Source of the DNA: Arenibacter nanhaiticus
GTDB lineage: Bacteria; Bacteroidota; Bacteroidia; Flavobacteriales; Flavobacteriaceae
DNA length: 64,000 nt
Assembly: GCF_900141935.1 (NCBI RefSeq)
Contig: NZ_FQYX01000009.1
Span: forward strand, 62,001 to 126,000
Direction: 5' to 3'
Part shown: positions 1 through 64,000 of the stretch, piece after piece
How positions within the stretch are numbered: the first letter of the stretch is position 1
How the letters are laid out: the number at the start of each line of letters is the position of its first letter
Notes under the pieces: generated by a model
Told to the model about the DNA's origin: nothing
The model's input: only the letters and a program-made list of their open reading frames with translations
Databases searched by the model: none
Position numbers and translations under genes: made by a program

Positions 1-520
1 TCTCAAGAGTGGGCTTCCCATGTACATTATACGCCGCAGCGCGTAGTCCCTTATGATTCAAGACATTCCGATGAGCCGGAAAAAATTCATCATAATTGGA
101 AGATCTATTTTCTATATTTTTATAACCAAAATCGTGGTTTCCAGCCGCTAAAATATAAGGCACGTGCCCATCTAATTTTTCAAAGGCTCTGGATACAGCC
201 TGCCATTGATTCCTACTAGGCTCATTCCCGTTAATATGATCGGGTACCAATAATTCATTTTGTTCTACCAAATCTCCGGTACATAAAACCATTTCAATAT
301 TTAATGGGGCAATATTTTCACGAATCCAACCTGTCATTACCTCCAAAATACCTTGATTTCTCTTAAATTTTGCATAAGTCTGTGTGTCTGGAAGTAAAAT
401 CACGGACCAAGAATCTGGGTGGGATAGTTTTGGTGGATCGAAGGTTTCCTGCCCAGTAATCGTATGTTGTAGAAACAGCAGCGTGACTAAAGACATTATA
501 GTCGATAGGTTTAATTTCAT
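1..520 (-). CDS. Metallophosphoesterase (3' end outside window)
   Basis: Partial gene: the first 173 codons are present and the rest lies left of the window. It was read by hand on the minus strand from an ATG at 518-520. The N-terminus (MKLNLSTIMSLVTLLFLQ, then a polar stretch) looks like a signal peptide, so the protein is probably exported. Calcineurin-like metallophosphoesterase motifs follow in order: LLPDTQ near residue 39, CTGDLVEQN near residue 80 and AGNHDFG near residue 124. These supply the usual metal-binding Asp, Asn and His residues. The substrate cannot be told from the visible part. It is divergent from recQ. A second metallophosphoesterase lies at 17710-19200, but the two are not obviously recent duplicates. 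Confidence 0.8.
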   Translation of the reverse strand, partial: MKLNLSTIMSLVTLLFLQHTITGQETFDPPKLSHPDSWSVILLPDTQTYAKFKRNQGILEVMTGWIRENIAPLNIEMVLCTGDLVEQNELLVPDHINGNEPSRNQWQAVSRAFEKLDGHVPYILAAGNHDFGYKNIENRSSNYDEFFPAHRNVLNHKGLRAAAYNVHGKPTLE

Positions 521-708
521 TTTAATATTATTAAATTAATACTATATTTTCCTGCTAAAATACTATTTTAAAATGCTCCACATCTTTAAGGTTGGTAACT
601 CTTAGATATTTTTTTTGCAGAAAAACCAAGAAGAGAAATAATTGTATTGTACGCTTATATTTAAAGTAAAATACCCACAGGAATGTTCCTTTAAGGGATT
701 TAAATCTT

Positions 709-716
709 TAATTTTG
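709..716 (+). promoter_or_regulatory. Bacteroidota -7 element for recQ
   Basis: TAATTTTG matches the TAnnTTTG -7 consensus of Bacteroidota promoters. It sits 28 bases before the recQ ATG, giving a short leader. I see no clear TTG -33 element at the usual distance. Confidence 0.5.
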
Positions 717-744
717 CAGCTTTCCGATTTCTAAACAAATAAAA

Positions 745-2868
745 ATGTCATTGACCGATTCTACAAGTAAATTGCTTCCCGTACTTAAGAAATATTTTGG
801 ATACGATAGTTTCAGAAATCAACAAGAAGCCATTATTACATCGGTTCTTGATAAGCAAGACAATTTAGTAATTATGCCCACCGGTGGGGGAAAATCGATC
901 TGTTTTCAATTACCTGCCCTTCTTTTTGATGGGGTTACCATAGTGCTTTCTCCCCTTATAGCACTAATGAAGGATCAGGTTGATGGCTTAAAGGCGAACG
1001 GTATTCCGGCTGCCTATTTTAATAGCAGCCAGTCTGGAGAGGAACAAGAGCATATTATAGATCAGACCGTAAAAGGTTTGTTAAAATTATTGTATGTGGC
1101 CCCTGAAAGTTTGGCTGGTTTGACCAATGTGTTAAAAGAACAGTATGTGAGTTGTATCGCGGTTGATGAAGCTCATTGTATTTCTTCATGGGGACACGAT
1201 TTTAGGCCTTCCTACCAACAACTTGGTTTTATAAAAAAAACACTTCCGAACACACCAATCATAGCATTGACCGCAACTGCGGATAAAGCTACTAGACAAG
1301 ATATTGTAAACCAATTACAAATTCCAAATGCCCAACAATTTTTAACCTCCTTCGATAGAAAGAACATTTCCCTAGAAGTACGTCCGGCCCACGATAGGGT
1401 GGGACAAATCCTAAAATTTATAGCACGCAGGCCCAATGAGTCGGGTATTATCTACTGTTTGAGTAGGAAATCGACCGAAAACCTAGTAGATAAACTGCGC
1501 CTAAAAGGGATTAAGGCGACGGCCTATCATGCTGGACTCGATTTTGAGAGTAGAACTAAGGTGCAGGAAGATTTCATTTTTGACAAAACACAAATTGTAT
1601 GCGCTACGGTAGCCTTTGGAATGGGGATTGACAAGTCTAATGTTCGCTGGGTCATACATTATAATATGCCTAAGAATATAGAAGGTTATTACCAGGAAAT
1701 TGGGCGGGCAGGAAGAGATGGACTCAAGGCAAGAGCCTTACTTTTCCATAGTTATGGCGATGTAATGCAGCTGCGTAAATTCGCAGAAGGTTCGGCCAAT
1801 GAAGAAGTGCAAATAGCCAAGCTAGATCGTATGAAGCAATTTTCTGAAGCCCCTACCTGCAGAAGAAAGATATTGTTGAGCTACTTCGGGGAGTTTTTAA
1901 AGAAAGACTGCGGAAACTGCGATGTATGCAAAAATCCACCACAGTTTTTTGACGGAACTGTTATAGCACAAAAAATCTTATCCACTATTGTAAGAATAAA
2001 AGAAGTAGAACCTATAGGAGTCATTATCGATGTCTTAAGAGGCGCTCACAATGCCGGGGTATTGGAAAAGAACTATCATCAAACGATAAAAACCTTCGGC
2101 ATTGGAAAGGATATTTCTTGGAACGATTGGCAGCATTATGTCATTCAACTTATAAACCAAGGTTATTGTGAAATTGCATTTCATAAAAACAACGTTTTGA
2201 GGCTCACCGCTTTTTCCAAAGAAGTATTATTTGGAAATACTAAAGTTCTAATGAGCAAACCGTTGAAAAATGAAGAAAAGATTGTTGTAGAAAAAGAACA
2301 CAAAGCAAAACCTATTGCTGAGAATTCTTTGTTTGAACGACTGCGAAAATTGAGGTACCAGATATCCATGGAGGAAAATATACCTGCTTATTTAGTATTT
2401 AACGATGCTACCCTTAAAGAACTGGAGGCAGAAAGACCTACGAGTGAAGAAGAATTTATACAAATAAGTGGCGTTGGGCAACGCAAGATGGAAGTGTACG
2501 GGGATTTGTTTATTCAGGAAATAAAAGCTTTCCAAGACGAAAAAAAAGCAAAGAAAAAGCGTGGTTCCCATACCTTTAACGACACTTATGAGCTCTACAA
2601 AAAAGGAAATAGTATTGAAGAAATAGCTAAAATAAGAAAACTAAAACCAACGACTATATTTTCCCATTTGGCTAAATTATATGTTGATGGCAAAGATATT
2701 GATATCTACAAATATGTAGATAAAAAATCTGTATCTCAGGTGGTGAAGGCCAAAAAGGCTTTAAAAAGTCCGGAAACCCTAAAGCCCTATTTTGAGTATT
2801 TTGAAGAAAAAATGGAGTATTCTACGATAAGACTAGCCCTTAGTGTTATTGAAAAGGAAAATTTGTAG
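745..2868 (+). CDS. recQ: ATP-dependent DNA helicase RecQ
   Basis: 3'-5' DNA helicase of the RecQ family, used in recombination and replication repair. Visible motifs: Walker A PTGGGKS at residues 45-51, DEAH at 141-144 followed by the RecQ-specific CISSWGHDFR, ALTATA near 174, and motif VI QEIGRAGRDG near 317. The RQC zinc site is C372 with C389, C392 and C395. An HRDC domain spans about 527-600. At 707 residues it is roughly 100 longer than the E. coli enzyme; the extra C-terminal part (about 610-700, containing SIEEIAKIRKLKPTTIFSHL) resembles a helix-turn-helix extension found on some RecQ proteins. It starts at ATG 745, just behind a TAnnTTTG element. The next gene is convergent. Confidence 0.95.
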   Translation: MSLTDSTSKLLPVLKKYFGYDSFRNQQEAIITSVLDKQDNLVIMPTGGGKSICFQLPALLFDGVTIVLSPLIALMKDQVDGLKANGIPAAYFNSSQSGEEQEHIIDQTVKGLLKLLYVAPESLAGLTNVLKEQYVSCIAVDEAHCISSWGHDFRPSYQQLGFIKKTLPNTPIIALTATADKATRQDIVNQLQIPNAQQFLTSFDRKNISLEVRPAHDRVGQILKFIARRPNESGIIYCLSRKSTENLVDKLRLKGIKATAYHAGLDFESRTKVQEDFIFDKTQIVCATVAFGMGIDKSNVRWVIHYNMPKNIEGYYQEIGRAGRDGLKARALLFHSYGDVMQLRKFAEGSANEEVQIAKLDRMKQFSEAPTCRRKILLSYFGEFLKKDCGNCDVCKNPPQFFDGTVIAQKILSTIVRIKEVEPIGVIIDVLRGAHNAGVLEKNYHQTIKTFGIGKDISWNDWQHYVIQLINQGYCEIAFHKNNVLRLTAFSKEVLFGNTKVLMSKPLKNEEKIVVEKEHKAKPIAENSLFERLRKLRYQISMEENIPAYLVFNDATLKELEAERPTSEEEFIQISGVGQRKMEVYGDLFIQEIKAFQDEKKAKKKRGSHTFNDTYELYKKGNSIEEIAKIRKLKPTTIFSHLAKLYVDGKDIDIYKYVDKKSVSQVVKAKKALKSPETLKPYFEYFEEKMEYSTIRLALSVIEKENL

Positions 2869-2884
2869 TACCTATATTGGAGCA

Positions 2885-3487
2885 CTATCGTTCCAGGTCA
2901 TTTAATAGTCTATTTGCCCGGTTTATGTTGGAAGTATAGCATTTTAACACCTTTTTGCTAAACAGATAATAAAAAATAAAGGCAAGAGGCAAAAACCAAA
3001 ACCAGAATGGCTTAAATGGTTGACTAAAAATATCTTCTCCGTTCATAAGCTTAGAAGTAACCGGAATTAGTATGATCATAAAAACAAACCCTATGTAAAC
3101 ACTGGTTTTCTGTAGTCTTTGGAACCTTTGTTTATTCTTGGAGAATTTTTGAACCACATCTTTATAGTTGTTTTCCGAAACGTCTATATGCTGCATGCGT
3201 CTTAAGTATATTAATGACAAGAGAGGCAGTACAATCATTATAATCAAACTAATACTTCCGCAAACCCGCAATAGCCAGGTGTCCAATTGATAAAAATTAA
3301 ATAGGATCGCCAAAGCACCAAATAAGGCTATAATTGCCCCATAGCTTTCGGGTCTTGAAATCTTGTTTAAATTGTTTTTATAATTTTCCTTTGTCATTTT
3401 TAGGATAATGTCGTCAGTAACAGACTTTTGAGCCTCTAATTTACTGCTCATTTCTTCCCAAGCGCTGCGTAGTTCTTCTAAATCCAT
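2885..3487 (-). CDS. Membrane protein paired with ECF sigma factor
   Basis: About 200 residues. The N-terminal 50 are soluble and charged (MDLEELRSAWEEMSSKLEAQ), followed by two hydrophobic segments near 55-100 and two more near 130-185, so probably four membrane spans. The ATG at 3487 is chosen because it lies 4 bases after the stop of the sigma gene; an in-frame TTG at 3505 would overlap that stop. Tight coupling to an ECF-like sigma gene suggests a regulatory partner of that sigma factor, possibly an anti-sigma-like role. No zinc-binding anti-sigma motif is visible, so this rests on context alone. Confidence 0.7.
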   Translation of the reverse strand: MDLEELRSAWEEMSSKLEAQKSVTDDIILKMTKENYKNNLNKISRPESYGAIIALFGALAILFNFYQLDTWLLRVCGSISLIIMIVLPLLSLIYLRRMQHIDVSENNYKDVVQKFSKNKQRFQRLQKTSVYIGFVFMIILIPVTSKLMNGEDIFSQPFKPFWFWFLPLAFIFYYLFSKKVLKCYTSNINRANRLLNDLER

Positions 3488-3491
3488 GGCT

Positions 3492-3980
3492 TTATGTTTT
3501 AACAATCTGTTTTCTTAATTTTTGTTTTATCCTTGAAATCCTTGTACCCACATTGGTGGTTGTTATACCTATGATTTCAGCAATTTCATCATAAGATTTA
3601 CCTTCTAAAAGAAGTAACATAATCCCTTTGTTGAAGGTATTTAACTGTTGAATATGGTGGTATAGGATCCGTATACGTTCCTCGTATGAATCGTCAAAAT
3701 GAGCTGTTTGCTGTAAGATTACTTTTTCTATAGCCACTACCTGGTCTTTTCTTTTTGTTCTTTTAAGGTGAGTGATGGCCGTGTTAAGAGCAACACGGTA
3801 TAGCCAAGTACTAATTTTGGACCGGTTTTTAAAAGAATCAAAGGACTTCCAAAGTTGGTATACTATTTCTTGGTACAAATCTTTTTGATCTTGACCATTG
3901 TTTGTATAGATAGTGGTGATTTTAAATATCGCTCCCTGATTGGTTTTTATCATTGAAATAAAATCGGCTTCCTTACCCAT
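3492..3980 (-). CDS. RNA polymerase sigma-70 factor, ECF type
   Basis: 162 residues from the ATG at 3980 (MGKEADFISMIK). Longer in-frame extensions upstream are low-complexity and were left out. Region 2 is seen as DLYQEIVYQLWKSFDSF and STWLYRVALNTAITHLKR. Region 4 is seen as LLLLEGKSYDEIAEIIGIT followed by NVGTRISRIKQKLR, a helix-turn-helix that contacts the -35 element in this family. The size and the absence of regions 1 and 3 fit the extracytoplasmic-function group. It forms a two-gene unit with the downstream membrane protein. The target promoters are unknown. Confidence 0.88.
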   Translation of the reverse strand: MGKEADFISMIKTNQGAIFKITTIYTNNGQDQKDLYQEIVYQLWKSFDSFKNRSKISTWLYRVALNTAITHLKRTKRKDQVVAIEKVILQQTAHFDDSYEERIRILYHHIQQLNTFNKGIMLLLLEGKSYDEIAEIIGITTTNVGTRISRIKQKLRKQIVKT

Positions 3981-4119
3981 AGTGGCCCTTCTTTTTCTTA
4001 TTAGTACCTGATTTCTTATGAAAATCACAAAAAATAAAGAGTTTTCTAAAAAAAACACTTTTAAACCGATAATATTAGTCCTTATGTTCATTTATTAAGT
4101 GATTCGACCTTTGTATTAG

Positions 4120-4182
4120 GTGGCTTCTACCCTATTAGGAATGGATATTGAAAAGCCTTTTACATTATGTAAAATAGAATAG
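4120..4182 (+). repeat. Degenerate repeat unit A (palindrome end only)
   Basis: Weakest of four related units. At 4158-4174 it holds TTTTACATTATGTAAAA, a perfect inverted repeat around one central T. It is preceded by a CCCTATTAGGAATGG segment that vaguely resembles the CCTC...TAGG segment of the other units. The longer 5' part of the unit is not clearly recognisable. Confidence 0.4.
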
Positions 4183-4910
4183 ACGTTATAATTATTAAGT
4201 TTGTTTTTTAAATTGAAAATATATACATCTAGGAGAGTAGTGCTAGAGAAATATTTCTTAGTAGCAGCTTTCTAATAGGTATCGTCTACAAGGCGCCAGT
4301 TTAACTGCTTTTCACAAAAAACGTTACTTATGACGTAAGAGCACATTAAGCAGTAGAAAAAATATTAGGAACCAATAGCGTCCTAAACGATTTGAGCCAA
4401 TCTTTGCAAACACTTTATATATCTGTATTTTAAAAGATTTTTGACGATATGGGGGTCTTTTTAAAGGTTTTATTTTTCTCTGGCCTATCGAAAATTTATC
4501 GTAAAATTTGAAGGAGGATCGAACGTTAAGAAATAGTCCAGTGGACTATTTTAGTGAAGAGGCCAGCTTGCGCGTTGGAGATTTTAGGCTGTCTGAGCTA
4601 AACGAATTATCCTATTTAGCTGTTTTTCAAAAGCGAGTTCCTAAAATTTAGGTGCTGACAAAAAAATATTCTGAATGAATCATTTCGCAAGAAAGGCCAA
4701 CGCTACGGCTGGCTCCTCCAGCCAAAGGTACACTATACCTTTGACTCTCGACCCTAGTTCGTTTTTTATTCATGGCTTGTCTATTGTTTTTTAAAGGAAT
4801 TCATGAATGCTCCGCATTTCATCAATGGAAAAAATGAACAGAATTAGTATTTAGGACAGAACTGATTAGGAACTTATAATTATTAATTATACCCAAAAAA
4901 CCGATCTGTC

Positions 4911-5053
4911 ACATTTTCCATACTTAATGGTAAGAAATTTTCAAATACGAGAATTATCAAAAGGCTATAATTTTGGAATTTTTCCTTACTCTTAGACCAC
5001 CCTCTTCCCTAATTGGGGTGAATTTTGGAACGCCATTAACATTATGTAAAATA
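4911..5053 (+). repeat. Degenerate repeat unit B
   Basis: It begins with CATTTTCCATACTTAATGG and AAATTTTCAAATACGAGAATTATC, which align with units C and D, continues through CCACCCTCTTCCC...TTTTGGAACGCC, and ends in TTAACATTATGTAAAATA at 5036-5053. Confidence 0.5.
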
Positions 5054-5240
5054 AAAAAACAGGTAGCATGTGTTTTTTTTAGAATTTTCAATAAAGTAAA
5101 GCCCTGTAGTCAGGAAATTCTTAATTAGGAAATCGTTGGTCCTATACTTTCAGGTGGTATCTTACTTAGGATCTCATTGGCTCTAGATGAAAAATAACAA
5201 CGGTCAAATTAGAGTACTTTTCTTAAAAATCTTCGTTTTC

Positions 5241-5398
5241 CATAATTTTCATATTCCGTATCATTGTCCGGAAATTTTTAAATACGCGATTTATGGAAAG
5301 TTCTATTTTTTAGAATTTTTGAGATTTCAGCTTGTTCTTACCCCCCCCCTTCCTCACTGAGTAGGAATTTTGAATCGCCCTTAATATTATGTAAAACA
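5241..5398 (+). repeat. Degenerate repeat unit C
   Basis: It opens with CATAATTTTCATATTCCGTA, identical over 20 bases to the start of unit D, then carries AAATACGCGATTTAT, a C-rich segment with nine C in a row, and TTAATATTATGTAAAACA at 5381-5398. Confidence 0.55.
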
Positions 5399-5463
5399 AA
5401 AAAAGCTTGGGTTTTTCTAAAGTTTTGTGTGAGCTAGGATTTATGCCAAGGTGAAGAAAATTT

Positions 5464-5543
5464 GCGTTAGGGACCGCGGCGGCATCCCCGCAGCGGAGCA
5501 AGGGATATAGACAAGGGCCCGACCGACGAAGGAGGGAACGCCC
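5464..5543 (+). repeat. 80-bp GC-rich structured repeat, copy 1 of 3
   Basis: It begins GCGTTAGGGACCGCGGCGG and ends GGAGGGAACGCCC. The outer ends pair (GCGTT with AACGC), and an inner hairpin ATCCC/GGGAT closes around a 13-base loop, suggesting a structured RNA. It differs from copy 3 at 4 of 80 positions. It is far more GC-rich than its surroundings. Elements of this type are common between genes of Flavobacteriaceae; whether it equals the described Flavo-1 RNA motif would need a covariance-model search. Confidence 0.75.
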
Positions 5544-5682
5544 AAAACGGTATACTTCTTATCTCCTCAAAAAAATTGAATATAAAGCTACTCTTGTTGT
5601 TTCAAAACATCATTTGCTATTTTCTATTGCAGTTTTAAAAAAGCAAGTTTCTACTTTGGGATCTATCCAACACAAGATTTAT

Positions 5683-5842
5683 CATAATTTTCATATTCCG
5701 TACTGTAAGTTCATAAATTTTGAAATAAGCGATTTATCAGAACCCGAAAAAATTATATAATGTAGAGTTTCCTCCCCATCCATAAACCTCCTCTCCCCTA
5801 TGGGGAGCTATTTTCGGACCGACCTTAACATTATGTAAAATA
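5683..5842 (+). repeat. Degenerate repeat unit D
   Basis: It starts with the same 20 bases as unit C, then AAATAAGCGATTTATC, a CCTCTCCCCTATGGGG segment, and ends in TTAACATTATGTAAAATA at 5825-5842. It lies just before the TonB-receptor remnant. Confidence 0.55.
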
Positions 5843-5966
5843 GGTGTTGTTGGCGTATTTATTTTCTTGGGACGAGCATAGACCTTGGAAAATAATAGTA
5901 TAAGAAGGAGATAAAACAACCCGACAATTTGAACTGTCGCGTTGTTAATAGTAAAAAAAGAAAGGT

Positions 5967-6278
5967 TTAAAATCTAACCGATACCTTTGCCTGGGCAAAA
6001 AATGGTGTCCCCGGTATAAAATGAATTTCTTCATCAGGCACCTCTTCGTTTTGCAATCTACTACTCGATGCAAACTGAGCTTCTTTCCATTTGGGGTCAA
6101 AAACGTTATCGATAATCACCCGAAAACTCCAATTTTTCAGCCTATCGTTCAGGTTTATATCTAACAGCGATACTGCCACTAACTGAGGATCTGTGATCTC
6201 TGTGGTTATGAAGAAGAATACGGCAATACCTTCATTAGATCTATAAAAGGATGCTCGTGTGTTAAATGGATACGGGTT
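5967..6278 (-). pseudogene. C-terminal remnant of a TonB-dependent receptor
   Basis: The open frame encodes about 100 residues ending in AQAKVSVRF, with a terminal Phe typical of outer-membrane beta barrels. It contains LKNWSFRVIIDNVFDPKWKE and EIHFIPGTPFFAQ, which resemble the last strands of TonB-dependent receptors. An in-frame TAA at 6279-6281 closes the frame upstream; another frame upstream of that (YHRDKTRIHL) may be more of the same decayed gene. There is no plug domain, signal peptide or start in a sensible place, so I read this as the tail of a lost receptor. Confidence 0.65.
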
Positions 6279-6385
6279 TTATCCCGATGATAGCCTATTT
6301 TTGGAACTAATTCCTAACTTCCTTAGTTAACGTCCTATGTAGTATTTTTTCAAAAGGGGATACATAATGATATAATTCATGAGGG

Positions 6386-7009
6386 TTACTCCGATAATGA
6401 TTTAAAATAAGCGTTTATTAAATTGTCATAGGCAGCTAAAGTATCTACATCGATTTCCTTGCCTTTTGCCGAAACACTGACCACCTTTCCCTGGTGCTTT
6501 TTAATGATTTCCTTAGCCCCGAAATCACCATTTAGTCTACCTAAATCCTCGAAATATTCGAGTCCGAATATCGCTGGTACCCCTTGCCTTTTAGTGTATT
6601 TGGTTGCCACAATATGACTTTTGTTCTTTTTAAACGCTTCTATCAATTCGTCCAAATAACATTCGTCTATTAAAGGTTGGTCGGCTAGCATCAATAAAAT
6701 TCCTTCATAGGGAAATGCTGCATCCCTTAGATGGTTTACGGCAAAAGATATGGAATTCCCCAGCCCCAATTTCCAATCCTTATTATAAAGAAAGGTCACT
6801 TCCTTCCCATCTATTTTAGGCGTAATTTCATCTGCGAAAGCTCCTAATACTACAAATACTTTGCACCCCTTAGAATTCTTGGCGCTGTCAATGGCATTCC
6901 CCAATAAAGTAGTCTTTCCCCATGGCAACAACTGTTTTATGCCTGGCATCCGGGAAGATTCGCCGGCAGCCATAATCAATACTGCTATTTTTGAGCGCTC
7001 CTGAATCAT
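6386..7009 (-). CDS. mocA: MocA-like molybdenum cofactor cytidylyltransferase
   Basis: 207 residues of the MobA-like NTP transferase fold. The nucleotide-binding motif LIMAAGESSRMPGIKQLLPW is at 11-30, and the metal-binding ADQP is at 109-112. The family attaches CMP (MocA) or GMP (MobA) to molybdopterin. LIMAAGESSRM with KQLL is the MocA pattern, and a separate MobA-like gene at 10474 has the LSGGKSSRMGTDK pattern. Cytidylated cofactor is what XDH/IorB-type hydroxylases use, which fits the enzyme encoded at the head of this cluster. Last gene of the cluster, 6 bases after the XdhC-like gene. Confidence 0.85.
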   Translation of the reverse strand: MIQERSKIAVLIMAAGESSRMPGIKQLLPWGKTTLLGNAIDSAKNSKGCKVFVVLGAFADEITPKIDGKEVTFLYNKDWKLGLGNSISFAVNHLRDAAFPYEGILLMLADQPLIDECYLDELIEAFKKNKSHIVATKYTKRQGVPAIFGLEYFEDLGRLNGDFGAKEIIKKHQGKVVSVSAKGKEIDVDTLAAYDNLINAYFKSLSE

Positions 7010-7015
7010 TTTCTC

Positions 7016-8026
7016 TTAATCGTGAATTCCTGTTTTTTTATTCTTTAAGCGCACCGGTTTTTTATTTCTTGTAACCGAAAGTATTTCTGCCATGATTGCG
7101 ATTGCAATCTCCTGTGGGGTTTCTGCCCCAATATTCAGTCCAGCAGGACCATGAATTCCATCTATAAATTCATAGGACAATTCTGGACAATGCTCCATAA
7201 GTGCCTCAAAAAGCTTTTCCCTTCTTCTATGAGGACCTAAAAGTCCAAAGTAAGCACACTCAATATACTGTAAGGACATTAAAAAATTTAAGTCTTTGGC
7301 GTAACTATGGTTCATTAGCATTACCGCCGTCTGCTGATCTACCTCCTCTGTGGGGAAATTTTCGGGTAATACGCTAAGAAACTCATTGGCCCCTTCGAAA
7401 TCCAATATATTTTTTTCATCCTTAGGATCGGCTACAATGACCACTTCCCATCCTGCCTTTACTGCAAAAGCGCATAGTTGCACTGCATCGTGTTCCGCAC
7501 CGATAATAAACAATTTAAAACACGGCGACATTTGTTGTTCATAAACGGCCATCTCAGGACTTATTTTTCTGTCTTCAAAAAAACTTAGAGTCTTGCTTCC
7601 AAGACGCATCACAGAACCATAATCTTGGTGTGTTCCTTCCTTTTTCTCAAAATAAGATTGAAGTGTAAACTCCTGACGTGCCTTTAGTGCCTTTCTAATA
7701 CTCTGTGTAACCTCATCTTTAGGACGAAATGGTTCTAGTAAAACATATAAAATGCCCTCGCATCCTAAACGAAATCGCCCATCATAGGTCATTATTTTAG
7801 AGGTATTTTCTTTAAAAACACTTTCTGCCTGTCTAATTATTTCCTTTTCTACACATCCTCCACTAACGGCTCCGCTCACACTGCCGTCTTCCAAGATAAG
7901 CATACGTACCCCAGGCCTCCGATAAGAAGATCCTTCCAAGGCTACAACGGTAGCTAGCACCGTCTTTATCCCTTTTGTCTTAGCATCGAGATAATCGAGA
8001 ATAATATTTTTAAACTCATGGGTCAT
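7016..8026 (-). CDS. XdhC/CoxI family molybdenum enzyme maturation factor
   Basis: 336 residues. The N-terminal XdhC/CoxI domain shows GSSYRRPGVRM at 32-42 and SGAVSGGCVEKE at 51-62, with C58 the conserved cysteine. The C-terminal Rossmann-like domain starts at KLFIIGAEHD (171-180) and ends with GLNIGAETPQEIAIAIMAEI near 296-315, the usual family signature. XdhC proteins bind the molybdenum cofactor, protect it, help its sulfuration and deliver it to xanthine-dehydrogenase-type enzymes. Its start is 2 bases from the moeA stop, so translation is probably coupled. The client is most likely the IorAB-like enzyme of this cluster. Confidence 0.88.
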   Translation of the reverse strand: MTHEFKNIILDYLDAKTKGIKTVLATVVALEGSSYRRPGVRMLILEDGSVSGAVSGGCVEKEIIRQAESVFKENTSKIMTYDGRFRLGCEGILYVLLEPFRPKDEVTQSIRKALKARQEFTLQSYFEKKEGTHQDYGSVMRLGSKTLSFFEDRKISPEMAVYEQQMSPCFKLFIIGAEHDAVQLCAFAVKAGWEVVIVADPKDEKNILDFEGANEFLSVLPENFPTEEVDQQTAVMLMNHSYAKDLNFLMSLQYIECAYFGLLGPHRRREKLFEALMEHCPELSYEFIDGIHGPAGLNIGAETPQEIAIAIMAEILSVTRNKKPVRLKNKKTGIHD

Positions 8027-8028
8027 AG

Positions 8029-9228
8029 TTAAATGATATTTCTTGTGGGAACAAAAGGCACCAAATCGCCCTTATTATAACCCGATTCTCTTGGAGAAAG
8101 AATTACAAAACCATCTGTAAGCGACAAACTAGTCAAATCTCCTGAACCGTTTTCCTTTACCAAGGAAGCTAGCATATTTCCCTTATCAAAGGATAGCTTT
8201 ACTCTTATCAGAAGGGTTAAATCTCCCTTAGCTGCAAAAGCGTCGTTTAAAAACACATTGAATTTTGAAACCGGTAACCCCAACGATTTTTGCAACCAAT
8301 CTTGAAAATACACTTGGTAATTGGCAAAGGTAGAAGCTGGGTTTCCTGGAAAGGAAAAGATAAGGGTTTTCGTTTCTTTTTGCCGTCCAAACCAAAAGGG
8401 CTTCCCTGGTCGTTGAAGTACTTTATGAAAAATCTTTTGCACCCCTAACTCCTCTAAAACTTCGGGGATATAATCGTATTTCCCCATAGAGACTCCGCCA
8501 CTGAGCAATAAGACGTCATTGAGGAGCAGTGCCTGTTTAAGTTCCTTTTTAATAACACCCCTGTCGTCCAATAAATGCATGTGCCGGGGTCTTATTCCTT
8601 CTTGAGACAAGGCGGCATCCAAGGTATAAATGTTCGATTTTCTAATTTGATGCGGTAAGGGCGTTTCTATTACATCAACTAATTCGTTCCCTGTAGAAAT
8701 AATAGTGGTTTTTGGGAGTTTTTTTACCAAAACCTCACTTCGACCTACAGTAGCTAAAATACCGATTTCTGCTGCTGATATTTTAATTGATTTTGGCAAT
8801 ATTAGGTCTCCCTTTTTTTGATCACTGCCTTCAATATGAATATCCTGCCCTTTTTTAGGAGGCTTGACAATTGTAGCTAAGCCGTTATCAATCTCCAGAT
8901 CTTCGTACATAATAACCGTATCTATATTAAAAGGCACCATGGCACCCGTCATTATTTCTATACAGTTAGTAGTGTCCTTCAAGGGAATTGGTGGCATACC
9001 AGCCGCTAAAACATCTTGTATCTTAAAAACTTTTTGCCCTTGATTAAAAACTTCGAAGTTTATAGCTATTCCATCTTTTGTAGCCCTGTTGAAAGGAGGG
9101 AAATTTCGATCGGCAAATATATCTTCTGCCAATACTCTCCCTATGGCGTCTTTTAAGGCTACCTTCTCCTCTCCATAGTTTTGAAAATTATCCATTACTT
9201 TTTGATAGGCGTCTGGAAAAGTAATCAT
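8029..9228 (-). CDS. moeA: Molybdopterin molybdenumtransferase MoeA
   Basis: 399 residues, normal length for MoeA, which inserts molybdate into adenylated molybdopterin. Motifs: PFNRATKDG at 45-53 (family PxxxxSxxDG, with Asp retained), ISTGNEL at 177-183, LSGGVSMGKYDYI at 242-254 and FPGNPAST at 293-300. The last hundred residues form the small C-terminal beta domain. In the same minus-strand run as moeB and the XdhC-like gene. Confidence 0.95.
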   Translation of the reverse strand: MITFPDAYQKVMDNFQNYGEEKVALKDAIGRVLAEDIFADRNFPPFNRATKDGIAINFEVFNQGQKVFKIQDVLAAGMPPIPLKDTTNCIEIMTGAMVPFNIDTVIMYEDLEIDNGLATIVKPPKKGQDIHIEGSDQKKGDLILPKSIKISAAEIGILATVGRSEVLVKKLPKTTIISTGNELVDVIETPLPHQIRKSNIYTLDAALSQEGIRPRHMHLLDDRGVIKKELKQALLLNDVLLLSGGVSMGKYDYIPEVLEELGVQKIFHKVLQRPGKPFWFGRQKETKTLIFSFPGNPASTFANYQVYFQDWLQKSLGLPVSKFNVFLNDAFAAKGDLTLLIRVKLSFDKGNMLASLVKENGSGDLTSLSLTDGFVILSPRESGYNKGDLVPFVPTRNII

Positions 9229-9278
9229 GAAAAAAGATTAGAATTATTATTTATAATTGATTTAAGCAACTTCGTTTT

Positions 9279-10349
9279 TTACTGACAGCTCGATAGAAAT
9301 TTATTCACTCCGCCTACCACATGATACAAGATAGCTTCCTTATGTAGCTCTTGTAATCGCAGCAAGGCCTTTTCACTACGAATTCCTGATTGGCAGATAA
9401 GGTATATCGGTTTTTTAAAATCGATTTCAGCTACTCTTAATTCCAATTCGTCCAAAGGAATGTTCAAGGCTTCAGAGAGCCTAAACGCTTCAAATTCCGC
9501 CTCGGTTCTTACATCTATTAACTGAATATTGACCTCTTTGTCTAGCAATTGCTGTAATTCCTCCACGCTTTTCGTAGTTCCAAGATCACAGTATTGCCCG
9601 CCATAAGAGCTTTGAAGGGTTTTAATATTCAGATTTTCTGGCTGAAGGGCGAAATTAATTTTTTGATACCTATTCTGTAAGCCATCAAATAACAGCAAGG
9701 TTCCGGAGAGTGGCCTGCCCACGCCAGTAATAACTTTTACAGCTTCTAAGGCTTGTAAGTTTCCAATAATACCAGGCACCACTCCCAGCACTCCGTTTTC
9801 ATTACAGTTGGGAATGTCCTCGGGAGACGGAATACTTGGAAACAAACAACGATAGGTTGGCCCTCCATTATAATTAAACACGCTAAGCTGTCCCTCGAAG
9901 CCTTGGATAGCTCCTGACACAAAAGGCTTTTTTAATAAAACGCAGGCATCATTGATTAAATAGCGTGTAGGAAAATTATCGGAGCCGTCAACTACAACAT
10001 CAAACTGAGCGAATATCTCCAAAGCATTGTCCCTAGTTAAAAAAGTATCGAATAATTTAAGAGATGTTTGGCTGTTTTGGGCTTGTAACCGTTCCGTAAC
10101 CACCTCTAATTTCGATCGTCCCAAATCCTTTTCAGTATAGAGCACCTGCCGTTGCAAATTGGTGATTTCAACAGTATCATTCTCTATAATCCCTAATGTT
10201 CCCACTCCCATGGCATTTAGATAGAGTAAAATCGGAATCCCTAACCCTCCTGCTCCGACAACCAAGACGCGGGCATTGGATAGTTTTTCTTGCGCTTCAG
10301 GACCAAATTCCTTTAGCCTTGTTTGACGTTCATATCTATTGTTTTGCAT
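9279..10349 (-). CDS. moeB: MoeB/ThiF-type adenylyltransferase with C-terminal rhodanese domain
   Basis: 356 residues. Residues 1-245 are an E1-like adenylating domain: VVGAGGLG at 30-37, DGSDNFPTRYLIND at 121-134 and PNCNENGVLGVVPG near 180-193. Residues about 262-352 are a rhodanese domain (IDVRTEAEF, then CQSGIRS with active-site C319). MoeB activates the C-terminal GlyGly of MoaD; the rhodanese part may supply or relay the sulfur. A ThiF role in thiamine synthesis is possible from sequence alone, but moaD, moaA and moeA in the same cluster favour molybdopterin. There is no separate zinc CxxC pair of the E. coli type that I could identify. Confidence 0.88.
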   Translation of the reverse strand: MQNNRYERQTRLKEFGPEAQEKLSNARVLVVGAGGLGIPILLYLNAMGVGTLGIIENDTVEITNLQRQVLYTEKDLGRSKLEVVTERLQAQNSQTSLKLFDTFLTRDNALEIFAQFDVVVDGSDNFPTRYLINDACVLLKKPFVSGAIQGFEGQLSVFNYNGGPTYRCLFPSIPSPEDIPNCNENGVLGVVPGIIGNLQALEAVKVITGVGRPLSGTLLLFDGLQNRYQKINFALQPENLNIKTLQSSYGGQYCDLGTTKSVEELQQLLDKEVNIQLIDVRTEAEFEAFRLSEALNIPLDELELRVAEIDFKKPIYLICQSGIRSEKALLRLQELHKEAILYHVVGGVNKFLSSCQ

Positions 10350-10473
10350 TTTTCAACTCTTACTTTTTAATATTGCAAAAAATCTCTATAAACTGATTTT
10401 AAACCAATTAACACACCTTTGCCCATGTGTAGTTTTAAACTTAAAACCAATTATTAATAATTGAATTTTCTCT

Positions 10474-11076
10474 TTATAGTTGTTTTAAAAGCTTCAGTTT
10501 TGTCATAACCTGTTCGTAATCCTCCTGAAAATTGGCATTTAACAACACCTCATCGTTGTCTGGATTCACTATTTTTACATCGGCATTGATTAAGAATTTT
10601 CGGGGACAAGAGCCATTACCTTCAGCGAGATAGTCTATAGACTTCTGTAAGCCTTCTGCTTCCCATATAGCGCAAAGAGGCTCTGGCAAGTTATGATCTT
10701 TGAGAGTAAATGCTGTCGCAACTTTATTTGGATCCCGTTCTTGAATTAACTGCTCTAAAGCTTTAAGGTTTATAAGTGGAAGATCACAAGCCAAAACCAA
10801 CCAAGAAGCTTTTGGGTCGCGATTATAGGCGCTTAGCAAGCCGTTATAGGGACCTCTGTACAAATCCTGATCTATTATGGTATTATACTCCTTGGATAGT
10901 GTAGCTCCTTGTTCTTTACGGATACTCATAAAAGTAGTGTCGCACACTTGTTCTAATAACTTATAAAGATATTCTCTTTGTGGTTGTCCATGATAACTAA
11001 TGGTACCTTTATCGGTTCCCATTCTAGAGCTCTTTCCTCCAGAGAGTACAAGACCGTATACTTTATTGGAATTCAT
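10474..11076 (-). CDS. mobA: Molybdenum cofactor guanylyltransferase MobA-like
   Basis: 200 residues. LSGGKSSRMGTDKG at 11-24 is the nucleotide-binding loop of MobA proteins, which convert Mo-molybdopterin to the guanine dinucleotide form. ACDLPLI near residue 97 supplies the metal-binding Asp. The presence of both this and the MocA-like gene suggests the cell makes guanine and cytosine dinucleotide cofactors, but substrate choice is not certain from sequence. It lies in line with moaA and moeB, with about 110-125 bp gaps on both sides. Confidence 0.82.
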   Translation of the reverse strand: MNSNKVYGLVLSGGKSSRMGTDKGTISYHGQPQREYLYKLLEQVCDTTFMSIRKEQGATLSKEYNTIIDQDLYRGPYNGLLSAYNRDPKASWLVLACDLPLINLKALEQLIQERDPNKVATAFTLKDHNLPEPLCAIWEAEGLQKSIDYLAEGNGSCPRKFLINADVKIVNPDNDEVLLNANFQEDYEQVMTKLKLLKQL

Positions 11077-11187
11077 TGTCTATTAATTTCAATATTGTTC
11101 TCTTTTTAACGGAAGCTTAGTCCTATAAAAAGATGCTATTATATTTTTTCTATATGGAAAAATTCGGCGTAAACTTTTCTTCTTTGT

Positions 11188-12171
11188 TTACCCTCCTATA
11201 GAAGTCATGGAGTTTTCGAATACTCCTTTATATCTTTCCTGTTCTTCAAACCCCGTTTTAGAACGTGTCCCTATTGCTTGAAGAATATGTTCCTCAATAT
11301 GTTGTTCTGCATTATCGCTTCGCATTACTTCTAATAGATTCGTTCTAGGCTTTCCGTACAAACAAGTGATGACATCGCCAGTAGCAGAAATCCGTAAGCG
11401 GTTACAACTACCACAAAAAGTACGACTAAAAGAAGGAATTAATCCAAAAGTGCCCTTATGTCCTTTTATTTGATAGTTTACTGAAGTCGAAGTCTTGGGA
11501 GATGGCAATAAGGTAACCTCTGGAAATACAGATATTATATGATTTAGTATCTTTTTATAATTCCATCTTATACTTTCAAATTTCTTGCTCCCCCCGTTAA
11601 AAGGCATTTCTTCTAAGAAGCGTACGGAGACCGGATAATGTTTCATCAATTCTAAAATAGGAATAATGTCCTGGATGTTTTGATTTTCTAGGGCAATAAA
11701 ATTAATGCGAACATTAAAACCTTCGCTAATCAACCGAATAAGGTTATTATAAACAGTTTCGTATTGATCTCTGCGCGTAATTTTTTCAAAAGTCTCTTTG
11801 CGTATGGCGTCTAAACTCACGTTTATATTTCTTATCCCCAAGGATTTTAATTCCTCGATATAAGGGCCAATCAATGTTGCATTGGTAGTTATAGAAATAT
11901 CTTCTAACCCTTCCAAGGTTGATAGCTTTTGCAAGAGCACCATAATATCCTTCCTTACAAAAGGCTCACCTCCCGTAATTCGGATTTTATCAATTCCTTG
12001 CCCTACCATGATCTCACTAAGCTTACACAACTCCTTTATAGAAAAAAGCTTTTTGTTTTCAGCAAACTGTATCCCTTCTGAAGGCATGCAATAATTACAT
12101 CGGAGGTTACAGCGATCTGTCACCGCTAGGCGCAGGTAATTAATTTTTCTATTATGATTATCTACTAACAT
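11188..12171 (-). CDS. moaA: GTP 3',8-cyclase MoaA
   Basis: 327 residues. Radical SAM cluster C21-x3-C25-x2-C28 (TDRCNLRCNYCMP). GGEPFVRKD follows. The second C-terminal cluster is seen in FCGSCNRLRISATGDVITCLYG (two Cys, then a third 14 residues later). The protein ends in SMTSIGG, the GlyGly tail needed by MoaA enzymes. It starts molybdopterin synthesis by rearranging GTP to 3',8-cyclo-dihydro-GTP. Its usual partner moaC is not in this window. It follows moaD by 15 bases. Confidence 0.96.
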   Translation of the reverse strand: MLVDNHNRKINYLRLAVTDRCNLRCNYCMPSEGIQFAENKKLFSIKELCKLSEIMVGQGIDKIRITGGEPFVRKDIMVLLQKLSTLEGLEDISITTNATLIGPYIEELKSLGIRNINVSLDAIRKETFEKITRRDQYETVYNNLIRLISEGFNVRINFIALENQNIQDIIPILELMKHYPVSVRFLEEMPFNGGSKKFESIRWNYKKILNHIISVFPEVTLLPSPKTSTSVNYQIKGHKGTFGLIPSFSRTFCGSCNRLRISATGDVITCLYGKPRTNLLEVMRSDNAEQHIEEHILQAIGTRSKTGFEEQERYKGVFENSMTSIGG

Positions 12172-12186
12172 GTATCTTCCTTTCTT

Positions 12187-12441
12187 TTATCCGCCACTTA
12201 CTGGTGGAATCAGCGCAATTTCATCAAAATTATTGATTATTTTGTCATCTTTTGCATAAGAATTGTTCACAGCCACTGCTAATGAAGATAGGGATCTTAA
12301 GTCAGGATATATTTTCATCAAATGCGACTTAAGTTCTCTAACAGTCTGTATTTTTCCGGTTCCAATTGTTGTGGAATCCGATATAGCTAGGGTATCAGTA
12401 CCTATAATATCTTTGGTGATACCAAATAATAAAATTGTCAT
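12187..12441 (-). CDS. moaD: Molybdopterin synthase sulfur carrier subunit MoaD
   Basis: 84 residues with a ubiquitin-like pattern, ending in ALIPPVSGG. The C-terminal GlyGly is the site that MoeB adenylates and that carries sulfur as thiocarboxylate. The ATG is 1 base from the stop of the large-subunit gene, so it is co-transcribed and perhaps translationally coupled. The large subunit moaE is not found in the window. Confidence 0.9.
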   Translation of the reverse strand: MTILLFGITKDIIGTDTLAISDSTTIGTGKIQTVRELKSHLMKIYPDLRSLSSLAVAVNNSYAKDDKIINNFDEIALIPPVSGG

Positions 12442-12442
12442 A

Positions 12443-14677
12443 TTATCCTATGATTGTTTTTGGAGCAGACTTTGCCTGCATCATTTCCGGGAATTTTGAA
12501 AACGGTTGTTGCGTAAACCTATTTCCTGTAGCTGCTTTTAATGCATTCGCTACTGCTGCTCCTGCTGGCGGTAAGGTTGGCTCACCAAGACCGGTAGGAG
12601 ATAGATCGTTTTGGATTAGGTGGGTCTCAATTTCCGGAACTTCCATCATTCTTATTAAGCGATAGTTGTTGTAATTCTGAGATTGGGGCGTTCCGTCTTC
12701 AAAAACCAGATCGCCGTACATAGCATGTCCTATTCCATCGATGATACCACCTTCTATCTGATTTTTTGCTCCCAAGGGGTTTACAACGATTCCACAGTCG
12801 ACCACACAGGTAACTTTTTTAACAACTGGCATCCCATTTTCTATAATTACATCGGCTACCTCAGCTACATGGGTATTATGGCAGTAATAAGCGGCAAAAC
12901 CTTGATATGTTCCCGATTCTTTTTTACCCCATCCAGATTTCTCTACAGCAACCTTGATGATGTTTTCCATTCGCTCTGGGGAGTATTCAATACGTTTATC
13001 GGTAGTGCCTTTTACCTTTTGCAGTAAATCTAACCGCAATTGTATACGATCTACCCCCATCGTTTCTGCCAATTCATCGAAAAAACTCTGTTCGGCGAAG
13101 GCTAGGAAATTAGTGTACGGAGCCCTCCAAGCTCCTGTGGTAATATTACTCTTATAATTGGCTACATCTACTTGATAGTTCTCTACAGCTCCAGCAGGAA
13201 AGAAATTAGGGATTAAACCATACATATTTCCATTAGCAGCCGCTTCCTTTAAATGGTAAGCGGTAAGCTTTCCATCCTTAACTGCTGCTTTGATCCTGTA
13301 TTTTATAGCAGGCCTATAAGTGCCCGCCGTCATATCGTCCTCACGGGAAAATATCACCTTAACAGGCTTTCTAATAGCATCGGCTATTTCAGCGACCTCA
13401 TAGACAAAATCCCCATATAATCTTCTTCCAAAACCGCCTCCCATGCGCGTCATTTCTAAATGCACTTCATTGACGTCTCTGCCCAGCATCCCTGCTACAG
13501 CATTTGCCGCAAACTCCGGAGTTTGTACCGGCCCTACCAAATGTATTTTTTCATCCGTAATATTTGCGAAAAAATTCATCGGTTCCATACAATTATGTGG
13601 CAGGAACGGCGATTCGTAGGTACGTTCCAGCACCATCTCGGCTTGTGCAAAGGCTTTCTTTATATCCCCGTCTTTTCTTAAGGTGTTAAATTTGTTGCCA
13701 TCTAATAGCGCCAAGAGCTTCTGATCTTGATCTTGAGTACTTTCTAATGGGGTCTCTGTTACCCAATTAGCCTTTATCGCTTCTTTTGCCTTTAAAGCTT
13801 CCCATGTAGTTTTTGCAATAACAACTACCTTGTCACTCGTACTCATCGCTACAGTCCAGTTGCTATTTTCTTCCTTGGTCAGTTCTTTTGCTTTTTCCCC
13901 TATTTTTATAATATCGATAACCCCTGGCATTGCTTTGGCTTCTGTAGCGTCATAAGATTCCAGAACCTTCCCAAAAGCGGGAGGCCTTAGCACAGCGGCA
14001 TATACCATTCCATCTACCTTATAGTCTAAACCAAACAAAGGCTTGCCTGTTATAATTTTCTCGAGGTCGACATTTTTAGCATCGCTTCCGATGATTTTAA
14101 AGTCTTTGGGCGCTTTTAAAGTTACATTTTCAGGAACCTCCAAAAGAGCAGCTTCTTTTACTACATCACCATACCCAAAAGTATCTCCGGAAGCATTGGT
14201 TATAACGCCTTCCAAGGTAGTACATTCCGATGGGTCTACCCCCCATTTTAAGGCCGCCGCATTCACTAGCATCTGTCTGGCCGTAGCGCCTGTTTGCCGT
14301 AAGGGTTCCCATCCAAAACGAATAGACTGGCTCCCCCCTGCTAACTGACGGGTATAATTGTTAGTATCCAAATCACCTTGCTGTACATACACATTGTCCC
14401 AAGCAACATCCAATTCTTCGGCAATCAACATAGGCATTGATGTCTTTACTCCTTGCCCTATCTCAGGATTAGGAGCAAATATGGTTACCGCACCATTATC
14501 GGCGATCTTAATAAAAGCATTAAAATCGTTAAAGTTCAGCTGTGAGATATCTACAGGAGGAGTAACCGTAGGCTTACAAGCCGTGAATAGATTAAAGCCT
14601 ATAAGCAGTCCACCACTGGCCAGTGATGAAGTCCGGATAAAGGACCTTCTGCTAAATGTGATCGATGGAGTGGACAT
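12443..14677 (-). CDS. Molybdopterin-binding large subunit, IorB/xanthine dehydrogenase family
   Basis: 744 residues. The N-terminus has a Tat motif SRRSFIRTS (R10, R11), then a hydrophobic stretch ending LFTAC (C34), so it may be a Tat-exported lipoprotein. Family marks are the MGGGFGRRLYGDF loop that contacts the cofactor, GAWRAPYTNF, and GLGEPTLPPAGAAVANAL containing the catalytic Glu. The order and length fit the beta subunit of isoquinoline 1-oxidoreductase-like enzymes (single-chain, no FAD subunit), which hydroxylate N-heterocycles or aldehydes. The true substrate is unknown. It pairs with the 2Fe-2S subunit just upstream. Confidence 0.88.
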   Translation of the reverse strand: MSTPSITFSRRSFIRTSSLASGGLLIGFNLFTACKPTVTPPVDISQLNFNDFNAFIKIADNGAVTIFAPNPEIGQGVKTSMPMLIAEELDVAWDNVYVQQGDLDTNNYTRQLAGGSQSIRFGWEPLRQTGATARQMLVNAAALKWGVDPSECTTLEGVITNASGDTFGYGDVVKEAALLEVPENVTLKAPKDFKIIGSDAKNVDLEKIITGKPLFGLDYKVDGMVYAAVLRPPAFGKVLESYDATEAKAMPGVIDIIKIGEKAKELTKEENSNWTVAMSTSDKVVVIAKTTWEALKAKEAIKANWVTETPLESTQDQDQKLLALLDGNKFNTLRKDGDIKKAFAQAEMVLERTYESPFLPHNCMEPMNFFANITDEKIHLVGPVQTPEFAANAVAGMLGRDVNEVHLEMTRMGGGFGRRLYGDFVYEVAEIADAIRKPVKVIFSREDDMTAGTYRPAIKYRIKAAVKDGKLTAYHLKEAAANGNMYGLIPNFFPAGAVENYQVDVANYKSNITTGAWRAPYTNFLAFAEQSFFDELAETMGVDRIQLRLDLLQKVKGTTDKRIEYSPERMENIIKVAVEKSGWGKKESGTYQGFAAYYCHNTHVAEVADVIIENGMPVVKKVTCVVDCGIVVNPLGAKNQIEGGIIDGIGHAMYGDLVFEDGTPQSQNYNNYRLIRMMEVPEIETHLIQNDLSPTGLGEPTLPPAGAAVANALKAATGNRFTQQPFSKFPEMMQAKSAPKTIIG

Positions 14678-14769
14678 GATTTTTTGTTTTTTCTATTTAA
14701 AGTTTCTATAGATTTCCGAATTGTATTTCTTAACAATGGAAGATAGTCTTCCGAACTCACGCCATAGTA

Positions 14770-15231
14770 CTAGCTGATTTTGGTAGCAGCAAGCTCTACA
14801 GCTTTAAAAATTCGAGTATATGCCGCACATCGACAAATATTGCCATGCATGGCTGCTTTTATTTCTGCTTCACTGGGCTTGGGATTCTTATCGAGAAATG
14901 CCGAAGCCGTCATAATTTGCCCCGCCTGACAATAACCGCACTGTGGAACATCAAGCTCCTTCCATGCTTCTTGAACAGGATGGGTGCCATTTTCCGAAAG
15001 CCCCTCTATAGTAGTTATAGACTTGCCATCGACAGCATCCATCGTCAAAGAACAACTTCTTACCGCATTGCCTTCTAAATGAACCGTGCAGGCCCCGCAT
15101 TGGGCAATGCCACAACCAAACTTAGTGCCGACCAATTCTAGATGATCTCGTAACACCCACAACAAAGGAGTGTCTTTAGACACCTCAACATTTTTTAATT
15201 TCCCGTTTACAGTGATAGTATACAAAGGCAT
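14770..15231 (-). CDS. 2Fe-2S small subunit, IorA-like
   Basis: 153 residues with two 2Fe-2S sites. The plant-ferredoxin-type site is C40-x4-C45-x2-C48 and C60; the second is C98-x2-C101 and C133-x-C135 ([10 protein letters not shown]). This is the normal layout of the small subunit of molybdenum hydroxylases, passing electrons from the cofactor to an outside acceptor. It has no signal peptide, so it would be exported together with the Tat-tagged large subunit. First gene of the cluster. No FAD subunit or cytochrome gene is next to it. Confidence 0.92.
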
Positions 15232-15492
15232 AGCCGACAGTTTTAAGTTGTTTTTATATGGAATAAGCTACAAGGTACCAAAAATCAAGTAATTTTATTC
15301 TTTTCGCCCCCCTTTTTTCACCAAAAAATTAAGACAACAGGAACCATGGTATTTTTAAAAACGGCACGAATATTGATTTCTTACCGAATTCAACCAAAAA
15401 TAAAATTATGACTAAAAATAACCATAACGACCACCCCTTTATTTCCTTAACAATTATTAACACGCCATATAAACCCTTACCATAATTTTAAA

Positions 15493-15500
15493 TAGATTTG
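15493..15500 (+). promoter_or_regulatory. Bacteroidota -7 element before VWA lipoprotein gene
   Basis: TAGATTTG fits the TAnnTTTG consensus exactly and is 37 bases before the chosen ATG. No clean TTG -33 element is seen at the expected distance. Confidence 0.5.
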
Positions 15501-15537
15501 CACCTTGTGCTAGATGAACACTCAAAATTCAAATAAT

Positions 15538-16635
15538 ATGAAAATATACTTTAAAATTGCAGCCATTTGTTTTGCCGTAACAATGATTTTCTCTTGTGGC
15601 AATGCCGATGACGATGTACGCTATGGCGTAAATACCGGAACCGACGGTGAACTTGGGATGGGTAAACCGGTAGACAATTGTTTAAATCTTGGCGATAGCG
15701 AACTAGTGTTGTCTATTCAAGATCAATTTACCACCTTGCCAGGAAAAGTATCTATATTCTTTAAGGTGTCCGACATCATTGGAAATCCGGTTTCTGGACT
15801 TCAGGCAAACCAATTTACCATTTATGAACAAGGAAGGAACGATGATTGTTTTAAAACCATATCTACTTCCGAATCCTTTGCTCGTATTTCGCCAAACTCT
15901 CAAATATTCAACAACAACACTATTCTTGTACTCGATTTAAGCAATAGTGTATTGAGCAGTAGTTTAGATGAGTTGAAATCGGCCTCTATCAGCTTTATAA
16001 ACAATGTGATGCCAGCTTCGGATAGCGAATCATTTAAAATGGCCATTTATTGGTTCGATGGGGAAGATAAATTACACTCACTTAACGATTTGACCCATGT
16101 GAAACAAAATTTAATCACCGCTATCCAAGGGATCGACAAAGATATCAGTAACGACCCCTCTACCGATTTATATGGCGCCGTGATTAAGGCTACCGATATT
16201 GCGACTACCCTATTAAATAAAAGCACCACCGATGACCGTATTGGAGCAGCTTCCGTGGTTGTATTTACCGATGGTACCGATCAGGCTTCCCGTTATACAG
16301 AAAGTGTGGCGCTGCAAAAGGTAAAGGATGCCAACAAAAATATCTCTTTTTTCAGTATTGGTTTAGGAGCGGAAATAGACCCCGATATTTTATCTAAAAT
16401 AGGAAAGACTTATAGTGTATTCGCAAGCAATAAAGCAGAGCTGGAAAATAACTTTAAAGAAATCTCTAGAAGAGTTTCCGAACTTGCCAATAGTTTCTAT
16501 TTATTTGAATATTGCAGCCCTAAACGAGATGGCAGTGGCGAAAGCAACTTGGCCATTCAGGTGAAAAAAGATGGCAAACAAGGAGCAGTGCAAACAAAAT
16601 TCAATGCAAAAGGCTTTACAGGAGGTTGTAAATAA
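15538..16635 (+). CDS. VWA-domain lipoprotein
   Basis: 365 residues from the ATG at 15538. An in-frame ATG at 15514 would add eight polar residues in front of the signal peptide and is less likely. The leader MKIYFKIAAICFAVTMIFSC ends in a lipobox Cys. A von Willebrand A domain follows: the metal-ion-dependent adhesion motif LDLSNS and later VVFTDGTDQ. A surface-attached ligand-binding or adhesion role is plausible, but the ligand is unknown. It stands alone between the divergent molybdenum cluster and a terminator at 16662-16701. Confidence 0.8.
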   Translation: MKIYFKIAAICFAVTMIFSCGNADDDVRYGVNTGTDGELGMGKPVDNCLNLGDSELVLSIQDQFTTLPGKVSIFFKVSDIIGNPVSGLQANQFTIYEQGRNDDCFKTISTSESFARISPNSQIFNNNTILVLDLSNSVLSSSLDELKSASISFINNVMPASDSESFKMAIYWFDGEDKLHSLNDLTHVKQNLITAIQGIDKDISNDPSTDLYGAVIKATDIATTLLNKSTTDDRIGAASVVVFTDGTDQASRYTESVALQKVKDANKNISFFSIGLGAEIDPDILSKIGKTYSVFASNKAELENNFKEISRRVSELANSFYLFEYCSPKRDGSGESNLAIQVKKDGKQGAVQTKFNAKGFTGGCK

Positions 16636-16661
16636 AATACACCAAACATACTGATTATCAG

Positions 16662-16701
16662 AAAATAGGGCATCACATTGACTTGATGCCCTATTTTTTT
16701 T
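16662..16701 (+). terminator. Rho-independent terminator after VWA lipoprotein gene
   Basis: Stem AATAGGGCATCA / TGATGCCCTATT with an 8-base loop, followed by a run of T (TTTTTTTG). Lies 27 bases after the stop codon. Confidence 0.85.
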
Positions 16702-16791
16702 GTCAGTATTTTTCCTTACCCCAACAACTATTTCTCAAATACCTACGTATAACCTAACAGAAAACTATTTGTAAAATTTTAATTAAAACAA

Positions 16792-17619
16792 ATGAAAAAA
16801 GTAGCGTTAGTTGGTTTATTGGGAATGGCAGTACTTACTTCCTGTGTGTCTAAAAAAAAATATGTAGCCTTAGAAAGTGATTTATCGAACACTAAAAGTG
16901 TTTTGATGAAAACACAGGTAGAAAAGGAAGATCTAGAGTCCAAAATGGCCAAAATAGAAGCAAGAGTTGCCGAGTACAACGAAAAAATAAATTCCTTAAA
17001 AGAAATTAACGATAGCCAGTTTACCGCTATTGGCGATATTGCTGTAATGAGCAATAACACCAAAGAGAAAATGAGACGCACCTTGAGCAAGGTAGATCCA
17101 AGCGAACTAGCGAAAGCTGAAACAATAGAAGACTCTATAAACCTTGCTATTTCTTACAATCTTAAAAAATCGATTTCCGATGAGGACGACGATGTTATTG
17201 TAGATATCAACAAGACAGTTGTAATGATCAATATTTCCGATAAATTACTATTTAACTCAGGGAGTTACAGAGTGAGCTCTAAAGCTAATAAGATTTTAGG
17301 TAAAATTGCAGAAGTCATCAATTCAGAGCCTAGTATGGAAGTAATGGTAGAAGGACATACAGATTCTAGAACCATTAACACTGCCATGTTTCAAGACAAC
17401 TGGGATTTAAGTGTAAAAAGAGCAACTTCTGTTGTTAGAATTTTACAAAACAAATACAAAGTCAATCCTGCTAATTTAATAGCTTCTGGAAGAAGTAGCT
17501 ATATACCGTTGGTAGAAAACGATACTAAGGCCAATAGAGCTATCAACAGACGTACAAGAATTGTAATCATCCCTAATTTGGATAAATTCTTTGCTCTTTT
17601 AGATTCTGATAGCATCTAG
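16792..17619 (+). CDS. OmpA-family peptidoglycan-binding lipoprotein
   Basis: 275 residues. The signal peptide ends at the lipobox Cys in VLTSCVSKKKY (C18). A coiled-coil region (about 22-70, charged heptads) leads to an OmpA-like C-terminal domain at about 150-265, with VMVEGHTDSR (peptidoglycan contact) and LSVKRATSVVRIL, then NRAINRRTRIVI. It probably tethers the outer membrane to the cell wall. Monocistronic, with terminators on both sides. Confidence 0.88.
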   Translation: MKKVALVGLLGMAVLTSCVSKKKYVALESDLSNTKSVLMKTQVEKEDLESKMAKIEARVAEYNEKINSLKEINDSQFTAIGDIAVMSNNTKEKMRRTLSKVDPSELAKAETIEDSINLAISYNLKKSISDEDDDVIVDINKTVVMINISDKLLFNSGSYRVSSKANKILGKIAEVINSEPSMEVMVEGHTDSRTINTAMFQDNWDLSVKRATSVVRILQNKYKVNPANLIASGRSSYIPLVENDTKANRAINRRTRIVIIPNLDKFFALLDSDSI

Positions 17620-17653
17620 TCTTATAAACTTTTAGGTCTAACAGTTTTATATA

Positions 17654-17689
17654 AAAATGAAGGCATCCAAGGATGCCTTCATTTTTTTG
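17654..17689 (+). terminator. Terminator after OmpA-like gene
   Basis: ATGAAGGCATCC / GGATGCCTTCAT with a 2-base loop and a T run on the plus strand. The A run on the other arm could also let it serve the convergent phosphoesterase gene. Confidence 0.85.
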
Positions 17690-17709
17690 TTTTCGCTTAT
17701 TACAGTCTT

Positions 17710-19200
17710 CTAGTCTATCCATAGAACCCTATTGGCAAAAGCATTTAAGTTCAATTTCTCATTTTCGGCCTTCACCTGAATCAGGTAAGTTCCGGAAGCA
17801 AGATCATCAGGAATTTTCACTCTCCACAAGTGTTTGCTGTTTTGGGTTGCTTTGGGAGTATGAGAGATTTTTTGCCCTTCATAGCGCCCCAATTCTTGTA
17901 AGGCATTAAAACGAATGAGTTCTGGAGCAATACCTTCATGTTTTTCCATAGGCACCCACTGATCGTTTCCAAAGCTTATAGAAACTTCTGTACGGGTATC
18001 TGCAGCAAATACATTCGCATAAATAAAAGGTTCGTTTAAAAAATTAAGGTCGGTATCCCATTCATTTTTCTCTGGCAACCAAATATTCATTTGATGGTCT
18101 TTACCCGATCCGGAAACCTTATAATTCAAGGTGTAGCTTTCTGCCCCTACATCCATTAACCAATAGCCTTTGGGAGTGCCGTCGTACATTAGGGCAAAAG
18201 GAACACCTCTAATATCGTGAGATCCTTGCCACCACGCCCCGCAAACCGCGCCTGCGATCAACTCATGCACTTCAGAACGCCCCTCTCTTGGGTGGTAATT
18301 ATGATATTGGGTATGCGTATGCCCTGTTGCAAAAAACACCTCCGAAAATGGTGCAAGAATACTTAATAACGCTTCCTTATTAACTGTTTCTTCCAGGGGA
18401 ATGTGCATAAATAACTTTATAGAGGAGTATTCCTTACTTTTTACATCGACAAGGTTCTTAATGAATTCTAGCTGGTTTATATCTATTCTGCCCTCGTATG
18501 TTCTTTCCTTTAAGGGGAAGTTATTATTCAGGACTACAAACAACTGCTGCCCATATTCGAATGCATAATAGGACGGCCCAAAGATTTCTTCATAACTTCT
18601 ATCCCTTTTTTCCAAGCTAGCCTCCCCAAAATTGAGATCGTGGTTCCCTATAACATAGAATATTGGAGCCCCAATAAGCCCTAAGATTTTTGACAAGGGA
18701 TTAAAAATATCATGATTATCAAATGAAAGATCTCCCAGCGGCACTATAAAATCGGGTTTATTCCGGGCCAATTCTTCAGTGACCAATTTTCCGACATGGT
18801 GAACATCGTCCATAACATCTACTTGTAGGTCGCCCAACAAAGCTATTGTAAAGTCCTTTGGCTCTTTATTTTTATATAGTGGAAAATTAAAAGACTTGCT
18901 GTTATCTCCCTCTTCCCTGTAAAACTTTGTTTTATTATCAGCGTCTAATCTAGAAATATACCCAGAAGGCTTTACGATAAATATCGGATTGTCATTTATA
19001 GTATTAATGCTATAATTACCTTGATTATCGGTAGCTACAATATCCTTCCCGTTACTTACCAAGACACGAGAAAGCCTAGTTTCCTCGCCATCAAGAACAC
19101 CGTTGGCATTTTCATCTACGAAAACAACACCTTTTAGGGTCCTTTGCCCAATAAGCCCCTGAAAGACCAAGAAAACTAAAAATATAACAAACTGTCGCAT
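17710..19200 (-). CDS. Exported calcineurin-like metallophosphoesterase
   Basis: 496 residues with signal peptide MRQFVIFLVFLVFQGLIGQ. Three parts: an N-terminal beta domain (about 20-110) with a DENANGVLDGEE loop, a metallophosphoesterase core (ALLGDLQVDV, PLGDLSFDNHD, VIGNHDLNFG, and ATGHTHTQYH), and a C-terminal beta domain (about 340-496). This N-core-C layout is known in Bacteroidota. It would hydrolyse phosphate esters in the periplasm or at the cell surface; substrate unknown. It follows the GDPD-phosphatase fusion by 6 bases on the same strand, which suggests joint action on phosphodiesters. Confidence 0.88.
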   Translation of the reverse strand: MRQFVIFLVFLVFQGLIGQRTLKGVVFVDENANGVLDGEETRLSRVLVSNGKDIVATDNQGNYSINTINDNPIFIVKPSGYISRLDADNKTKFYREEGDNSKSFNFPLYKNKEPKDFTIALLGDLQVDVMDDVHHVGKLVTEELARNKPDFIVPLGDLSFDNHDIFNPLSKILGLIGAPIFYVIGNHDLNFGEASLEKRDRSYEEIFGPSYYAFEYGQQLFVVLNNNFPLKERTYEGRIDINQLEFIKNLVDVKSKEYSSIKLFMHIPLEETVNKEALLSILAPFSEVFFATGHTHTQYHNYHPREGRSEVHELIAGAVCGAWWQGSHDIRGVPFALMYDGTPKGYWLMDVGAESYTLNYKVSGSGKDHQMNIWLPEKNEWDTDLNFLNEPFIYANVFAADTRTEVSISFGNDQWVPMEKHEGIAPELIRFNALQELGRYEGQKISHTPKATQNSKHLWRVKIPDDLASGTYLIQVKAENEKLNLNAFANRVLWID

Positions 19201-19206
19201 ATTTTT

Positions 19207-21009
19207 TTACTTGTTTAAATTTAACACCTTCAAAATCTTATGATAGACCTCGCTGTTTTCGTACACGCCTTGAAATTCTTGGGAATATGGCCCATAAGCA
19301 AAGATAGGCACCATGGCTCCTGTATGGTCATACGTGGTAAAATCGCCCTCAATCATGCCGTTCTCTATATTCCCTTGTGGGATTGTAAATCCGCCCGTTT
19401 CATGATCGGCAGTAACAATGACCAAGGTATTTCCACTGCGATCGGCAAAAGCAATGGCTTCCGAAATTGCTATATCAAAATCTATCCCTTCCGTAACAAT
19501 ACCTGCTACCTTGTTGGCATGCGCATAAGAATCTATTTGAGCCGACTCCACCATTAAAAAAAATGGCTTTTCCTTGCCTTTTAAAAACCGAAGCCCGTTT
19601 CTTGTAGCCTCTGCTAATTGATTTCCTCTTCCGTTTAAATAACTCGGCACACCTCTTTCAGAAAAAAACATCCCTATTTTATCTTTTTCACTACCTCCTA
19701 TTTCTTCCAATGAATTGACAATAGAAAAACCATTAATTTTTAAATTTTGATCGAAATAAGCACTTCCTCCACCTATAAAAAGCGATAGCTTACTTTTTAG
19801 CAAGTCGCTAGCAATCCCTTGGGTATGGTCCCTATCTAATTGATGGGCATAAAACCCTGCTGGAGTAGCCCCAACAATTTCATCGGTGGTTATACATCCA
19901 GACAAGAACTGTTGCCGATCCAAAAATTCGGTAATATTTGTTATTGGTTTACGATCAGTTCCCATCCCAATGGCCCTGTTATAAGTTTTTTGCCCTGTGG
20001 CAAGGGCCGTGCCCGCTGCGGCCGAATCCGTGGTAAAATCGTCCGAAGCACTGGTTTTAAGAAAACCTATACTCTTTAGCTGTGTTAGAGAGGTTTCTCC
20101 GCCATTTGCCAGTACCGCAGCCGAAATATGGCTTAGTCCATTGCCGTCACCAATCATTAAGATTACATTTTTAACAGGAATTTCTTTTTGGTCAGACTCA
20201 TAGGTTGGCTTGTATACCGCGGAATGCAGTGTATTTACAAACACCCTATCCTCTAAGGAATTAAAATAGATGGACGCGAGTTCGGGCTTATCCGTGTTGA
20301 TGTAATCTACTCCCAGGTCTAAAAATGCTTTCCAGGCAGTTTTAGAATCCGGTGTACCCCAAAATCGAAAGGGCTTTCCAAAGCTGTGTGCCTTTTCTAT
20401 GGTGTTTTTTACACTTTCTAAATCTTCCATGGTCAGGCGACCTTTTCCGTTCCATGGTGATAAACTTTTAAAACTAAGGCTTACCATAGCTACCTTGTCC
20501 CATATTTCAGCAGTGGGTTTATGGTCTAAAGATTGATAGTCGAATTTTATATAGTCCGGATACTTTGTATAATCTTCCACTTTGGGCCTGTTCCCTGATA
20601 TCACTATCTGTATTGCTGGATTTTTGATGATTTTAGGATATTTTTTAAGGACAGAAATAATTTTCTTCAAAGAACTATAGGGTTCCGACTTAATATCTAT
20701 CAATAACTGTAATTCTTGTTTCGCCCCCAATTGCAGTGAATACGCTTTTTCTAAGGGCTGCAAGTACAGATTCTCTATGGTCTGCCCTTCTATGATATCG
20801 GCTTCACTATGGGTGGCATACAAGATGTTATTTTTATAAAAGACATCCACCTCAATAGAGTTGGCCCCGTTTGCATAAGCACTCCAAAAAGGGGCGCTCT
20901 GAAGGTAATCGTTGTGGGAGTGGATCTTAAAAGCCTTATTTTCTTGGGCTAGTACGGGCCTTAGGCTAAGGAATAAAAAAAGAACTATGAATTTAATCGT
21001 ATAATACAT
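19207..21009 (-). CDS. GDPD domain fused to alkaline phosphatase
   Basis: 600 residues from the ATG at 21009; a GTG at 21051 would place a polar tail before the signal peptide. Signal peptide MYYTIKFIVLFLFLSLRPVL. Residues about 25-255 resemble glycerophosphodiester phosphodiesterases: IHSHNDYLQ, SIEVDVF and ATHSEAD give the metal and catalytic His/Asn/Glu/Asp pattern. Residues about 280-600 are an alkaline phosphatase: VILMIGDGNG, TTDSAAAGTALATG (nucleophile S329) and TADHETGGF. Together the two domains could cut a phosphodiester and then free inorganic phosphate. It follows the SusD gene and precedes another phosphoesterase. Confidence 0.88.
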   Translation of the reverse strand: MYYTIKFIVLFLFLSLRPVLAQENKAFKIHSHNDYLQSAPFWSAYANGANSIEVDVFYKNNILYATHSEADIIEGQTIENLYLQPLEKAYSLQLGAKQELQLLIDIKSEPYSSLKKIISVLKKYPKIIKNPAIQIVISGNRPKVEDYTKYPDYIKFDYQSLDHKPTAEIWDKVAMVSLSFKSLSPWNGKGRLTMEDLESVKNTIEKAHSFGKPFRFWGTPDSKTAWKAFLDLGVDYINTDKPELASIYFNSLEDRVFVNTLHSAVYKPTYESDQKEIPVKNVILMIGDGNGLSHISAAVLANGGETSLTQLKSIGFLKTSASDDFTTDSAAAGTALATGQKTYNRAIGMGTDRKPITNITEFLDRQQFLSGCITTDEIVGATPAGFYAHQLDRDHTQGIASDLLKSKLSLFIGGGSAYFDQNLKINGFSIVNSLEEIGGSEKDKIGMFFSERGVPSYLNGRGNQLAEATRNGLRFLKGKEKPFFLMVESAQIDSYAHANKVAGIVTEGIDFDIAISEAIAFADRSGNTLVIVTADHETGGFTIPQGNIENGMIEGDFTTYDHTGAMVPIFAYGPYSQEFQGVYENSEVYHKILKVLNLNK

Positions 21010-21077
21010 TAGGAAGGGGGTTAAAAAGAAGGATGTTGATTTAACCAACACCCTTCTATAATAATTAATTTATAAAA

Positions 21078-22664
21078 CTACCAGCCTATATTTTGAGGGA
21101 TCCCTGACGAACTTACAGTTTCATTAGGGATAGGCCACACGTGCATAATCGTTGGATCAAAATTTCTAGCAGGCCAAATTTCCTGGACGGTATAGGGTGA
21201 ATCTGGATTTGAACGATCACTGTGAATGCGTCCGTGCAAAGGTTTTGCATACACTTCTTTGGCATCGCCCCATCTTACCAAATCAAAATGACGATTCGCA
21301 AACTCCCCAGCAAATTCAACTCTTCTTTCATGCTTTAAAGCATTTATAGAAGCATTCACTAGTGGCGCTAACCCTGCCCTTTCTCTTACCATATTTAAAG
21401 GTGCATCGCCATTTTTGCCCTGCATAATCAAAGCTTCCGATTTCATTAAAAGTACTTCGGCGTAACGAAGAATAGGTATGTTATAAAGGGTAGTCGGGTC
21501 GTTTCCATTAGGATTCACATAGACACCTATAGGGTTTTCAAATTGGTACTCATACATGTATTTATTGAACTGGAATCCAGATAAGGAGTTTTCTGATTGA
21601 TATTTTTTGGTCTCCCCAAAAAACTGAAACTCATCACCAAATTTTAAAATGGTAACCTCACGTCTGACATCATTTTCTTCAAAGGCCTGATACAGTTCTT
21701 CGGTAGGCTGATAATACCCCCAACCGTTATAGGTTCCCCAGCCTTTGTTTTCTAACATTACCCCAGGAAGTTTACTACCGCCTTCTATCCCAGAATCCAC
21801 TGACCAAATATATTCACTGGTCCAGTTGTTTTCAAAGCTGTGCAACAAACGATAATCTTGTGAGGGGTTCCCTGTATTGATTAAAGCTCTGCCAGAACCG
21901 GAATTGGTAACAGCATCACAATACGAGATCACCTGCTCATATTTTGAGCTATCGTATTGCGCCCAGTATAAGTAGGTTTTGGCAATATAGGCCAGCGCTG
22001 CGTCTTTATGAGCCCTTCCGTAATCTTCTGGATTCATTTCTGTAACTAAAGGCAGTAAATCGGCCGCCAAAGTAAGGTCGTCAATTATTTGACCGTAATT
22101 CTCTACAACAGATGCAGGTCTGGTATAACCTCCAGCAGCATTGTTCATGTTTTCGACCAAGACAATAGGAACGCCACCATTTTCACTATTATCACCATAA
22201 GTACTCGCGATCCAGAAATAATGAAAGGCCCGCATAAAATACGCTTCCCCTAAGAGCCTGTTTTTTAGATTTTCATTAATTTCCATAGTTGGAACATTTG
22301 CTAAAACATCATTGGCCCTACGAATTATTTTATAGCTTTGGGAATACATCCATTTTAAAGAACTTTCATCCCCTGTAAGGTTAAAATTCTTTGCATTATC
22401 TGCATCCGACTTAATACGACCGGTAACCATGTCATCCGAAGCATTGATATACCAAAAGAACCCTCTTGCAAACATATCCTCATCCTTCATATAATAATAC
22501 ATGCTGTTTACCGCCTCGGTGGCATCCTGTTCCGTTTTCCAAAAATTCCCGTAAGAGGTGCTGCCCAAAGGCTCCAAGTTGGTAAAATCATCCGAACAGG
22601 AAAACATTCCCAATACACTAGCGCTTAACACTACCGCAATTAATTTTATATTTCTAAATTTCAT
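21078..22664 (-). CDS. SusD/RagB-family outer-membrane lipoprotein
   Basis: 528 residues. Lipoprotein signal peptide to the Cys in GMFSCSDD (C23). N-terminal SusD-like TPR region (TSYGNFWKTEQDATEAVNSMYYYM and LLGEAYFMRAFHYFWIA) and C-terminal RagB/SusD region (ERRVEFAGEFANRHFDLVRWG, a strong family mark, and a final WPIPNETVSSS). It forms the lid over the SusC channel and binds the substrate. The gene starts 21 bases after the SusC stop. Ligand unknown; the two phosphatase genes behind it suggest a phosphorylated substrate. Confidence 0.95.
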   Translation of the reverse strand: MKFRNIKLIAVVLSASVLGMFSCSDDFTNLEPLGSTSYGNFWKTEQDATEAVNSMYYYMKDEDMFARGFFWYINASDDMVTGRIKSDADNAKNFNLTGDESSLKWMYSQSYKIIRRANDVLANVPTMEINENLKNRLLGEAYFMRAFHYFWIASTYGDNSENGGVPIVLVENMNNAAGGYTRPASVVENYGQIIDDLTLAADLLPLVTEMNPEDYGRAHKDAALAYIAKTYLYWAQYDSSKYEQVISYCDAVTNSGSGRALINTGNPSQDYRLLHSFENNWTSEYIWSVDSGIEGGSKLPGVMLENKGWGTYNGWGYYQPTEELYQAFEENDVRREVTILKFGDEFQFFGETKKYQSENSLSGFQFNKYMYEYQFENPIGVYVNPNGNDPTTLYNIPILRYAEVLLMKSEALIMQGKNGDAPLNMVRERAGLAPLVNASINALKHERRVEFAGEFANRHFDLVRWGDAKEVYAKPLHGRIHSDRSNPDSPYTVQEIWPARNFDPTIMHVWPIPNETVSSSGIPQNIGW

Positions 22665-22685
22665 CTATTTTTCTTTTAGTGGTTG

Positions 22686-25600
22686 TTATAACTTTAATGA
22701 AAGACCTGCAGTAAACATCCTGGACAATGGGTATTTGCCCACATCCAATCCATTACCCCCTACTTCGGGATCCAAACCTGAATAATCGGTAAAGGTGAAC
22801 AGATTTTCCCCGGAGATGTAAACCCTTAGGGAAGCCCCCTTCATCATCGAATCCATTAATGAATCGGATACACTGTATCCAAGAGTAATGTTTTTTAACC
22901 TTAGATAAGAAGCATCTTCCAAATACCAGCTAGAAGTTGTTTCAAAGTTTTTATTGTTATCCTTGGTAGAAAGTCTAGGAAGATTGGTATTGGTATTGGT
23001 AGGTGTCCACGACCCCAATACCTTGTTATCCAAATTATATCCCTGTAAGGCGGCATTATAGGCGCTATACTTATATCCATTAAATGCTTTAACCCCTGAG
23101 ACCCCTTGGAAAATCAATCCAAGATCAAATCTTTTGTAGTCCAATTTCAAGTTGACGTTAAACGTAAGATCTGGCTGATAACTGCCCATAAACACTTTAT
23201 CATTATTATCTATCTTCCCATCGTTGTTACTATCCTTAAATTTAAAATCGCCAGGCTGAGCCTCGGGCTGTATAGGATCCCCGCCAAGGACATACGCATC
23301 AATCTCTTCTTGGGATTGAAAAATTCCCAAATAAGGCACCAAATAATTAGAATATAATTCCCTTCCCACTTCTGACCTAAACGGTTCTAAAGTACTTCTT
23401 ACATTTTCACCGCTATGGGCAATAAAATCAATTCCACTTTTATTATATCCTTCCAAATTGACCAATTCATTGTTGATCATGGAAGCATTGGCGCCCAGCG
23501 AATAATTTAAGTCCCCAACACTATTGTTAAAGATGGCAGAAAGTTCGAGACCGTGGTTTTTTACTTCCCCGCCGTTTACATCGGCTGCAGCCGTTCCTTG
23601 ATGCTTGTCTTCTAACCCAGGTAAAATCATTCCCTTGGTCTTCTTTTCAAAATAGTCAAAGGTGACGTTTAACCTGTTATTTAACAAGCTAGCATCTAAA
23701 CCTAAGTTGATGGATTCCGAAGTTTCCCAGGTTAAATTGGGATTGGATTGTTTTCCGGCATATACTCCCTTATCGTTTTCCAAGCCGTTCTCTCCTATAA
23801 TTACCGTTTGTGTGCTAAGCGGAACATCAAAGGAATAATAGCCAACAGAATTAATATTCCCTATCTGTCCCCAAGAGGCACGGAACTTCAAATCATTCAC
23901 TGCTGGAATCTTAAAAAAGGTTTCATCGGAAATCCTCCAGCCCATGGACGCAGAAGGGAAGTAATCTGCCTGATTCGCAGTAGCCAATCTAGAGGTTTCA
24001 TCTCTACGGATACTGGCACTAAGAAAGTACTTGTTGTCATAATTATACATTGCCCTACCAATTGCCGAGGTTAACGCGTCCTCATAAACATCGGTAACGG
24101 GATTCTTTATATCCGCTGCGTTGGACATATATTGATTGTTTTTGTTCTCATTTCCAAAACCCTCCCCTCTTTGGGAATAAAACTCATAATCTGTAAACTG
24201 AGCAGAATAAACCGCAGTAAGATCCAGATTGTGATCCCCAAAAGCCTTGTTATAGGTTAGTTGATTATCCCAAACCCATCTGTTAGTGGTCGCATAACTT
24301 TGAGTAAGGGAATTAACCAAATTTGTCCTTCCCAGTTCGGGTCTTCTAGGATCAAAGCTTTTATAGTTGTTTTGTGAAGTACTATATGCGTAGCTAGTTT
24401 TAAACTTTAGTCCATTTAAAATTTTATAGTCCAAAAACACATTTGCATTCATAAATCGGGTTGGACTTGTCGTGGTAGGTCTTAACAAAAGGGACATGGG
24501 GTTGTAAACATCCCCATAGGCGCCTGCAAATTGCGACAGGTTATAGGGAGCTACTCCATGAAAAGCACCCTGATCATCGTAAATAGGGGCTGCCGACGGC
24601 ATATAAATAGCGTTCAAAATAGTACCGGAATACCCGCTAGAAGTGTTGGTACCCACACTCTCTGTATGTGAAAAATAAACATTTTCGCCAAGAGTCAACC
24701 TATCGGATAGATCTATCTCCGATTTTAACCGAAAAGAATATCGTTCGGAACCGGTGCCTTGCAGCACCCCTTCCTTTTTGTTGTAACCAAACGAACTCAT
24801 ATAATTACTGTGTTCTCCGGCTCCACTAACATTAATATTGGCGTTATACAAAAGCGCTGTACGAAAAATAGCGTCCATCCATTGGGTTCTTGTGGTCTGT
24901 CCCCATGGGTTTTGAGCGGCATCATGTGCAGATTGCCTAGGAGTACCGCCATTGTCGGCAGCCATATTATACACATTGGCCTGTTCTATGGCGTTTAAGG
25001 GAGTGGGCAAATCTGTTGCGCTCTGCATACCCGAATACATATCCAATCCAATTTTTGGCTTGCCTTGCTTACCTTTTTTGGTCTGGATCACAATAACCCC
25101 AGAGGCTGCCTGAGCCCCATATATGGCCGCCGCGGAAGCATCCTTTAAAATAGAAACCGAAGCAATATCGTTTGGATTAATGGAAGGGCCATAATAGGGC
25201 ACCCCATCAACGACCATCAATGGATTCTCGTTAGAAATAGATCCTAGTCCACGTATAACTATTTTCCCTGTTTCCGAAGGATCGCCACCCTGTTGCAGTA
25301 CCGTTACTCCCGCTACATTTCCCTGCAAGAAGTCGTTGAGCGTACCTACTGGCCTACTGGCCATTGAGGCTACATTGCTCACCGTTGCAATGGCCGAGGT
25401 TATATTCTTTTTTACAGATGTTCCGTACCCTATTAATACCACCTCATCTAAACCTGTAGATTGGTCTTCCAGGGCTATGGTAAAATTTTGGCTCCCCGAA
25501 TAAGCTAGTTCTGTAGCCGCATACCCCATAGAAGATACTAGGAGAACGCCATCAGTGGCAGCGACAGTTAGCGTAAAATTACCGTCGAAATCAGTGGCTA

Positions 25601-25751
25601 CACCATCTTGGGTACGATTATTAGGAATAATACTTGCTCCGGGAATAGGCATCCCGTCGGTCTTTGAAACCACCGTTCCAGAAAGGGTGGTTTGGGCCAT
25701 GACACTAGAAAATAGCCCCATGGTCAATAATAAAAATAAATACTGTTTCAT
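22686..25751 (-). CDS. SusC/RagA-family TonB-linked outer-membrane protein
   Basis: 1021 residues. Signal peptide, then a carboxypeptidase-D-like regulatory domain (about 22-95, TLSGTVVSKTDGMPIPGASI), a TonB-box-like stretch and the plug domain with VLIGYGTSVKKNITSAIATV and the SusC signature near NPLMVVDGVPYYG, followed by a long beta barrel ending in aromatic-rich strands (GLSLKL at the end). It imports a ligand across the outer membrane with the SusD partner. First gene of the transport unit, behind a 175-bp control region. Confidence 0.95.
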   Translation of the reverse strand: MKQYLFLLLTMGLFSSVMAQTTLSGTVVSKTDGMPIPGASIIPNNRTQDGVATDFDGNFTLTVAATDGVLLVSSMGYAATELAYSGSQNFTIALEDQSTGLDEVVLIGYGTSVKKNITSAIATVSNVASMASRPVGTLNDFLQGNVAGVTVLQQGGDPSETGKIVIRGLGSISNENPLMVVDGVPYYGPSINPNDIASVSILKDASAAAIYGAQAASGVIVIQTKKGKQGKPKIGLDMYSGMQSATDLPTPLNAIEQANVYNMAADNGGTPRQSAHDAAQNPWGQTTRTQWMDAIFRTALLYNANINVSGAGEHSNYMSSFGYNKKEGVLQGTGSERYSFRLKSEIDLSDRLTLGENVYFSHTESVGTNTSSGYSGTILNAIYMPSAAPIYDDQGAFHGVAPYNLSQFAGAYGDVYNPMSLLLRPTTTSPTRFMNANVFLDYKILNGLKFKTSYAYSTSQNNYKSFDPRRPELGRTNLVNSLTQSYATTNRWVWDNQLTYNKAFGDHNLDLTAVYSAQFTDYEFYSQRGEGFGNENKNNQYMSNAADIKNPVTDVYEDALTSAIGRAMYNYDNKYFLSASIRRDETSRLATANQADYFPSASMGWRISDETFFKIPAVNDLKFRASWGQIGNINSVGYYSFDVPLSTQTVIIGENGLENDKGVYAGKQSNPNLTWETSESINLGLDASLLNNRLNVTFDYFEKKTKGMILPGLEDKHQGTAAADVNGGEVKNHGLELSAIFNNSVGDLNYSLGANASMINNELVNLEGYNKSGIDFIAHSGENVRSTLEPFRSEVGRELYSNYLVPYLGIFQSQEEIDAYVLGGDPIQPEAQPGDFKFKDSNNDGKIDNNDKVFMGSYQPDLTFNVNLKLDYKRFDLGLIFQGVSGVKAFNGYKYSAYNAALQGYNLDNKVLGSWTPTNTNTNLPRLSTKDNNKNFETTSSWYLEDASYLRLKNITLGYSVSDSLMDSMMKGASLRVYISGENLFTFTDYSGLDPEVGGNGLDVGKYPLSRMFTAGLSLKL

Positions 25752-25926
25752 TTATAAGAAGTTTTAGTTCCTTATAAAATTACAGGAAGCCCCTTTCCAA
25801 CAGGTTGATAATAGTATCCTTTAGGGGCATCATTTAAACAATAAAGAGGACAAAACGAACAGATTAGGGGCACTATTGTTTCATTAACATTAAGCTAACC
25901 TCTTGTAAATATAGCGATAATACTGA
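25752..25926 (-). promoter_or_regulatory. Control region of the susCD-phosphatase unit with paired TTAGGGGCA sites
   Basis: Between the regulator stop and the SusC start. Two identical 9-mers, TTAGGGGCA at 25821-25829 and 25864-25872 (plus-strand reading), lie 43 bp apart in the same orientation, close to four helical turns. This is what paired binding sites for an AraC-type regulator look like. No perfect -7 element was picked. Confidence 0.5.
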
Positions 25927-28900
25927 TTATGCTGTTTTTTTCAACTTATACACCTTCGGTGAACACCCAAAATGTTTCTTAAAAATCCGACTAAAATACT
26001 TTGGATCGTTAAAACCACAGGCAAAACTTATTTCCGAAATGTTTAAGGTTTTGCTTTGAAGAAGATATTCGGCCTTTTGCATTCGCAATTCGGTAATAAC
26101 TTCTGAGGGAGATTTACTGAGAACTTCCTTAAATATACGATAGCTTTTTATTTTCGATATTTGAAGCTGTTCATTTAATTCCTGAACGTTAAAGGAAGTG
26201 CTTCCCATATTGTTATGAATGATTTCTAAGGCCTTGTTTAGTAATTTTTCATTAGGGCTCAAGTGTTTTCTTTCATCTTTTCCTATACCAAATAACTGGA
26301 ATTTAGACATATCTTTCAGATACTCCTTTCTTGTTGCTATAAGGCCGTGCAGTCTTTTCTGAATAAAGGAATCTCGCGCAGGCAGTTGTATAAATGCATC
26401 TATCCCTAGCTCCATAGTCTGTTCTTGTAAGGAATAGTCTATTTGTTCTGAAATGTATAACACAGGTAAGCCAATTAGCTGTGTTTTATCCTTGGCTTGT
26501 TGCAATAGCACAATGAGTTCCTCGGTAATTGCAGCGTTATAAATAACCATTCCGTGTACACTTGCCTTTTTTATTAAAGAGGAAACGGCGCCTACAGAAT
26601 TTTCAAAAAACAAATTATGATCTTCTTTAAACAGCAATTGTCGGCAACTCAAATAATCGCTTTCTTCACAGAATACTACAATATTATTCTTGTCAGATTG
26701 CATTTTCTCTTCCAGTTTTAAATGCCTCCACTGTATTTCCTCCTGCACAATAGCATCTTTAGCTACTACTTGTACCGGTAGACTTACCCGTATTTCCTGT
26801 TGATTCGTTTTATCATTGAAGACCAAGGTCCCTTCAAGAGTTTGCACCAAGGTATCAACGGCTCTAAAATAGGGACTATATCGCTGAATACTACGGGCGT
26901 TTTTGGTAAAAATAGCACTATCAGAAAGAACCTTCATCAAAAAACTATCCTGCTCCACAGTAACATCTACTGTTAAATTACTTTCTTCGACACCATATTT
27001 TATCACCTCAAAAAACAAATATTTAATCAGTAATTTAAATCGTAATACATCAATGGCGATCCAATCACCCTTTAGCTGTACGGTATAATGTAATTGAATG
27101 TTAGAGGTTGCCGCATTCAAATTTAGCTGATCTAACATCTGATTTAGAATAGGTTCTAATTTTACCGCAGACTTTTTAGATGTCCCAATATCCTTGACAT
27201 GATTTAGAAAATCCCATTCCATTAAAAGGTTGGTCAATGTACCCGCCTGCACCAAAAGGATGTTTTTTATAGCGTCTTCATCCTTAAGTTTTCCTGACAG
27301 GTCTAGAATTTTGCCAATCGGTTCCTTAAATTCGGACAAGACAAAAGTCTTGAAGCTTTCTATTTCAAACTCCTGCTTTTTCAAATGGAGATGCGTATTT
27401 AAAAGTTGATTTTTTTGATCTGAAAGTTCTTTATGCTTTTCAGCAAGGATGTTATTTGCCGTAATTAGTTCTTCTTTTTGCCTATTGATTGTTTGGGTTC
27501 TTTCCTGAATTTTACGTTCTAGCTCTCTCCGGTATCCCAATGCCTTTTTGTTTCTTTGAAAGAATATACATCCGAGGGTCACCAATAAAAAGACCGATAT
27601 TGTCACTAAAAACCAAAATTTCACATAAAAAGGCTTCTTTATGGACAACGGTATTATTACCGTATTGGCACCTGATTCATCCAAGGCATTTTTAACTAAA
27701 AATCTGTAATCTCCATATGGAATATCGCTATAACGAATAGGATTGGATTTAAATGTTTCCCAGGCGTGGTCATAGCCCTCTAATTTGTATACCACCCGAT
27801 TATTGGGGTCTTTAGGAAAAGATACTGGAGTAATGGCTACGGAAAGATGGTTCTCTCCGTAACTTTTTTCAATACGGGTTCCCATAAAGCTCTTTTGATC
27901 TACCCTTACCTGAAGCTTCGGCTGCTCTTTAAAAAAATTAATACTATTGGGAGAAAAATAGTTCATGCCATACACCCCTGCAAAATAAAGCCCTCCCTTT
28001 ACATCTTGATAATAGGCGCCTTCCGAGAATTCAGCAGCCTGCCACCCCTCCTCCGGATTCATACTCAATACGGAGTAATTACTTCGGCTTACAGCAGCAA
28101 TCCCTTTGGTAGTACTGATCCAAATATCATCATTATTAGGGAGTAGGCTATACACCATATGACTTGGCAACCCTTCTCTTTCCGTAATATTTTTGACCAG
28201 CCCGGTATTAGGGTCATATACCGTAATCCCTCCTAAACTGGCAATCCAATAATAATTAGTTCTCGGATCTTTATAAACATCGTAAATGCTATTTCCAAGA
28301 GCACCATCGGCCTTGGTTATATCCTTTAGGTTTCCAGTAAGAAGGTCTAAGATCACCAATCCAGAATTTTCAGTAGCGAGCAAAACTTCTTGCTCCCGCA
28401 CTTTCACCTTTCTTATTTGCAACTGGCGTAACGTATCTTGCCCTTTAAAACTCTCGAAACTATTATTTTTCAGTGAAAATTTTGCCAGACCGCCCCAGCA
28501 AGCCGTCCAAATAGCATGATGGTCGTCCTCATAGAAAGAGTAATTCCTATTGTTTGGCAATAACTTGTTGTGTTCGGCGGTATAGGAATGAATCCTATCG
28601 TCATTAATCCTAAGCACACCGCCATAAGTCCCTACCCAAACAGATCCGTCCGAAGAAGTAAACAAACTCCTGATCCGATTCCATTCTTTATTTAATCTTG
28701 CCTCGGGGATTTCGAAAGCCACATAGGTTTGTAATTTTTGGTCGTACTTAAACAACCCTTGATTGTAATACCCCAACCAAAGGTCGCCTTTCTGGTCTTT
28801 GGTAATAGCGCGAATGGTTTCATTGGGCAGATTCGGAAAATGTACCGGGTGTGGGGCTACCAAACTTATCTTTTCGGACTCCCTATAAGCCATACTCAAG

Positions 28901-29646
28901 CCTCCGTCTTTGTGCCCTAGCCATATATTGCCAAAATCGTCCTCGTACAATTTCTCTACCTCATTACTGTTAAAGCTGTACTTGGAATAAGGATCATATC
29001 GGTAATGCTCAATGTGTTCACTATGCACATTAGAACTCTTGTTGGGAAGAATATAAACGCCATTGTATTTAGTAGCAAACCAAACGTTCCCTTTTCTGTC
29101 TTTCATGACCTGGTTAATAACCAGTTCAGGATGATACTTATGCAAAATTCGATGTAAGGCAGCAACGTTCTCATTGTCCAGGTTTTTGGGCTCAACCCTT
29201 ACAAACGTATCCCCGTTAAACTCATAATGTTCCTTAGAGCCATCGAGGGTAACTAATGGCTTTCCTTCTCCAGATAAACGCAAGGCCACAACCTCCTTTT
29301 CAAACCTATAATTCTGAAAACTATTTTCGCCTATATATTTACTCACCGACTTATTATCGGTCAAGGCCCATATATCCATGTTCGCATCCCTAACCAAATC
29401 TCGCACTACGTTTCCGGCCAAGGAATTAGCGCTATCTTTTATATGCTTATAAACCTTAAACGTATGCCCGTCATAAGAATTCAAACCGTCCCAAGTTCCA
29501 ATCCACAGCACCCCATTTTTATCACTTGTAATCCCTAAAATAGAATTATTAGATAAACCGTCTTCGGTGGTCAGGGTGTTAAACTTAATCTGTTGTCCAA
29601 AAAAAAGAGAGGGAAAAATGATTAACAGAAGGTATAATTGTTTCAA
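25927..29646 (-). CDS. Hybrid two-component-type regulator with degenerate kinase and receiver
   Basis: 1239 residues. Start is TTG, the only codon that keeps the signal peptide KQLYLLLIIFPSLFFGQ. Order: two-component-propeller repeats (about 20-590, with VLWIGTWDGL, NIWLGHKDGG and SVWVGTYGG), a Y_Y_Y-like domain (about 600-668), one membrane span (676-696), a coiled coil (705-760), a kinase-like region (765-960), a receiver-like region (987-1095) and an AraC-type DNA-binding domain (1134-1235). The phospho-acceptor His of the kinase is replaced by Ser (S771 in LSEFKEP), no N-box Asn is seen, and the receiver Asp is Asn (N1037 in MVIYNAAI) with its Lys lost. It sits directly upstream of susC on the same strand and is its likely regulator. 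Confidence 0.9.
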   Translation of the reverse strand: MKQLYLLLIIFPSLFFGQQIKFNTLTTEDGLSNNSILGITSDKNGVLWIGTWDGLNSYDGHTFKVYKHIKDSANSLAGNVVRDLVRDANMDIWALTDNKSVSKYIGENSFQNYRFEKEVVALRLSGEGKPLVTLDGSKEHYEFNGDTFVRVEPKNLDNENVAALHRILHKYHPELVINQVMKDRKGNVWFATKYNGVYILPNKSSNVHSEHIEHYRYDPYSKYSFNSNEVEKLYEDDFGNIWLGHKDGGLSMAYRESEKISLVAPHPVHFPNLPNETIRAITKDQKGDLWLGYYNQGLFKYDQKLQTYVAFEIPEARLNKEWNRIRSLFTSSDGSVWVGTYGGVLRINDDRIHSYTAEHNKLLPNNRNYSFYEDDHHAIWTACWGGLAKFSLKNNSFESFKGQDTLRQLQIRKVKVREQEVLLATENSGLVILDLLTGNLKDITKADGALGNSIYDVYKDPRTNYYWIASLGGITVYDPNTGLVKNITEREGLPSHMVYSLLPNNDDIWISTTKGIAAVSRSNYSVLSMNPEEGWQAAEFSEGAYYQDVKGGLYFAGVYGMNYFSPNSINFFKEQPKLQVRVDQKSFMGTRIEKSYGENHLSVAITPVSFPKDPNNRVVYKLEGYDHAWETFKSNPIRYSDIPYGDYRFLVKNALDESGANTVIIPLSIKKPFYVKFWFLVTISVFLLVTLGCIFFQRNKKALGYRRELERKIQERTQTINRQKEELITANNILAEKHKELSDQKNQLLNTHLHLKKQEFEIESFKTFVLSEFKEPIGKILDLSGKLKDEDAIKNILLVQAGTLTNLLMEWDFLNHVKDIGTSKKSAVKLEPILNQMLDQLNLNAATSNIQLHYTVQLKGDWIAIDVLRFKLLIKYLFFEVIKYGVEESNLTVDVTVEQDSFLMKVLSDSAIFTKNARSIQRYSPYFRAVDTLVQTLEGTLVFNDKTNQQEIRVSLPVQVVAKDAIVQEEIQWRHLKLEEKMQSDKNNIVVFCEESDYLSCRQLLFKEDHNLFFENSVGAVSSLIKKASVHGMVIYNAAITEELIVLLQQAKDKTQLIGLPVLYISEQIDYSLQEQTMELGIDAFIQLPARDSFIQKRLHGLIATRKEYLKDMSKFQLFGIGKDERKHLSPNEKLLNKALEIIHNNMGSTSFNVQELNEQLQISKIKSYRIFKEVLSKSPSEVITELRMQKAEYLLQSKTLNISEISFACGFNDPKYFSRIFKKHFGCSPKVYKLKKTA

Positions 29647-30095
29647 TATTGTAGATATTTTGATTAAAAACGCCCCTTAATATAGGTATTGTAAGAAATA
29701 AACGCACTAAGGAATCTAAAATCACATAGGTGTTCTTTGCAAATAGCGACAAAATAAATATAATTCCCCATGGTTTTCCTCCTCACAGCGACCACGGCTA
29801 TGATTTATAAAGTAGAAATAACACTCCCATAACATCAGTTGTATGTCGTGTAATAATTTGGGCGTTCCCTCCTTCGTCGGGCGGGCACTCCGCTATATCC
29901 CTTGCCCTGCTGCGGGGATACCGCTGCGGTCCCTAACGCGGAATAATATAGTCTTGGGTTACCCCCCCCCGAATCCTATTAAAAACCTATTTGCACAAAA
30001 AAACCCATGCATACAAATTGCCTACATGGGTTCTATTATTCCGTTATCACAATAGTTTTATACCGGTTCCTACGGTTATTGTTTAAAACATATTA
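29647..30095. other. Intergenic region with 80-bp repeat, no gene seen
   Basis: About 450 bp upstream of the SusC regulator. It contains copy 2 of the 80-bp element and a run of nine C at 29962-29970. I see no open frame worth calling. Confidence 0.6.
29860..29939 (-). repeat. 80-bp GC-rich structured repeat, copy 2 of 3
   Basis: On the minus strand it starts GCGTTAGGGACCGCAGCGG and ends GGAGGGAACGCCC. It differs from copy 3 at 7 of 80 positions, mostly in the hairpin loop and the segment after GGGATATAG. The pairing halves GCGTT/AACGC and ATCCC/GGGAT are unchanged. Confidence 0.75.
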
Positions 30096-30707
30096 TCACA
30101 TTTTTACAATCTGTGCATTGGCCATAAATAGTTCTTGCATACGAGTCATCCTATGATCAAAAACGGTAGAAAACACAACATACTGACATCTTTCTAGACT
30201 CTCGGGAGTACGAATAACATCGGCGAACATACTTGATTTTACCAAAAACTCAGCATCCTCCACAAAGAACAGTTTTAACTTCCCTAAATTAATCCCGTTT
30301 AAAAAGAAAATTTTATTGAGCCTTTTTGGAGTCGCAATAACAATATCAACACCATCGTAAATGTCATTTTTTTGAGCTTCAAAATCATATTCTTCATAAG
30401 CACAATACACTCGCAAGTCCATTCTATAGGTGAAGCGCTTAAACTCTTGTTCCAAAGCTAAGGCGGCCTCTTTGTCCTTTACAAAAATTAAAGCTCGTGG
30501 CGCATCCTCAAATGCCGCACATTCCAGTTTCTGAATGGTACTGATAACAATTGAAGTAGTTTTTCCAGAGCCTTCGGGGGCGATTCCAAAAACACTTGCT
30601 CCTCCCTTTATTTTGGAAAGCACCTTTTTTTGAAACGGTAAGGGCTCTGTGATTTTTAACCGATCTAAAGCTTCCAGCAATTCTGGCTGTAATTTTTTAA
30701 ATGACAT
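30096..30707 (-). CDS. Single-RecA-domain DEAD-box-like protein
   Basis: 203 residues, about half a normal DEAD-box helicase: only the first RecA domain is present. Walker A APEGSGKTT is at 43-51, ATPKRL at 125-130 (motif Ib-like), and the motif II position reads VEDAEF (149-154) instead of DEAD. FSTVFD near 179 takes the place of SAT. There is no second helicase domain after the stop. Short proteins of this kind occur in Flavobacteriaceae, so it is more likely a real short family than a broken gene. It might bind RNA without full unwinding activity. Confidence 0.75.
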   Translation of the reverse strand: MSFKKLQPELLEALDRLKITEPLPFQKKVLSKIKGGASVFGIAPEGSGKTTSIVISTIQKLECAAFEDAPRALIFVKDKEAALALEQEFKRFTYRMDLRVYCAYEEYDFEAQKNDIYDGVDIVIATPKRLNKIFFLNGINLGKLKLFFVEDAEFLVKSSMFADVIRTPESLERCQYVVFSTVFDHRMTRMQELFMANAQIVKM

Positions 30708-31198
30708 ATTTTTTGATTGATTTTTATTAATTAGTCCTTGTAATGATCATTGATATCAGTTTTCCTGCACTTCACCACAAGTTCTTAGGCTTTCACAACA
30801 ATTTCTTTTGAAATGAGAACTTCCTCATTACTTTAGAAGTGTAATAAGTCGTAATAATTTTTTCATTTTCATATAGTGTTCTCGGAAAAGAGCTTTATCC
30901 CATAAGATAAGGCTCTTTTTTGTTATAGTTTTTACCTAAGGAGTTACTAGACCTCCATCGCTTCCCTATACGATTATATAAGAAAATCCTTTGCAAAGGA
31001 ACGTTTACTACTACCCTCTGCTAGAATGCATCGAAAAAAACGGGGTTCCTAGCGTTCACGTCCATTTGTTGCTTTGTATATTGCAATTTAAAAAAAGGCA
31101 CCTATTTATAACTGTCTAGGTCCCTATATTTATCTTCCATTTACACAAGTCCTTTTCGGGCAGTTCTATTTAAAACTACCCGAGTCGGTTCTTCTAGT
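30708..31198. other. Intergenic region with hairpins, no gene seen
   Basis: Between menB and the DEAD-like gene, both on the minus strand. A strong stem AAAAGAGC/GCTCTTTT at about 30887-30921 ends in a T run on the plus strand, and a weaker hairpin CGGGCAGTT/AACTACCCG lies at about 31157-31183. No start-stop frame in either strand looks coding. Confidence 0.5.
30887..30922 (+). terminator. Terminator-like hairpin
   Basis: AAAAGAGCTTTATC / GATAAGGCTCTTTT, one wobble pair, 6-base loop, with six T on the plus strand and four T on the minus strand. Both flanking genes run leftward, so it may end menB transcripts, or an unannotated plus-strand RNA. Confidence 0.5.
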
Positions 31199-32044
31199 CT
31201 ATGGAATCCAATTGTCCTTTCCAAAAACCGGTTTTCTTTTTTCCAAGAAAGCGTTTCTTCCTTCTTTAGCTTCCTCGGTCATATAGGCCAATCTAGTGGC
31301 TTCTCCTGCGAAAACTTGCTGACCTACCATCCCGTCGTCGGTAAGGTTCATGGCAAACTTCAGCATTTTAATAGAGGTCGGAGATTTTTCCAGTATTTCC
31401 TGAGCCCACTGATAGGCAGTATCCTCTAACTCTTCATGAGGGATTACGGCATTTACCATTCCCATATCCATAGCTTCTTGGGCAGAGTAATTACGTCCGA
31501 GGAAAAATATTTCCCGCGCTTTTTTCTGTCCTACCATTTTTGCCAAATAAGCAGAGCCATATCCTCCGTCAAAACTAGTGACATCGGCATCCGTTTGTTT
31601 AAAGATAGCATGTTCCTTACTGGCTAAGGTCAAATCGCACACCACGTGCAAACTGTGCCCGCCACCAACGGCCCATCCAGGGACCACTGCAATAACGACC
31701 TTTGGCATAAACCTTATAAGTCTTTGTACTTCCAAAATATTTAAACGATGCATACCGTCTTCCCCAACATAACCTTTATGACCTCTGGCTTTTTGATCGC
31801 CCCCGCTACAAAAGGAATATACACCGTCTTTGGTAGACGGCCCCTCTGCCGATAGCAATACAACCCCTATAGAGGTGTCTTCCTGTGCATCATAAAAAGC
31901 CTGATACAATTCACTTGTGGTTTTTGGCCTAAAGGCATTTCGCACGTTTGGCCTGTTAAAAGCGATACGGGCTACTCCGTCACATTTTTTATATGTAATG
32001 TCCTCAAACTCTCTGACGACTTTCCAGTTGATCTCTTTTTGCAT
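31199..32044 (-). CDS. menB: 1,4-dihydroxy-2-naphthoyl-CoA synthase MenB
   Basis: 281 residues, crotonase fold. IAFNRPNVRNAFRPKTTSEL and FCSGGDQKARG (acyl-CoA pocket and oxyanion loop) are typical of MenB, as is GWAVGGGHSLHVVCDLTLAS and the late FLEKRKPVFG tail. It closes the second ring of the naphthoquinone head group in menaquinone synthesis. The other men genes are not here. A TATCTTTG -7 element is at 32067-32074 on the minus strand. Confidence 0.95.
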   Translation of the reverse strand: MQKEINWKVVREFEDITYKKCDGVARIAFNRPNVRNAFRPKTTSELYQAFYDAQEDTSIGVVLLSAEGPSTKDGVYSFCSGGDQKARGHKGYVGEDGMHRLNILEVQRLIRFMPKVVIAVVPGWAVGGGHSLHVVCDLTLASKEHAIFKQTDADVTSFDGGYGSAYLAKMVGQKKAREIFFLGRNYSAQEAMDMGMVNAVIPHEELEDTAYQWAQEILEKSPTSIKMLKFAMNLTDDGMVGQQVFAGEATRLAYMTEEAKEGRNAFLEKRKPVFGKDNWIP

Positions 32045-32066
32045 TTCTAAATATTATTTACTTGGT

Positions 32067-32074
32067 CAAAGATA
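32067..32074 (-). promoter_or_regulatory. -7 element for menB
   Basis: TATCTTTG on the minus strand matches TAnnTTTG and is 22 bases before the menB ATG. Confidence 0.5.
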
Positions 32075-32110
32075 GTATTCTTTACTAAAACCTATATTTC
32101 TTCGGTTAAA

Positions 32111-33352
32111 CTATGAGATAATATTCTTAGCTTCTATCCATTTGGACATGTATTTTGTACCCGCCATGGTGTGATGCATTAGCATTTCACCTATAAAATT
32201 TTTGGCCCTAAAGTCGGACAAACGATGCTGCACCTCCTCAATTCTAGAATAAAACCTATCCTCTAAAATATCGGTGTTATATAATTGATTCACTATTTCC
32301 ACTCCATTTTTCCGAGCATTTTCCCAAATAGCCTTCTCCCTATACAGAGCAACTGCTGCATTCGCAAAACTCAGGGCATCATCGGCGATAAGGCCGTTCC
32401 AATCATAGCCCGGATGCATGCCTTCTGCTCCTATGGTGGTCGTGACGCTTGGGGTACCAAAACGCATCCCATCTATTAGCTTGCCTTTGATGCCAGCGCC
32501 AAAATTAAGAGGTGCCAAATTTACCCTAGCCCTACCAATGACCTCCTTGGCCTCTTTAGCATGCCCCAAAACACAAAAACCTTCCCTAGGCTTGTTCATC
32601 TGTAGAATATGCTCTGGTAAATAAGCCCCGTAGACCCTTAAATTCGCCTCGGGCAATTGCTGTCTTATCAGCGGCCATATATCTTTTTTTAAACGTACAA
32701 CCGCGTCGATATTTGGAGCGTGTTTGCCGTTTCCTATACAAACAAAGTCTTGTTTTTCATGATACCCGAGCCATTCCTGCTGATCCTTAGCTGTAATCTC
32801 ATGGACCATTATAGGTAAATGTAATATTAATTGATCGGGGATCTTTAAGACTTCTTTCAGCAGTTCTATTTCAAAGAAGGAAATAATCAGACTAAAATCG
32901 CATCGGTAAATACTGGCGATTTCTCTTTTGGCCAAATCTGTAGCCAACCATTGATCGGAAGAAAAGGGGGTGTGTTTTTTATATGCCCCATACCTTGCCA
33001 TTCGCAGGGAATGCAAGTCTTCCGTATCTAAAATTCGTACTGCTTTGGGCGCATATTGAGCCACCCTCCATCCAAATTGCTCTTCGGTCATAAATCGATC
33101 AAAAAGGACAATGTCGGGGTCTAAATCCTGAAGCAGCTCGTCAAAACTAGAGTGGTTTAGCCTGATTGCCACCTTAGCAACTCCCAACACATCCAAATCA
33201 AAGGAGTAATCGCCCTCGGAGGCCGTACTGGCAAAGCTAATTTGATATTGGTGTTTTATAAAAAAATGCAACAACTGTAACATTCGGCCTCCCGCAGCTG
33301 TAGTATTCGGTTCTGGCCATACATAGCCTATAATCAATAGTTTCTTTTGCAT
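32111..33352 (-). CDS. Glycosyltransferase (GT4-like)
   Basis: 413 residues. N-terminal GYVWPEPNTTAAGGRMLQLL is the nucleotide-sugar transferase start (glycine-rich loop), followed by a Rossmann-like half. The C-terminal half has FVCIGNGKHAPNIDAVVRL, RVNLAPLNFGAGIKGKLIDGMRFGTPSVTT and IGAEGM, the donor-binding half of GT-B enzymes; the usual EX7E motif is not clear. No signal peptide. Acceptor and sugar are unknown, and no polysaccharide cluster is nearby. It ends 66 bases before the menB start and follows the helicase gene by 12 bases. Confidence 0.78.
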   Translation of the reverse strand: MQKKLLIIGYVWPEPNTTAAGGRMLQLLHFFIKHQYQISFASTASEGDYSFDLDVLGVAKVAIRLNHSSFDELLQDLDPDIVLFDRFMTEEQFGWRVAQYAPKAVRILDTEDLHSLRMARYGAYKKHTPFSSDQWLATDLAKREIASIYRCDFSLIISFFEIELLKEVLKIPDQLILHLPIMVHEITAKDQQEWLGYHEKQDFVCIGNGKHAPNIDAVVRLKKDIWPLIRQQLPEANLRVYGAYLPEHILQMNKPREGFCVLGHAKEAKEVIGRARVNLAPLNFGAGIKGKLIDGMRFGTPSVTTTIGAEGMHPGYDWNGLIADDALSFANAAVALYREKAIWENARKNGVEIVNQLYNTDILEDRFYSRIEEVQHRLSDFRAKNFIGEMLMHHTMAGTKYMSKWIEAKNIIS

Positions 33353-33364
33353 TTTTTTGAGAAC

Positions 33365-34879
33365 TTATTTCATTCGAGCCGCAAATTTCCCAGAAATACT
33401 AGAGCGTAATTTCCGTTCATAGTCTTCTTGCAGCCACTCCTTATAGTTTTTTGTATTGTTCATGATACAATAGGAATATTGACGTACCCTAAAGGCTATT
33501 TCTTCCTTTAATTTTTTGGCCAAAATCCGAGCATCAAAAACATCATCACTGTTCTCAACACATATCTGCGCATGTTGCTCTATACTGCGTTCTAGTACGG
33601 TTTTAGATTTTAGGCCCTGGGCAAACACCTTTTTATACTCGGCCTTTATATCAAATTCGATGTTCTCGGATTTAGCAAACAAGGCTTTTAAATCGGCAGG
33701 CATTTCATACACAAAATCTTTTTCTATTTCCTCGTCATTTTTTATGTTCTCCAAATAGAAATCAGGAAAATGAAAAATTTCTTGCCAATCTATGGGTGCG
33801 TGCCACATTCCAAATCTTGCGATATTATTCCCCAGGTCTACTACGGTAAACTCTTCCTTATCAGGCAAGATCCGAGACCCTCTTCCGATCATCTGAAAAT
33901 ATAAGGTCAAAGATCGTGTTGCCCTATTTAGCATAATCGTTTCTACCGTTGGCTCATCAAAACCGGTCGTTAGAATACTTACAGAGGTTAGGATAGCATC
34001 TGGTGTTTCTGAAAACCAATTTAAGATATCCCTCCGTTCAGAAGCACTGTTCTTATTGTCCAGGTGGCGTATATTATACCCAGCCTTTTTAAAAACATCC
34101 CTAACGTAAATAGAGGTACTAATACCATTGTTAAAAATCAGTGTCTTTTTCCCTTTCCCAATTTCCTCATAGGCGCTTAACAGTTTGGCCAACATGTTCT
34201 GATTCCCATAGAACTCATCGGAAGATTTTACCGTATAATCCCCATTAATTCCCAGTTTCAGACTTTTTAGGCTTACATCGTAACTATACATATTTGCCTT
34301 TGCCAAAAACTTTTTATCGATAAGAGAAGAAATAGACTCTCCTACAATAAGTTTTTGGTAATTATCTTTCATAGGGAGTTTTATGTTAGAACTTAATGGA
34401 GTCGCTGTAACACCCAATATGGTTGATTGTTGAAAATACTTAAAAAGCTTTCTGAACGAATTATAATGTGCTTCATCAATGATTACTAAGCCAATGTTGT
34501 GCAAAGTAAGCTTGTCATCTTGCAGCCTGTTTTTAAGGGTTTCTACCATGGCTACAAAACACATGTATTCGTCTTGATCGTTAAGCTCTTTTATGTCACT
34601 ATTTATGATTTTATTCTTAACTCCAAATCCAGTTAACATCTGTGAGGTCTGACTGCTTAATTCTATCCTATGAGTAAGCACCACAACCTTTTTTTGTGTT
34701 TTTTGGATATATCTTTTTGCAATTTCAGAGAAAACCACCGTTTTTCCTCCTCCCGTAGGTAATTGATACAAGAGGTTTGCATCGGAGGAAGAGTCCTCTA
34801 AAAACTTAAAAATAGTTTTTAGATCCTTCTCCTGATAATCGTAAAGTTTTTTTTCTATGCGCTGTACAGGTAACTTCAA
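33365..34879 (-). CDS. DEAD/DEAH-type SF2 helicase
   Basis: 504 residues, read from TTG at 34879. No ATG lies upstream in frame within reach of the promoter-like TAATTTTG, and none lies before the first motif. Walker A QLPTGGGKTVVFSE (about residues 39-52), DEAH in VIIDEAHYNS, TATPLSS (motif III), TTGFDEPTVET and QMIGRGSRILP (motif VI). The pattern is that of ResIII-like helicases, but no nuclease or methylase gene is beside it, so a restriction role is not supported. The C-terminal 130 residues have no motif I recognise. Confidence 0.82.
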   Translation of the reverse strand: MKLPVQRIEKKLYDYQEKDLKTIFKFLEDSSSDANLLYQLPTGGGKTVVFSEIAKRYIQKTQKKVVVLTHRIELSSQTSQMLTGFGVKNKIINSDIKELNDQDEYMCFVAMVETLKNRLQDDKLTLHNIGLVIIDEAHYNSFRKLFKYFQQSTILGVTATPLSSNIKLPMKDNYQKLIVGESISSLIDKKFLAKANMYSYDVSLKSLKLGINGDYTVKSSDEFYGNQNMLAKLLSAYEEIGKGKKTLIFNNGISTSIYVRDVFKKAGYNIRHLDNKNSASERRDILNWFSETPDAILTSVSILTTGFDEPTVETIMLNRATRSLTLYFQMIGRGSRILPDKEEFTVVDLGNNIARFGMWHAPIDWQEIFHFPDFYLENIKNDEEIEKDFVYEMPADLKALFAKSENIEFDIKAEYKKVFAQGLKSKTVLERSIEQHAQICVENSDDVFDARILAKKLKEEIAFRVRQYSYCIMNNTKNYKEWLQEDYERKLRSSISGKFAARMK

Positions 34880-34920
34880 ATTGGTGGGTAGTTTAAAAAA
34901 AATGCAACATTCAAACCTTA

Positions 34921-34928
34921 CAAAATTA
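34921..34928 (-). promoter_or_regulatory. -7 element for helicase gene
   Basis: TAATTTTG on the minus strand, about 40 bases before the TTG start at 34879. It supports starting that gene at TTG rather than further upstream. Confidence 0.45.
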
Positions 34929-34974
34929 ACAGTTTTTTGTGCTTGTTAAAAATTAATAGCGTAAAAACATGGAA

Positions 34975-35904
34975 TTAATAGCCTTTTTTTGCGGATACGA
35001 TGTTGTGTAAAAACGCTCCTTTTTGCAATCTATTGTAATTTTCTAGCAATTGCGGAACCACAGAGTCCATATCCGACACACTTGCCGTATGCGGGGTCAC
35101 AAGTATTTTAGGGTGTCTCCAAAACGGGTGTTTCTTTGGCAAAGGCTCCTCGTGAAAAACATCTAAACTGGCCCCGGCCAAGTGATCATTGTCTAACATC
35201 TCGAGCAAATCTTCATCTATCAAATGACCTCCTCTAGCAACATTGATGACATAGGCTCCATGCGGCAAATTCCTGAACAATTCTTTATTGAGAATTCCGT
35301 TCGTTTCTTCTGTCAACGGAAGCAAACATACCAAGATGTCGGTAGCGGATAAAAACGATTGGAGTTCTGTTTGGCCTACATAAGTCCTTACCTCATGATT
35401 TGGTTTTGGAGAGTTAGCCCAACCATGCACTCTAAACCCATACTGCTTTAAGTTTTTAGCGGCCAGACTCCCTAATGCCCCCATCCCCATAATCCCCACG
35501 CTTACATCGGCAATTCTTTTATATGGTCTACGGTTCCAATATTCGCTTAGTTGATCAGATTTGTAATCGGTTAAGTTTTTTAAAAAATTAAAAATATTAG
35601 CGATAACAAATTCGGACATATCACTGGCTAGAACAGGGTCTACAACTCTAGTAACGGCTACGCCCCTAGGAAAACCCGGATCGTCAAAAATAAAATCTAC
35701 TCCCGCTCCAAAAGAGGCAACACACTTTAAATTTGGATACTCCAACAAACTTCCGTTTGGGTGTTTCCAAACAATCGCCATGGTAATTTTGTCTTTAGGA
35801 TGTGCTTCCAAATAACTATACACCTCTATATCCGAGTTGTTTTTCTTGAGGGAAGCTATCCATTCATTTATTTTTCCATCTTGTCTTATTATTACAATAC
35901 TCAT
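34975..35904 (-). CDS. D-2-hydroxyacid dehydrogenase, GhrA-like
   Basis: 309 residues. NAD(P)-binding GMGALGSLAAKNLKQYGFRV in the middle, and the catalytic Arg/Glu/His set seen as NVARGGHLIDEDLL, HEEPLPKKHPFW and VTPHTASVS. The last is typical of glyoxylate/hydroxypyruvate reductases of the GhrA type. It would reduce glyoxylate or hydroxypyruvate. It begins 2 bases from the stop of the DUF6155-like gene, so the two are co-transcribed. Confidence 0.85.
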   Translation of the reverse strand: MSIVIIRQDGKINEWIASLKKNNSDIEVYSYLEAHPKDKITMAIVWKHPNGSLLEYPNLKCVASFGAGVDFIFDDPGFPRGVAVTRVVDPVLASDMSEFVIANIFNFLKNLTDYKSDQLSEYWNRRPYKRIADVSVGIMGMGALGSLAAKNLKQYGFRVHGWANSPKPNHEVRTYVGQTELQSFLSATDILVCLLPLTEETNGILNKELFRNLPHGAYVINVARGGHLIDEDLLEMLDNDHLAGASLDVFHEEPLPKKHPFWRHPKILVTPHTASVSDMDSVVPQLLENYNRLQKGAFLHNIVSAKKGY

Positions 35905-35906
35905 AA

Positions 35907-36416
35907 CTAATCTATTATATCTAAAATTCGTGAAAAAGACTCTGCATTAGGCCATTTTTGTGCTTTAGTAAAAAAATAAACCTTCAAAACTCTATCCTTA
36001 AAATCTGGAAGCAACCCATTGACAGAAACATACTGAACCACCTCTTTATATGAATTCTCCAAACTCTTATAAAAAGCATCGGGCACATTCCTGTTCTCCG
36101 AATAAGATTGTGCAATCTCCAAATTATAAAGCATCACATCAACAATTAGATGGGGTGCTACCCCCAAGCTTATAAAATGTTTGATGAATTTTTGCGCCAC
36201 AGATCTTCTGGCTTTTGGTCTTTTCCTCTTAAAAGGAAAATACTCATTGGAGATTTTTAATTTGGCTTCTTGTACCATTTTGTCTTCCTTAGGATTGAAG
36301 ACAAAATCGTAGTATTCCTTTACCGCTGGAAATCTAACATACAAATCCAGGAGCTGGGTCTCTAGCTCCTTCTTTTTTAATTCTGCCAAGTATTTGGTCA
36401 ATGCTCTTTTACTCAT
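35907..36416 (-). CDS. DUF6155-like protein
   Basis: 169 residues, soluble, no signal peptide, rich in Lys and aromatic residues. The N-terminus (LTKYLAELKKKELETQLLDLY, then FPAVKEYYDFVFNP) and KISNEYFPFKRKRPKARRS fit a small uncharacterised family of Bacteroidota (I recall it as DUF6155). No catalytic motif is visible. Upstream partner of the GhrA-like gene; divergent from rpoD. Confidence 0.75.
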   Translation of the reverse strand: MSKRALTKYLAELKKKELETQLLDLYVRFPAVKEYYDFVFNPKEDKMVQEAKLKISNEYFPFKRKRPKARRSVAQKFIKHFISLGVAPHLIVDVMLYNLEIAQSYSENRNVPDAFYKSLENSYKEVVQYVSVNGLLPDFKDRVLKVYFFTKAQKWPNAESFSRILDIID

Positions 36417-36628
36417 TCTATTAAGGTTCTACTACTCGGAATATTGAAATTCAATGTTAATTGAAAAATTGACGCAAAATCACAAAATAAGATATAAATT
36501 TTAAGAAGAAAGATGATTTATCTTAAAATTCTCACAAATTACATACTCCAAACCCTATTTCTTTGGAAAACCAATAAAAAAGACGTATTATGATAGATTA
36601 TCAGTATTAATCCCAAAAACATTTATAA

Positions 36629-37492
36629 ATGAGGCAATTAAAGATTATCAAGCAGGTTACCAATAGAGAGTCAAAGTCTTTGGATAAATACCTGCAAGAT
36701 ATCAGTAAAATTGATTTGATTACTGCGAACGAGGAGGTTGAATTGGCACAAAAAATTAGGGAAGGCGATCAGCAGGCTTTAAACAAATTAACCACTGCAA
36801 ATTTAAGATTTGTGGTCTCTGTAGCCAAACAATATCAAAATCAAGGTTTAAAATTACCCGATTTAATCAATGAAGGTAATGTGGGATTAGTAAAAGCAGC
36901 AAAACGTTTTGATGAAACCCGAGGCTTTAAGTTTATTTCTTATGCCGTTTGGTGGATTCGACAAGCTATACTTCAGGCATTGGCCGAACAATCTAGAGTT
37001 GTACGCCTGCCTTTAAACAAAATTGGATCGATCAATAAGATCAATAAAGCATTTTCCTACCTGGAACAGTCCCATGAGCGACCACCTTCTCCCGAAGAAA
37101 TAGCCAAGGAATTAGACATGAGTGTTTCAGAAGTAAAACAATCCATGAAAAATTCAGGAAGACATGTCTCTATGGATGCGCCCTTAACCGAAGGAGAAAA
37201 CTCCAATCTATACGATGTTCTAAATTTTGAACAATCGCCAAGACCAGATAATTCCTTGATGCAACAATCCTTGAATACGGAAATAATCAGAGCCTTGGAC
37301 ACCCTTTCTCCACGAGAGGCAGATGTTGTAAAGCTGTATTACGGTATAGGAGACCATCAAGCGATGACATTGGCCGAGATTGGACAAACCTTCGACCTTA
37401 CCCGAGAAAGAGTAAGACAGATCAGAGAAAAAGCTATTAGAAAGCTAAGACATCACTCAAGAAGTAAGCTGCTAAAAACATATTTAGGTTAA
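36629..37492 (+). CDS. rpoD: Primary sigma factor RpoD (Bacteroidota type)
   Basis: 287 residues, much shorter than the E. coli factor: regions 1.2 to 4.2 only, no region 1.1. Region 1.2 [19 protein letters not shown], region 2 [17 protein letters not shown] and [20 protein letters not shown], region 3 from about residue 115, region 4 [14 protein letters not shown] and [19 protein letters not shown]. This is the housekeeping factor that recognises TAnnTTTG/TTG promoters in Bacteroidota. The gene is alone and ends in a very strong terminator. Confidence 0.95.
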
Positions 37493-37532
37493 TCATGAAA
37501 AAAGTCCCTTTAAGGGACTTTTTTCATGATTA
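37491..37532 (+). terminator. Terminator of rpoD
   Basis: Long near-perfect stem AATCATGAAAAAAGTCCC / GGGACTTTTTTCATGATT with a 5-base loop, starting at the rpoD stop codon. The symmetric A and T runs let it act on both strands. Confidence 0.85.
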
Positions 37533-37538
37533 TAATTT

Positions 37539-37640
37539 TTAAAGATGACTGAGTTTTTTGATATTGAAGTTTGTTAAAATATCGTTTAAATCTTCCAGGA
37601 AATTTAAATACGCGAGGTTTTCTTGATTTTCTTTAGCCAT
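37539..37640 (-). CDS. Possible small protein (33 residues)
   Basis: Found by hand: ATG at 37638-37640 and TAA at 37539-37541, product MAKENQENLAYLNFLEDL followed by NDILTNFNIKKLSHL. Composition is that of a normal soluble protein, amphipathic, and it stops just before the bidirectional terminator of rpoD. No function is known to me. It could also be chance. Confidence 0.4.
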   Translation of the reverse strand: MAKENQENLAYLNFLEDLNDILTNFNIKKLSHL

Positions 37641-37957
37641 AATAGTTTGGTTATTAAAGGTTCTTAAAACTATACCGTTTAGATATAGTCTATTTTTGAC
37701 AACTCATTGAAAATTAGTATTTTATTTAAGTTTTGCAAAAACAATAAGTATTCTTCTCCGTAGGTTTCGTACAACATGATAAGATCTGGTTTTAGAATTA
37801 CAGATTGGGCTCCGTAACTATATCATAAACATATCTATTCCTGCTAGGTAAAGCAACAATTTGTGGTGTCTATTACTTATTTTGTTGTGAAAACAAATAA
37901 TTCAACAACTAACACACTATAAACACCTCCTTTTGTTCGTATAATTCATTGAGCAGT
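37641..37957. other. AT-rich intergenic region, nothing recognised
   Basis: 317 bp upstream of the possible small gene and downstream of a hypothetical gene. I see no open frame, repeat or clear promoter. Confidence 0.5.
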
Positions 37958-38467
37958 TTAGATATTTGAGGAGTTATTTAAATAACAGACTTCTTTGACC
38001 AACAGGTCCTCATCCGAATAAAATTTACTTATAATCTCCTTAATTAAGCAGCAAATAGATTCGTTTTTCTCTTCCTTAAGCCACCCTTCCAATTGCTTTA
38101 AAACTGCCACATTGCAAAATTCACCAGTCTCATAAATAGCATAGATAGATTTTACCCGGTCCTTATCCTTTGGACTATGCGCTATGACAGGGGGAATTGG
38201 CAAGCCTGTTAATGGAATGATATTACGGTCGGCCTTAAATTGTAGATCTGCTTTTTTTTCATTCTTATACCCCTCCAAAAGCGCTCTCATTTGTTCCTTG
38301 ATGTTAGGGTCTAATTCTTGACTATATACAGAATCCGAAGATTGAGCAGGAACGTTTTTGGAGGAGGCTGATTTTTCTATTGGGATTACAGATTTCCCTT
38401 GAGCATATAGATTTTTAGCGTTTTCAAACTCCTCTTCCCAGTCGTTGTTCTTTTCATTTTTAATCAT
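37958..38467 (-). CDS. Hypothetical protein
   Basis: 169 residues, soluble, no signal peptide. The first 70 are charged and probably disordered (NDWEEEFENAKNLYAQGKSV, SASSKNVPAQSSDSV); the last 100 are more compact (LKQLEGWLKEEKNES, then CCLIKEIISKFYSDED, likely helical). I do not recognise the family. It has about 450 bp of empty sequence on its upstream side. Confidence 0.6.
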   Translation of the reverse strand: MIKNEKNNDWEEEFENAKNLYAQGKSVIPIEKSASSKNVPAQSSDSVYSQELDPNIKEQMRALLEGYKNEKKADLQFKADRNIIPLTGLPIPPVIAHSPKDKDRVKSIYAIYETGEFCNVAVLKQLEGWLKEEKNESICCLIKEIISKFYSDEDLLVKEVCYLNNSSNI

Positions 38468-38920
38468 TACAAGTACCTTTTAAATAATCAGAAGCAGTGT
38501 TGTCATAAAAAAAACCGACCCCAGATTACTTTTTTCTTTAATACTATTTAACACCATAGCCCTTTGTTATTTCCCTCCAACCTCTTTAATATTAAAAACT
38601 TTACTTTCTATTTCAAGGCTTAATTGTAGGGTAATACTACTATTATAAATTTTAAAATCCAATAAAGAGAGTATTTTCTTTAATTTGATTAATTATATCA
38701 CTAAGAATTTAGATTTCAACGACTTATTATTATGGGTTATCACCCATGATTTTAGCGCCAAACTATTCTTACACATTTTCATAAAATAATACCGTGTTTT
38801 ATTCTGAACTATATTAAAAACAAAACGCCATTCTTTGCTTGTTTCGAGCAAGAATAAGTTTAATAACCTTCATTTTCTCTGGTTAATTGATTTTATTTGT
38901 AAGTCATAAAAAATTATACC
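38468..38920. other. Intergenic region, no gene seen
   Basis: About 450 bp of AT-rich DNA between two divergent genes (minus at 38467, plus at 38921), so it should hold promoters of both. No convincing -7 element stood out. Confidence 0.5.
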
Positions 38921-40144
38921 ATGAAACATTTAGTTGGACTATTATGCACGCTTACCTTTTTCTCGTGCAAGGAAAAAACAGAAAAAATCCCCGAATCGCT
39001 CGAGGATAAAGCTCTGAGAATTCACAACAGCGTTATCACCATTGACACACACGACGATTTTACCGTGGCTAATTTTACGGATAGTATTAACTACACTCAA
39101 AAATTGGACAATCAGTTAAATCTTCCTAAAATGGATATCGGCGGATTAGATGTTTCTTGGTTAATCGTTTATACAGGACAAGGAGAGCTAAACAAAGAGG
39201 GATACGCGAAAGCAAAGGAGAATGCTATGGCAAAATTTGACGCTATTCACAGGCTCTGTAAAGATTATGCTCCTGATCAGATTGAACTTGCCTTAACTTC
39301 TGAAGACGTACGGAGGATTACCAAAGCCGGAAAAAAAGTAGCCATGATAGGGGTAGAAAATGCCTACCCTATGGGGGAGGATTTATCGGAATTTGAAAAT
39401 TACTATAATTTAGGTGCCAGATATATTTCTTTGTCCCATAACGGACATAGTCAGTTTTGCGATTCCAACACGGGAGAGGAAGACGGAAAATGGCTCCATA
39501 ACGGCTTAAGTGAATTGGGAAAGAAAGCCGTTGCTGAAATGAATAGGCTTGGTATTATGATCGATGTATCGCATCCATCAAAAGAATCCATGAAACAAAT
39601 GATAGCCCTGTCCAAGGCTCCAATAATCGCTTCGCACAGTTCGGCCCGCGCTTTGTGCAACCACAGCCGAAATTTGGATGACGAACAATTGCTATTGATG
39701 AAGGAAAACGGCGGCGTGGTTCAAACCGTGGCCTTTGCCTCTTACCTGAACACCGAAAAAAGCGAGGCAAGAACTGCTTATATGCGAAAACTCTATGATG
39801 AAGTAGCAGACTCCTTAGGATTGGAAAACCACAAGGAGATAAAGAAAATCGCCGATGAGCTCGCTGCGAAAAGGAAAGATGCCGTACTAGGAGTGGCGGT
39901 TTCGGATTTCGTTGATCATATTGATTATATGGTCAATTTAATCGGAGTAGACCACGTAGGGATCAGCTCCGATTTCGATGGCGGCGGTGGTATTGAAGGA
40001 TGGCAAGATGCCTCCGAAACCTTTAATGTTACCCTAGAGCTAGTGAAAAGGGACTACTCCGAAGAAGACATAGAAAAGCTATGGGGAGGCAACCTTTTGC
40101 GCGTTCTTGACAAGGTACAAGAAGTAGCGACTACCCTTCAATAA
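38921..40144 (+). CDS. Membrane dipeptidase (peptidase M19), lipoprotein
   Basis: 407 residues. Signal peptide MKHLVGLLCTLTFFSC with lipobox Cys at 16. Metal ligands of the M19 fold: TIDTHDDF (His-x-Asp), AMIGVENAYP (bridging Glu), IDVSHPS and ASHSSARAL (two His), then GISSDFDGGGG. M19 enzymes split dipeptides at the cell envelope. The gene is alone; the next gene is convergent, 3 bases away. Confidence 0.9.
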   Translation: MKHLVGLLCTLTFFSCKEKTEKIPESLEDKALRIHNSVITIDTHDDFTVANFTDSINYTQKLDNQLNLPKMDIGGLDVSWLIVYTGQGELNKEGYAKAKENAMAKFDAIHRLCKDYAPDQIELALTSEDVRRITKAGKKVAMIGVENAYPMGEDLSEFENYYNLGARYISLSHNGHSQFCDSNTGEEDGKWLHNGLSELGKKAVAEMNRLGIMIDVSHPSKESMKQMIALSKAPIIASHSSARALCNHSRNLDDEQLLLMKENGGVVQTVAFASYLNTEKSEARTAYMRKLYDEVADSLGLENHKEIKKIADELAAKRKDAVLGVAVSDFVDHIDYMVNLIGVDHVGISSDFDGGGGIEGWQDASETFNVTLELVKRDYSEEDIEKLWGGNLLRVLDKVQEVATTLQ

Positions 40145-40147
40145 AGT

Positions 40148-40543
40148 TTAGGATTTATTGGCCAATCGATCTTTGACAAATTCTACTTTAGTTTTGTTGT
40201 GAGGGAGCGGTTGGCCATCCTTTCCTAAGTTTACCATTACAATTTGATCTACGGTAACAATAGTTTCGCGAGTCATCTTATTGCGCACTTCACAACTTAA
40301 GACAAGAGATGAAGCTCCAAATTTTAACGCCTCTATCCCTATTTCTACTATATCGCCCTCTACAGCGCTACTCATAAAGTTTATCTCAGACATATACTTG
40401 GTAACCACCTTCTTGTTTTCCAATTGAATTATACTGTACAGTGCAGCCTCCTCATCTATCCATGCTAACAGTCGGCCTCCAAACAAGGTGCCATTGGCAT
40501 TTAAATCTTCTGGTTTAACCCATTTTCTGGTGTGAAATCTCAT
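40148..40543 (-). CDS. Acyl-CoA thioesterase, hotdog fold (YciA-like)
   Basis: 131 residues. Hotdog core with NANGTLFGGRLLAWIDEEAA (the Asn/His-type loop before the long helix, and DEEAA), then INFMSSAVEGDIVEIG and GASSLVLSCEVRN. It fits the cytosolic thioesterase family that hydrolyses acyl-CoA. Substrate length is not predictable from the sequence alone. Convergent with the dipeptidase gene. Confidence 0.85.
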   Translation of the reverse strand: MRFHTRKWVKPEDLNANGTLFGGRLLAWIDEEAALYSIIQLENKKVVTKYMSEINFMSSAVEGDIVEIGIEALKFGASSLVLSCEVRNKMTRETIVTVDQIVMVNLGKDGQPLPHNKTKVEFVKDRLANKS

Positions 40544-40832
40544 AACAAATACTTTTAATTATTAAAGTTAGAAAAGTTTGTATCGTAAAAACTATTAATC
40601 GATCCTAATTTAATTGGTTTTCTCATTTTGAAAAATAACCCCTTCCCATATCTTTAATTCCCCAAATAGAACCTTTAAAATATTTCATATTGACAATGTA
40701 CCTTCCTCCTAAAGAATATGGGCCTTCAAGCCGTAAGGATTAATAAGTCAATCGCATAAATTGCGTAAAAACTGTCCATTATTATTTTATTTAAGAGCCC
40801 CTAATTTATATCTTTATAAAAACCCCTTAAAA

Positions 40833-41240
40833 ATGAGCGACAGATCCCTTCGTATTCTAGAAATACGACCGCTAATTCCTTCTGCCAAAGTTTCCGAAAA
40901 CATGAGCACTGAAGAACAGTTTCAGAACAAAACTTTACGTCCGGTCATTAAAATGCAAAACTCCTTGCTGCTAGTGGTTTTTCAGAATTATTTTGAACAA
41001 CACAAGAACCGTTTCTACGAACTTAGCCTTAGCAATCGTATGTTATATATTGAAAATGCCATACAGAAGGATATAAAGTTCAGAAACTCTCTAACAGGAA
41101 TCATCATCGGTCAGTTTACAACTGAAGAATACACCCTGTATATAAAAAGTTCTTCGGCCTTAAATAAACGAATGATGCAAATGGTTACAGAGCGTATTAA
41201 AGACCAACTACAGTATTTTGAAACGTCGGTTTTACTCTAG
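40833..41240 (+). CDS. Small conserved protein (often named glyoxalase)
   Basis: 135 residues from the ATG at 40833; the 24 extra residues before it in frame are unlikely. Sequence LRPVIKMQNSLLLVVFQNYF, RFYELSLSNRMLYIENAIQK and FRNSLTGIIIGQFTTEEY is a conserved pattern of a short Flavobacteriaceae family often labelled glyoxalase, though none of the glyoxalase metal residues are obvious. Function unknown. The end overlaps the convergent DUF2461 gene by 9 bases. Confidence 0.7.
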   Translation: MSDRSLRILEIRPLIPSAKVSENMSTEEQFQNKTLRPVIKMQNSLLLVVFQNYFEQHKNRFYELSLSNRMLYIENAIQKDIKFRNSLTGIIIGQFTTEEYTLYIKSSSALNKRMMQMVTERIKDQLQYFETSVLL

Positions 41241-41921
41241 CAGGGAGGCACCATTTAGATCTGTAGTTAATATATCGCTCATAAGGTCAAAATATGGGCG
41301 TAAGGCACAGAAAGAATCGTTTACCATAGTTATAAATTCTGGGGACAACACTTGCTCGTCGCTAAACTCTTTTACAAAAACAAATTGCTTCTGCCGGATC
41401 AGGTCAATATCCGGATGTTCTCTATTGAATCCGGAGGGAGCGGTCTTAAGAGCCTCTCCTTTTAATTCTCCCCATATTTTACGAAAGGAAGGGGTGTTGA
41501 TAATGCTTCTTATTTCAGAGGCATCCATTTCAAATTCCTTTCTGATCCTTAACAAATCTTCTTTGGTGGGCCCCCAAAATCCGGCCGCAATAAAAGACCC
41601 TTTTGGTTTTATTTGTATATAATACCCACCTCTTAGCTGTGCTCCGGCGCGGGAAAACGACCCGGCGAAATGGGTTTTATAGGGTGTTTTGTTTTTCGAA
41701 AATCGCACATCCCTATAAATCCTGAACATTTTTTGTTGCTCTATCTCATCGTGTTCTTGAAGCCGCTCCTTTAAAGCCGTAAAATAATCCTTCACCTCGG
41801 TTTCAATACTTTTAAATTCCATTTTATGATCTGTAAACCATTCTCTATTATTGTTTTTATCCAATTTTTGCAGAAAAAGGAAAACTTCTTTCGTAATTAC
41901 TCGCTGTGCCATACGACTCAT
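41232..41921 (-). CDS. DUF2461-family protein
   Basis: 230 residues from an ATG at 41921 (MSRMAQRVITKEVFLFLQKL); an ATG at 41912 is almost as good, and the most upstream ATG at 41942 less so. Hallmarks of the family: NNNREWFTDHK, DVRFSKNKTPYKTHF, GGYYIQIKPKGSFIAAGFW and RKIWGELKGEALKTAPSGF. Widespread, uncharacterised family; I do not assign a function. Stop overlaps the preceding convergent gene. Confidence 0.8.
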   Translation of the reverse strand: MSRMAQRVITKEVFLFLQKLDKNNNREWFTDHKMEFKSIETEVKDYFTALKERLQEHDEIEQQKMFRIYRDVRFSKNKTPYKTHFAGSFSRAGAQLRGGYYIQIKPKGSFIAAGFWGPTKEDLLRIRKEFEMDASEIRSIINTPSFRKIWGELKGEALKTAPSGFNREHPDIDLIRQKQFVFVKEFSDEQVLSPEFITMVNDSFCALRPYFDLMSDILTTDLNGASLLE

Positions 41922-41958
41922 TTGATTGTAACTTTGTATCAAAGTTAACCAAATAAGA

Positions 41959-41990
41959 TTGAGGTGATTTTGAATTAATGGTTAATTTTG
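41959..41990 (+). promoter_or_regulatory. Promoter for cysE-cysM
   Basis: TTG at 41959-41961, 21 bases, then TAATTTTG at 41983-41990: both halves of the Bacteroidota promoter. The ATG of cysE is 20 bases downstream. Confidence 0.55.
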
Positions 41991-42010
41991 ACTGATAAGG
42001 AATAGAATTC

Positions 42011-42805
42011 ATGGATAAATCAGAAATAATAAAAAACATAAAGGCGCATAAAAAACAGCCTAACTTAAGATTTGAACTTAAAGAGAAGACAGAACTATTT
42101 ATAGACCGCTTGTTCTATACGCTTTTTGATATTGACACTCCAGTTGCCGAAAATTTGGATTTATTGGAGAAAGAATTTCAGCACTTGGTTGATTTAGCTT
42201 GCTGGAAGGTAGATAAACCTTGTAAAAAAGTTTGGGACAACTATGTTGTTAGATTACCTGAAATACTAGAAAAATTAAACAAGGATGCCGAGGCTATCGT
42301 AGACTGTGACCCGGCTTCTCTGTCCATCGAAGAAGTGTATTTAGCCTATCCGGGATTTTATGCCATTGCTATTTATAGGCTAGCCCATGAATTATGCAAG
42401 GACGGATTTCCTTTAGTTCCTCGTTTAATGACAGAATACGCCCATAGCAAAACCGGGGTAGATATAAACCCTGGAGCACAAATAGGGGAATCTTTTTTTA
42501 TCGATCATGCTACCGGTGTTGTTATTGGGGAGACGGCCATCATTAAGGATAATGTAAAAATATATCAAGGAGTAACCCTTGGGGCCTTATACGTTGCCAA
42601 AAACCTACAAAAGACAAAACGGCACCCTACCATTGAGGACAATGTTACCATTTACGCCAATGCCACTATTTTAGGGGGAGAAACCGTTATTGGAAAAAAT
42701 TCCGTTATTGGTGGAAACGCCTGGATAACAGCCTCCGTACCTGCTAACTCAACCGTTTTTCATTCCCCAGAAATTAAAATAAAACCCATTTCACATGCCT
42801 TATAG
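42011..42805 (+). CDS. cysE: Serine O-acetyltransferase
   Basis: 264 residues. The N-terminal helical part (to about 115) leads into a left-handed beta-helix with hexapeptide repeats: DINPGAQIGESFFIDHATGVVIGE, then NVKIYQGVTLGALYV and NATILGGETVIGKNSVIGGNAW. HATGVVIGE gives the catalytic His. It makes O-acetylserine for the partner gene. The end overlaps cysM by 11 bases, so the two are translationally coupled. Confidence 0.92.
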   Translation: MDKSEIIKNIKAHKKQPNLRFELKEKTELFIDRLFYTLFDIDTPVAENLDLLEKEFQHLVDLACWKVDKPCKKVWDNYVVRLPEILEKLNKDAEAIVDCDPASLSIEEVYLAYPGFYAIAIYRLAHELCKDGFPLVPRLMTEYAHSKTGVDINPGAQIGESFFIDHATGVVIGETAIIKDNVKIYQGVTLGALYVAKNLQKTKRHPTIEDNVTIYANATILGGETVIGKNSVIGGNAWITASVPANSTVFHSPEIKIKPISHAL

Positions 42806-43679
42806 TATTTTAGATATTATTGGAAATACACCTTTAGTATTGTCCACTACCCTAAATTCCAACCCGAATGTTCAACTTTTTTTTAAACTCGAAGGCCATA
42901 ACCCAGGAGGAAGCGTTAAAGACCGCGCAGCTCTAAACATGATCAAAGGCGGATTAGAGCGTGGCGATTATTCGAGGGACTCTAAATTAATAGAAGCTAC
43001 TAGCGGCAATACGGGAATAGCCTTAGCGATGATTGCCGGTATCTACGGATTAAACATAGAACTGGTCATGCCCGAGAACTCTACCAAAGAAAGAGTACAG
43101 ACCATGCGTGCCTACGGGGCAAAGGTTACCCTAACGCCAGCAGATGTAGGTATTGAAGGCGCTAGGGATTACGCCGAATCAAAAGTCAAAAAAGAAGGCT
43201 TTGTCATGATCAACCAATTTTCTAACGACGACAATTGGAAAGCACACTACAAAACCACTGGACCAGAAATCTGGAAGGATACCGCTGAAAAAATAACACA
43301 TTTTGTGTCATCCATGGGTACAACAGGTACCATTATGGGCACCTCAGCCTTTTTAAAAGAGCAAAATCCCAAGATACAGATTGTAGGTGTACAGCCTACC
43401 GATGAATCTAAAATTCCAGGAATACGAAAATGGCCAAAAGAATACCTCCCCAAGATATTTGACCCTAAAAAGGTAGATTCGGTCATGGAAGTCAGCGAAA
43501 AGGAGGCTAGCGAAATGGCTAGGCGACTTGCAAAAGAAGAAGGGATTTTTGCAGGAATGAGCAGTGGCGGTGCCGTGGCAGCAGCTGTGAAACTAGCTCA
43601 AAGTATAGACAAAGGCGTTATCGTTACTATAATTTGTGATCGGGGCGATCGCTATCTGTCCTCTGATTTATTCGATTAA
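42795..43679 (+). CDS. cysM: Cysteine synthase B
   Basis: 294 residues, fold-type II PLP enzyme. GGSVKDRAA contains the PLP Lys at K42; TSGNTG at 69-74 binds the substrate; SSMGTTGTIMG binds the phosphate of PLP. The length and the GMSSGGAVAAA part fit the CysM subgroup, which can also use thiosulfate. Last gene of the two-gene unit with cysE. Confidence 0.9.
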   Translation: MPYSILDIIGNTPLVLSTTLNSNPNVQLFFKLEGHNPGGSVKDRAALNMIKGGLERGDYSRDSKLIEATSGNTGIALAMIAGIYGLNIELVMPENSTKERVQTMRAYGAKVTLTPADVGIEGARDYAESKVKKEGFVMINQFSNDDNWKAHYKTTGPEIWKDTAEKITHFVSSMGTTGTIMGTSAFLKEQNPKIQIVGVQPTDESKIPGIRKWPKEYLPKIFDPKKVDSVMEVSEKEASEMARRLAKEEGIFAGMSSGGAVAAAVKLAQSIDKGVIVTIICDRGDRYLSSDLFD

Positions 43680-43697
43680 TATGCTAGGGCCAATAAA

Positions 43698-43723
43698 GTT
43701 TTCACTTCTATAGAAGTGAAAAC
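43698..43723. repeat. Perfect 26-bp palindrome
   Basis: GTTTTCACTTCTA followed directly by its reverse complement, 18 bases after the cysM stop and 17 before the terminator. It could be a first hairpin of the terminator region or a binding site. Confidence 0.6.
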
Positions 43724-43740
43724 AAATCATTATATATAAT

Positions 43741-43767
43741 AAAAAGAGCACCTGAGGTGCTCTTTTT
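43741..43767 (+). terminator. Terminator of cysE-cysM
   Basis: AAAAAGAGCACCT / AGGTGCTCTTTTT with almost no loop and a T run. It is symmetric, so it may also end the small lipoprotein gene on the other strand. Confidence 0.85.
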
Positions 43768-43788
43768 GCTGTAAATTCCCTGTCTTTT

Positions 43789-43974
43789 TTATTGGGAATC
43801 ATCGGTGGCATCATCAATCTCATCCTCAATTTCCTCTACACCTTCTTCGAGATCATCGCCTACTTTTTCAATTCCGTCTTCGATTTTTTCTTCTGTTGAT
43901 TTTGTTTCCCTGCAACCAATAGTTATGGATGAAAAGGCAAACAACATAATCATACTCAAAATTACTTTTTTCAT
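43789..43974 (-). CDS. Small acidic lipoprotein
   Basis: 61 residues. Signal peptide MKKVILSMIMLFAFSSITIG and lipobox Cys at 21, then a very acidic helical tail (EEKIEDGIEKVGDDLEEGV, then EEIEDEIDDATDD). Similar small acidic lipoproteins occur near stress genes in this family. Function unknown. Its neighbour is dps. Confidence 0.75.
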   Translation of the reverse strand: MKKVILSMIMLFAFSSITIGCRETKSTEEKIEDGIEKVGDDLEEGVEEIEDEIDDATDDSQ

Positions 43975-44109
43975 TTTTTGAATTTTAAAAGTTTATATTT
44001 ATATGATATCTAACAATTTACATAACAAGATAATACAATTTTTAATTAAACTAATACATTCTTAGCCCTTAAAATTTAAAATTGACTTTATTTCGTTCTA
44101 AAAAGGACT

Positions 44110-44613
44110 TTATGAGCCCTGTGCAACGCTTTTTAAATGATCGGAAGAGTCTTTTAGCCAGGCATCCAACATCCAGCTCGTTTTCTCTAGATCGCGGATA
44201 TATGCGCCTATTAGATCTACCGTCCCCTCATCTTCGATCGTATTGGCTGCCTGTATAACCTTGCTCATTTGGCTCAATAGAATTTTATGAGATCCTAAAA
44301 TCTCGGAAACCATTTCTCGATCGTTTAAAAAACTTTCACTTTCTTCTATAGCCGAAGTTTTGAGGTAATCGCTATAATTACTCAATGGATGATATCTCAA
44401 AGTCAGTACCCGTTCGGCAATCTCATCGATTTTTATTCTGGCATCTCCGTAAAGTTCTTCAAACTTCTGATGCAATTCGAAAAAGTTTTTCCCAAGAATA
44501 TTCCAATGAAAATTCCTTAACTTTTGATAATACATGTGGTAATCTGCCAAAAGTGTATTTAATTCTACGACTACAGGTAACAATTTTTCTTCTTTAATAT
44601 TTAGATAGGCCAT
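44110..44613 (-). CDS. dps: Dps-family DNA-binding ferritin
   Basis: 167 residues. The ferroxidase pattern is NFHWN (H36), with HQKFEELYGDARIKIDEIAER after it, and LTLRYHPLSNYSDYL later. Protein of this family form 12-subunit shells that bind DNA and oxidise iron with peroxide. No stress regulator site was recognised before it. Confidence 0.9.
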   Translation of the reverse strand: MAYLNIKEEKLLPVVVELNTLLADYHMYYQKLRNFHWNILGKNFFELHQKFEELYGDARIKIDEIAERVLTLRYHPLSNYSDYLKTSAIEESESFLNDREMVSEILGSHKILLSQMSKVIQAANTIEDEGTVDLIGAYIRDLEKTSWMLDAWLKDSSDHLKSVAQGS

Positions 44614-44741
44614 AAATATGAAATAAATTTTAGTGATTGAACAATATGTTTTAATTTGGGAAGAATATTGACAAGAAAGGCTATTCTAGAGAATAGCAGG
44701 TGGAATACAACCATTTGGATAGGCATCGGCCTTGTCTCCCA

Positions 44742-44772
44742 ACGCCCTTAAGATAACAACCTTAAGGGTGTT
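44742..44772. repeat. Inverted repeat between dps and corA
   Basis: AACGCCCTTAAG / CTTAAGGGTGTT with an 8-base loop, without a good T run in either direction. Could be a weak terminator of corA or a regulatory hairpin. Confidence 0.4.
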
Positions 44773-44827
44773 TCTCACATTTTTAACGTCCTTTAACGAA
44801 TATTAAGTGGAATTAACTTAACAAAAG

Positions 44828-45934
44828 TTAAAGCCACCTCTTTTTTTTGAAGTATATTAACAAGCCTATAAAGATTATTAACATGAGTCCCCAAACATAA
44901 AAATAACCATTCGGCATTTTTAACTCAGGCATATTATCAAAGTTCATCCCATAAACCCCTACAATAAAAGTCAATGGAATAAAAATTGAAGCCATAATGG
45001 TCAGCACTTTCATCACCTCGTTCATTTTATTGCTGATATTGCTCATGTACATCTCCATTAAACTCATAGACATCTCCCTATATATCTGCAGGCTTTCATT
45101 TATCTCTGTACTGTGATCCATAGCATCTCTCAAGAAAAGCTTGGTATCCTTAGAAATGAGCTCATGTTCAGAATCTATTAATTTATTTACAAGTTCCTTT
45201 ACAGGATATACATATCTTCTGATTCTAAGAACCTCTTTCTTTAATTCCTGGATTTTATGTGCGGTTCGTGATTTAGGATTTTCGTATACTTCCTCCTCTA
45301 AAAGTTCAATTTTCAGGTTTACGTTTTCGAGAACTACGTAATAATGATCTATAATAGCATCTAAAAGGGCAAAGAACAAATAATCTGCCGATCTGGACCT
45401 AATACGCCCTGTCTTGTTTGTAATACGATCCCTTAAGCCATTAAATACATCGTCTTTGAGCTCTTGAAAAACCACAACGGTATTCTTGGACAAGACCAAT
45501 GCAACATGCTCGGCCACCAATTCATTTTCGGCGTCTAAATAAAGCATTTTAAAAACCCCAAAAATATAATTATCGTATTCATCTATTTTTGCTCGCTGAT
45601 TGGTGTTTACGGCATCTTCAATGGATAATGGATTTAATCCAAGTGTTTTACCTAGTTTTTCTACAAAAGACTCGTCGCTTAGCCCAATTACATCTATCCA
45701 AGTGGTTGTAGGTGAAGCCGTCAACTCTTCAATAAATGTAAGCCCATCAGGGGTATCTGGGTCAATCGTCCGCTCAAGGATAGAGTTTTCATCATATTCC
45801 AATACGTTGACCGAAGTACTCCCCCCATCCCTATACCCCATGTAAATAACAGTTCCTGGGGCTTTCCCCATTTTCTGATGTCTTTTGGAGTGTTTTTTTG
45901 GAGGTGTATTTTTGTTGGGTTTCTTTTTGGCCAT
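44828..45934 (-). CDS. corA: Magnesium/cobalt transporter CorA
   Basis: 368 residues. Long soluble N-terminal funnel domain, then two membrane helices at the end (near 306-330 and 340-362) joined by the signature GVYGMNFDNMP. The protein ends in a Lys/Arg-rich tail (YFKKKRWL). The N-terminal 30 residues are very basic (KKKPNKNTPPKKHSKRHQK), which is not general for the family. Confidence 0.93.
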   Translation of the reverse strand: MAKKKPNKNTPPKKHSKRHQKMGKAPGTVIYMGYRDGGSTSVNVLEYDENSILERTIDPDTPDGLTFIEELTASPTTTWIDVIGLSDESFVEKLGKTLGLNPLSIEDAVNTNQRAKIDEYDNYIFGVFKMLYLDAENELVAEHVALVLSKNTVVVFQELKDDVFNGLRDRITNKTGRIRSRSADYLFFALLDAIIDHYYVVLENVNLKIELLEEEVYENPKSRTAHKIQELKKEVLRIRRYVYPVKELVNKLIDSEHELISKDTKLFLRDAMDHSTEINESLQIYREMSMSLMEMYMSNISNKMNEVMKVLTIMASIFIPLTFIVGVYGMNFDNMPELKMPNGYFYVWGLMLIIFIGLLIYFKKKRWL

Positions 45935-46086
45935 GGGATGTATTATTGAGGTTTTTAAAATCTCGTCGCGAACAGTTGTCCACTAATTTAGTATTTATTG
46001 ACTTCCTAGATAAATTTTATTCCGGCAATCAAAAAAACTTTAAAAACGATCTTGTAAATAAAAACTTTTAATAATTGGAAATCGTA

Positions 46087-46872
46087 TTAATTAAACTCTA
46101 GGTTATTCAGCAATAATCCAGAGCCAGGCGCTACAAAAGTTAAGGTAGGTGAATCTACTTCTTCCAAGGAAGTCTTTATGTCCTCGAGGCTTAGTATTCC
46201 TTTTCCAAGTTGAATTAGTGCTCCCATAATCATTCTTATTTGATACCGCATAAAACCAGCTCCTTTTATATGCAAGGCATAGCTGTATTCGGGAAAAAAA
46301 TTAGCCTGTATTATTTCATTTCGCTTTATTTCACAAGAATCAATCGTGCGGTTCACTTTAGTATTAGGCTGCAACCTGGCTGTATAGGAAGAAAAATTAT
46401 GCGTTCCCACAAACAAGGATGCCCCTTTTTTCATTAAATCCAAATCTAAATCGTCGATAATATTGGCTAAAAAAGGAGCTGCGAAGGGGTGGTTCTTTTG
46501 CCCAAAAGAAAAGAGGTACACATATTCCTTGCATTTACTTTCTTTGATAATATTAAAATTTTCATCGACCGTATTAATGCTGGTTACACGGATATCTGGA
46601 GGAAGATTGGTATTGAATTCTTCTAAAAAATCAGTAGGGCTCCTTATAGGTTCGTCATCTAAAAACAATTCAAAGGCAGTATTTAGCGCAGACACTTTGG
46701 CGTCGGTTCGTCCGGCTCCTAATATTTTAAATTTCCTCTCTGGCAATATGTACTTTAAGGTTTTAACCAACATGCCTTCTATTGTTTTGTGTTGTGGTTG
46801 TTTTTGCCAACCACTATACCGAAATCCTAAAAATTGGACATGAATTACGTAATAAAACCGTTGTGTTTGCAT
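46087..46872 (-). CDS. truA: TruA-type tRNA pseudouridine synthase
   Basis: 261 residues. The catalytic Asp is in GAGRTDAKVSA (R55, T56, D57), a variant of the usual GRTDAGVHA. GTHNFSSYTAR and FMRYQIRMIMGAL match the later family motifs. It would convert uridines 38-40 of the anticodon arm. The differences around the active site make a paralogue with another target possible. Confidence 0.8.
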   Translation of the reverse strand: MQTQRFYYVIHVQFLGFRYSGWQKQPQHKTIEGMLVKTLKYILPERKFKILGAGRTDAKVSALNTAFELFLDDEPIRSPTDFLEEFNTNLPPDIRVTSINTVDENFNIIKESKCKEYVYLFSFGQKNHPFAAPFLANIIDDLDLDLMKKGASLFVGTHNFSSYTARLQPNTKVNRTIDSCEIKRNEIIQANFFPEYSYALHIKGAGFMRYQIRMIMGALIQLGKGILSLEDIKTSLEEVDSPTLTFVAPGSGLLLNNLEFN

Positions 46873-47447
46873 GCTTTTGTTAATTGTAATGTTTTGTTGT
46901 TTTATGTTAAAATCGGTTATCCGGACAAAAAGACTATATAGTTTATTAAGTTTTAATTTATCGGCAACAATAATACTCTAAACCCATCAATTATACTCCA
47001 AAAACATCGGATAAAACCATTTTACCTCCTACAATACAGGTGATGGTTAACTTTTTAACCTACCCTATGAGCTGTGTTTCAATTTCGATTTTTTTTAGGA
47101 GTTCGAAAATTACGTAAAGAAAAGACTCCTTTAACAAATAGGACCACTAAAAACAACCGATACAACAGGATATACTGGAGTTTAAAGCATCAAAACCAAT
47201 ATCAAATAACAGTTGTTTTGGCACCATACGTTTATTTTAAAAAGCCATTTTTAACCCCTTCTTTTTTCTAAAACATTATGTGCAATTCTTACTTTTTAAA
47301 TTTAATTAAACACCTCATTAAACTCAATATATTCTCGGCAAACGGTATTTCCTCTAGCAACTTATACCTTTTATCGATTAATTATATTGTTTCGAAATAT
47401 CAGGGCGATCTTTGTGTTTTTGAAAAAAAATAGTGAACAAGTCCAAA
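46873..47447. other. Intergenic region, no gene supported
   Basis: 575 bp between divergent genes. A 65-codon open frame at 47074-47271 has a composition unlike a protein and no sensible start. A possible promoter for the next gene is TTG at 47387-47389 and GATCTTTG at 47408-47415. Confidence 0.5.
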
Positions 47448-47918
47448 ATGAAATTCATTTTACGTATTTTTTCCTTTAAAGTTTGCCTTCTTTTATCAGT
47501 GATCGCACTGATTTTTCTAGTTGTATTAAACTTTTATGGCCTATACTCCAATAAATTCTACTTTAATAAAGTCGACAATTATATTTTTCCGGTTTTAGCC
47601 ATTGTACATCTTATATATCTTTATGTTTTGAACAGTCGGATTAGAAGATCGGCCTCTATAGATTCTACAGTGCTAAATTTGGAGTATGGTTTGTATCCTG
47701 CATTTTTAATTTACATGTATAGAGGTGCTGAAACTTTAATAAATCTCCTCTCTTATAGTAAGTTCGAAAGCACCCTACAATCGGAAGTATTTCATTTTAT
47801 GGTCATTGTGATATCCTTGATGTATTTTTTCTTAGCACTGCTTAGCCTAATAACCTTTAGACATAGACAACAAATCCTAGGTCATTACCACTTCTTAATT
47901 CTAAACAAACACCAATAA
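47448..47918 (+). CDS. Small membrane protein, related to the broken gene at 48334
   Basis: 156 residues from ATG 47448 (a GTG at 47433 is in frame but unneeded). Four hydrophobic segments: about 10-32, 45-60, 80-105 and 110-130. Distinct words are LNFYGLYSNKFYFNKVDNYIF and VLAIVHLIYLY. No known family. The gene 48334-48789 repeats the pattern (LSFYGLYFNRFNFF, ILAIIYPLYIF), so this is the intact partner of a pair. Confidence 0.6.
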   Translation: MKFILRIFSFKVCLLLSVIALIFLVVLNFYGLYSNKFYFNKVDNYIFPVLAIVHLIYLYVLNSRIRRSASIDSTVLNLEYGLYPAFLIYMYRGAETLINLLSYSKFESTLQSEVFHFMVIVISLMYFFLALLSLITFRHRQQILGHYHFLILNKHQ

Positions 47919-48333
47919 ACATCCTATTAAGTCCTTAATTGCGATTGTATTATTCGTATCTTTAAGGAAGCCATACTTATTTATTAAGCTCCTATTTTAT
48001 TTCTAAAAGAAAACCTATTACGCGACCTTAGGAAGTGGATTACTGTTGACTTTTTTTAGAAGATATTTTCATCCTGATGAATGTCTTATGCGTTAGGGAC
48101 CGCGGCGGCATCCCCGCAGCAAAGCAAGGGATATAGCCAAGGGCCCGCCCGACGAAGGAGGGAACGCCCCAATAATTAAACAAAAACTTATTATATTGAT
48201 TGCATTTTTTGTTAAGCTCCGATTAGTAACAGCATAACGACTTTATTTAAAAGTTACCGCCTAAAATAATATCTATATATAAGAATATCTTATAACACCG
48301 AGGCATTTGCATACTTCCCCCAACATTAAAATT
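47919..48333. other. Region between the two paralogues with an 80-bp repeat
   Basis: Holds copy 3 of the 80-bp element at 48090-48169 and otherwise AT-rich, apparently empty DNA. Confidence 0.55.
48090..48169 (+). repeat. 80-bp GC-rich structured repeat, copy 3 of 3
   Basis: Starts GCGTTAGGGACCGCGGCGG, ends GGAGGGAACGCCC. 4 differences from copy 1. The stems GCGTT/AACGC and ATCCC/GGGAT are kept, and most differences fall in the hairpin loop (CGGAGC versus CAAAGC). Confidence 0.75.
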
Positions 48334-48789
48334 ATGAAGGTTTCCATATCCTCAACGCTTTTGGCGATTCTAATTATTGTGATTTTAAGTTTTTACGGCC
48401 TATACTTCAACCGTTTTAATTTTTTTACAAATTAAAAAATTACATTTTCCCCGATTTTAGCCATCATTTATCCCCTATACATTTTTTGGCCTAAAACTAC
48501 CTATATGGAATACCCGGATACGGTGAGGCGAGATATTGAATATACTATGTATTTTATATGCTTGATATACCTTTTTCAAATAATCGAAACCCTGATTCCT
48601 GTCGTGTCTTTGGGACAATTCCACGATCGAATTATTCCGTCTACATTGATCCCCATGGCCGCACTAAAGATATGTTTAAAGGTGTTCTTGCTACTATTCA
48701 CCGTGTTTTTATTTATTAAACGTAAACTCCTTAGAGGAAAATACAACCATAATTATTTAGATCCGGATCTAGCGTCCGAAATTGAATAA
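48334..48789 (+). pseudogene. Paralogue of the 47448 membrane protein with an in-frame stop
   Basis: One frame of 151 codons from ATG 48334 to TAA 48787-48789, broken by a single TAA at 48433-48435 after 33 residues. Before it: MKVSISSTLLAILIIVILSF then YGLYFNRFNFFTN. After it: KITFSPILAIIYPLYIFWPK and further hydrophobic segments. The whole aligns with the intact neighbour, so the stop most likely inactivated it. A downstream ATG at 48505 could give a short 94-residue product. Confidence 0.65.
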
Positions 48790-48811
48790 CACCTCGACGT
48801 TTACTCACCGT

Positions 48812-50281
48812 TTACAGCCCTTTAATGTAGTTTCCGTATAAATCTTTAAATTCATATCCTTCTGTAAATCGCTGTTTGCTAAGCTTATTATAAGCGGCCA
48901 ATCCCCAAAGCAATAATTCCTTATAAAAGTAGACGTCTTCTTTTATAATGTTAGGATTATATTTTTCCATTAAGGCATTTAATGGCGGTATATTGTTCAG
49001 CTGGTTCTTGTATTCTTCATCGGTAGCATCGTCTAAAACAACGAGCCCTTCTCCGTTAAAGAACCAACTGATCAACTCATCATATGGCCCTTCGACATCC
49101 TTGCGTTCTAGCTTTTCTATTTTCGGGAAATATTCGGCAAAAATAGATTTTACGGCATCTTCAATCAAAATTTGCGCAACACCATCAGCGCCTTCCTGTT
49201 CGCCTTCATAGACTAGTTCTATTTTTCCGGTTATGGACGGTATGACGCCCATAAAATCTAACAATCTAACCGCTGTATTGTCCTTTTTGCTTTTAAGAAT
49301 TCGTCGTTCTGCGGTACTCAATAAATTTTCAAAGGCTGTTATGCTCATCCTGGCACTGATACCGCTCTTAGCATCTACATATTCGCTTTTTCTAGCTTCG
49401 ATACTTATTTGCTCTAATAAATCCTTGGCTACATCAGGCATATATACCGCATCGATCTGACGCTTATCGAGTTTAGATTCTTGTTGCGTAATTTTTCTAG
49501 CCGTTGCAATATCTTCTGGATAGTGGGTTAATATCTGAGACCCTATCCTATCTTTCAAAGGTGTCACAATACTCCCCCTATTAGTATAATCCTCTGGGTT
49601 TGCCGTAAACACAAACTGTAAATCGAGGGGTAGTCGCAATTTAAATCCTCTTATCTGAATGTCGCCTTCTTGCAAAATATTAAACAAGGACACTTGTATT
49701 CTTGCTTGTAAATCGGGAAGTTCATTAATCACGAATATACAACGGTTGGCACGAGGGATCATTCCAAAATGGATTACCCGGTCATCGGCATAGGAAAGTT
49801 TTAAATTAGCCGCTTTAATAGGGTCTACATCCCCTATTAGGTCGGCCACAGTGACATCTGGAGTAGCAAGTTTTTCGTAAAACCGTTCATCCCTATGCAA
49901 CCAAGAAATTGGAGTTGCGCCTCCTTTTTCCCTTATCAATTCTTTAGCATATCTAGAAATGGGGTTTAATGGATCGTCGTTTATTTCCGAACCGGCAACA
50001 ATAGGAATGTACAGGTCCAATAGATTTACCATTAAGCGCGCTAACCTGGTTTTTGCCTGCCCTCTTAGGCCAAGGAGGTTGATGTTGTGCCGCGATAGAA
50101 TTGCCCTTTCCAATTCGGGGATTACGGAGTTTTCATACCCCCATACCCCTGGAAAGCTGTTTTCCTTGTTTTTTATTTTGAGAATAAGGTTGTCCCTAAG
50201 TTCGTCTTTAATTTTCTTTGGTTGGTAGCCCGATGCTTTAAGCTGTTCTAGGTTAGTAATTTCCGTATAGTTTACATCCAT
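48812..50281 (-). CDS. MoxR/magnesium-chelatase-type AAA ATPase
   Basis: 489 residues. The P-loop GLRGQAKTR (71-79) is the MoxR variation of Walker A (GxPGxAKT). Also CIFVINELPDLQARIQVSLF (Walker B and sensor region), RIPLDLQFVF-like LRLPLDLQFVFTANPEDYTNR and a C-terminal lid. It pairs with a VWA protein on the upstream side, as MoxR ATPases often do; such pairs remodel or load other proteins. A chlorophyll role is not implied: no other tetrapyrrole genes are near. Confidence 0.85.
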   Translation of the reverse strand: MDVNYTEITNLEQLKASGYQPKKIKDELRDNLILKIKNKENSFPGVWGYENSVIPELERAILSRHNINLLGLRGQAKTRLARLMVNLLDLYIPIVAGSEINDDPLNPISRYAKELIREKGGATPISWLHRDERFYEKLATPDVTVADLIGDVDPIKAANLKLSYADDRVIHFGMIPRANRCIFVINELPDLQARIQVSLFNILQEGDIQIRGFKLRLPLDLQFVFTANPEDYTNRGSIVTPLKDRIGSQILTHYPEDIATARKITQQESKLDKRQIDAVYMPDVAKDLLEQISIEARKSEYVDAKSGISARMSITAFENLLSTAERRILKSKKDNTAVRLLDFMGVIPSITGKIELVYEGEQEGADGVAQILIEDAVKSIFAEYFPKIEKLERKDVEGPYDELISWFFNGEGLVVLDDATDEEYKNQLNNIPPLNALMEKYNPNIIKEDVYFYKELLLWGLAAYNKLSKQRFTEGYEFKDLYGNYIKGL

Positions 50282-50330
50282 ATTTCTATATTCTAAACCC
50301 CTACTGTCGCAGGATTCTTATTGTTGTTAC

Positions 50331-51473
50331 TTATCCCTTTAATCTTTTTCTTCTATTTTGCTCATAATCCTCGAAAATCATTTCTCCAAGACCTTTTAAT
50401 CCGGTAAAAAAAGCTTTCCCTTTATTCGCCGCTGTAAATTGCCTTACGAACTGCGTTAAATAGGGGTCTTTAGCTATCATAAAGGTGGTTATGGGGATAT
50501 GTAATTTCCTTGCTTGCCTAGCAATGTTATAACATTTCTCTACGATATAATCGTCCAGGCCAACGCTGTTTTTATAATATGTACCATCGGGCAACCTAAG
50601 ACAACTTGGCTTTCCGTCGGTAATCATAAATATCTGCTTATTCGTATTCTTTTTCCTTCTCAGCATATCCAAGGCCAGTGATATCCCCGCAACCGTATTG
50701 GTATGGTAGGGGCCTACTTTTAAATAAGGCAGGTCCTTTATAGGAATGGGCCAGGCATCATTTCCAAATACCAATACCTCCAAAGTGTCCTTTGGATATC
50801 GGGTGGTAATCAATTCTGCCAATGCCATGGCTACTTTTTTGGCCGGGGTAATCCTATCCTCTCCATAAAGAATCATACTATGGCTGATATCGATCATCAG
50901 CACGGTACTCATTTGGGCTTTATACTGGGTATCTTCAACCACTAAATCTTCTTCACTAAGAAAAAAGTTACCCATCCCGTGGTTAATCTGGGCATTTTTT
51001 AAACTTTCTGTCATGGAGATACGCTCTAGGCTATCGCCGAAACGATATTCTCGCAATTCGCCCAAATGCTCATCTCCCCTGCCAGAGGTACCGGTCTTAT
51101 GGCTGCCGTTACCACTGCGTTTAATTTTTCCAAATATTTGATTTAAGGCCGCTTGACGAATAATACGCTCCATTTTAGCCGTGATGGCCATATCGCTCTT
51201 TCCGGCACCCCCACCATCATTCTTATCTGCTTTATGCTCCTCCCGGAGGAATCCTTTGTTTTTAAGGTCTGCTATAAAGTCGTCAATGGTATAGTTCTCA
51301 TCGGTAAGCTCGTATTCCTTATCTAACTCCCTTAGCCAATCTAAAGCCTCATCCACATCGCCCGAAGTATGTGTGATTAATTCTTTGAAAATATCAAAAA
51401 GCTTATCGAAGGGAGTCAGTTCAGGTGCTTCGTAATTTGAAAAGCGAAACCCTTTTCTTTTATTCTTGCCCAT
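50331..51473 (-). CDS. VWA-domain protein, partner of MoxR-type ATPase
   Basis: 380 residues. The VWA domain has the metal motif VLMIDISHSMI (DxSxS) and FMITDGKPSC. N-terminal 100 residues are charged and probably helical. The same-strand ATPase follows after 50 bases; such ChlD/VWA plus MoxR pairs are common. No signal peptide, so cytosolic. The target protein of the pair is unknown. Confidence 0.85.
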   Translation of the reverse strand: MGKNKRKGFRFSNYEAPELTPFDKLFDIFKELITHTSGDVDEALDWLRELDKEYELTDENYTIDDFIADLKNKGFLREEHKADKNDGGGAGKSDMAITAKMERIIRQAALNQIFGKIKRSGNGSHKTGTSGRGDEHLGELREYRFGDSLERISMTESLKNAQINHGMGNFFLSEEDLVVEDTQYKAQMSTVLMIDISHSMILYGEDRITPAKKVAMALAELITTRYPKDTLEVLVFGNDAWPIPIKDLPYLKVGPYHTNTVAGISLALDMLRRKKNTNKQIFMITDGKPSCLRLPDGTYYKNSVGLDDYIVEKCYNIARQARKLHIPITTFMIAKDPYLTQFVRQFTAANKGKAFFTGLKGLGEMIFEDYEQNRRKRLKG

Positions 51474-51551
51474 ACTATAAATTTAATACATTTGGTTTAT
51501 ATCTTGGGCTTTTTAAACAAAACTTAACGGATCAAAGCGTACCCAACAGCT

Positions 51552-52367
51552 ATGGAAGACAAGAACTTGTCAAGGTTTATTGGATTTTATGAAACACCGC
51601 CATTATGGATCGGTCAATTAAATGGTATACAACAGTTTGTTTTTCCCGAGATAGATTTTAAAGATTTTAAACCTCAACCATTACCTACGAATCTAAGATT
51701 AGGACATCAATTAGAGCAGGTTTTCTTTCAGCTAATCAATAGCGCTGCCACCTACCGTATCCTAGCACATAATACTCCGGTTAGAAAAAACAAGATCAGT
51801 CTAGGTGAAATAGATTTTATTGTAGAAGATTTAACTGCAAACCTTCTTATACACATAGAGCTTACCTATAAGTTTTATTTAGTAGACCCCAATATTCCGG
51901 AGGAGCAGCAACAATTGATAGGTCCTAACCGAAGGGATTCTTTTTTTAGGAAAAAAGAAAAAATTATAAATCACCAAATCCCCCTAATATATTCTCCTGA
52001 GGGAATTTTAGCTTTAAGTGACCTAGGGATAGCCCAGGAAGCATTACAGCATCACGTATGTTTTAAAGCACAATTGTTTGTACCGTTTACTAATAAAAGT
52101 ACAACATTACCCTCCTTCAATCCAAAATGCATCATAGGGTATTGGTTTTCATTCCAGATCTTTGAATCCGAAGGTTTTCAAGAATTCGAATACTATATTC
52201 CAGCCAAAAAAGAATGGCCCATACCCCCCCATAAAGACGTCATCTGGTCCTCACATTTCGATATTTTACCAACGGTAAGGAATTACATGAAAAATGAACA
52301 GTCGCTTATGATATGGATTAAAAAGCCGCTGCGACCTATAGAAAAACACTTTATAGTTTGGTGGTGA
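51552..52367 (+). CDS. DUF1853-family protein
   Basis: 271 residues, soluble. RLGHQLEQVFFQLI, LGEIDFIVEDLTANLLIHIELTYKFYL and GPNRRDSFFRKKEKI look like the DUF1853 family, and the order of Glu-x-Asp...Glu-x-x-x-Lys resembles a PD-(D/E)XK nuclease core (E, D and ELTYK), so a nuclease-like fold is possible. Not proven. The gene stands alone between the VWA and his regions. Confidence 0.75.
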   Translation: MEDKNLSRFIGFYETPPLWIGQLNGIQQFVFPEIDFKDFKPQPLPTNLRLGHQLEQVFFQLINSAATYRILAHNTPVRKNKISLGEIDFIVEDLTANLLIHIELTYKFYLVDPNIPEEQQQLIGPNRRDSFFRKKEKIINHQIPLIYSPEGILALSDLGIAQEALQHHVCFKAQLFVPFTNKSTTLPSFNPKCIIGYWFSFQIFESEGFQEFEYYIPAKKEWPIPPHKDVIWSSHFDILPTVRNYMKNEQSLMIWIKKPLRPIEKHFIVWW

Positions 52368-52500
52368 TTTTATTTCCAAAGCAATGAACATTGGATACTC
52401 TCTAAAAAAACAGGAGAAACTGGTTTTCTGAATGCTATAAAAAACAATAATAGCACATATAATCCGTTCTTCTAGGAACCAATCTTAACCTATTTTGACG

Positions 52501-52887
52501 ATGATTAAAATATACTGTGTTTTATGCGCTTTTTTCTGTACGTATACCCTCCCCAAGAAAAGCAACTGTGAACTAGCTTATTCCACAGCTACTTATGCCT
52601 TAATGCACGCAAAAAAAGCCTTAAAGGCTAATAATTTCGACCATCAAAAGTATGCTTCTTCCAAAGCTTTGGCCTCTTATGAAAAAATTGTCGAATACCT
52701 AACAGATTGTAAATGCGACAATCTCTCGGACAAGGTAGCAGAAAACATAGAAGATGCGAAAAAGGCTTCCGATCCAGTCGATTGGGATAGAGGGCGCTAT
52801 TATAGCAAAAAAGTCTACAATAGCACCCAAGACCTTATTGGACTAATGGACGAGTGTTTTAGTGCTGAACCAGAAGCCAGTAAGTAA
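52501..52887 (+). CDS. Secreted small protein of unknown function
   Basis: 128 residues from the ATG at 52501. A short hydrophobic start (MIKIYCVLCAFFCTYTLP) suggests export, then a helical domain: CELAYSTATYALMHAKKALK, HQKYASSKALASYEKIVEYL and a CKC segment (TDCKCDN). Three Cys in the mature part. No family recognised. It converges on the his operon end, 12 bases away. Confidence 0.65.
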   Translation: MIKIYCVLCAFFCTYTLPKKSNCELAYSTATYALMHAKKALKANNFDHQKYASSKALASYEKIVEYLTDCKCDNLSDKVAENIEDAKKASDPVDWDRGRYYSKKVYNSTQDLIGLMDECFSAEPEASK

Positions 52888-52898
52888 TCTTTAATTTC

Positions 52899-53540
52899 TT
52901 AAGAATGGCGTGCCTCCAAAACCGCTACAATATCTTTTAAGGTAAAGCCTTTTGCTTGGAGTAATATTAGATAGTGGAACAACAAATCGGCACTTTCGTC
53001 CTTAAACAGTTTGTCGTCATTATCTTTTGCCTCGATAACCACTTCCACAGCTTCTTCTCCGACCTTTTGGGCAACCTTATTGATTCCGCTTTTAAAGAGG
53101 GACGAGACATAACTTGGCTTAGCGCCTTCTTCCTGGACTACTTTACCTTCTGCTTGGTCTTTTCTATTTTGGATAATAGCCTCGAGTTTACTTAAAAACC
53201 CGTAAGAAGCGTTATTTTCCTCTTCCCAACAGGTATCGGTTCCCTTGTGGCATGTTGGACCAACGGGATTTACCTTAACTAATAAAGCATCTTGGTCACA
53301 ATCTAGTTTCATATCTACTAGATGAAGAAAATTACCGCTTTCTTCGCCTTTGGTCCATAAACGCTGCTTGGTTCTGCTAAAAAACGTAACCTTTTGCGTT
53401 TTTTGGGTTTTCTCAAAAGCGTCTTGGTTCATATACCCCAGCATCAGTACTTTTTGGGTCGTTGCATCTTGAATGATGGCTGGTACCAATCCGTCGTTAT
53501 TCTTATTAAAGTCTATTGTCATCATTGTTACATTGGTCAT
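52899..53540 (-). CDS. hisI: Bifunctional HisIE
   Basis: 213 residues. N-terminal HisI (phosphoribosyl-AMP cyclohydrolase: GYMNQDAFEKT, FFSRTKQRLWTKGEESGN, then CDQDALLVKV and VGPTCHKGTDTCW, zinc Cys residues). C-terminal HisE (pyrophosphohydrolase: KAG-like GINKVAQKVGEEAVEVVIEA). Steps 2 and 3 of histidine synthesis. Last gene of the operon. In-frame ATG codons at 53525 and 53522 are alternative starts closer to the usual N-terminus. Confidence 0.93.
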   Translation of the reverse strand: MTNVTMMTIDFNKNNDGLVPAIIQDATTQKVLMLGYMNQDAFEKTQKTQKVTFFSRTKQRLWTKGEESGNFLHLVDMKLDCDQDALLVKVNPVGPTCHKGTDTCWEEENNASYGFLSKLEAIIQNRKDQAEGKVVQEEGAKPSYVSSLFKSGINKVAQKVGEEAVEVVIEAKDNDDKLFKDESADLLFHYLILLQAKGFTLKDIVAVLEARHS

Positions 53541-53603
53541 GAAGGAAAGAACATTTAGCGAGATGATTTATTTTTCTCGGCTCTTTTAGCCCTCTTGTTT
53601 TAT

Positions 53604-54359
53604 TTATATTCTTACTGGTATATTGTTCCGTTTTAATTCTTCTTTTAGGTCTTTGATCTCTATTTCTTTAAAATGAAAAACACTGGCTGCTAAAGCAGCA
53701 TCGGCTTTCCCTTTTAAAAAGGTATCTGTAAAATGCTGTATTTTTCCGGCACCTCCCGAGGCAATAATCGGAATATTCAATTCGGTCGATAATTTTGCCA
53801 AGGCCTCGTTCGCAAATCCGTCTTTGGTACCGTCATGATCCATAGAGGTGAACAGTATTTCCCCGGCGCCACGTTGTTCTACTTCCTTGGCCCAATCGAA
53901 CAGATTTAGTTCTGTCGGCACTTTTCCTCCCACCAAATGAACAACCCATTTACCGTCAATTTGTTTAGCATCTATAGCCACCACAATACATTGAGAGCCA
54001 AATTTAGCCACTAAGTCATTTATTAACTGTGGATTTTTCACTGCCGATGAATTTATAGAAACCTTATCCGCACCGTTGTGAAGCAAAATATCAACATCTT
54101 CAACCGATGAGATTCCGCCTCCTACGGTAAAGGGTATATTTACTTTCTCCGCTACCCTCAATACCATATCGGCCATGGTTCTACGTCCTTCTTCGGTAGC
54201 CGAGATATCTAAAAAAACCAACTCATCTGCCCCCGTTTGGGCATAGATTTCTGCCAGTTCCACAGGATCGCCAGCATCTCTTAAATCAACAAAATTGATC
54301 CCTTTAACGGTACGTCCGTTTTTAATATCCAAGCACGGTATAATTCTTTTCGTCAACAT
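53604..54359 (-). CDS. hisF: Imidazole glycerol phosphate synthase subunit HisF
   Basis: 251 residues, TIM barrel. [19 protein letters not shown] (catalytic D11), [23 protein letters not shown] and IVVAIDAKQ (second catalytic Asp), then IIASGGAGK. It couples ammonia from HisH to PRFAR cleavage. Between hisA and hisIE. Confidence 0.96.
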
Positions 54360-54419
54360 ATCTTTTTCTAATCGCGCTGAAACTCATTCAGCCTCAGTAT
54401 TAAGTGGTTAAACACCCTT

Positions 54420-55157
54420 CTAATTTCCTAGGATAAAGTTTTCTAACTGTTTTAGGCTAATTCTATTCTCATAAATAGCCTTGCCTATAATAGTTCCTTC
54501 ACAGCCTAGATCTGCCAATTTAGGAAGTTCCTCAAAGCACGATATCCCGCCACTGGCAATTAGTTTTATCTTTGTTGCTTCATTTTCAGCGGCTAATAAT
54601 ATTTTTTCGTACAAATCAAAAGAAGGTCCTTCCAACATGCCGTCCTTGCTAATATCGGTACAAATTACATAGCTAATCCCTTCTTTTTGGTATGACTGTA
54701 TAAAAGGAATTAACTCTTCTTTGGACTCTTCGAGCCATCCCGATACTGCAACTTTTTCATCCTTGGCATCGGCGCCCAAGATTATTTTATCGGCTCCGTA
54801 GGTCTGTATCCACTTTGTGAATACAGCTCTATCTTTTACCGCAATACTACCGCCCGTTATTTGGCTTGCACCACTATCGAAGGCAATACGCAGATCGTCA
54901 TCGGATTTTAATCCTCCGCCAAAATCGATTTTCAAATTGGTTTTTGAAGCTATCTGCTCCAAAACCTTATGATTGACAATATGGTGCGACTTGGCACCGT
55001 CCAAATCAACCAAATGAAGGTGTTCTATTCCATGAGCTTCAAACTCTAACGCCACCTCCAAAGGGTTTTCATTATAAATCTTTTTAGTATCATAGTCTCC
55101 TTTAGAGAGTCTTACGCACTTTCCTTCTATAATATCTATTGCTGGTATTATTCTCAT
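54420..55157 (-). CDS. hisA: HisA phosphoribosyl isomerase
   Basis: 245 residues from the ATG at 55157 ([17 protein letters not shown]); the 10-residue extension upstream does not fit the family start. TIM-barrel motifs: AIDIIEGK (catalytic Asp), [37 protein letters not shown] (second Asp), IASGGISC. Converts ProFAR to PRFAR. Confidence 0.95.
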
Positions 55158-55288
55158 ATAATTTCCCCAAGTTTTTAGAAACATCAAAACTTAAACAGGG
55201 TGTTTTTAAATTTGTGATTTTTATTTAGGTCCTATGCTTACAACCTACTGATTGATTTATGTGCTGCACTATAAGCCCTTATTCAATT

Positions 55289-55873
55289 TTAAACAACCTC
55301 CAAGAAGTTCTTTAAAATACGCTCTCCTACGAGGCTGCTTTTTTCTGGATGAAACTGGGTGCCATAAAAATTGTTTTTCTGCAGGGCTGCGCTATAGTCA
55401 AGGTCGTAATTGGTTACGGCTATGGTATCATCACAGACCGGAACATAAAAACTATGCACCATATAGATATATTCGTTTTCCGATATTCCATTAAACAAAG
55501 CCGAATCGAACTTGGCTATTTGGTTCCATCCTATTTGAGGAACTTTCACCCTCTTAGAAAACTTTACGGCATTTACATCAAAAATTCCCAAACCCGAAGT
55601 GTTTCCTTCTTCCGTTGCCATACACATCAACTGCATTCCCAAGCAAATCCCTAATACCGGCTGTTTCAATTGGGGTATAAGAAGGTGCAAGCCGCTGTCT
55701 TTTAGTTTTTCCATAGCGCTTCCGGCCTCCCCTACACCGGGAAATATAACCTTATCGGCTGCCAGAATTTCTTCCCTATCACTACTCAGGACCGCCTCGA
55801 ACCCTAAGCGCTGAATGGCGAATTTAATACTCTGTATGTTTCCTGCGCCGTAATTAATAATTACAATTTTCAT
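55289..55873 (-). CDS. hisH: Imidazole glycerol phosphate synthase glutaminase HisH
   Basis: 194 residues, class I glutaminase. IINYGAGNIQSI, VFPGVGEAG, VLGICLGMQLM (nucleophile Cys), then NNFYGTQFHPEKSS (His and Glu of the triad). Gives ammonia to HisF. Confidence 0.96.
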   Translation of the reverse strand: MKIVIINYGAGNIQSIKFAIQRLGFEAVLSSDREEILAADKVIFPGVGEAGSAMEKLKDSGLHLLIPQLKQPVLGICLGMQLMCMATEEGNTSGLGIFDVNAVKFSKRVKVPQIGWNQIAKFDSALFNGISENEYIYMVHSFYVPVCDDTIAVTNYDLDYSAALQKNNFYGTQFHPEKSSLVGERILKNFLEVV

Positions 55874-55948
55874 TTCTCTTGATCCAGATCCCCTCCCAAG
55901 GGAGGGGGAATTTAGTTTTCAAATATTTTTTTACACCCTCGCTAAGGA

Positions 55949-57082
55949 TTAAAGTACACCCTTAGTACTAGGCAATACCATTTTTTCTACATCGCGTTTA
56001 ACCGACATTTTGATGGCCTTTGCAAAAGCCTTAAAAATAGCCTCTATTTTATGGTGCTCATTGGTGCCTTCTGCCTTGATATTTAAATTAGCCTTTGCAC
56101 CATCAGTAAAGGATTTGAAGAAATGATAAAACATTTCGGTAGGCATTTTACCGATCATTTCACGTTTAAATTCTGTTTCCCAGACCAACCAGTTACGACC
56201 GCCAAAATCTATCGCAACCTGGGCTAAACAATCGTCCATTGGCAAACAAAAGCCATAGCGCTCTATACCTAACTTATTACCCAAAGCTTTGGCAAACACC
56301 TCTCCTAATGCAATGGCAGTATCTTCTATGGTGTGATGCTCATCGACCTCCAAGTCTCCTTTTACTTTAATATCTAGGTCCATTTGGCCATGACGTGCCA
56401 ATTGATCTAACATATGGTCAAAAAAGTCTAGGCCGGTACTGATGTTACTCTTCCCTGTACCATCCAGATTCAGTTTTATAAAGATATCGGTCTCATGGGT
56501 AGTACGTTGTATTTCCGATACTCGGTCTTGCAGTTTTAAAAACTCATAAATCTGCTCCCAATCATTGGTCTCCAAAGCAATATACGACGACAACTCGTCC
56601 TTCTTAACGGTGATTTCCCCAGTTCCCAAATGAGTATGGTCATTGATGAAGATACCCTTAGATCCTAAGTTTTTAGCCAATTCAATATCTGTAAGCCTAT
56701 CACCAATGACAAAGGAATTCTTTAAATCATATTCGTCCGAGAAATATTCCGTTAGCAACCCAGTTCCTGGTTTCCTAGTATTGGCATTTTCATGAGGAAA
56801 GGTCCTGTCCAAAAATATTTTATCAAAAACCACTCCTTCATTTTTAAAAGAGTCTAGTATAAAGTTATGAACTGGCCAAAAGGTGTCTTCCGGAAAAGAG
56901 TCGGTTCCCAAGCCGTCCTGATTGGTTATCATCACCAATTCATAATCTAGTTCTTTGGCAATTTTCCCTAAGAAAGTAAAGGCTTTAGGGTAAAAGGTCA
57001 TTTTTTCAAAAGCATCGATCTGCTCATCCACGGTTTCTTTAATAATGGTACCGTCTCTATCTATAAATAGTACTTTTTTCAT
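55949..57082 (-). CDS. hisB: Bifunctional histidinol-phosphatase/IGP dehydratase HisB
   Basis: 377 residues from the ATG at 57082. N-terminal HAD phosphatase: [11 protein letters not shown] (nucleophile Asp), MITNQDGLG and [15 protein letters not shown]-terminal dehydratase from about residue 190: [47 protein letters not shown] (metal His). Steps 6 and 8 of the pathway in one chain, as in gamma-proteobacteria and many Bacteroidota. Confidence 0.95.
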
Positions 57083-57132
57083 AGCTATGATCACCCAACT
57101 CTTAAACAATAAGGGTTATGGATTTTATTTGG

Positions 57133-58182
57133 TTATTGTATTTCTTTTAAAGCTCTTATCAATTGTTCATTCTCTACAGGTGTACCTACCGTAAACCGCA
57201 AGGTGTTTTCACATAATGGCTGTGTAGTTCTATTTCTGATCACCACTCCTTTTGCCAATAATTTCTCATAACGGTTATTTGCGTCGTCTACTTTTGCCAA
57301 AATAAAATTAGCATGGGAAGGAAAAACCCTGTCAACATAAGGCAGTTCTAACAACGCCTTGGACAAGCAATCGCGTTGTTCTAAAATGGCCGTTATTTCC
57401 TGATTGATAGCTTCCTGGTCCATCAAGCGCTCATAGGCTCTGTGTTGACTAAGCTCATTGACGTTATAGGGTGGCTTAATCTTATTTAAAACGGCAATAA
57501 TTTCGGTCGATGCATAGCAAATACCAAGTCGTATCCCTGCCATACCATAGGCTTTAGACAAGGTCTGGGTGACGACCAAGTTAGGGTACTCTTCTAAACC
57601 ATGGATCCAGCTGTCTTCGGGAGAGAAGTCAATATAAGCTTCATCTACCACGACCAATCCTTTAAAGCTTTGCAACAATTCCTTTACCACTGCTTTTGAA
57701 AAGCTATTGCCGGTAGGATTGTTGGGTGAGCATAGGAAAAGCAGTTTACTATTCTGATCGCTTTTACGTAAAATCTCTGCTACATTAGGCTCAAAACTCT
57801 CCGTTAACAACACCTCTCTATTCTCGATGTTATTGATACCTGAAAGCACTTTATACATCCCATAGGTTGGCGGAAGGCTAATAATATTATCTGTTTTAGG
57901 TTCACAAAAAGCCCTAAAGAGTAAATCTAACACCTCATCACTACCATTCCCAAGGAGTATTTGGGCTGGAGCAACTTTTTTCTGGGTCGCCAACACTGCT
58001 TTTAGGCTTCTTTGTTGTGGATCGGGGTACCTATTGACTCCGTTGTCAAAAGGATTTTCATTGGCGTCTAAAAAAATCATTTTAGAGCCATCCGAAACGT
58101 ATTCGTCACGTGCCGAAGAATACGGGCTTAGTCCTTTGACATTGTCTCGGACCAATTTGTCTATGTTAAAATTTTCTACCAT
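57133..58182 (-). CDS. hisC: Histidinol-phosphate aminotransferase HisC
   Basis: 349 residues from ATG 58182 (a TTG two codons upstream is less likely). Class I/II aminotransferase: LDANENPFDNG, LGNGSDEVLDLL, CSPNNPTGN, VVDEAYIDFS and TLSKAYGMAGIRLG with the PLP Lys. Step 7. Confidence 0.95.
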   Translation of the reverse strand: MVENFNIDKLVRDNVKGLSPYSSARDEYVSDGSKMIFLDANENPFDNGVNRYPDPQQRSLKAVLATQKKVAPAQILLGNGSDEVLDLLFRAFCEPKTDNIISLPPTYGMYKVLSGINNIENREVLLTESFEPNVAEILRKSDQNSKLLFLCSPNNPTGNSFSKAVVKELLQSFKGLVVVDEAYIDFSPEDSWIHGLEEYPNLVVTQTLSKAYGMAGIRLGICYASTEIIAVLNKIKPPYNVNELSQHRAYERLMDQEAINQEITAILEQRDCLSKALLELPYVDRVFPSHANFILAKVDDANNRYEKLLAKGVVIRNRTTQPLCENTLRFTVGTPVENEQLIRALKEIQ

Positions 58183-58238
58183 CTTCAATATGTCGCTACC
58201 AATTAAATAGCCTGTAAAATGTTCTTTTTATTCCGAAT

Positions 58239-59522
58239 TTATTTTAGACTCTTTAACCTTAGGGTTACCGCGTTTTTATGAGCATGCAAGCCTTCGGCTT
58301 CTGCCATAACCTCTATCGTTTTTCCAATTTCAGAAATACCTTCCTTGGATATTTTCTGAAAGGTCATACTTTTCATAAAACTATCTAGATTTACTCCACT
58401 ATACTGTTTTGCGTACCCATTGGTAGGCAAGGTGTGGTTCGTTCCAGAAGCATAATCTCCTGCGCTTTCCGGAGTGTAGTTCCCTATAAAAACCGAACCC
58501 GCATTGCAGGCTTTCTCCAAAAAGAAGGCTTCATTTTCTACACATAAAATATAGTGCTCCGGTCCGTATTCGTTGATAAGATCTGCAGCCGTCTGATCGT
58601 CTTCTACATAAATCAGTTTACTATTTGCTATAGATTTTTCTGCAATAGCCTTTCGCGGCAGGTCTTTAAGTTGCAATGCGACCTCTATTTCTACTGCGTC
58701 GATAAAGTTTTTGGAAGTAGACACCAAAATAACCTGACTATCGGCACCGTGTTCGGCCTGACTCAATAAGTCGGAAGCAACGAAGGCGGCATTGGCCGTA
58801 TCGTCGGCCATCACCAAGAGTTCACTAGGTCCGGCAGGCATATCTATGGCTACCCCAAATTGGGTCGCTAATTGCTTTGCTACGGTAACAAACTGGTTTC
58901 CTGGACCAAAAATCTTATACACCTGCGGAATAGTTTCTGTTCCAAAAGTCATTCCTGCAATAGCCTGTATACCTCCTACTTTAAATATTTTTGTGACCCC
59001 GCAAAGATCGGCTGCATATAAGATTGCCGGATTTACCTTACCTTCCTTACTAGGAGGAGTACACAGTACAATCTCTTGGCATCCAGCTATAGTAGCAGGC
59101 ACCACCAACATAAGAATTGTAGAAAACAAGGGAGCTGTTCCGCCCGGAATATATAAACCTACTTTTTGGACCGGTCGTTTTTCTTGCCAGCAAAGAACAC
59201 CATTAGTAGTTTCTACACTAACTTTTTCGGTCTTTTGAGCTAAGTGAAAGCGCTCTATATTGCCTTTTGCTTGCTGAATAGCCTCTTTAAGTTCTGCTGA
59301 GACCAATTCCTTTGCGGCTTCAATCTCTAAAACAGACACCAAATTGGTATCCATTTTGGCACCGTCAAATTTTTCGGTATATTTTTTAACAATGGCATCG
59401 CCACCGCTTTTTATTTCCTTAAAAACGTTTTTGACAATACCCTCTATATCGGCTACCGTTTGTGTGGGTCTTTTCAAAACCGTTTTCCAATCTTCTCTGA
59501 TCGGGTTATAAATTTTATTCAT
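58239..59522 (-). CDS. hisD: Histidinol dehydrogenase HisD
   Basis: 427 residues. QEKRPVQKVGLYIPGGTAPL, VATDLL-like VASDLLSQAEHGADSQVIL (zinc His and catalytic residues), YGPEHYILC and GNYTPESAGDYASGTNH are the HisD signature. Last two steps, zinc-dependent. Confidence 0.96.
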   Translation of the reverse strand: MNKIYNPIREDWKTVLKRPTQTVADIEGIVKNVFKEIKSGGDAIVKKYTEKFDGAKMDTNLVSVLEIEAAKELVSAELKEAIQQAKGNIERFHLAQKTEKVSVETTNGVLCWQEKRPVQKVGLYIPGGTAPLFSTILMLVVPATIAGCQEIVLCTPPSKEGKVNPAILYAADLCGVTKIFKVGGIQAIAGMTFGTETIPQVYKIFGPGNQFVTVAKQLATQFGVAIDMPAGPSELLVMADDTANAAFVASDLLSQAEHGADSQVILVSTSKNFIDAVEIEVALQLKDLPRKAIAEKSIANSKLIYVEDDQTAADLINEYGPEHYILCVENEAFFLEKACNAGSVFIGNYTPESAGDYASGTNHTLPTNGYAKQYSGVNLDSFMKSMTFQKISKEGISEIGKTIEVMAEAEGLHAHKNAVTLRLKSLK

Positions 59523-59639
59523 TCCTATGCTCCTTTTAGGTTTTTAAGCACCTTAACTAATTAAGACCACTCAAAAACAGCTTTAAAAATCTTCAACAAA
59601 ACTCCTTTCTCATAGGTGTTATCAAAAGGAATAGAATCC

Positions 59640-60497
59640 TTACAACACCATCTTTTCGATCGGACACACCAGAATGCCTTCAGCACCTGCTTTTTTAAGT
59701 TCGTCTATGACCTCCCAAAATTTATCTTTATTGATAACAGTGTGAATAGAACTCCATCCTTCTTCTGCCAAAGGTAAAACGGTAGGGCTTCGCATTCCTG
59801 GAAGGAGCGCAATTACCTCTTCTAGCTTATCATTAGGTGCGTTTAACAGCACATACTTGGACTGCCTAGCTCTAAGGACGGATTGGATTCTAAACTGTAG
59901 TTTTTCGAGCAACAGCTGTCTTTCAGTATCAATCAAGGGAGATACTGCTAATACAGCTTCACTGGTCAGCATGACTTCGACCTCTTTTAAATTGTTTTTA
60001 AACAGCGTACTCCCACTAGAAACTATATCACAAATAGCATCTGCCAATCCAATATTAGGAGCAATTTCTACAGAACCATTGATAATGTGTATATCAGACT
60101 TTACCCCTTTACTTTCCAAATAATTTACGACCGTATTGGGATAGGAAGTAGCTATGCGCTTTCCTTCAAAATCTGTTACATCTTTATATTTTACGGGTTT
60201 GGGAACCGCCAAAGATACTTTACATTTGGAAAAGCCTAATTTTTCTGCTATAGAAATATCACCACCCTTTTCTATAAGAACGTTTTCTCCTATAATCGCA
60301 ATATCTACTACCCCATCCCTTAAATATTGTGGGATATCGCCATTTCTAAGATAAAACACTTCCAGAGGAAAATTCCTTGAACATGCTTTTAGCTGGTCCT
60401 TTCCATTGTCTATGGATATACCACAATCTTTTAAAATCTGTAGTGAATCCTCATTAAGACGTCCACTTTTTTGAATTGCAATCCTAATTTTTTTCAT
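59640..60497 (-). CDS. hisG: ATP phosphoribosyltransferase HisG (long form)
   Basis: 285 residues from ATG 60497. N-terminal RIAIQKSGRLNEDS and YLRNGDIPQYLRDGVVDIAIIG, then the phosphate-binding DAICDIVSSGSTLFKN. C-terminal third domain (EGWSSIHTVINKDKFW, GAEGILVCPIEKMVL) of the regulatory long form, which binds histidine for feedback inhibition. First enzyme gene, behind the leader and terminator. Confidence 0.95.
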   Translation of the reverse strand: MKKIRIAIQKSGRLNEDSLQILKDCGISIDNGKDQLKACSRNFPLEVFYLRNGDIPQYLRDGVVDIAIIGENVLIEKGGDISIAEKLGFSKCKVSLAVPKPVKYKDVTDFEGKRIATSYPNTVVNYLESKGVKSDIHIINGSVEIAPNIGLADAICDIVSSGSTLFKNNLKEVEVMLTSEAVLAVSPLIDTERQLLLEKLQFRIQSVLRARQSKYVLLNAPNDKLEEVIALLPGMRSPTVLPLAEEGWSSIHTVINKDKFWEVIDELKKAGAEGILVCPIEKMVL

Positions 60498-60536
60498 TTT
60501 CAATTTTTAGTTTTTATCTGAGCGAAACAAACAGGC

Positions 60537-60573
60537 AGAAAAAACAAAACCCGTTTGATTGCTCAAACGGGTT
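60537..60573 (-). terminator. Attenuator terminator of the his operon
   Basis: On the minus strand AACCCGTTTGA / TCAAACGGGTT with a 4-base loop, directly followed by TTGTTTTTT. It lies 31 bases after the leader-peptide stop and 40 before hisG, the right place for a transcription attenuator. Confidence 0.85.
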
Positions 60574-60603
60574 AGATTATATTTTAATTACAACAATACA
60601 TTT

Positions 60604-60660
60604 CTATCTCGCTTGATCGCCAGTATGGAAATGATGATGATGTGTATTTTTGTTTTTCAT
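60604..60660 (-). CDS. hisL: His operon leader peptide
   Basis: 18 codons from ATG 60658-60660 to TAG 60604-60606: MKNKNTHHHHFHTGDQAR. Five of six residues from 7 to 12 are His. This is the hallmark of a his leader peptide: when charged tRNA-His is scarce the ribosome stalls on the His codons and changes which RNA hairpin forms, so the operon is read through. Followed by the terminator at 60537-60573. Confidence 0.85.
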   Translation of the reverse strand: MKNKNTHHHHFHTGDQAR

Positions 60661-60667
60661 GACGCCG

Positions 60668-60698
60668 TAAAAGTAGTATATTAACATGTAATTGTCAA
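60668..60698 (-). promoter_or_regulatory. Promoter of the his operon
   Basis: On the minus strand TTG (60696-60698), 20 bases, TACTTTTA (60668-60675), close to TTG/TAnnTTTG. The leader ATG follows after only 7 bases, so the leader mRNA would be almost without a 5' leader. Confidence 0.65.
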
Positions 60699-60738
60699 AT
60701 TTTTATACTACACATTTTTGTGACAGTTTGTTAAATTA

Positions 60739-61554
60739 TTATTGATTCCCCAAAATAAGTGGCAATCCCGAGTCTCCACTCCCTATAACGATTATCTTGG
60801 AGTTTGGAGATTCTGATAATTTTATAGTAGCATCGATCCCCTTATCCTGTAAAATCTTATCAGTTAAGGAAGCACTTAAAATCTGGTTGGCATCTGCCTT
60901 CCCTTGTGCCTCTATACGTACTTTTTCGGCTTCTTTTTGTGCGGTAACAAGTCTAAACTCGTATTCCAAAGACTCTTGTTCTTGCTTAAGTTTTCGCTCA
61001 ATAGCTTCTTTAATAGTCGGAGGCAACGTAACGTCCCTTACCAATATATCGTTTAACTGAATATATTGATCCTCTACTATCTTTTTAGACTCTTCAAATA
61101 TCTCGTGTTGAATAGCATCTCTTTTGCTTGAATACAGTTGCTCAGGCGTGTAACGTCCTACAACACTTCTAGCGGCCGACCTGATCGCAGGCAATAGGAC
61201 TCGTTGCGCGTATTGCTCTCCTTTCTCCTGATGCAATTTCCCTAAAAATTCACGTTTAGGCTCAAACCAAACGGAAGCATCTAGCTTAATATCCAATCCA
61301 TTCGAAGACAGCACATTCATTTTTTCAAAAACCTCTTGTTGTCTTACTTCATAGATAAATACTTTGTTCCACGGGGCGACAATTTGAAAACCTTCTCCTA
61401 AAGGTGGCTCATCAGTAACCACTCCCCCGCCAAAAGTCTTATACAACACCCCGGCCTCTCCCGAGTTAATGGTGATGGCAGATTTTGAAATTAAGATGAT
61501 CACTAAAATAAAGCCGATTATTACGGGTAATGCAATTTTTGGTAATTTGTCCAT
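60739..61554 (-). CDS. Prohibitin-family SPFH-domain protein
   Basis: 271 residues. One N-terminal membrane anchor (about 8-28, IALPVIIGFILVIILISKSA), then an SPFH/band-7 domain (INSGEAGVLYKTFGGGVV, GLDIKLDASVWFEP, RSAARSVVGRYTPEQLYSSK) and a long charged coiled coil (about 170-225, KEAEKVRIEAQGKADANQI). Such proteins form membrane rings that guard proteases or organise membrane patches. Between the BatA-like gene and the his promoter, probably one unit with the former (27 bases apart). Confidence 0.88.
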   Translation of the reverse strand: MDKLPKIALPVIIGFILVIILISKSAITINSGEAGVLYKTFGGGVVTDEPPLGEGFQIVAPWNKVFIYEVRQQEVFEKMNVLSSNGLDIKLDASVWFEPKREFLGKLHQEKGEQYAQRVLLPAIRSAARSVVGRYTPEQLYSSKRDAIQHEIFEESKKIVEDQYIQLNDILVRDVTLPPTIKEAIERKLKQEQESLEYEFRLVTAQKEAEKVRIEAQGKADANQILSASLTDKILQDKGIDATIKLSESPNSKIIVIGSGDSGLPLILGNQ

Positions 61555-61581
61555 TTACTATTTGTATTTATATAATTAATT

Positions 61582-63615
61582 CTACGTTAAACCGTTATAT
61601 TTTCTCAATATCCATTCTATAACCAAAGCAAGGACTATGACTAGCAATATGATTTTAACATCTATCAAAGATACAACAATTTGTTTGCTTTTCTGAATAG
61701 GGCTGTAGCTTTGGTCTGTCCGTAAAATCTCGATCAAATCCGTAATATCCTCAGGAAAAAATAACTCCCCTTTGCTATTATTTGCTAGGCGTTGCAGTTT
61801 TTCATAATTACTCGACAAAAACTGCTTCTCCAAATCAAAGTCCATGATCGTAAAACTTCCCGATCTGCTTATACCCTCATTTTTCTCGGAAACCGTAAAA
61901 CTATAGCTTCCCGGTACTACATCACTGAGATCTGCCTCGTAATGCCTTCCCTGTAAAAGCATTGGCATCTCTTGTTTCGTTGAGCTGCTTTTCTGGAAAA
62001 CTTTTAGCTGAAGGGCCGCGTTGGAGACAAAAGAATACGTTTCATCAAAAAAGCTAGCCTTTATTTTTGCTTTATTGCCACTTTCGTACATCGACTCATA
62101 CTCCAACATAAGCCTGCTTTTATTTTTGGAGCTTGAGAGATACAATATCAGTTTCCCTATAAAATCATCAAAATTTTTAAAATTTGAATCTCTTTTAAAG
62201 GACTGAAGCCTCCATTTCCAAATATTCTCTCCCGACAACAACATATGTATACTGTTATTATCTTCGGTTACAGACAATAACGGACTGTCTTGCCGCTCTC
62301 CCTTGATATACATTTCCAACAAAATATCCTGGGTACCCATAGGACTAAAAGCCCCTACATTACTCTCTAAAGGCGGAAAACCTTCGATATTAAAATCGGA
62401 GATATCGAATTTAGAAAAAGAAGGATCAGAGACTGCAAATATGTCTTGCACCGGATAACCGGTTTCAAACAGATAGTTATTTTGCACCCTGTTCATGAAA
62501 CCCAAGTCCGAATGGGCCCCTAAAACAGTGAAAATATTTGCTTGTTTCTGTTTTGCAAATCTATAAACATTCTCAAAAGCACTGGTTGGCTGATATAACA
62601 CAAACAACTCCATATCTTCTAGACTACTTAAAGCTGCGCTTGATGAAAACAACCTTACAGAACGCTGCTCATTGGAAGCTATGGCCTTCTTTAAAACTCC
62701 GATATCAGGATGTAAAATATCGGAGATAATAGCCACATTGATTTTTTCATCCAACACTTCTACTGTTAGAGCCATTTGATTATTTTCCGTATTTTTTTCA
62801 TTAGGAAAACTACTAGCAACAACCTTTATTTGCTGCAACCCAACCTTATCTGCATCTATATTAACCGAAATGATTTTAGAATTAGAAACTCTAGACAAAG
62901 CCACCCCTTCCTTATAAATTTGCTTTCCGTTACTAAAAACCTGCAATTGAGAAGAAACAGTTCCAAGCCCATCATAAGAAAGATGTATTTCCAAGGGGAA
63001 TTTATTTTTTATGAAGGCATATTTATTAGCATTTAATTGACCAATGCGCACATCCTCATATGTGGTACTGTCTCCCAACACCAGAGGATATATAGGAAAT
63101 CCCTGCCTTTTTCCGTAAAATTCATAATCCTCACCAACGGTCTGATTACCGTCAGACAACAACACAACAGCAGTATTGGTATTAGCATATATTTCATTTA
63201 ATGAAGCCAATGCCTTGGTAATATTAGTGTTTTTCTCTCGAAAGAGTAGCGGAACGGAGTCCTTTAGATAAGCACCAAAACTATATGTTTTTACTTTAAA
63301 CTTATCTTCTAAGGCTTTTATGGAGTTTTTCACCGTATTGATCACCTCCACAGCCTTCACAGAATCACCCTGAACGATAGAGGCTGAATTATCTACCAAA
63401 ACTATCAAGTTAGCCTTTTCTAGACTATAGTTATTGCTATAGAATTTTGGATTCACCAATAACAGAAGTAATCCAAAAACAGCTATAAACCTAAAAAAGG
63501 AAAGAAGACCATAAAGCCGTCCTCCCTTTTTTGTGTTATAAAAATATTGAAACAGCGTTATTGCCAAGGCCGCTAAAGCGGAAAGCAAAATATAAAAAAC
63601 TGTTTCTATTTGCAT
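61582..63615 (-). CDS. BatA-like VWA membrane protein
   Basis: 677 residues. Two hydrophobic segments at the start (about 8-24 and 39-58), then a VWA-like domain: LIVLVDNSASIVQGDS (DxSxS metal motif) and VVLLSDGNQTVGED, a long middle beta-rich part, and a last membrane segment near 650-670. It resembles the aerotolerance-type VWA proteins of Bacteroidota, but no batB/batD genes are beside it. Role unknown. Confidence 0.75.
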   Translation of the reverse strand: MQIETVFYILLSALAALAITLFQYFYNTKKGGRLYGLLSFFRFIAVFGLLLLLVNPKFYSNNYSLEKANLIVLVDNSASIVQGDSVKAVEVINTVKNSIKALEDKFKVKTYSFGAYLKDSVPLLFREKNTNITKALASLNEIYANTNTAVVLLSDGNQTVGEDYEFYGKRQGFPIYPLVLGDSTTYEDVRIGQLNANKYAFIKNKFPLEIHLSYDGLGTVSSQLQVFSNGKQIYKEGVALSRVSNSKIISVNIDADKVGLQQIKVVASSFPNEKNTENNQMALTVEVLDEKINVAIISDILHPDIGVLKKAIASNEQRSVRLFSSSAALSSLEDMELFVLYQPTSAFENVYRFAKQKQANIFTVLGAHSDLGFMNRVQNNYLFETGYPVQDIFAVSDPSFSKFDISDFNIEGFPPLESNVGAFSPMGTQDILLEMYIKGERQDSPLLSVTEDNNSIHMLLSGENIWKWRLQSFKRDSNFKNFDDFIGKLILYLSSSKNKSRLMLEYESMYESGNKAKIKASFFDETYSFVSNAALQLKVFQKSSSTKQEMPMLLQGRHYEADLSDVVPGSYSFTVSEKNEGISRSGSFTIMDFDLEKQFLSSNYEKLQRLANNSKGELFFPEDITDLIEILRTDQSYSPIQKSKQIVVSLIDVKIILLVIVLALVIEWILRKYNGLT

Positions 63616-63692
63616 TATTTTGATCGTTTACTACAACACCTTTTTTGAGTTTTTGTTAAATAGAACAAAACCTAGGTACAACCCATCGCAGT

Positions 63693-64000
63693 TTAGGTTA
63701 ACATACCTCCATCAACATTTAATACTTGTCCTGTGACATAAGCAGATAGGTCCGAAGCAAGGAACAAACAAGCGTTCGCTACATCTTCCGGAGCGCCTCC
63801 TCTTTTTAAAGGAATTCCGTCTCTCCACCCTTGTACTACCTTTTCATCTAACTTATCGGTCATCTCAGTTTCGATAAATCCTGGTGCAATAGCATTACAT
63901 CTAATATTTCTTGAACCTAATTCTAGGGCTATAGATTTTGTAAACCCAATCATACCTGCTTTAGAAGCCGCGTAATTAGATTGACCAGCATTACCCTTAA
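63693..64000 (-). CDS. fabG: 3-oxoacyl-ACP reductase FabG (5' part outside window)
   Basis: The frame stays open to the window edge (about 102 codons seen). [16 protein letters not shown] carries the catalytic Tyr and Lys of short-chain dehydrogenases; [19 protein letters not shown] and [13 protein letters not shown] are FabG hallmarks. Reduces 3-oxoacyl-ACP in fatty-acid synthesis. The start and the NADPH-binding motif lie to the right of the window. Confidence 0.92.

Follow-up and report, generated by a model that had tools for sequence, protein, structure and literature searches.

The window, that is the whole stretch of 64,000 nucleotides of Arenibacter nanhaiticus DNA that was analysed here, carries on its minus strand a his operon of eight genes, all of them with NCBIfam matches, that reaches down to position 52899. 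The first regulated gene is hisG (60497-59640; TIGR00070 and TIGR03455), with the ATG at 60497 as its probable start, followed by hisD (59522-58239), hisC (58182-57133), hisB (57082-55949), hisH (55873-55289), hisA (55184-54420), hisF (54359-53604), and hisIE (53540-52899). Upstream of hisG and on the same strand lies an open reading frame of 18 codons (60660-60604) with the translation MKNKNTHHHHFHTGDQAR, in which codons 7-10 are four consecutive CAT codons for histidine (60642-60631) and an additional His codon occupies 60627-60625. Between this leader frame and hisG stands a hairpin of 11 bp that ends in a T run (60573-60539). Both elements had been noticed in a first-pass annotation, which listed an 18-codon His-rich frame and a GC-rich stem plus T run before hisG, and both are present. 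Folding of the segment 60668-60504 beats that of all 200 shuffled versions (z -4.3). Another minus-strand gene (60739-61554), oriented in the same direction, ends 78 nt upstream of the leader, so that longer transcripts are possible. An NCBIfam search at E 1e-10 returned no match for this gene, whose product presumably resembles prohibitin/SPFH-domain proteins.

Conservation of the His-rich leader

All 18 genomes of the genus encode HisG, as do 166 of 199 family genomes sampled at one per genus. The upstream regions compared number 167, from the 18 genus genomes and 149 other family genomes; the family regions are the best 150 of the 166 HisG matches, the window's own included, with the 16 lowest-scoring left out. 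The first-pass annotation had held that its reading would fall if relatives had no conserved His run. Of the 167 genus and family regions, 162 have a His-rich leader frame, with three or more His within six codons, ahead of hisG. Four loci (L035, L152, L153, and L158) have two His only, at the same place in the leader, and the region of L105, which is without a His run, ends at the end of its contig. When frames are limited to 45 codons and required to contain three or more His within seven codons, 145 of 150 family regions have one in sense orientation and three have one in antisense; with four or more His required, the numbers are 104 and none. The His-rich frame is thus not a product of chance, and the observation as a whole was borne out. 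In an alignment of 148 leaders, which leaves out L105 (contig end) and L135 (terminator missed by the script), the three aligned His codons read CAT or CAC in 142, 140, and 141 rows. They vary mainly at the third base, as would be expected of translated codons.

Competing RNA pairings and the position of the ribosome

The terminator stem-loop (60573-60548) reads AACCCGTTTGA-GCAA-TCAAACGGGTT on the minus strand and is followed by the T run TTGTTTTTT (60547-60539). Its 5' arm (segment 3, 60573-60563) was delimited by terminator scan, alignment, and covariation, and its 3' arm (segment 4, 60558-60548) by terminator scan and covariation. A scan of 60400-60900 lists the hairpin on both strands, with shuffled sequences averaging 0.1 terminator-like sites, and the stem-loop occurs at a single place in the whole genome even when up to three mismatches are allowed. 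Terminator scoring took in 165 of the 167 loci, L105 (contig end) and L135 (missed by the script) being left out; an intrinsic terminator stands between leader and hisG, with a best hairpin of at least 10 pairs in 164 of these 165 loci and at least six T in a 10-nt stretch at the end of the stem in all of them. Across the 148 aligned leaders 3:4 is paired in 99.5% of the cells (slid control at most 55.2%), and among 50 sequences 10 cells are changed on both sides of the stem, a number that none of 500 shuffles reaches. RNAalifold, run on the 148-row alignment, found the terminator as the only helix; the other helices described below were named by hand and tested afterwards. Within the family the terminator and the stretch past the leader stop are unusually conserved, and the distance from the terminator end to the start of the HisG match varies widely, from 11 to 135 nt.

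The first-pass annotation had called for a search for alternative hairpins and had placed a possible antiterminator in 60574-60603. A competing antiterminator, conserved in the 148 aligned leaders, does exist, but its 5' arm lies inside the leader frame: segment 2 (UCAAGCG, 60616-60610), comprising codons 15-17, pairs with 60569-60563 within the terminator 5' arm, and the two structures are mutually exclusive. In sequence terms CTCAAGCG, from the last leader codons, pairs with CGTTTGAG of the terminator 5' arm; the 5' arm was identified by alignment and folding and the 3' arm by alignment and covariation. The stretch 60574-60603 holds instead the end of another hairpin (1:2, see below) and a weak spacer hairpin, paired in 85.0% of the cells, a value that 24 of 500 shuffles reach. 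Pairing of 2:3 is retained in 96.2% of the cells of the 148 sequences (slid control at most 49.1%). Seven cells among 50 sequences have both sides changed, which none of 500 shuffles equals, and the number of pairs with such changes is three, which seven of 500 shuffles reach. Six leaders with an early stop (L022, L097, L122, L154, L163, and L164) end before the core of segment 2 and keep all eight 2:3 pairs, so that these codons work as RNA and not as peptide.

Segment 2 has a further partner. The 1:2 hairpin, which would act as a pause hairpin or anti-antiterminator, joins the codons after the His run (segment 1, 60633-60619) to the region of the stop codon (60612-60599, stop codon included), both sides being defined by alignment and folding. 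It is paired in 82.4% of the cells of the 148 leaders and predicted in only 91 of 148 folds; in the window copy 11 of 13 pairs fold, with a C-A mismatch at the most variable pair. Both sides are changed in 40 cells among 50 sequences, a count that none of 500 shuffles reaches and that is inflated by shared ancestry, and 117 and 149 of 500 shuffles reach the observed numbers of pairs with both-side changes and of further pair types. The HisG tree, for which five of 127 loci with a leader outside the search pattern were dropped, offers just two supported independent pairs for judging this covariation, and among the 122 nearer relatives C-A mismatches (14) outnumber C-G (9) at the variable pair. 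In alignment columns 46 and 68, the choice of His or Tyr at the second codon past the His run goes along with the kind of stop codon (TGA versus TAA/TAG); the two columns combine as C-G in 74 and as U-A in 35 of 148 rows, apparently by way of the 1:2 hairpin.

The position of a stalled ribosome was modelled in silico, with a footprint assumed to reach 12 nt past the first base of the A site. When the A site holds the final His codon of the first run, the ribosome is assumed to end 4 nt short of segment 2 in 116 of 148 leaders, and in two its edge intrudes into segment 2. When the ribosome is stalled on the second His codon and the RNA extends up to segment 3, at least six of eight antiterminator pairs form in 146 of 148 leaders, and in the window copy stalled on His seven of eight fold. 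Placing the ribosome on the stop codon gives the terminator in 147 of 148 folds. Complete free RNA likewise folds into the terminator in 147 of 148 cases and into the antiterminator in none, so the switch would have to depend on timing. Classical attenuators work by timing as well.

The pairing logic extends beyond the family. Of 196 genomes from the order, 71 have matches at E up to 0.001 to a covariance model (R1) of the leader, built from 50 of the 148 rows, and these include several other families. In the phylum, TIGR00070 detected hisG in 128 of 148 genomes, and the regions compared are 63 of these matches, namely the best 30 and 33 picked by hand across families. His-rich frames precede hisG in 40 of the 63 on the sense strand and in two on the antisense strand; among the 23 regions without such a frame, 16 stand before a hisG with a different product start (LKLGLPKG and similar). 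These 40 leaders and six among seven R1 matches in the order make up 46 non-family leaders, of which 27 have a terminator in the scan and 19 have none in that scan, L344 among the latter having one by eye. In the 27, a set that includes close relatives (L298/L299 and L308/L309), pairing of the leader with its own terminator averages -13.6 kcal/mol versus -9.05 kcal/mol after permutation, and none of 300 permutations matches it. Shuffles of the single leaders gave values at or below 0.05 for 22 of the 27, and 21 of them have no more than three better partners than their own among the 26 other terminators; L284, L286, L293, and L313 have at least 14. The sequences are unrelated across families and the pairing with the own terminator is retained on average. 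A compensatory change is visible by eye between L282 and L297, where GGCGCCGG pairs with CCCCGGCGC and GGCGTCGG with CCCCGACGC.

Seven leaders from another family of the phylum (L279, L280, L281, L285, L300, L304, and L305) carry HHAHHGHHH-like or similar repeats, and the terminator scan returned no intrinsic terminator for them. Six of the seven have a -7-like element 4-5 nt upstream of the start codon and would accordingly be leaderless or near-leaderless. By eye, a GATGTCC/GGACATC hairpin can be drawn from the His codons of L279. Leaders of this type without a terminator possibly use another read-out, such as Rho.

Promoter spacing and leaders of other operons

The promoter consensus quoted in PMC6847099 is TTTG/TAnnTTTG, and that study took as probable promoters of Flavobacterium johnsoniae the candidates whose -7 element lies 4 or 5 nt from the transcription start. 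The promoter that the first-pass annotation had placed 7 bases before the leader ATG was recovered: the -7-like element TACTTTTA (60675-60668) stands 7 nt before the ATG, with a -33-like TTTG (60699-60696) 20 nt upstream of it. The -7 site agrees with five of the six fixed positions of the consensus, the last G being replaced by A. Combined with the 4 or 5 nt rule (PMC6847099), the spacing of 7 nt predicts a transcription start at 60663-60662 and a 5' UTR of 2-3 nt. Leaders longer than 10 nt are reported for 87% of the F. johnsoniae transcripts of that study (PMC6847099), and leaderless mRNAs are put at 5.5% of those mapped in F. psychrophilum (PMC9723704).

The spacing, measured from the nearest of the best-scoring -7 sites, is 7 nt in all 18 genus loci. 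Among 80 relatives (Arenibacter, Maribacter, Zobellia, Cellulophaga, Muricauda, and others), some of whose loci come from genomes also in the genus and family sets, it is 7 nt in 61 and 8 nt in 13, and many of the 80 have an equally good -7 match 13-15 nt from the ATG. Two classes of spacing are seen across the family, with 59 of 148 leaders at 1-11 nt (peak at 7-8) and 89 at 13-33 nt (peak at 17-19). A full -7 match occurs in 65 of 165 leaders, and a control stretch located 80-122 nt upstream has one in five of 165. Among 40 other genes of the window, six have a full -7 site within 150 nt and none within 11 nt, numbers too small for a comparison. Outside the family a full -7 match lies within 8 nt in seven of 23 full-match leaders, three of them from one genus. 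A near-leaderless start of the his leader is plausible: the fixed promoter-to-ATG distance supports this part of the first-pass proposal, in which the position of the transcript start stays a prediction.

Other amino-acid operons of the same genome are arranged in a similar manner. A frame rich in the matching amino acids precedes trpE, pheA, ilvD, and thrA, and the genome thus seems to make general use of attenuation. The trpE leader (L349) encodes MKNRISNTWWWTNLRQTS and has TATATTTG 5 nt before its ATG and a terminator before trpE; its predicted 5' UTR is 0-1 nt. The pheA leader (L354), MTKQYFWIGFYFNFFFQRGMGLF, pairs with its own terminator arm at -16.0 kcal/mol, the ilvD leader (L353), MQINNNIINVVIIIPEMG, has TAATATTG 4 nt before the ATG, and the thrA leader (L355) encodes MIVNNSDILKFYAPIVIGTITTTTIGTTTPLG. 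Trp-rich leaders stand before trpE in 28 of 30 family loci, with none of 30 on the antisense strand. In the 25 trp leaders with a -7 match of at least five in six, the spacing is 4-8 nt in 11 and 12-18 nt in 14. Within 22 genomes, from which those without a his or trp leader or with a trp -7 match below five in six were left out, his and trp spacing tend in the same direction, not significantly so (Fisher p 0.08, kinship ignored).

Interpretation and comparison with known systems

The his leader is very probably a ribosome-mediated transcription attenuator of the trp/his type. The first-pass reading, that stalling at the His codons prevents the terminator, is strengthened by the existence and conservation of the alternative pairing that it requires. 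In the mechanism that we infer, which includes translation of the leader, a response to histidine, and kinetic switching, RNA polymerase would start a few bases upstream of the leader ATG, and a ribosome would load nearly at the 5' end of the transcript, without a Shine-Dalgarno sequence. When charged tRNA-His is scarce, the ribosome would stall on the His run and leave segment 2 (60616-60610) free to pair with the terminator 5' arm as soon as this is made, which would permit read-through into hisG. With plentiful tRNA-His the ribosome would reach the stop codon and cover segment 2, and the terminator 3:4 would form and end transcription before hisG. In RNA free of ribosomes segment 1 would tend to hold segment 2, and the terminator would be expected to form too.

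A simpler account would see in the hairpin an ordinary terminator of the upstream gene, next to a chance His-rich frame and an unregulated hisG. That the hairpin is terminator-like on both strands would fit such an account, but the His run before hisG in 162 of 167 regions, the variation of the aligned His codons mainly at the third base, and the conserved competitor of the terminator inside the leader would not, and we regard it as scarcely credible. The strong sequence conservation of the terminator and of the stretch after the leader stop in the family could also point to a sensor other than the ribosome, such as a riboswitch, a T-box, or an RNA-binding protein. This is very improbable given that conservation tracks the His codons and how far they lie from segment 2, that other families keep the pairing logic with unrelated sequence, and that neither the window nor 20 sampled loci have an Rfam match at gathering scores.

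More weight attaches to the view that the attenuator is real but not near-leaderless, transcription starting further upstream at another promoter or reading through from the gene that ends at 60739, with the 7-nt spacing as a by-product. The -7 site without its last G, the co-directional gene 78 nt away, the -7-like matches of equal quality that many of the 80 relatives have at 13-15 nt from the ATG, and the 89 of 148 family leaders with a spacing of at least 13 nt all agree with it. We nevertheless consider an upstream start unlikely, because all 18 genus loci share a spacing of 7 nt and 74 of the 80 relatives have one of 7 or 8 nt, some of them with their sole full -7 match at this distance; moreover, the spacing stays fixed while the terminator-to-HisG distance varies from 11 to 135 nt, and the same two spacing classes recur in trp leaders.

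Ribosome-mediated attenuation requires that the leading ribosome follows closely behind RNA polymerase, as is established for the enterobacterial case. The wide conservation of the switch, taken together with this need, suggests that transcription and translation are coupled here without Shine-Dalgarno sequences. As a serious though tentative possibility, the attenuator leaders of the Bacteroidota may be ancient, phylum-wide, ribosome-sensing switches that are near-leaderless (5' UTR 0-4 nt) in several lineages, with 70S ribosomes loading at the bare 5' end behind RNA polymerase, and with his, trp, and probably ilv controlled in this way in one genome. The near-leaderless form would make transcription-translation coupling testable; the named RNA segments can be mutated, and the sequences are enough for a covariance model.

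No Rfam family matches the window or 20 sampled related loci at gathering scores; His_leader (RF00514) is also absent from the 13 weak matches of the leader itself. PyrG_leader, SSRC10, and Trp_leader score far below gathering in the leader search, and the T-box has no gathering match in the window. A literature search, judged from listings and with subscription journals mostly outside its reach, yielded no worked-out his attenuator of the Bacteroidota. Cys-rich upstream frames of mycobacteria have in later work reportedly turned out to be leaderless themselves. As presented in PMC4633059, these frames resemble the his leader in being candidate attenuating leaders in a group rich in leaderless transcripts, and differ from it in concerning cysteine and the Actinobacteria.

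The text of PMC9413887 presents RNA attenuators as described for Proteobacteria, with some Firmicutes added. In Bacteroidota, the accounts consulted offer hints: short frames in Bacteroides thetaiotaomicron that resemble leader peptides (PMC7366714), a count of Bacteroidetes leader genes in which his is not named (PMC4833913), and, in 2021, indications that amino-acid operons of F. psychrophilum are preceded by leader-peptide attenuators (PMC9723704). The main text of PMC8305728, on his genes in this superphylum, contains no word beginning with "leader-" and a single "attenuat-" word, which refers to enterobacteria. Set beside the hints in these sources, the present leader would be a concrete and conserved his attenuator for a large phylum.

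Several described elements come near to it. The hisG element of F. psychrophilum, listed among structured 5' elements without an Rfam match and present in other Flavobacteriaceae genera too, belongs to the same family and the same gene; compared by its main text, that report gives no leader sequence, antiterminator, or distribution for it (PMC9723704). The candidate His leader attenuators of Firmicutes from 2022 share three to five consecutive His codons and a terminator and antiterminator found by comparison; they differ in coming from another phylum and 17 genomes, and a near-leaderless start is not mentioned in the text compared (PMC9413887). The Bacteroid-trp RNA motif (RF01692; PMC2864571, 2010) likewise belongs to Bacteroidetes, as a cis-regulatory RNA candidate that takes its name from trp; it is not linked to his and does not match the window, and the terms "leader peptide", "histidine", and "hisG" are absent from the main text of that paper. 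The his attenuator of E. coli and Salmonella (RF00514; in part PMC3896937) has the same components, namely a leader peptide with His codons, a terminator before hisG, and an antiterminator exclusive with it. The leader described here differs in having no covariance-model match, no Shine-Dalgarno start, 4+1 His codons, and a predicted 5' UTR of 2-3 nt. In its inferred mode of action it resembles the enterobacterial his attenuator, a known kind of switch, and it is not a member of RF00514.
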